Assembly: GCA_023150835.1 (NCBI GenBank)
Contig: JAKLKB010000141.1
Location: 17,419-38,263 of the forward strand
DNA length: 20,845 nt
Reading direction: 5' to 3'
Source of the DNA: Myxococcota bacterium
GTDB lineage: Bacteria; Myxococcota_C; UBA6777
Shown: positions 1 to 20,845 of the stretch, one piece after another
Layout: each line of letters begins with the position of its first letter
Numbering within the stretch: the first letter of the stretch is position 1
Position numbers and translations under genes: made by a program
Notes under the pieces: generated by a model
Databases searched by the model: none
Seen by the model: the letters and a program-made list of their open reading frames with translations, nothing else
Told to the model about the DNA's origin: nothing

Positions 1-330
1 GGGTTCGGGTTCGGGTCCCGCTTCGATCGCTGGCTCGAAAAAAGCCTCTGGAAACTCGTATCCACCCGGCAACAAGACGCAAGTGCTGCGAAGACAACGC
101 GCTCCAGCTCCAGCCGACGCACAATCGCTGTCTTTGCTACAAGTCACTTTTGCACTTGTATTCTCGATACACTTTCCTGCCTTCACATCGCAGATCTTTG
201 TCCCTGTACAGTCCACGTCACTCGCACACTCGGGTGCCGCGCATTGGATCAAAAAGCCCGCCATCAACAAGGTGCCGCACAAAACAGCCCCCCACCGAAA
301 CCATCTCGCCGCGATACTCAACGATGTCAT
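1..330 (-). CDS. Cys-rich secreted lipoprotein, 3' end outside window
   Basis: This is the N-terminal 110 residues of a longer protein; the frame is still open at the window edge. ATG at 328-330 has an upstream GAGG about 9 nt away. The N-terminus has an Arg-bearing n-region (AARWFRWG), a hydrophobic core (residues 14-28) and Cys30 in the context FLIQ-C. That reads as a lipoprotein signal, although Gln at -1 is atypical of the E. coli lipobox. Two Cys-rich modules follow (Cys35, 41, 47, 54, then a second TC..DSDC..RC..TC group) with the spacing C-x5-C-x5-C-x6-C. Such modules recur in secreted proteins of Myxococcota and relatives. The visible end is an acidic Pro/Glu linker (AGPEPEP) encoded by GGGTTC hexamer repeats. 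Function is unknown; probably an envelope or surface protein whose main domain lies outside the window. Confidence 0.7.
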   Translation of the reverse strand, partial: MTSLSIAARWFRWGAVLCGTLLMAGFLIQCAAPECASDVDCTGTKICDVKAGKCIENTSAKVTCSKDSDCASAGAGARCLRSTCVLLPGGYEFPEAFFEPAIEAGPEPEP

Positions 331-612
331 GCCGAAAACCTCACTACAAAAAAAACATCAGCCCTATCTCGACCAAGGGACCGCACACGGCCCCATACCA
401 GACACGATTTTCCGTACCCTGACGCAACCAACCCACCCAAAGCAAGAGGCCGCTGCGTTATGTTTGCTTCGCGATGTATACTCGCCCCCTTTTCGCCGCG
501 CCTTGTGCGCCCTCCAAAGAAACACAGACACGCCAATCTACCGAACTGTCCCCATAAATCATAGAGGCGTTTTTGGGTTTTTGCGAAAACTTCACCGCAC
601 CCAAAAAAGCGT
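331..612. other. intergenic region without a convincing gene
   Basis: This is the upstream region of the leftward lipoprotein gene and of the rightward tRNA-His. Long open frames cross it on both strands, but their predicted proteins have low-complexity, frame-shadow composition and no recognisable motif. The only signal noted is a weak leftward promoter candidate at 558-587. Confidence 0.5.
558..587 (-). promoter_or_regulatory. weak sigma70-like promoter candidate for the lipoprotein gene
   Basis: On the minus strand TTCGCA (582-587) and TATGAT (558-563) are separated by 18 bp. The -10 is good and the -35 weak. It would give a leader of about 220 nt before the lipoprotein ATG. This is a pattern match only. 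Confidence 0.25.
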
Positions 613-641
613 TTGACTTTTTCAAAAGCATGCGCTACATA
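613..641 (+). promoter_or_regulatory. sigma70-like promoter of tRNA-His
   Basis: TTGACT (613-618), a 17-bp spacer and TACATA (636-641) lie just upstream of the tRNA, so transcription would start about 12 bp before the tRNA 5' end. The -35 has the same TTGAC core as the rRNA promoters at the right edge of the window. Confidence 0.6.
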
Positions 642-659
642 CGTTGCTGCTTTCGGCAC

Positions 660-734
660 GGCGAACATAGCTCAGTTGGTTAGAGCATCGGATTGTGGTT
701 CCGAGGGTCGTGGGTTCGAATCCCATTGTTCGCC
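660..734 (+). tRNA. tRNA-His (anticodon GTG)
   Basis: A full cloverleaf can be drawn. The acceptor stem GCGAACA (661-667) pairs with TGTTCGC (727-733). The D arm is GCTC/GAGC. The anticodon stem TCGGA/TCCGA carries the loop TTGTGGT with GTG at 695-697. The T arm is GTGGGTTCGAATCCCAT. The extra G at 660 opposite C734 is the G-1:C73 pair that is the identity element of bacterial tRNA-His. The 3' CCA is not fully encoded, because CAT follows C73. The gene has its own promoter and a terminator and lies about 290 bp upstream of hisS. Confidence 0.95.
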
Positions 735-796
735 CATATTTATCCAATTTTTTCAGATCAGTTTTCTGCTTTAAGGCATCCCTTGCCAAAAAAAAC

Positions 797-824
797 AACC
801 CGACCCCAAACGTCGGGTTTTTTT
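797..824 (+). terminator. intrinsic terminator after tRNA-His
   Basis: A perfect 8-bp stem AACCCGAC (797-804) and GTCGGGTT (812-819) with a 7-nt loop runs into seven consecutive T (818-824). An A-run on the left side could make it bidirectional. It probably ends the tRNA transcript. It could also limit read-through into hisS, but no competing antiterminator structure or leader peptide was seen. Confidence 0.8.
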
Positions 825-1025
825 GTTTGCAAACACCACCTGCCCTCTTCCGTCCCCACCCATGCCCTTCTTTTCATACGCTCGCCGCATCTCTTCGAGC
901 TCCTTCCTATTCCCCTTCTTGCGCTTTCTTTGTATCTTGCGACCCCAACGCCCCCAAAATGCGTACCTACGCTCGGTGGCCTCTTCGTTTCTTTCACTCC
1001 ATGACGACCCAAGGAGACTTTTTTG

Positions 1026-2411
1026 ATGAAGAAAGCATCGATCCCTTCGGGGACACGCGATTTTCTACCCGAACAGATGCGCCAACGGCTCTATGTGATC
1101 AACAAGATCAAAGGCATCTTTGAGCGGTTTGGCTACGAGCCGATGGAGACGCCCTCGATCGAAAAGTGGGAAGTCCTCCAAGGCAAACTTGGCGAAGAAG
1201 GCGAACAACTCTTGTTCAAGATCCTTCGACGTGGAACAACGGTCGAAGATCTGCGCCTTGGTCGCACCCAAAGCGTCACCTTCGAAGCCTTTGATGATCT
1301 CGTCGATTTAGCGCTGCGCTACGATCTCACCGTCCCCTTCAGTCGCGTCCTCGCCATGTACGGACAACTGCCCAAACCCTTCAAGCGCTACCAGATCCAA
1401 CCTGTCTGGCGCGCAGATCGCCCACAAAAAGGCCGCTACCGCGAGTTTTACCAATGCGACGTCGATATCGCTGGAACCGAGTCGATCCTCGCCGATACAG
1501 AGATCGTCACCATCGTCTACACAGCCCTCAAAGAGCTTGGTTTCCCCGCCTTCCGCATCCGCCTAAATCACCGCAAACTACTCAATGGCCTTGTCTCCGC
1601 AGCAGGCGGTGCCGCTCACTTCAAAGATATCTGCATCGCCATCGACAAACTCGATAAGATCGGCGAAGACGGCGTCCGAAAAGAACTCCTTGATCGCGGA
1701 ATCACCGAAGAGACCGCAAATAACCTGTTTTCATGGATGGGCCTCAAAGACGAGCCGCTCGCACTGATCGAACGTTTGCGACCGATTATCGGCGATCATG
1801 CAGATGGTCAAGCAGGTCTCCAAGACCTTCAATCCCTCTACAACGCCCTGATCGCCCAAGACCTCGATCTGCGTTGCATCCCGCTCGACCTCTCTCTCGT
1901 CCGAGGACTCGATTACTACACAGGCCCGATCTTTGAAGCTGTCGTAGACGAACCCGCCATCGGTAGCCTCAGCGGTGGAGGCCGTTATGACAAGCTGATC
2001 GGCAAGTTCTCTGGGAACGATACCCCCGCAGTCGGCGCAACCATCGGCCTAGAGCGCATCATCGATGTGATGCAAGAACTCGGTCTGCTCAACGCCCTCC
2101 CCCCCAAAACGCAAGTCCTTGTCACCGTCTTTTCAGATGACTTCCTCCCGCACTCTTTGCGTTTCGCACAATCTCTTCGCGCCCAAGGCATCTGCGCGGA
2201 ACTCCACCTCAAAGGGGCCTCCAAGATCAACAAACAGATCAAATACGCCAACGATCGCGCCATCCCGATCATCGCGATCCTCGGTCCCGAAGAAGTCGCC
2301 CAAAACAACGTCCAACTTCGCACCGGCCCCACCGAGCAGATCACTCTCCCCCAAACCGAAGCACCCCAACAAATCCGCACTCTCTGGCAACGACTTTTTC
2401 CAAATACCTAA
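1026..2411 (+). CDS. hisS: histidyl-tRNA synthetase
   Basis: This class II synthetase charges tRNA-His with histidine in the cytoplasm. The product is 461 aa, close to normal bacterial length. Visible motifs are RYDLTVPFSR (98-107), the motif 2 segment RYQIQPVWRADRPQKGRYRE (121-140), the histidine motif LVRGLDYYTG (291-300), SGGGRYDKLIGKF (316-328), motif 3 GATIGLERI (337-345) and a C-terminal anticodon-binding domain. ATG at 1026 is chosen because AAGGAG (1011-1016) sits 9 nt upstream; an adjacent TTG at 1023 is possible. The stretch FYQCDVDIAG (141-150) and the insert around DICIAIDKLDK (201-211) resemble the eukaryotic/archaeal-type HisRS branch more than the E. coli type. The gene follows tRNA-His, its own substrate. 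Confidence 0.96.
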   Translation: MKKASIPSGTRDFLPEQMRQRLYVINKIKGIFERFGYEPMETPSIEKWEVLQGKLGEEGEQLLFKILRRGTTVEDLRLGRTQSVTFEAFDDLVDLALRYDLTVPFSRVLAMYGQLPKPFKRYQIQPVWRADRPQKGRYREFYQCDVDIAGTESILADTEIVTIVYTALKELGFPAFRIRLNHRKLLNGLVSAAGGAAHFKDICIAIDKLDKIGEDGVRKELLDRGITEETANNLFSWMGLKDEPLALIERLRPIIGDHADGQAGLQDLQSLYNALIAQDLDLRCIPLDLSLVRGLDYYTGPIFEAVVDEPAIGSLSGGGRYDKLIGKFSGNDTPAVGATIGLERIIDVMQELGLLNALPPKTQVLVTVFSDDFLPHSLRFAQSLRAQGICAELHLKGASKINKQIKYANDRAIPIIAILGPEEVAQNNVQLRTGPTEQITLPQTEAPQQIRTLWQRLFPNT

Positions 2412-2435
2412 GCGCGACGCGATGCGGTAAGTTTT

Positions 2436-2537
2436 GTGGGACGTTGCCCCACACCCCACAAGGGAGCCAAGCCCCCTTGACCCCAAGAGGGGCGAACAGA
2501 TCAATTGTTTTCCAAACGAACGACTCTGTCGCTTGAG
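2436..2537 (-). repeat. dispersed repeat R1, copy 1 (minus orientation)
   Basis: About 100 bp starting 25 bp after the hisS stop, matching 7668-7768 along its length. The core (2447-2484) contains the imperfect inverted pair AAGGGAG..CCCCCTT flanked by CCCCACACCCC and GACCCC. It ends in the shared motif CGACTCTGTCGCT. No T-tract follows the hairpin, so it is a poor terminator. R1-type cores also occur at 9746 and 17060 in the opposite orientation. Confidence 0.75.
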
Positions 2538-2685
2538 GCGGCACGAACACGGCTTTTTTGGGCCAGCTACGTAACTCCCATACGGATCGATCCGATGCAC
2601 ATACCCTTCCAGCGGCACGAACACGGCTTTTTTGGGCCAACTGCGTAACTCTCATACGGATCGATCCGATGCACATACCCTTCCA
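2538..2685. repeat. two tandem copies of a 74-bp unit
   Basis: Copies at 2538-2611 and 2612-2685 differ at only a few positions. Each carries GGCTTTTTTGGGCCA and the perfect 12-bp palindrome CGGATCGATCCG (2583-2594 and 2657-2668). No coding potential was seen. The near identity suggests a recent duplication. The palindromes could be protein-binding sites upstream of the MaoC/CitE pair, but this is inference. Confidence 0.9.
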
Positions 2686-2790
2686 AAAGATATCGTTTTA
2701 GACACCTTCTGACACCTAAAACCCCCTATCCATCGAAAAAACAACAAAGACCACCCGTCCCTTGCCATCCACCCCAACAGAGGAAAGATC

Positions 2791-3267
2791 ATGCCCGGAC
2801 GTTATTTTGAAGAACTCGAAGTCGGAGATATCCTGCAACATCGGCTCGGTCGAACCCTAACAGAGACAGACAACGTCTTGTTTTCCGCCCTCACCATGAA
2901 TCCTCAACCCCTCCATCTCAACGAGGATTACGCCCAAAAAACACAGTTTGGCCGCCGTCTTGTCAACGGCATCTTCACACTTGGCCTTGCTGTCGGGATC
3001 ACCGTGTACGATCTCACCGAAGGAACCCTCGTCGCGAACCTTAGCTACGAAAGCGTTCGACACCCTCACCCTCTGTTTCATGGCGACACACTCTACGTCA
3101 CCACCGAAGTCATCGAAAAACGCGCCTCCCAATCCAAGCCCGATCGCGGTATCGTGCGCTTTCGTCATATCGGACGAAACCAAGATGGCGTCGTCGTCTT
3201 GGAATGCGAGCGCACCGCCATGATGTTGCGTCGCCTCGAAGAAACCGATCACGGAGATCATAAATGA
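2791..3267 (+). CDS. MaoC-like hot-dog enoyl-CoA hydratase
   Basis: A 158-aa single hot-dog protein of the MaoC dehydratase family, acting on acyl-CoA double bonds in the cytoplasm. It has the family start YFEELEVGD and the active-site segment around ALTMNPQPLHLNEDYA (33-48), followed by FGRRLVNGIFTLGLAVG. At the position of the usual catalytic Asp (five before His42) there is Asn37. That variant fits the mesaconyl/methylmalyl-CoA-hydratase-like subgroup as I recall it. ATG at 2791 has AGGA about 6 nt upstream. The stop overlaps the start of the CitE-like gene by 4 bp (ATGA), so the two are translationally coupled. Likely substrate is a branched C4-C5 enoyl-CoA such as mesaconyl- or itaconyl-CoA; this comes from context only. 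Confidence 0.85.
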   Translation: MPGRYFEELEVGDILQHRLGRTLTETDNVLFSALTMNPQPLHLNEDYAQKTQFGRRLVNGIFTLGLAVGITVYDLTEGTLVANLSYESVRHPHPLFHGDTLYVTTEVIEKRASQSKPDRGIVRFRHIGRNQDGVVVLECERTAMMLRRLEETDHGDHK

Positions 3268-4142
3268 AGCCACCACGCCGTTCTATGCTTTTTATGCCGG
3301 GAGACAGCTTGCGCAAGATCGCCAAAGCCGCCTCTCTTGCGGCAGATTGTATCGTCATGGATCTCGAAGATGGCGTTGCGTTGAACCAAAAAGACGAAGC
3401 ACGCCAAACCATCGGACGCGCCTTCCAAGAAGTAGACTTTGGCCGCCGCGAAAAATTGATCCGCATCAACCCCCTCCCCTCGGGCATGGCCTACGAAGAT
3501 ATCCACACCACCGTCCGCCACCAACCCGACGGTTATGTCGTCCCCAAAGTCGAATCTCCCGAGCAGATCAAAGAGATCGACGCGATCCTGCGCCAACTCG
3601 AACATCAACACGGCTATCCTGCCCAAAGTATCGGGCTTTATGCCGTGATCGAAAGCGCCTTGGGCGTCTTGCACGTGGGCAAGATCGCTGGCGCAAGCCC
3701 GCGTCTTCGCGCTTTGATGTTTGGTGCAGAAGATCTCGCAGGGGATATCGGTGCAACGCGAACAGACGAAGGATGGGAAGTTTATTATGCCCGAAGTGCG
3801 GTCGTCACAGCCGCCGCCGCATATCGCCTTGATCCGATCGACACCGTACATCCCGATTTCAACGATCCAGAAGGTCTGATCCGAGAATGTAAAAAAGCCC
3901 GTCAGATGGGATACACGGGAAAGATGGCGATCCACCCCAACCAAGTCGACACCATGAACCAAGCCTTCTCCCCAACCCCCCAAGAGATATCTCGCGCACA
4001 ACGCCTTCTCCAAGCCAATGACGAGCAACAAGCCCTTGGCATCGGCGCTTTCGCCTTTGAAGGCAAGATGGTTGATATGCCCATGATCCGACACGCAGAG
4101 CGCATCCTTCAAAGCGCCAAGATCATCGGCTTGCTTGATTGA
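3264..4142 (+). CDS. CitE-like HpcH/HpaI aldolase, malyl/citramalyl-CoA lyase type
   Basis: A 292-aa TIM-barrel lyase of the CitE/malyl-CoA lyase family, which cleaves or forms 3-hydroxyacyl-CoA esters with Mg2+. Visible signatures are RSMLFMPGD (6-14), MDLEDGV (32-38), RINP (67-70), VPKVES (93-98), IESALG (129-134), the metal-binding GAEDLAGDIG (154-163) and KMAIHPNQV near the C-terminus. Length fits stand-alone CitE-like lyases, and no citrate lyase CitD or CitF partner is present. The overlap with the MaoC-like gene argues for one pathway: hydration of an enoyl-CoA, then cleavage of the hydroxyacyl-CoA to acetyl-CoA or propionyl-CoA plus glyoxylate or pyruvate. The exact substrate (L-malyl-, methylmalyl- or citramalyl-CoA) cannot be read from the sequence. 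Confidence 0.9.
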   Translation: MKPPRRSMLFMPGDSLRKIAKAASLAADCIVMDLEDGVALNQKDEARQTIGRAFQEVDFGRREKLIRINPLPSGMAYEDIHTTVRHQPDGYVVPKVESPEQIKEIDAILRQLEHQHGYPAQSIGLYAVIESALGVLHVGKIAGASPRLRALMFGAEDLAGDIGATRTDEGWEVYYARSAVVTAAAAYRLDPIDTVHPDFNDPEGLIRECKKARQMGYTGKMAIHPNQVDTMNQAFSPTPQEISRAQRLLQANDEQQALGIGAFAFEGKMVDMPMIRHAERILQSAKIIGLLD

Positions 4143-4207
4143 TTCGCAGTTTACAAGGCTCGGATACACGGCTTTTTGCAAGATCGCCACACGTAGGAGT
4201 TTTTTTG

Positions 4208-7200
4208 ATGCAATCGACTTCTTTTGATCGTAGAACCTACACGAAGGATGCGAAGACCAGCCGATGGATGGCGGCCTTTTTGATCGGCATTTGGCTCAGT
4301 GGCCTGTTCTCTCAACACGCGGATGCTCAACCCGCGTCTCGTCCTGCTTCTCGCCCCGCTGCTTCGGCCAAAAAACCGCCACCTTTGCCGTCTTCGACGA
4401 TCCGCTTTCAAACCAACGAAGGCACATGGATGAATCTCGACCTCTCCCCAGACGGCAAGATCCTTGTGTTTAACTTGTTGGGCGATCTCTATACCCTCCC
4501 TGTATCGGGCGGAATCGCCACGCGCCTTACCCAAGGCCCTGCTTATGATGTCCAACCCCGCTTCTCTCCAGACGGAAAACACATCCTCTTTACGAGTGAT
4601 CGTGGCGGATGCGACAATACTTGGATCATGGATCGTGACGGCAGACATCCCCGCCCGCTGACTCAACACAAATACGTCACCGCCAACTCTCCCGTCTTTT
4701 CGCCCGATGGTCGGTACTTTGTGAATCGTCGAAGGATCACCGATCGTAGCAGTATCGGAACCGTCGAGATCTGGCTTCATCATACCCTCGGTGGAGCGGG
4801 CATCCAACTCACCAAAGGCAGCCAGATCGGAGATGGCAACGATCCTGCTTTTTCCGCCGACGGCAAACACCTTTACTTCGCAAGCCGCCCTCGCTTTGTG
4901 TACGATCGCAATATCCACCACGGCATCTGGAAGATCGAACGCCTTGATCTCAGCACACACAAACGCATCACCATCACACAAAATGCCGCTCGACCCACCC
5001 CCTCACCCGATGGAAGGTGGCTGGCTTTTGTCCGGCGTGTCGGTGCAAAAACAGCCCTGATGTTGCACGATCTACACGACGGCAGCGAGCGTATGCTCGT
5101 CGATCATCTCGACAAAGATCTCCAAGAAAACTTCGCCGCAGGCGGCACCTACCCCTCCTTTGCATGGACTTCCGACGCCAAACACCTGTATTATACGGCC
5201 CAAGGCGGTTTTTGGCGCAAGTCCCTCGACCCAGCACCCGCCCTACGCATCCCCTTCACCGCCGAGATCGAACAACAAGTCACCCACGCCCTACGCTTTT
5301 CTTATAAACTTCCCCGCAAAAGCTTTCTCGCAAAGATGCTGCGTTGGGTACGACTCTCTCCAAATGCCGATCGTGTCTTGTTCGGTGCTGTCGGTCGGAT
5401 CTGGCAAGCCCCTTGGCCCCAAGCTCAACCCATCACCCCGATCACTCCTGCCCACATCCTCGCCTATTCTCCGACGTTTTCCCATGACGGAAACGCCCTT
5501 GCTTACGTCACTTGGGACGACAAGACCAAAGGGCAGATTTGGCTCCAAGAGCGCCTTGCCAACGGAAGCTACAGCCCCCCCCAACGCCTCACACGCCTCC
5601 CTGCTCAATACGCCAACCCGACCTTTTCCCACGACGGACAATCCATTGCATTCCTCAAAACCAGCGGCGCAAGCGCCCGTGGACTCAGCCTCAGCAACGA
5701 ACCTTGGTTAGAGATATCGCTACTTCATCGCAAAACCCAACAGATCCGCCATGTCCTTTATCTCGACAATCGCGGCGCGATCTCGCGGATGCCGCAGCCA
5801 CAGTTCTCACAAGATGACAAACGCCTGTATTTTACGCGTGTTGCGTACACAAAACACAAACGATCTTTGCTGTTGGTCTCCACAAGGCTCGATGGTTCGG
5901 ATGAAAAACAACACATCCGTATCTACGGCGGCGAAGAGATGAGCGTCTCGCCCGATGAACGCTGGCTGCTGTTCCGTCACTTGCATCATATCTTCCTCAC
6001 ACCCCTTCCCATCGGACAAAGCAACGCCGTTGTTCTCGGTATCAACGACAATCAAACCAATGCAACCGTCCTTCCGACGCTTCAGCTTTCTAAAGATGGC
6101 GGCAGCTATCCCGCATGGACACGCGACGGGCGCATGACGTGGAGCCTCGGCCCCAACCTCTACTCCATGCCTTTGCAAGAAGCCATCTCCCTTCTACAAC
6201 GACGGTTGGCCGCCAACGGAAACGGCGATGGCAAGGGAAAAACCAAACAAGACACTTCCTCACTTCAACCCAAGCCGCAGCGCCATCCCCTCCGTCTCCT
6301 CCTGCCTATCGCACAACCCACACCAACACTCGCCTTCACCAACCTCCGCATCCTGACCATGGGTCCACAAGGCATCCTTCCCAACGGCACGATCCTCACT
6401 CAAGGCGATCAGATCCTTGCGGTGGGACCGACATCTTCGATCTCCATCCCCCCAGATGCCCGTATCATCGACATGAAAGGGCAGACCGCCACCCCCGGCT
6501 TCGTCGATACACACGCCCATCTCCATTACAACGCCCTTGATATCCACCCCCAAAAGATCTCTGAGTACTACGCCAATCTTTCTTATGGCGTGACCACAGC
6601 ACACGATCCTTCCGCAAGTACCGAACTGGTCTTCTCTCTTGCCGAGCGCGTCCGCGCAGGGATGACCGTCGGGCCGCGCATCTTCTCCACAGGCTTCATC
6701 CTCTACGGGGCCGAGATCCAACAAAAAGCCGTGATCCGCAGCCTTGAAGACGCCCGACAGCACATCCGACGCCTTAAAGCCCTTGGCGCGCTCTCCGTCA
6801 AAAGCTATATGCAGCCCGCCCGACAGCAACGCCAATGGGTGATCCGCGCCGCTCACGAAGAAAAGATCCTCGTCTTCCCCGAAGGTGGCGGACATCTCGA
6901 AATGAACCTCGGCATGATCCTCGACGGACACACCGGCATCGAACACGCTCTCCCCGTCGTTCCGCTCTATCGCGACGTCGTACAACTTTTCGCACGCAGC
7001 CAAACAGGTTACACCCCCACGCTTCTTGTCGCCTACGGCGGTATCTCTGGTGAAAACTACTTCTACCAACATCAATCCGTCTGGAACGATCCACGCATGA
7101 AACGCTTCTTTCCTCCCCGACTCCTCGACGCCATCGGACGCAGGCGCCCCGTCCTTGTCATGGATCAACAATGGCATCACGATCGTGTCGCAGCTTCCGC

Positions 7201-7561
7201 ACGAAAGATCACACAAGCAGGTGGCTTGGTCCTCCTTGGCGCTCACGGACAACTCCAAGGACTCGGTTATCACTGGGAAATGAAAGCACTCGCCCAAGGC
7301 GGCTACACCCCCCTCCAAGTCCTGCGCGCCGCCACCCTACACGGTGCCCAATACATCGGGCTCCAACACGATATCGGCTCCATCCAAGTCGGCAAACGCG
7401 CCGATATCCTCTTCTTCCCCAAGGACCCTTCCCTCACCCTCGATCACCTTTCCTCCCTCCAATTCGTCCTCTCCCACGGCAAGCTCTACCACGCCCCCGA
7501 TATGGCACAGATCCAACCCACCAAACGCCCACCCCCCCGCTTCCATTGGCACACCCGATAG
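4208..7561 (+). CDS. exported TolB-propeller amidohydrolase
   Basis: A 1117-aa two-part protein. ATG at 4208 is chosen because TAGGAG lies 7 nt upstream and it gives a Sec signal peptide: positive n-region, hydrophobic MAAFLIGIWLSGLF, likely cleavage after HADA. A Pro/Ala/Ser linker follows. Residues to about 690 contain repeated PD40/TolB-type blades, such as LDLSPDGKILVFN, RFSPDGKHILFTSDRGG and PVFSPDGRYF. The C-terminal part is a metal-dependent amidohydrolase: ATPGFVDTHAHLH with His769 and His771, VKSY with candidate bridging Lys865, GGGHLE (His896), GIEH (His913) and the closing GSIQVGKRADILFF. Proteins of this architecture are widespread, mostly uncharacterised and predicted to act in the periplasm or outside the cell. 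Substrate is unknown. The gene starts 65 bp after the CitE-like gene and may share its transcript. Confidence 0.88.
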   Translation: MQSTSFDRRTYTKDAKTSRWMAAFLIGIWLSGLFSQHADAQPASRPASRPAASAKKPPPLPSSTIRFQTNEGTWMNLDLSPDGKILVFNLLGDLYTLPVSGGIATRLTQGPAYDVQPRFSPDGKHILFTSDRGGCDNTWIMDRDGRHPRPLTQHKYVTANSPVFSPDGRYFVNRRRITDRSSIGTVEIWLHHTLGGAGIQLTKGSQIGDGNDPAFSADGKHLYFASRPRFVYDRNIHHGIWKIERLDLSTHKRITITQNAARPTPSPDGRWLAFVRRVGAKTALMLHDLHDGSERMLVDHLDKDLQENFAAGGTYPSFAWTSDAKHLYYTAQGGFWRKSLDPAPALRIPFTAEIEQQVTHALRFSYKLPRKSFLAKMLRWVRLSPNADRVLFGAVGRIWQAPWPQAQPITPITPAHILAYSPTFSHDGNALAYVTWDDKTKGQIWLQERLANGSYSPPQRLTRLPAQYANPTFSHDGQSIAFLKTSGASARGLSLSNEPWLEISLLHRKTQQIRHVLYLDNRGAISRMPQPQFSQDDKRLYFTRVAYTKHKRSLLLVSTRLDGSDEKQHIRIYGGEEMSVSPDERWLLFRHLHHIFLTPLPIGQSNAVVLGINDNQTNATVLPTLQLSKDGGSYPAWTRDGRMTWSLGPNLYSMPLQEAISLLQRRLAANGNGDGKGKTKQDTSSLQPKPQRHPLRLLLPIAQPTPTLAFTNLRILTMGPQGILPNGTILTQGDQILAVGPTSSISIPPDARIIDMKGQTATPGFVDTHAHLHYNALDIHPQKISEYYANLSYGVTTAHDPSASTELVFSLAERVRAGMTVGPRIFSTGFILYGAEIQQKAVIRSLEDARQHIRRLKALGALSVKSYMQPARQQRQWVIRAAHEEKILVFPEGGGHLEMNLGMILDGHTGIEHALPVVPLYRDVVQLFARSQTGYTPTLLVAYGGISGENYFYQHQSVWNDPRMKRFFPPRLLDAIGRRRPVLVMDQQWHHDRVAASARKITQAGGLVLLGAHGQLQGLGYHWEMKALAQGGYTPLQVLRAATLHGAQYIGLQHDIGSIQVGKRADILFFPKDPSLTLDHLSSLQFVLSHGKLYHAPDMAQIQPTKRPPPRFHWHTR

Positions 7562-7629
7562 CCCACACACCCTACGCCCACACACCCTACGCCCACACAC
7601 CCTACGCCCACACACCCTACGCCCACACA
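7562..7629. repeat. 15-bp minisatellite, about 4.5 copies
   Basis: The unit CCCACACACCCTACG is repeated perfectly four times (7562-7621) plus 8 bases, beginning directly after the amidohydrolase stop codon. G is almost absent on this strand, which adds to the C-rich bias left of the origin. Confidence 0.97.
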
Positions 7630-7667
7630 ACTCCCCACCATCCATCGATCCGCTTGGCCCTGTTTCG

Positions 7668-7768
7668 TGGGGTTACACCCCACACCCCGCAAGGGAGCGC
7701 GGCTCCCTTGGCCCCGTATCGGCGAAGAGATCACCAGCTTTTCACACAGACGACTCTGTCGCTCGAAG
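7668..7768 (-). repeat. dispersed repeat R1, copy 2 (minus orientation)
   Basis: Matches 2436-2537 over about 100 bp, including the ending CGACTCTGTCGCT. The core at 7679-7719 holds the inverted pair AAGGGAGC-GCGGCTCCCTT. Like copy 1, it lies just downstream of a rightward gene. Confidence 0.8.
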
Positions 7769-8177
7769 TGCCCCAAACACGGGGTTTCACCACAACAACA
7801 CGCAGATCGCAGCACCCCAAACACGAGGGTCGCCACAACAACACACAGAAAATTCGACACGCCACACAAGCTGCTCCACGCTCACAACAAGATCCTGCTT
7901 GATGAGGCTTGCTTTTCTTGTCCCACAACCGCCGATCCTTCGATCTTTTCATCGCACTTGCTTCCCCCACAAGCCTCTTCACCAAGCCCCATCCCATGAT
8001 CTCTGCCCTGCCCACAACAAATCGGCTCAACACCCCTGAATCTTCTGATCTACGCCTCTGTTTGATCACAGACTACACAAAGATTCCTCTTTTATACCGT
8101 TTCTCAGGTATCAAAACCAAAAACTCTTTTTAGATTTTTTCTAGTCCTTGACTTCGATTCTTTTCTGACCATGCTCT
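7769..8177. other. C-rich intergenic region with a diverged duplication
   Basis: No convincing gene was found on either strand. At 7771 and 7815 an imperfect repeat of about 40 bp occurs twice (CCCCAAACAC followed by a CACAACAACAC block). The rest is C-rich and G-poor until it turns AT-rich near 8070. Open frames here lack plausible ribosome binding sites and give low-complexity proteins. Confidence 0.45.
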
Positions 8178-8206
8178 TTGACAATTAAGAAAACTACTCA
8201 TTTATT
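8178..8206 (+). promoter_or_regulatory. sigma70-like promoter pointing into the origin region
   Basis: TTGACA (8178-8183), a 17-bp spacer and TTTATT (8201-8206). Transcription would run toward the first DnaA box at 8252. No credible protein gene lies downstream before mazG, which is on the other strand. If active, it would make a noncoding transcript through the DnaA-box array. Confidence 0.4.
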
Positions 8207-8274
8207 CAGATCCCCCCACCCGTCTTCCGCTCTGATGCCCTCTCAAAAAAGTTATCCACAGAAAAAATCAATAT

Positions 8275-8463
8275 AAAACAAATAGATACAGAGTTATCCA
8301 CAGAGTTATCCACAGAGTTATCCACAGCTAAACAAATAGACAGACCATCGGAACCTCAAAAAGCACATATCCACAGAGATATCCACAGAGAAAGCTAAAA
8401 CAAAACAAATAGATACAGAGTTATCCACAGAGTTATCCACAGAGTTATCCACAGCTAAACAAA
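8275..8463 (+). repeat. perfect 62-bp direct repeat carrying three DnaA boxes each
   Basis: 8275-8336 and 8402-8463 are identical. Each begins AAAACAAATAGATACAGAG, carries three TTATCCACA boxes spaced 12 bp apart, and ends AGCTAAACAAA. Two ATATCCACA boxes 12 bp apart lie between the copies. The duplication shows how the left array was expanded. Confidence 0.95.
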
Positions 8464-8639
8464 CGCTTCGTAAGACGATCTTGCGAGATCACGCAAAAAG
8501 ATCAGTTTTCCACAAAGAAAAAAGAGACAAAACAAAGCCTTGCCGAGTTATCCACAGAGTTATCCACAGCCCTTTGGCCCGATCGCGAGGTGAAAGGCAA
8601 AAAGAACACAAAAGACTATACAAAAAAGCAGTTCACTAA

Positions 8640-8850
8640 GACTAAAACGAAAAACTTAACAGATTTTCACGTTCAAAATGAAAAAGTTGACACATAATAA
8701 TGAAAGAAAACAGATACATGCATTTTCGTGCATAAAGCACGTTTCAGGCACGTTGCAAATATGTTTCATTTTGTTTCAAATTTTGGTTGCAAATATGAAA
8801 TTGCTTATCAAGAACAAATAAATAGGAGGTGAAATTATAGTCTTTTTATG
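8640..8850. other. AT-rich core between DnaA-box arrays, candidate unwinding element
   Basis: This stretch is clearly AT-rich and free of DnaA boxes. It contains the 12-mer GTTGCAAATATG twice (8752-8763 and 8786-8797), the hairpin CGTGC-ATAAA-GCACG (8727-8741) and runs of TTTCAAA/TTTCATT. Its position between two DnaA-box arrays suggests the DNA unwinding element. AGGAGG at 8824 is not followed by a credible gene. Confidence 0.55.
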
Positions 8851-9133
8851 TGTGGATAACTCGGCCAAAATTGTGGATAACTCGGCCAAAATTGTGGATA
8901 TCTCTGTGGATATCTTTGTGGATTATTCAGTCCTATGCAAAAAGCTGCATAGAGTTATCCACAGGGTTTGGGAGTTATCCACAGATATCCACAGAGTTAT
9001 CCACAGAGTTATCCACAGGGTGTCCTGAATGAAATCAAGGAGTTAATTGAGTTATCCACAGAAAAACGGCTCATCTGATACGGATACGGTTGACACACAA
9101 GTTTTAAATTTTGTGTTTTATTCAGCAGCCGAA

Positions 9134-9173
9134 ACGCGCATAGCGCACGTATACATGCACGCGCGTACGCACA
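9134..9173. other. alternating purine/pyrimidine tract, Z-DNA-prone
   Basis: Positions 9143-9173 are 31 consecutive alternating purine/pyrimidine bases rich in CG, CA and TA steps. They are extended leftward by ACGCGCATA (9134-9142) with a single break. Such tracts favour left-handed DNA under negative supercoiling. It lies about 75 bp from the last DnaA box. Confidence 0.75.
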
Positions 9174-9555
9174 GCGCCAGCCCAACTTAGGCACTGTTCG
9201 TTTGTTTCCTGTTTTTTTGTATCGTTTTTGTGTCTACGCGTACACGAGAGAGTGACCTTGGAGGTGAGTTGTTTTGCAATGCGTTTTCTTTGCGTTTGGA
9301 GGCGATTTTGAGGTATCGCGAAGGGTAGGTATCGTTTTTTCTTTTAAGAGTGATTCTCGATGCCTTTGCGTGCGTTTTTTGAGGATGTGATTTTTTGCAA
9401 AAAATTTTTGTATCGAAAAGGCGTCAAGGCGACCGAAAGGGGTGGTTTGTGTAGGGCGGGAAGGTGTGGGAAGCGAAGATGTAGTGAGTAAAAAAGACGT
9501 ACTTCATTGTAAGACAAGTCTGAGGAAGGATCACCAAAGAAAGCGCAGATGGGCT
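9174..9555. other. T/G-rich intergenic region without a convincing gene
   Basis: No gene could be supported. A minus-strand open frame across 9344-9745 encodes a low-complexity protein whose N-terminal half is a translation of the 19-bp minisatellite. A good GGAGGTGAG at about 9260 is followed only by a 10-codon frame. Confidence 0.45.
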
Positions 9556-9669
9556 GCGATGTGGCGGCTGGTTTGCGATGTAGCGGTGGGGTTGCGATGT
9601 AGCGGTGGGGTTGCGGTGTAGCGGTGGGGTTGCGATGTAGCGGTGGGGTTGCGATGTAGCGGTGGGATT
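9556..9669. repeat. 19-bp minisatellite, six units
   Basis: Six adjacent 19-bp units with consensus GCGATGTAGCGGTGGGGTT start at 9556, 9575, 9594, 9613, 9632 and 9651. The first unit is the most diverged and the inner ones are nearly identical. The plus strand is strongly G-rich, the mirror image of the C-rich minisatellite on the other side of the origin. Confidence 0.97.
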
Positions 9670-9745
9670 GTTGATATCTCCCCATGTTCGTGCTGTATCG
9701 AGAGGTTGTGTTGTTGGTTTGAGAGGCGACTGTTTGTCCCGTCAA

Positions 9746-9786
9746 TACGGGGTCAAGGGAGCCGCGCTCCCTTGCGGGGTGTGGGG
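9746..9786 (+). repeat. dispersed repeat R1 core, copy 3 (plus orientation)
   Basis: TACGGGGTCAAGGGAGCC followed by the pairing arm GCTCCCTT and GCGGGGTGTGGGG. It is the reverse complement of the R1 copies left of the origin and abuts the R2 element. Confidence 0.8.
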
Positions 9787-10058
9787 CAGCGCCCCATACG
9801 CGCCTTGTTAAGGTGGAAACCTCGTAGAGTCGGTCTTGATCGCCTTTTTTTTTCTCCCCCCCTCAATCCCCCCTCAATCCCCCCGTGAACGGGGGGAAGT
9901 TGGAACGGGCAGCGTCTGCATTTGGTGCATACAGCGTGCGTCATGAAAAAACAAAATCCCCGATGCTTCCGACTTTCGCGCCCTCCCCCGTGAACAGGGG
10001 AGGGCGGGGTGGGGGGCTTTCCTCCGCTTAACCTAACGCCTATGGGGTGGAACCCCAC
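9781..10058 (+). mobile_element. MITE-like element R2, copy A
   Basis: A 278-bp noncoding element. The ends are imperfect terminal inverted repeats: GTGGGG-N5-CCCCATACGCGCC leading into TTGTTAAGG on the left, and its counterpart CTTAACCTAACGCCTATGGGG-N5-CCCCAC on the right. The interior has two GC-rich hairpins, CCCCCCGTGAACGGGGGG and CTCCCCCGTGAACAGGGGAG. They flank a conserved spacer with GTTGGAACGGGCAGCGTCTG and CATGAAAAAACAAAATCCCC. The same sequence occurs inverted at 17095-17364. No transposase is encoded, so it would be non-autonomous. No target-site duplication could be confirmed by eye. Confidence 0.7.
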
Positions 10059-10110
10059 AAGACCCTACGGATCCCACAAGACTCTACGAGAGAGAGCAGG
10101 GGTCGAGAGA

Positions 10111-10869
10111 TCAGGATTTGGTGGGGGCAACAGGGGAGGGGATGGGTTCTTCGCGGAGCTTTTTTTGGCGGGTGAGGACTTCGGTGTTGGTGATAGCGCC
10201 GAGGATGAGGGTGCGTTCTTTGGCGGTGAGGTTGGATTCTTGGAATTCGACGAGAAAGCTGCGCATACCGAGGAGTTTACGGACATCGAGGAGATTTTTG
10301 CGCATACGAGCGACGGGTTTTCCGTTGCGTTGGACGGTATAGCGAGAGCCGATAAAGCCGCGTTTGATATCGCCCCAACGTTTGCTTTGATCGTCCCAGA
10401 GGATGTATTTGCGGTCTGCCCAAAAGAGCGATTGACGGGCTTGTCCGACGGTATCTCCCTTGGCGTCTTGGATGGTGAAGAGCGGTTGGAAAAGCGCCCA
10501 GCCTTTGTGGGAAGCGAGGACGAGTTTGTTGTCGCGATCCCAAAGCTCGATCTTGGTGGGGCTGCGTGTGGCGAGAAAACTGTGAAAGCGCATCAGAGCC
10601 ATCAAGAGGCCAAACAAGGCGAGTCCGATTCCGAAGTAGCGGATATTTCCGCTTTGTTTGACGGCCAGATAGATACCGCCGGAAAGCAGGGAAAGTTCCA
10701 ACAAGACGCCGAAAAACCAAAGTACGGGATACGACCATGCTGGGTGAAAGATCAGCGTGCCGATGGCTTTGTTGGCGTCGTCGATCACGTTGAAGCGTGT
10801 GGTAAGGCGTGGGAGGATACGGAAACGGGCTTGGATGATCAGGCGATCAGATTGTAATAACTCGTGCAT
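10111..10869 (-). CDS. membrane protein, probable scramblase/LURP-one (tubby-like) family
   Basis: A 252-aa protein. ATG at 10867-10869 has AGGAG 7 nt upstream, so longer frames reaching into mazG are rejected. Residues 5-35 look like the opening strands of a LURP-one/phospholipid-scramblase fold (IIQARFRILPRLTTRFNVID). A two-helix membrane hairpin follows (about 48-70 and 77-97). A beta-rich C-terminal part (105-232) ends in LTAKERTLILGAI, which resembles the closing helix of scramblase-like proteins. The fold assignment is from pattern memory, not a search. Role unknown; possibly lipid- or membrane-associated. It lies 139 bp downstream of mazG on the same strand. Confidence 0.7.
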   Translation of the reverse strand: MHELLQSDRLIIQARFRILPRLTTRFNVIDDANKAIGTLIFHPAWSYPVLWFFGVLLELSLLSGGIYLAVKQSGNIRYFGIGLALFGLLMALMRFHSFLATRSPTKIELWDRDNKLVLASHKGWALFQPLFTIQDAKGDTVGQARQSLFWADRKYILWDDQSKRWGDIKRGFIGSRYTVQRNGKPVARMRKNLLDVRKLLGMRSFLVEFQESNLTAKERTLILGAITNTEVLTRQKKLREEPIPSPVAPTKS

Positions 10870-11008
10870 GATGACGCTCCTAGCGAGGTTTGGTGGAAAA
10901 AAGGACTCTTTGGTTGAAGGTGCGTGTTGCGTGGAGATGATGGGGCAGGTGTTTTGAAGGGGCAAGGGAGTTGTGGAAAAGGTGGTTGTTTGGGAGGGGA
11001 CGGGGGGG

Positions 11009-11905
11009 TTAAGATTTGACGGAAGCGAGGGATTTTTTTGCTTCTTTCCAAAGGGCTTCGAGTCGGGTTTGGTCGGTGTCGTGGGGAGTTTTGCCTTCGC
11101 GGTGGAGTTGTGCTTCGATGTAGTGGAAGCGTTGGGTAAAGCGTTGGCAAGTTTCATGGAGAGCGTTTTCGCTATCGAGATGAAGTTGTCGACTGAGTTG
11201 GGCGACAGAAAACAACAAGTCACCGATCTCGGAAGCGCAAGCTTTTGGGTCGTGGGTTTGCATGGCTTCTTTTAACTCGTCGATCTCTTCGTGGATCTTG
11301 TCCCAGATCGCGTCGGTGGTGGGCCAATCAAAGTTGACTTGCGCGACTTTTTCACCGATGCGTTGGGCGCGGTGGAGCGAGGGCAAAAGGCGTGGTATCC
11401 CTTCCAACACAGAGGGCGGTGGTTCGGTGCTTTTCGCGGTTTGCGTTTCGTGGGCCTTGCGTCGCGCCCAGAGGCTGGGAACATCCGTTGAAGCGTGGAC
11501 GGTGTCATCGCCAAAGACATGAGGGTGGCGGTGTTCCATCTTTTGAAGGACGCGTTGAAGGATGCTGCTAAGGTCAAAGAGTTGTTGTTGCTCGCAGAGA
11601 TCGGCAAAAAAGCAAAGTAGAAAAAACAGGTCGCCGAGTTCTTTTTGAAAAGCGTGTGGATCGTGATGGCGTTGTTGTGCAGCTTCGATGGCTTCGAGTG
11701 CTTCTTCGCGCAGAAAGGGCAACATACTTTCGATGGTTTGCGCACGATCCCACGGACAACCTTGGGGGCTGCGTAGGATCTTTACGAGCGAGAGAAGTTG
11801 AGCGAATCTGTAAAGGCTGGAGGCGACCCTTCCTGTGAGCCAAGGAACCCGAAGGCGAAACCGAAGCCAAAGCCGAGAGAGACGAAGACGAAGTGGTATA
11901 CTCAT
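11009..11905 (-). CDS. mazG: nucleoside triphosphate pyrophosphohydrolase MazG
   Basis: MazG hydrolyses (d)NTPs to NMP and pyrophosphate, cleaning the nucleotide pool and, in E. coli, lowering ppGpp. The product is 298 aa with the duplicated all-alpha MazG fold. The N-terminal domain has LRSPQGCPWDRAQT (44-57), the EExxE motif REEALEAIEA (67-76) and KELGDLFF (88-95). The C-terminal domain has FDWP, HEEIDELKEA and EIGDLLFSVAQL. ATG at 11903-11905 is chosen because AAGGAG lies 5 nt upstream. The first 30 residues are unusually Arg-rich (SIPLRLRLSRLWLRFRLR) and precede the usual family start. The gene is divergent from the TPR protein gene. Confidence 0.93.
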   Translation of the reverse strand: MSIPLRLRLSRLWLRFRLRVPWLTGRVASSLYRFAQLLSLVKILRSPQGCPWDRAQTIESMLPFLREEALEAIEAAQQRHHDPHAFQKELGDLFFLLCFFADLCEQQQLFDLSSILQRVLQKMEHRHPHVFGDDTVHASTDVPSLWARRKAHETQTAKSTEPPPSVLEGIPRLLPSLHRAQRIGEKVAQVNFDWPTTDAIWDKIHEEIDELKEAMQTHDPKACASEIGDLLFSVAQLSRQLHLDSENALHETCQRFTQRFHYIEAQLHREGKTPHDTDQTRLEALWKEAKKSLASVKS

Positions 11906-11950
11906 CAAAACTCCTTGTTTGTTGATCCTCGAAGAAAGCGCCGTTGTGGG

Positions 11951-11956
11951 TATAAT
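11951..11956 (+). promoter_or_regulatory. -10 element for the TPR-DUF4388-phoH-ybeY operon
   Basis: A perfect TATAAT in the gap between divergent mazG and the rightward operon. No good -35 lies at 16-18 bp (TTGATC is 23 bp upstream), so it may need an activator or be weak. Transcripts would have a leader of about 85-185 nt depending on the true start of the next gene. Confidence 0.4.
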
Positions 11957-12146
11957 GCGCGTGCAAGAGAAATCTAGGAAGAGAACGACGTGCGCGATGC
12001 CGCGCAAGTGTGATCGGAAGACTACAAAGCGAAGGAGAATCGCACGGATGCACGGATGGTGCGCTATGCCAAAGATATCGACAACCTCGACACAGAAGTC
12101 GCAGGTGTCTTTTTCTGTATTGTTTTACGCTATCGTGGGGGGAGGC

Positions 12147-14102
12147 GTGCAGAAACATCGTCTTCGTTTGCTTTGTTTTTCTCGGAGTCTTCGATGGATA
12201 ACGCAGATCGGGATCGGGATCGGGATCTTGTTTTCCCGCGTAGCACAAGCGCAGACACCGTCGGAGTATTCGCTTGATTTGCCTACATTGGAGTCTTCTC
12301 CAAGCCTGCAAAAGCTCCAGCAGCAAGCGCAAGACTGGTATCAGACAGCCAAAAGTGGTCGAAAAGAACTTGCAAAACGCCGATTGGATGGGCTTTTTCA
12401 ACTGATGCGAGATCGTGGGATCTCGAACATGATTGCTGTTTCGCATGTGCTGTTGGCGCTTGGAGATAGACAGCTTCGTCGCGGTCGTTACGAGGAAGCG
12501 CGGGATGACTACGAACAGGCAAAGCGTTTTGCGCCGATCTTGGCTGCGCCCGATTATCGGCTGGCTTGGTTATCGTTGCAAACGCAGATGAGCGCTCCAC
12601 AACACGCGATCCAATTTTTTGGCAATGCCGTACGCAAAGAGTGGGAAGATCCTTTTCAACGAGCGTATGTTTTGCGGCAGGCGTTGATGTTTGTGTGCTT
12701 GGGGCTTGGGTTATTGTTTTTGTTGTGGTGGTTGTTTTTGCTGATCCGCTCTTTGCGTACGTTGGATTTTGATTTTCGTGAGATGTTTCCCACAGGTGTC
12801 ACCCTTCAACAACTGCGTATTTTTACGATCTTTTTGTTATTGATGCCGATCTTGATGGGCGGGGGGATCATTGAAGTTCTTCTGGTGTGGGTGGCGTTTT
12901 CTTGGTTTTATCAGACGATGGCGGAACGTGTTCTTTCTACGATCGGGATGATCTTTCTTAGCCTTTTTCCTCAAGCCTTTTTGTGGATCGGTCATCTGGG
13001 GGCCTTGTCGGGGTCGCAGATAGAGACGGTGTATCTGCTCAACGAAGCCGATCCACCGACTCATCTGGTGTCTCGCGCTGAAGAAGCATTGAGCCGATCG
13101 CCTCGAAGCGTCGATTTGTTGTGGTCGTTGGGGAATTACGCAAAACGCAACGGTGAGATCCAAAAGGCGCGGGCGTACTATACGCGTGCGTGGTCTTTTG
13201 AAAAAGCTGCGGGACTCACCTTAAACCTCGGAAACTTGGACTTTTACGAGCGTGAAGGTGACAAGGCATACAAGCGCTACCACAGCATCCTCAACGACCG
13301 TGCTGCACAACCCCAAGTGTACTACAATATCGGCCAGTTGATGAAATACAGCAAGAATATGCAGACGCTTCAACAAGGCGCAGAGTACCGTAGTGCGGCG
13401 ATCTTGGGGCGAGGTGGCCGCATCGCGGACGACTTTAACAAGCTGATGAGGCCGCAGATCAACCGCTATGTGATGGAGTCGACGTTTCCGATCGAGCGAT
13501 ACGAACGTGCGGTTTTTTCGCCACGCGATACGCCGTTTTCTCGGCAGATGTGGTCTTTGTTGGCGCGTTGGATACCGTACGATCTGGCCGATTGGTCGGG
13601 GGTTGCGTGGGCAGCATTGTTGTGGTTGTTGCTGCCGATCGGGCGGCTATTTCGGCGGGGGGACTCTTGCAAAAAATGCGGTGTGATCAAGCTCTTGAGC
13701 GAGACACAAGACGAGCGGCAGATCGATCTACCACCCAACGCCGTGATCTGTGGTCGATGTATCCGCTCGTTTGCGTCTTCAGAAGAAGGAGCACCACGCC
13801 GTCGTGTGCAAAAAGAACTCGCTGCGGGACGTTGGCAGGCTCGCCGGGCGTTGCTTGAACGCATCTTGAGTGCGCTTACGTTGGGGGGAGGCCATGTTCT
13901 TCAAGAGCGCAGCCTAAAAGGATTTTTCTTTTTCTTTTTGTTATCTTTTTATGCGGCGTGGTGGTGGTTTTCATTGTCGCCTTGGCCGCATCCTTTGAGT
14001 TTGGAGATGGAAAGTACGTGGTGGCCGCAGATCGGGGCGGGTGGGATCTTGCTTTTGTGTTGGTTTTATGTGCAGCGCGATCTTGGGCGTTACAAGCGGT
14101 AG
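12147..14102 (+). CDS. TPR-repeat, zinc-ribbon membrane protein
   Basis: A 651-aa envelope protein of unknown function. Start is uncertain. GTG at 12147 gives a normal Sec signal peptide (Arg-rich n-region, ITQIGIGIGILFS core, cleavage after VAQA), but its GGAGG is only 1 nt away. ATG at 12048 has AAGGAG at 10 nt but would give an over-long signal. Layout by residue from GTG: TPR-like helices (about 50-165), transmembrane helices (180-201, 223-255 and 262-284), TPR-like pairs (323-400), a transmembrane segment (484-501), a zinc ribbon (Cys508, 511, 535, 538), then two C-terminal hydrophobic segments (592-611 and 627-641). The GGGATC triplet repeat in the signal peptide encodes IGIGIGI. It heads an operon with a DUF4388 gene, phoH and ybeY. 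It may be a scaffold for an envelope complex (inference). Confidence 0.8.
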   Translation: MQKHRLRLLCFSRSLRWITQIGIGIGILFSRVAQAQTPSEYSLDLPTLESSPSLQKLQQQAQDWYQTAKSGRKELAKRRLDGLFQLMRDRGISNMIAVSHVLLALGDRQLRRGRYEEARDDYEQAKRFAPILAAPDYRLAWLSLQTQMSAPQHAIQFFGNAVRKEWEDPFQRAYVLRQALMFVCLGLGLLFLLWWLFLLIRSLRTLDFDFREMFPTGVTLQQLRIFTIFLLLMPILMGGGIIEVLLVWVAFSWFYQTMAERVLSTIGMIFLSLFPQAFLWIGHLGALSGSQIETVYLLNEADPPTHLVSRAEEALSRSPRSVDLLWSLGNYAKRNGEIQKARAYYTRAWSFEKAAGLTLNLGNLDFYEREGDKAYKRYHSILNDRAAQPQVYYNIGQLMKYSKNMQTLQQGAEYRSAAILGRGGRIADDFNKLMRPQINRYVMESTFPIERYERAVFSPRDTPFSRQMWSLLARWIPYDLADWSGVAWAALLWLLLPIGRLFRRGDSCKKCGVIKLLSETQDERQIDLPPNAVICGRCIRSFASSEEGAPRRRVQKELAAGRWQARRALLERILSALTLGGGHVLQERSLKGFFFFFLLSFYAAWWWFSLSPWPHPLSLEMESTWWPQIGAGGILLLCWFYVQRDLGRYKR

Positions 14103-14120
14103 GTAGAGGAGAAGAGAGCG

Positions 14121-15248
14121 TTGAATCAACAAGAATCCGTGATCATTATGGAGGGTTCGCTAAAAAGTCGGCCAGTGACGGAGCTTTTCGGCTTACTTGC
14201 GCGCCAACAACAAACGGGAACGTTGACACTCAAACGTTGGGGAAAACAAGCGATCATCGAGTGGCATCGTGGGAAGGTGATGTATGTCGCGGAGCGCCCT
14301 GTGCCATCGTCTGGATCGCTTGGAGAGATGTTGTTGTATGTGGGGGCGATCACGCCAGTCCAATTGGAGCAAGCGCTTCTCCAACAAGCCCGTACGATGG
14401 CCCCTTTGGGTCAGATCCTCCAGCGGCTTTTTCAATGTGATCCTAAGACGATCCGCCTTGTGTTGCGAGTGCAGTCGCTAGAGATGTTGTACAGTTTTTT
14501 CTTTTGGCGTTCGGGGCGCTACGTTTTGGAGAGCCGCATCGAACAACACGGCCTGCGCAGTTATGATCCGATCGACGCGGAATCTCTGACCCTTCATGCG
14601 ATCCCTGTGATGGATTCGTGGGCGGCTGTACAAAAGGTCTTGTACTCTTCTCAAGTGATCCTCAAGCGCCAAGTCCAGATCTTTCCGTCTTGGGAAGAGG
14701 ATGGATACAACCAGACAGCACGCGATCTGTTTGAGCTTTTGGAACACGAACGAACTTTCCGAGAGATCGCTATCCTCAGCGGAGAGGGCCAGTATGTCGC
14801 AGGGAGAGAGCTTTGGCGTTTGATCCAAGGTGGGGTGATCCGCGTTGAACCGCCTCGTAAGACACCACGTCAGTACGCGCAGCTTTTGCTTGGTGCGCCG
14901 TTGGGCCAGTTTGCGGTGTGGTTGATCGTGAGTGCGCTGCTGGTGGGCGGTGGCTCTTTTTTGTTGGCCTTTGCGCCACAGTCGCCCCTTCAATACTTGC
15001 GGATCGGCCCACGCCATTCGGTGGCATCGGCGCAATGGTTAGAGACACAACACCAATGGCGGTATCAGCGGATAATCCGCGCTTTAGAGGTTTTTTATTT
15101 GAGCAACGGTATGTATCCTGCGCAGCTCGGGCAGTTGGTCAAAGAAGGACTGATCCAGCGCGAGATGCTGCATTATCCGAGCAGCGGGGAGTACGATTAC
15201 AAGCGCCTTGAAAATGGGCGTTATGTGTTGCTTCCTCCGCTTCCTTGA
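14121..15248 (+). CDS. DUF4388 (PATAN) protein with membrane anchor and pseudopilin-like tail
   Basis: A 375-aa protein. The N-terminal 10-140 region has the DUF4388/PATAN pattern: EGSLKSRPVTELFGLLARQQ, TGTLTLKRWGKQAIIEWHRG, then LGEMLLYVGAITPVQLEQAL. Such domains are common in Myxococcota signalling proteins. A second region (190-245) looks like a winged-helix-type segment. A transmembrane helix (about 261-285) follows. The C-terminal 310-375 segment (ALEVFYLSNGMYPAQLGQLV) resembles the end of type II secretion pseudopilins. TTG at 14121 is used because GAGGAG lies 10 nt upstream; ATG at 14148 lacks a ribosome site. It starts 18 bp after the TPR gene, so co-expression is likely. Function unknown; possibly coupling cytoplasmic signalling to the envelope. 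Confidence 0.8.
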   Translation: MNQQESVIIMEGSLKSRPVTELFGLLARQQQTGTLTLKRWGKQAIIEWHRGKVMYVAERPVPSSGSLGEMLLYVGAITPVQLEQALLQQARTMAPLGQILQRLFQCDPKTIRLVLRVQSLEMLYSFFFWRSGRYVLESRIEQHGLRSYDPIDAESLTLHAIPVMDSWAAVQKVLYSSQVILKRQVQIFPSWEEDGYNQTARDLFELLEHERTFREIAILSGEGQYVAGRELWRLIQGGVIRVEPPRKTPRQYAQLLLGAPLGQFAVWLIVSALLVGGGSFLLAFAPQSPLQYLRIGPRHSVASAQWLETQHQWRYQRIIRALEVFYLSNGMYPAQLGQLVKEGLIQREMLHYPSSGEYDYKRLENGRYVLLPPLP

Positions 15249-15311
15249 GCGAGAGCGGTTGATTTTTTACAAAGCAAAGCCTGCGGGCGATCGAAAAGAC
15301 GGGGAAAGATT

Positions 15312-16367
15312 TTGGAAGAAAACGGCATCAAAATCGTGTTTGAGGACAACCAAGTATGTAAAGCGGTGTATGGACCACGCGAAGGGCATCTTCGGATCAT
15401 TGAGGAGGTGCTGGATGTTGTGGCGCATAGTCGGGGCAACGAACTGGAGATCCAAGGGGCACCTGAGCGCGTCGAACTTGCGCAGCGTTTGCTTGATCAG
15501 CTACGCCGCACGGTCAAGCGGGGGGTGGCGATCTTGGCGGAAGACGTTCGCAAGGGGGCATCGCGTCTGCTCGAACACGAAAATGCGGATATATCGCAGA
15601 TCTTGACGGATGTGATCCTTGTCAGCCATCGCGGAAAACGGATTACTCCGCGTGGCTACAATCAAAAGCTTTACATCGATGCGATCCGCAAGCACGATCT
15701 GGTTTTTGGTATCGGACCCGCAGGGACGGGAAAGACCTATCTGGCGATGGCGATGGCGATCGCGGCCTACCAACGGAAAGAAGTGGAAAAGATCATCTTG
15801 ACGCGCCCTGCGGTCGAGGCAGGAGAGCGTTTGGGGTTTCTCCCCGGAAATCTTCAAGAGAAAGTCGATCCTTATCTACGCCCACTTTACGACGCTTTGC
15901 ACGATATGGTCGAGCTTGAAAAAGCAGAACTCATGCTTTCGCGTGGTATCGTCGAGGTTGCTCCTTTGGCCTTTATGCGCGGTCGCACGCTCAACAATGC
16001 TTTTATTATCCTCGACGAGGCTCAAAACACCTCAGCAGAACAACTCAAGATGTTTCTGACACGGCTAGGGTTTGACTCAAAAGCTGTTGTGACGGGCGAT
16101 ATTACACAAATTGATCTTCCGCCGCGCACAAAGAGCGGTCTGGTGGGCGCGATGCAGATCCTTCGCGATGTCGAAGGTATCTATTTTGCCGACTTTGACG
16201 AGCGCGATGTGGTTCGCCACCAATTGGTTCAACGGATCATCTTGGCTTATGGCGCTGCCGACGAAGAGCTCGAACGTCGTCGATTGGAACGCATGGCAGA
16301 GCGCGAGCGCGAAGTTCACCGCACCCTCGAAGACGCACTTCAAGAACCCAAAGAACCACAGATCTGA
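15312..16367 (+). CDS. phoH: PhoH-family ATPase (YbeZ)
   Basis: A 351-aa PhoH/YbeZ P-loop ATPase, associated in other bacteria with YbeY and RNA or ribosome processing. It has an N-terminal KH-like region (IVFEDNQ..GPREGHLRIIEEVL..RGNELEIQG, 8-49), Walker A GPAGTGKT (135-142), TRPAVEAGERLGFLPG (164-179), Walker B FIILDEAQN (231-239), and VVTGDITQIDLP (259-270) with an Arg-rich C-terminus. The start is TTG at 15312 with GGGGAAAG close upstream. No other start codon lies in frame before the preceding stop, and the N-terminus matches the family. It lies 63 bp after the DUF4388 gene and 6 bp before ybeY, the usual pairing. Confidence 0.95.
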   Translation: MEENGIKIVFEDNQVCKAVYGPREGHLRIIEEVLDVVAHSRGNELEIQGAPERVELAQRLLDQLRRTVKRGVAILAEDVRKGASRLLEHENADISQILTDVILVSHRGKRITPRGYNQKLYIDAIRKHDLVFGIGPAGTGKTYLAMAMAIAAYQRKEVEKIILTRPAVEAGERLGFLPGNLQEKVDPYLRPLYDALHDMVELEKAELMLSRGIVEVAPLAFMRGRTLNNAFIILDEAQNTSAEQLKMFLTRLGFDSKAVVTGDITQIDLPPRTKSGLVGAMQILRDVEGIYFADFDERDVVRHQLVQRIILAYGAADEELERRRLERMAEREREVHRTLEDALQEPKEPQI

Positions 16368-16373
16368 GCGTTC

Positions 16374-16931
16374 ATGTTGCACAACGGAGAAGACACACAA
16401 GATGCGTTTGGAGATATCGGATTGATCGAGTTATTGGATGAACAAAAGATCCGCCCGATGTTGGGGGCATCGTTGGTGGAAAAGGCCGAGCGTGTGTTGT
16501 CGGTATTGGGTTTGGAGGAGGTGATCGTGAGTTTGCTTTTGTGCGACGATGCAGCGATCCGAGAGCTGAATGCACGATGGCGACAGATCGATCGCCCCAC
16601 AGATGTGCTGTCTTTTCCGATGCTTGACGAGGCGCTTGTTCCTTATATCGAGGAGGAACAGCCTTGGCCTGACGACCTGAGACAGGCGGATACTTTGCTT
16701 GGAGATATCGTGATCTCTGTAGAGACCTGTGTGCGGCAAGCCGAAGAATGGGGGCATACAGAGATCGATGAAGCCTTGCGGCTTTGGGTTCATGGCCTGT
16801 TGCATCTTTGTGGGTATGATCACGAAGAGGCCGAAGAGACGGTCTTGATGCGCCAACGTGAAGAAGCCATCCTGCAACAGATCACTTCCACAAAAACGAT
16901 GCCCCTCACCACGTTGCACGGCGATCGCTAA
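16374..16931 (+). CDS. ybeY: endoribonuclease YbeY
   Basis: A 185-aa metal-dependent RNase needed for 16S rRNA 3' end maturation and 70S quality control. The signature HGLLHLCGYDH carries the zinc ligands His140, His144 and His150. RPTDVLSFPM (74-83) and LLGDIVISVETC (108-119) are the other conserved blocks. ATG at 16374 follows the phoH stop by 6 bp with no clear Shine-Dalgarno, so translation may be coupled to phoH. The N-terminal 20 residues are longer than in E. coli, and the C-terminal tail after about 165 is unconserved. Confidence 0.95.
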   Translation: MLHNGEDTQDAFGDIGLIELLDEQKIRPMLGASLVEKAERVLSVLGLEEVIVSLLLCDDAAIRELNARWRQIDRPTDVLSFPMLDEALVPYIEEEQPWPDDLRQADTLLGDIVISVETCVRQAEEWGHTEIDEALRLWVHGLLHLCGYDHEEAEETVLMRQREEAILQQITSTKTMPLTTLHGDR

Positions 16932-17059
16932 AGCCCTCGTCAATCGGACGATCGTGGACTTCTTTTGAGAGGAGTGCTGCGTTTGACAAAAATCCCCGTA
17001 TTCGCGAAACTTCGAGTGGTAGGGCTGTTTGTTTGAAAAGTGTCTGTTCGCCCCATTTG

Positions 17060-17100
17060 TACGGGGTCAAGGGAGCCGGGCTCCCTTGCGGGGTGTGGGG
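17060..17100 (+). repeat. dispersed repeat R1 core, copy 4 (plus orientation)
   Basis: TACGGGGTCAAGGGAGCC and its pairing arm GGCTCCCTT followed by GCGGGGTGTGGGG, nearly identical to 9746-9786. As there, it abuts an R2 element. Confidence 0.8.
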
Positions 17101-17364
17101 TGGAACCCCATACGCGCTAGGTTAAGCGCTTGTTGGCCCCCCCACCCCAGCCCTCCCCCGTGAACAGGGGAGGGAGCGAAAGTCGGAAGCAGCGGGGATT
17201 TTGTTTTTTCATGACACACGCTGTATGCACGACGCGCAGACGCTGCCCGTTCCAACTCCCCCCGTTCACGGGGGGATTGAGGGGGGGCGACAAAAGAAAC
17301 GGCGATCAGGCTAGACTATCCGGTGTTTCCACCTTAACAAGGCGCGTATGGGGTGGAACCCCAC
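17095..17364 (-). mobile_element. MITE-like element R2, copy B (inverted)
   Basis: 270 bp that match 9781-10058 in reverse complement, including terminal inverted repeats, the two hairpins and the conserved interior. The ends (GTGGGGTGGAACCCCATACGCGC and GGCGCGTATGGGGTGGAACCCCAC) are near-perfect inverted repeats of each other. It fills the gap between convergent ybeY and rsmG. The hairpins lack T-tracts, so they are not standard terminators, though they may block convergent transcripts. Confidence 0.7.
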
Positions 17365-17410
17365 AAAAACCATCGTACTGTGTAAGTTCGCTCAACAAAC
17401 AACTTCGATT

Positions 17411-18085
17411 TCACACGAGATCGTTTCGTCCGATACGATACAGCGTAAAGTGTTCGCCTGAGGGGAGTTTGTAGGGGATCGTGCTGAGCAAGCGCAATGT
17501 GTCGGGTAGTTCGGGCTTTGTGTGCGGCACTCCCCAATAAAGGATCTGTCCATCGGGTTCGAGGTAAGGGTGTAAAAAGGGCAAAAGCTCTGTGGGAGCG
17601 ACGGCGCGAAAGGTGATGCGCGCAAAAGGAATTGGGAGGGCTTCGGCCTGTGGGTTTCCGACAAAGCGCACTGCACGGACATCAAGACGGGAAAGCTTAC
17701 ATTGGAGGCGGACTTGCTGGAGGAAAGCAGCGCGACGCTGGTGTGTTTCGAGCGCTGTCCATGAGAGATGAGGCAAGGCGATCGCAAGAGGGATGACGGG
17801 GAATCCGGCTCCTGCGCCGATATCGAGGATCTGCTGGTGAGGAAAAAGATCTGTGAAGCAGCCGATGGCGATCAGCGAGTCGGTCAGGTGACGTTGGGCG
17901 AGTTCGGGGATATCGTCTTTTCCTGTGAGTCGGATGGTGCGATTCCATTGTTGGAGGAGGCGCAAGTATCGTTCGAGTTGCTCGGCGAGGGCGCTTTGTT
18001 GGAGTGCGGTTTGTGCGGAAGGTGCGTTGTTGTAGTTTGCGGCGTGTTGGATGGCTTGTTCGATCCATTGTCGTTCTGAAGGCAT
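17411..18085 (-). CDS. rsmG: 16S rRNA (guanine527-N7)-methyltransferase RsmG
   Basis: A 224-aa SAM-dependent methyltransferase (GidB) that makes m7G527 in 16S rRNA; loss gives low-level streptomycin resistance in other bacteria. Visible are QQWNRTIRLTG (45-55), the conserved RHLTDSL (65-71), the SAM-binding loop DIGAGAGFPVIPLAI (88-102) and the acidic ALETHQRRAAFL (111-122). ATG at 18083-18085 has no clear Shine-Dalgarno. It lies 61 bp after the kinase gene on the same strand, so the two are probably one transcript. In many bacteria this gene sits at oriC beside gidA and parAB; here it is about 9 kb away without them. Confidence 0.93.
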   Translation of the reverse strand: MPSERQWIEQAIQHAANYNNAPSAQTALQQSALAEQLERYLRLLQQWNRTIRLTGKDDIPELAQRHLTDSLIAIGCFTDLFPHQQILDIGAGAGFPVIPLAIALPHLSWTALETHQRRAAFLQQVRLQCKLSRLDVRAVRFVGNPQAEALPIPFARITFRAVAPTELLPFLHPYLEPDGQILYWGVPHTKPELPDTLRLLSTIPYKLPSGEHFTLYRIGRNDLV

Positions 18086-18146
18086 GGTAGGGCTGCTCGT
18101 TTGGTTTGGGTGGGATGTGTGCTGCTTGTTTTTGTTTGGGCGGATT

Positions 18147-20228
18147 TTATTTCCAACGCAACTTGAGGGCCGGTGTGATGGGCGACTCTGTTTGAAGGAT
18201 GCGCCGAAAGACGATCTGTTGTGCGGCGGGTTGTTGAAGGCATTGTTGCACCGAAAAACCTACAGGGCACTGTTTGAGTAAGATCTGCGTTTTTCCAGAC
18301 CACATCTCGATCTCGCAGGCACTTTGACAGCTCGATACAAAAAACCCATCAACATACAAGAAAGCCCACGGTCGGATGAAGAGACGTTGTCGGAAACGCT
18401 TGAGATCGAGGGTGATCTTTTGCTGGAAAGGAGATCGCGAGATCGTGATCGAAAAGGTTTTGCGTAGCCTTATGCGAGGATCTTGACAAAAGATGCGGTA
18501 GTTTCCGGGGGAAAGTCGATGGCTGGTTTGTAGTGGGATGGGATCTTGGTTTTGTTCTTTGGGGAAAAACAGCAAGACTTCTCGGCAGGTAGAAGGCCAT
18601 GCGAAGAGGGCGCGGATCTTGGTCGGCTTTGTTGGAGCTTTTTTTCTTCGGGCAGGGACGGGAGAGGCTTCATTGAAGGGATTCGTGGGATGTGGGATGG
18701 ATGGAGAGGATGTTTTTTTGTGGCGAGCAGCGGGGGTTTGTGATCTTTGCAAGGCCGCGATAGTTTCTGCTGTTGGTTTCTCCGACATTTTTTGAGCATC
18801 TGCTTTTTTGGAAGGGAGTATGGGGGGGAGTTTTGATGGATTGTGCGGAGTAGGCGGGGAGAAGCGCGTCGGAGGAGACAAGCGCAGATCAAAAGCAGTT
18901 TGGCTGGGTTGTGGTCGAGTACGTTGGTAGAACAAAAACGCCACAAAGCCACTGCCTGCAAACAAGGCGGCGAGGATCCATAGAAACGATCCCGCCCAAG
19001 TGCGGATTCCAAGCAGAGTTCCTGTTTGATCGTTTGGCAGCGGGAGTGCGAAAGGTGGTTCTGCTTGTGGAAGTTCGGAAGAAGAGGGTTGCAGCTTTAA
19101 CGTGAAAGAAGGAAAGGGTTGTGTAAGAAGGGCCAAGCAAGCATCGAGGGTGCGAAAACGATCTTGAGCCCGATAAGCCAAACAGCCACGAAGGATCTCT
19201 TGGAGTTCTTCGGGCATTCGTAAGACAAGAGGAGGCAAGCCCTGCGGATGAAGCTGGTAAAGTTCAAATAAGTTGCTTGCGGGAAAGGGTAATTGCCCAG
19301 TGATGAGTTGGTACAAGATCACGCCAAGGGAAAAGATATCGGATCGCTGGTCGATATCTTCTCCCCTCGCTTGTTCAGGTGACATGTACCAGAGCGTACC
19401 CAAGATCACCCCCGAGCTTGAGAGTTCGGTGTTGTGTTTGTTGGTGTCTTTGGAAAGGCCAAAATCGAAAAGCTTTGCTTGAATTTTGTTTTGCGGATCG
19501 ACCGTTAACATGACGTTGTTGGGCTTGAGATCTCGGTGGATAACGCCTTGTGTGTGGGCTTCACGGAGCGCGCTGGCGATCTGGGAAAAGATCAACAAAG
19601 CTTCTTCGGATGCCAAAGGACCGTGTTCACTATACTTTTGTAGAGTGATTCCTTGCAACAGTTCCATGATCATGTATTGCGCGATCAGGATGCCTTCTTC
19701 TTTGTGTTCGCCGTAGCCATAGACTTTTACGCTGTGCGGGCTGCGCAAGCGCGCAAGCGCAGCGACTTCTCGTTCAAAGCGTACACAAAGATCGCGTTGT
19801 GTGATCTCTTTGTTCAGTTTGATCGCGACTTCTCGTAGAGCGGGGCCGCCTTCTCGCAAAGCGACAGCTCTATAGACTTCTCCCATCCCTCCCCCGCCGA
19901 TCCATTCGCGTAATCGGTAGCATACACCATCGCAAGTAAGTGTCTTGTTGCTTAACGGTCCAGTCAGGCGCGTTTGGCAATCGCGACAGAAAGAGGCGGC
20001 TTCTTGTGTTGTTTGGCAGGTCGGTTCCCGACAGGTAAACCAGCGCGAAAGATCAGCGCCGCAGTGTTGACAGCGTTCTTGAAGGAGCGAGTTTTTTGCG
20101 CCGCATTGAAGGCAAGTCGCTGTCGCGATCTTTTGGAGCGCAAGCGAATGCAGGAGCAAAGGCTCGCTTCTTTCGGTGTGCTGTGGTGTTTTGAGTGTGG
20201 AGATAAAATGGGGAGCGTTCTCTTTCAT
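18147..20228 (-). CDS. membrane-anchored Ser/Thr protein kinase with N-terminal zinc ribbons
   Basis: A 693-aa Hanks-type kinase. Two Cys4 modules precede the kinase: Cys39, 42, 53, 56 and Cys66, 71, 81, 84. The kinase domain (about 104-370) has the complete active site: G-loop IGGGGMGEVYRA (110-121), VAIK (Lys137), HRDLKPNN (231-238, Asp233), DFG (255-257) and GTLWYMSPEQA (277-287). A single transmembrane helix (about 410-434) is followed by a Pro/Ser/Lys-rich linker and a C-terminal domain of about 170 residues with beta-rich, Cys-containing sequence. The latter is presumably extracytoplasmic and PEGA-like in feel, but I do not recognise it. This architecture is typical of myxobacterial kinases. 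ATG at 20226-20228 has no strong ribosome site. The gene is divergent from the rRNA operon and upstream of rsmG. Ligand and targets are unknown. Confidence 0.92.
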   Translation of the reverse strand: MKENAPHFISTLKTPQHTERSEPLLLHSLALQKIATATCLQCGAKNSLLQERCQHCGADLSRWFTCREPTCQTTQEAASFCRDCQTRLTGPLSNKTLTCDGVCYRLREWIGGGGMGEVYRAVALREGGPALREVAIKLNKEITQRDLCVRFEREVAALARLRSPHSVKVYGYGEHKEEGILIAQYMIMELLQGITLQKYSEHGPLASEEALLIFSQIASALREAHTQGVIHRDLKPNNVMLTVDPQNKIQAKLFDFGLSKDTNKHNTELSSSGVILGTLWYMSPEQARGEDIDQRSDIFSLGVILYQLITGQLPFPASNLFELYQLHPQGLPPLVLRMPEELQEILRGCLAYRAQDRFRTLDACLALLTQPFPSFTLKLQPSSSELPQAEPPFALPLPNDQTGTLLGIRTWAGSFLWILAALFAGSGFVAFLFYQRTRPQPSQTAFDLRLSPPTRFSPPTPHNPSKLPPILPSKKADAQKMSEKPTAETIAALQRSQTPAARHKKTSSPSIPHPTNPFNEASPVPARRKKAPTKPTKIRALFAWPSTCREVLLFFPKEQNQDPIPLQTSHRLSPGNYRIFCQDPRIRLRKTFSITISRSPFQQKITLDLKRFRQRLFIRPWAFLYVDGFFVSSCQSACEIEMWSGKTQILLKQCPVGFSVQQCLQQPAAQQIVFRRILQTESPITPALKLRWK

Positions 20229-20303
20229 GCGATCCCAGTATCGTTCCTTGTCTGTATTTTTCTAATCTTTTCAGTGATTTATGAAGAAGACGAAGAAAAG
20301 TCG

Positions 20304-20337
20304 TTGACTTTTGAAAAGGTCGCGTATAGATATACGC
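20304..20337 (+). promoter_or_regulatory. rRNA promoter P1 with overlapping palindrome
   Basis: TTGACT (20304-20309), 17 bp, TAGATA (20327-20332). The perfect inverted repeat GCGTATA-GA-TATACGC (20322-20337) covers the -10, suggesting an operator or simply a symmetric -10. Confidence 0.5.
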
Positions 20338-20388
20338 CTCGCCTCGGGAGGAAAGCAAGCCTCCAAAACGGGCAAACAAAAAAACTTC

Positions 20389-20417
20389 TTGACGAAAACA
20401 ACATCGTAAAGTAGTAA
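20389..20417 (+). promoter_or_regulatory. rRNA promoter P2
   Basis: TTGACG (20389-20394), 17 bp, TAGTAA (20412-20417), 85 bp after P1. A hairpin GATGCT/AGCATC (20434-20451) lies in its early transcribed region. Confidence 0.5.
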
Positions 20418-20475
20418 ATCAATCCCCTCTTCTGATGCTGGATAAAGCATCAAAGAAAAAGTCGGAAGAAAGTTC

Positions 20476-20503
20476 TTGACAAATAAAAAAAGTCGAGTAA
20501 AAA
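20476..20503 (+). promoter_or_regulatory. rRNA promoter P3
   Basis: Consensus TTGACA (20476-20481) in the context TTCTTGACAAA, with a weak -10 TAAAAA (20498-20503) after 16 bp. An A-rich stretch fills the spacer. The exact -10 is uncertain. Confidence 0.45.
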
Positions 20504-20550
20504 GATTCTCCCGATAAGAACCTGCGAGGGTTAAAAGTTGAAAAAAGACC

Positions 20551-20579
20551 TTGACAAATCGGAAAGGCTTTGCTAGACA
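20551..20579 (+). promoter_or_regulatory. rRNA promoter P4, proximal
   Basis: TTGACA (20551-20556), 17 bp, TAGACA (20574-20579), about 185 bp before the 16S start. Its -35 shares the CTTGACAAA context with P3. It is the closest and probably the main promoter. Confidence 0.6.
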
Positions 20580-20613
20580 GAATCCTCGCCGCCTTGAAAA
20601 AGGCAAAAAAACT

Positions 20614-20626
20614 TGATCTTTGAAAA
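20614..20626 (+). promoter_or_regulatory. boxA-like antitermination site in the rRNA leader
   Basis: TGATCTTTGAAAA resembles the rRNA boxA consensus (TGYTCTTTGAAAA), where NusB/NusE bind to make RNA polymerase resistant to Rho. It lies just after P4, where expected. Confidence 0.55.
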
Positions 20627-20645
20627 CTGAATAATAAGAGAGAAG

Positions 20646-20754
20646 CTACGCGAGAGCGTAGTGGAGAGAAAGGCTCACGTCAAACGAAAAAGATTCTACG
20701 GAATTTTTTTCAACGACAACAAAAAAATCGCATCATTCCAAATGAGATGATGCG
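20646..20754 (+). other. rRNA leader hairpins before 16S
   Basis: Two perfect stems: CTACGC-GAGA-GCGTAG (20646-20661) and CGCATCAT/ATGATGCG (20729-20736 with 20747-20754, 10-nt loop). The second ends about 10 nt before mature 16S. They probably help leader folding and processing. Confidence 0.55.
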
Positions 20755-20763
20755 TGCAGGATT

Positions 20764-20845
20764 TAACTGGAGAGTTTGATCCTGGCTCAGAACGAACGTT
20801 GGCGGCGTGCTTAACACATGCAAGTCGAGCGCGAATCCTTGCTTC
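20764..20845 (+). rRNA. 16S ribosomal RNA, 5' end only
   Basis: The universal 5' sequence AGAGTTTGATCCTGGCTCAG (E. coli positions 8-27) starts at 20771, followed by GAACGAACGTTGGCGGCGTG and CTTAACACATGCAAGTCGAG. The mature end is placed by counting back to E. coli position 1. The gene continues beyond the window and points away from the putative origin, co-directional with replication. Confidence 0.97.

Follow-up and report, generated by a model that had tools for sequence, protein, structure and literature searches.

A DnaA-box array distant from dnaA is very probably the chromosomal replication origin of an uncultured Myxococcota-assigned bacterium

Replication origins studied to date carry 5–19 DnaA boxes (PMC4285127). 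The oriC of Streptomyces coelicolor carries 19 boxes over nearly 1 kb, arranged in two clusters with a short spacer in between, and the complex that it forms is hairpin-like (PMC5448010). Origins are called bipartite when a gene, usually dnaA, lies between two box clusters (PMC4285127). Predicted trio elements are present in ~85% of surveyed origins (PMC8287927), so that an origin without trios is uncommon but not unheard of.

The window analysed here is a stretch of 20,845 nucleotides (C82:17419–38263) at the right end of a 38,263-bp contig, which belongs to a 7.56-Mb assembly of 239 contigs that is ~93% complete. Our recount of the DnaA box TTATCCACA at positions 8252–9060 (~810 bp) gives 16 exact boxes and 7 boxes with one mismatch, in agreement with an earlier sequence-only reading of this DNA. 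The window as a whole has 27 occurrences of TTATCCACA at up to one mismatch, against a mean of 2.6 and a maximum of 7 in dinucleotide shuffles (n = 100). Genome-wide, 54 exact boxes are present in 7.56 Mb; 16 of them lie within 8252–9060, and the remaining 38 occur singly or at most in pairs. Searches for the exact box and for TTWTCCACAG revealed no second box cluster in the assembled genome (~93% complete). An intergenic cluster of DnaA boxes far above chance is expected of a bacterial oriC, and the 23 boxes of this locus form such a cluster; their number is above that of the origins studied so far.

The boxes are distributed in two arrays around a box-free core, which had been put at ~280 bp and measures 282 bp (8569–8850). 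The left array (8252–8568, plus strand) contains 12 boxes, nine exact and three with one mismatch. They are mostly placed at a 12-bp pitch, leaving a gap of 3 bp. Inside runs, the boxes recur every 12 bp (TTATCCACAGAG). The left array is a tandem duplication with a period of 127 bp in 2.5 copies, with boxes recurring at exactly 127 bp (8252/8379/8506; 8294/8421/8548; 8306/8433/8560; 8318/8445), and the left-array boxes are therefore not independent of one another. Lengths of 42 bp and 127 bp both nearly equal a whole number of helical turns (~10.5 bp per turn), so that the units of the left array would be in phase. The right array is composed of a minus half (8851–8925, minus strand) with five boxes, two of them exact, and a plus half (8955–9060, plus strand) with six boxes, five of them exact. 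The orientations described previously, plus on the left and first minus, then plus on the right, are the same as those observed by us (12 plus on the left; five minus followed by six plus on the right). The core is an AT-rich spacer of variable length and has a GC content of 32.6% versus 54% for the contig.

The closest known layout is that of the S. coelicolor oriC, where two clusters and a spacer are present as here; in our locus 23 boxes are spread over 810 bp. The Streptomyces boxes are TTGTCCACA (PMC4285127), whereas the consensus here is TTATCCACA, and the tandems at 12-bp pitch, the 127-bp tandem duplication and the absence of an adjacent dnaA also distinguish this locus from Streptomyces. 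The bipartite origins, such as those of Bacillus subtilis and Helicobacter pylori, resemble it in having two clusters that DnaA could bridge by looping. However, the two clusters described here are split by 282 bp of non-coding DNA and by no gene, and the term bipartite, which had been applied to them, does not fit. The structure is a single uninterrupted intergenic origin that contains two box clusters.

We compared the locus within a set of five genomes of the family, representing three genera: the present genome (G000), its congener G001, and G002, G003 and G004. In all four relatives, box arrays are located left of the same right-hand neighbour gene, so that the position is conserved in five of five family genomes and all three genera, as expected of an oriC. 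This neighbour (10111–10857, minus strand) encodes a family-conserved protein of ~248 aa with no Pfam match; it always adjoins the origin in the family, and a scan of the genome collection found it in this family only. The minus-then-plus layout of the right array is common to G001, G002 and G003. The left array of G001 keeps the same 127-bp register, and in G002 and G003 there are 3–4 left plus boxes, an AT-rich core of ~84 bp, five minus boxes and then plus boxes. The contig of G004 begins just inside the AT-rich element, and hence only its further, flanking arrays are visible. Between G000 and G001, identity is 90% in the left array, 79.9% in the core and 97.6% in the right array, and it reaches 100% over the 80 bp at 9061–9140, beyond which it is 90% and falls away. 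The core is thus the least conserved segment of the origin in this pair, and its length differs between genera (282 bp here, ~84 bp in G002 and G003).

Additional features were observed around the origin in the relatives. G002 and G004 possess extra arrays, made mainly of weak TTTTCCACA boxes in opposite orientation, which flank the right-hand neighbour gene on either side (L039:9817–10162 and 11667–11887 in G002; L041:624–998 and 2349–2663 in G004). Beyond the AT-rich element, on its right side, TAGAAGAAGAAGAG is present in G002 (L039:8841–8901) and TAGTAGTAGTAGGG-like runs in G004 (L041:1–20); read on the opposite strand these resemble trios, as would be the case for a mirrored opening element. 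In G002 (18 per 500 bp, L039:8681–9180), G003 (26, L040:8401–8900) and G004 (22, L041:1–500), the densest GATC cluster on the contig adjoins the origin, as if for a Dam/SeqA-like control, and proteins of the Dam-type family PF02086 (MethyltransfD12) are present in five of five family genomes. Such GATC clustering is missing from the window's own genus, and it was rejected for the window's own origin, where 17 GATC are found versus 30 expected.

Adjacency to dnaA and dnaN, a common but not defining property of oriC, is not seen here. The dnaA-dnaN-recF genes are located at ~93 kb of the 181-kb contig C201, which, provided that the assembly is correct, places them at least ~99 kb from the array, and no box cluster was found around dnaA in any of the five family genomes. 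A search of the literature on delta-proteobacterial origins linked to dnaA returned no results. The DnaA of this genome contains GGKDHST, which we take to be the canonical box-reading motif. No canonical parS site was found in this genome, and parS was dropped as an origin marker. Scanning the intergenic region for promoters and terminators yielded sites no more numerous than in shuffles, and an Rfam search found no RNA in the origin region.

Cumulative GC skew, profiled per whole contig, has its minimum on the 38-kb contig at 8580–8679 of the window, inside the array region, where the skew changes from about −0.33 to +0.21. Fourfold-degenerate sites rise on both gene strands, from −0.44 to +0.29 in plus genes and from 0.17 to 0.50 in minus genes. 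The congener G001 behaves in the same way (minimum at L038:6184). Agreement is weaker in G002, G003 and G004; the contig minimum of G003 is ~8 kb right of the array. The 127 kb of mostly positive skew to the right in G004 speak for an origin. The switch in strand composition expected of an oriC is present at our locus, with comparable shifts on C201, where 4 of 284 tested positions shift as strongly as the origin. The skew therefore supports an origin but does not prove it, and we rejected it as decisive evidence since the equal shifts on C201 are unrelated to dnaA or boxes and are partly driven by gene strand.

Five of 381 genomes from outside the family contain three boxes spaced at a 12-bp pitch with up to two mismatches. 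In three of these five (G014, G162 and G308; loci L071, L072 and L073), the boxes are located beside dnaA in minus-then-plus order, with ~10–12 exact boxes in ~200 bp, and in G308 CTACTACTA trios directly follow the last plus box on its right. These loci share with the window the back-to-back, minus-then-plus exact boxes at ~12-bp pitch, and differ from it in their position beside dnaA and in having no separate 12-box left array. By this comparison, the window's origin follows a widespread design in its right half; this makes the assignment as oriC stronger and tempers the claim of uniqueness. The unusual box density proposed earlier accordingly stands in part: the count is above the published 5–19, but a similar density occurs at these unrelated dnaA-linked loci.

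The interpretation of the locus as an origin, already put forward by the sequence-only reading, is strengthened by the family-conserved site, by the presence of the sole box cluster of the genome, by the skew minimum inside the array and by the box module that recurs beside dnaA in unrelated genomes. Also in favour are the nearby rsmG and 16S rRNA genes and the DnaA-trio element of G002 and G003. Counter-evidence comes from the separate contig of dnaA-dnaN-recF, the limited weight of GC skew in this genome, the lack of a canonical parS and the lack of canonical trios in this genus. On balance, 8252–9060 is very probably the chromosomal oriC of this uncultured Myxococcota-assigned bacterium. 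In the mechanism we propose, DnaA would bind the closely spaced boxes (12-bp pitch) and form a filament on the left plus array and a second one on the back-to-back right array. Growth of the oligomer from the last plus box (9052–9060) would open the duplex just right of it, at ~9061–9140, and the origin would fire at this locus. Most likely, a loop would bring the left array onto the right complex, and the left array would load or time initiation.

Placement of the opening at ~9061–9140 follows from a canonical element of box, GC spacer and DnaA-trios at the orthologous position in the sister genera. Directly at the right side of the last plus box, TTATCCACA is followed by 14–15 nt ending in CCC, then by CTACTACTACTACTATTA in G002 or CTACTAATACTACTA in G003, and then by strongly AT-rich DNA. 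This is a canonical basal unwinding element (BUS) with five CTA/ATA trios, and in its succession of box, 14–15 nt, five trios and AT-rich DNA it is like the origins of the Bacillus subtilis type. The trio scores are 23 in G002 and 18 in G003, versus a best score of 11 among 76 background boxes. By the published rule (PMC8287927), a BUS has three or more trios (3'-NAN-5') no further than 16 bp from a DnaA box; such trios are found in G002 and G003 and are absent from the window. The window's genus differs from BUS origins in having no run of at least three NTN trios within 16 nt at the corresponding place. In its own core or right edge, no DnaA-trios were detected at the published spacing, and the sole match in the window has a spacer of 22 and a low score. 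The sequence of 9061–9140 (plus strand) reads GAAAAACGGCTCATCTGATACGGATACGGTTGACACACAAGTTTTAAATTTTGTGTTTTATTC in the window's genus; it occupies the position of the trio element of G002 and G003 and is AT-rich at 9096–9125, and 9099–9123 ranks with the most unstable 25-mers of this region. It seems that this genus has lost the usual strand-opening motif that is retained in the sister genera.

Two candidate unwinding elements are located beside boxes, namely 9061–9140 and the part of the core at 8741–8850. The duplex may well open at the right edge (9061–9140) rather than in the core. A plausible but less favoured variant of the same oriC reading, judged on the premise that the locus is oriC, is that opening takes place in the AT-rich core at ~8741–8850, on GTTKCA iterons beside the minus boxes. 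The low GC content (32.6%) and low duplex stability of the core are in line with this, as is the loss of the right-edge trios in this genus. There are five such iterons (8741, 8752, 8763, 8773 and 8786; span 8741–8791, plus strand) at a near-helical pitch of 10–13 bp, and they are kept in G001 (L038:6291–6341) with only two in-motif changes, both at the degenerate K. Five occur in 64 bp here and in G001, and at most three elsewhere in 218 kb of the genome's own contigs, although this count is a lead rather than a test because the motif was picked after inspection. The iterons are candidates for DUE repeats or for the site of some as yet unnamed factor. However, the core is the least conserved segment (79.9% versus 100% at 9061–9140), its length varies from 282 to 84 bp between genera, the iterons are absent from the genera with the 84-bp core, and the trio element of the sister genera is at the right edge. 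The relatives also give no support to the AT-rich middle as the distinctive element that it had been suggested to be; it is the least conserved segment, and the sister genera have their unwinding signature at the right-hand border of the right array.

A DnaA-box cluster outside the dnaA locus is also known in E. coli, namely datA, and the locus could be imagined to control the DnaA supply as a datA- or DARS-like titration or reset site, with the true origin elsewhere. The very many strong boxes and the distance to dnaA are compatible with such a role, and the additional arrays of weak boxes that flank the right-hand neighbour in a sister genus (g2) on either side could themselves titrate DnaA. 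However, a datA-type site is a cluster additional to a separate oriC, and here the array is the sole cluster of the ~93%-complete assembly and lies at the skew minimum of its contig. There is no other cluster to serve as origin, including near dnaA in the five genomes, the orthologous loci carry canonical trio elements, and the minus-then-plus module matches the dnaA-linked loci of unrelated genomes. We consider a titration or reset function in place of an origin very improbable.

The genes around the array are chromosomal. Left of the origin, the contig carries tRNA-His, hisS, MaoC, a CitE-like gene and the left neighbour (4139–7561, plus strand), which encodes a protein with a WD40-like beta propeller and an amidohydrolase domain. 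To the right, the no-Pfam protein is followed by mazG, TPR and DUF4388 proteins, phoH, a ybeY-like ORF, a Ser/Thr-kinase-like ORF (these two ORFs being read from sequence alone), rsmG and 16S rRNA. The rsmG (gidB) gene (17411–18085, minus strand; PF02527, E 1e-30), a gene often found near oriC, also lies on the contigs that carry the origin in G001, G002 and G004. The contig ends inside the 16S rRNA gene, a common break point in short-read assemblies, of which the 5' end (20764–20845, plus strand) is present and which runs away from the origin; both rsmG and the 16S rRNA gene are at most 12 kb from the array. Short tandem repeats flank the origin at 7561–7629 (15-bp unit, 4.6 copies), just after the amidohydrolase gene, and at 9551–9670 (19-bp unit, 6.3 copies). 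That the array is the origin of a plasmid, chromid or integrated element and not of the main chromosome, as its place on a 38-kb contig of a fragmented assembly with dnaA on another contig might suggest, is still less credible, given the hisS, tRNA-His, phoH, ybeY, rsmG and 16S rRNA genes of the contig, the gene order kept in relatives and the finding of no other candidate for the main-chromosome origin.

Three traits set this oriC apart: it lies far from dnaA, its left array is amplified, and in this genus its edge is free of trios. It is conceivable, though rather doubtful, that the mechanism of opening has switched within the family, such that the sister genera keep the trios, whereas this genus, being without them, has multiplied its left boxes through the 127-bp duplication, enlarged the spacer and come to use another signal, either the iterons or 9061–9140. 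The present analysis locates the oriC, with the strength given above, in an uncultured Myxococcota-assigned lineage where searching beside dnaA would miss it. The family offers a natural comparison set in which origins with and without DnaA-trios are present at one locus, and allows the claim of the trio element as the ancestral mode of opening to be tested on native DNA with related DnaA proteins. The box count above 5–19 also bears on the extent to which origins rely on high-affinity boxes.
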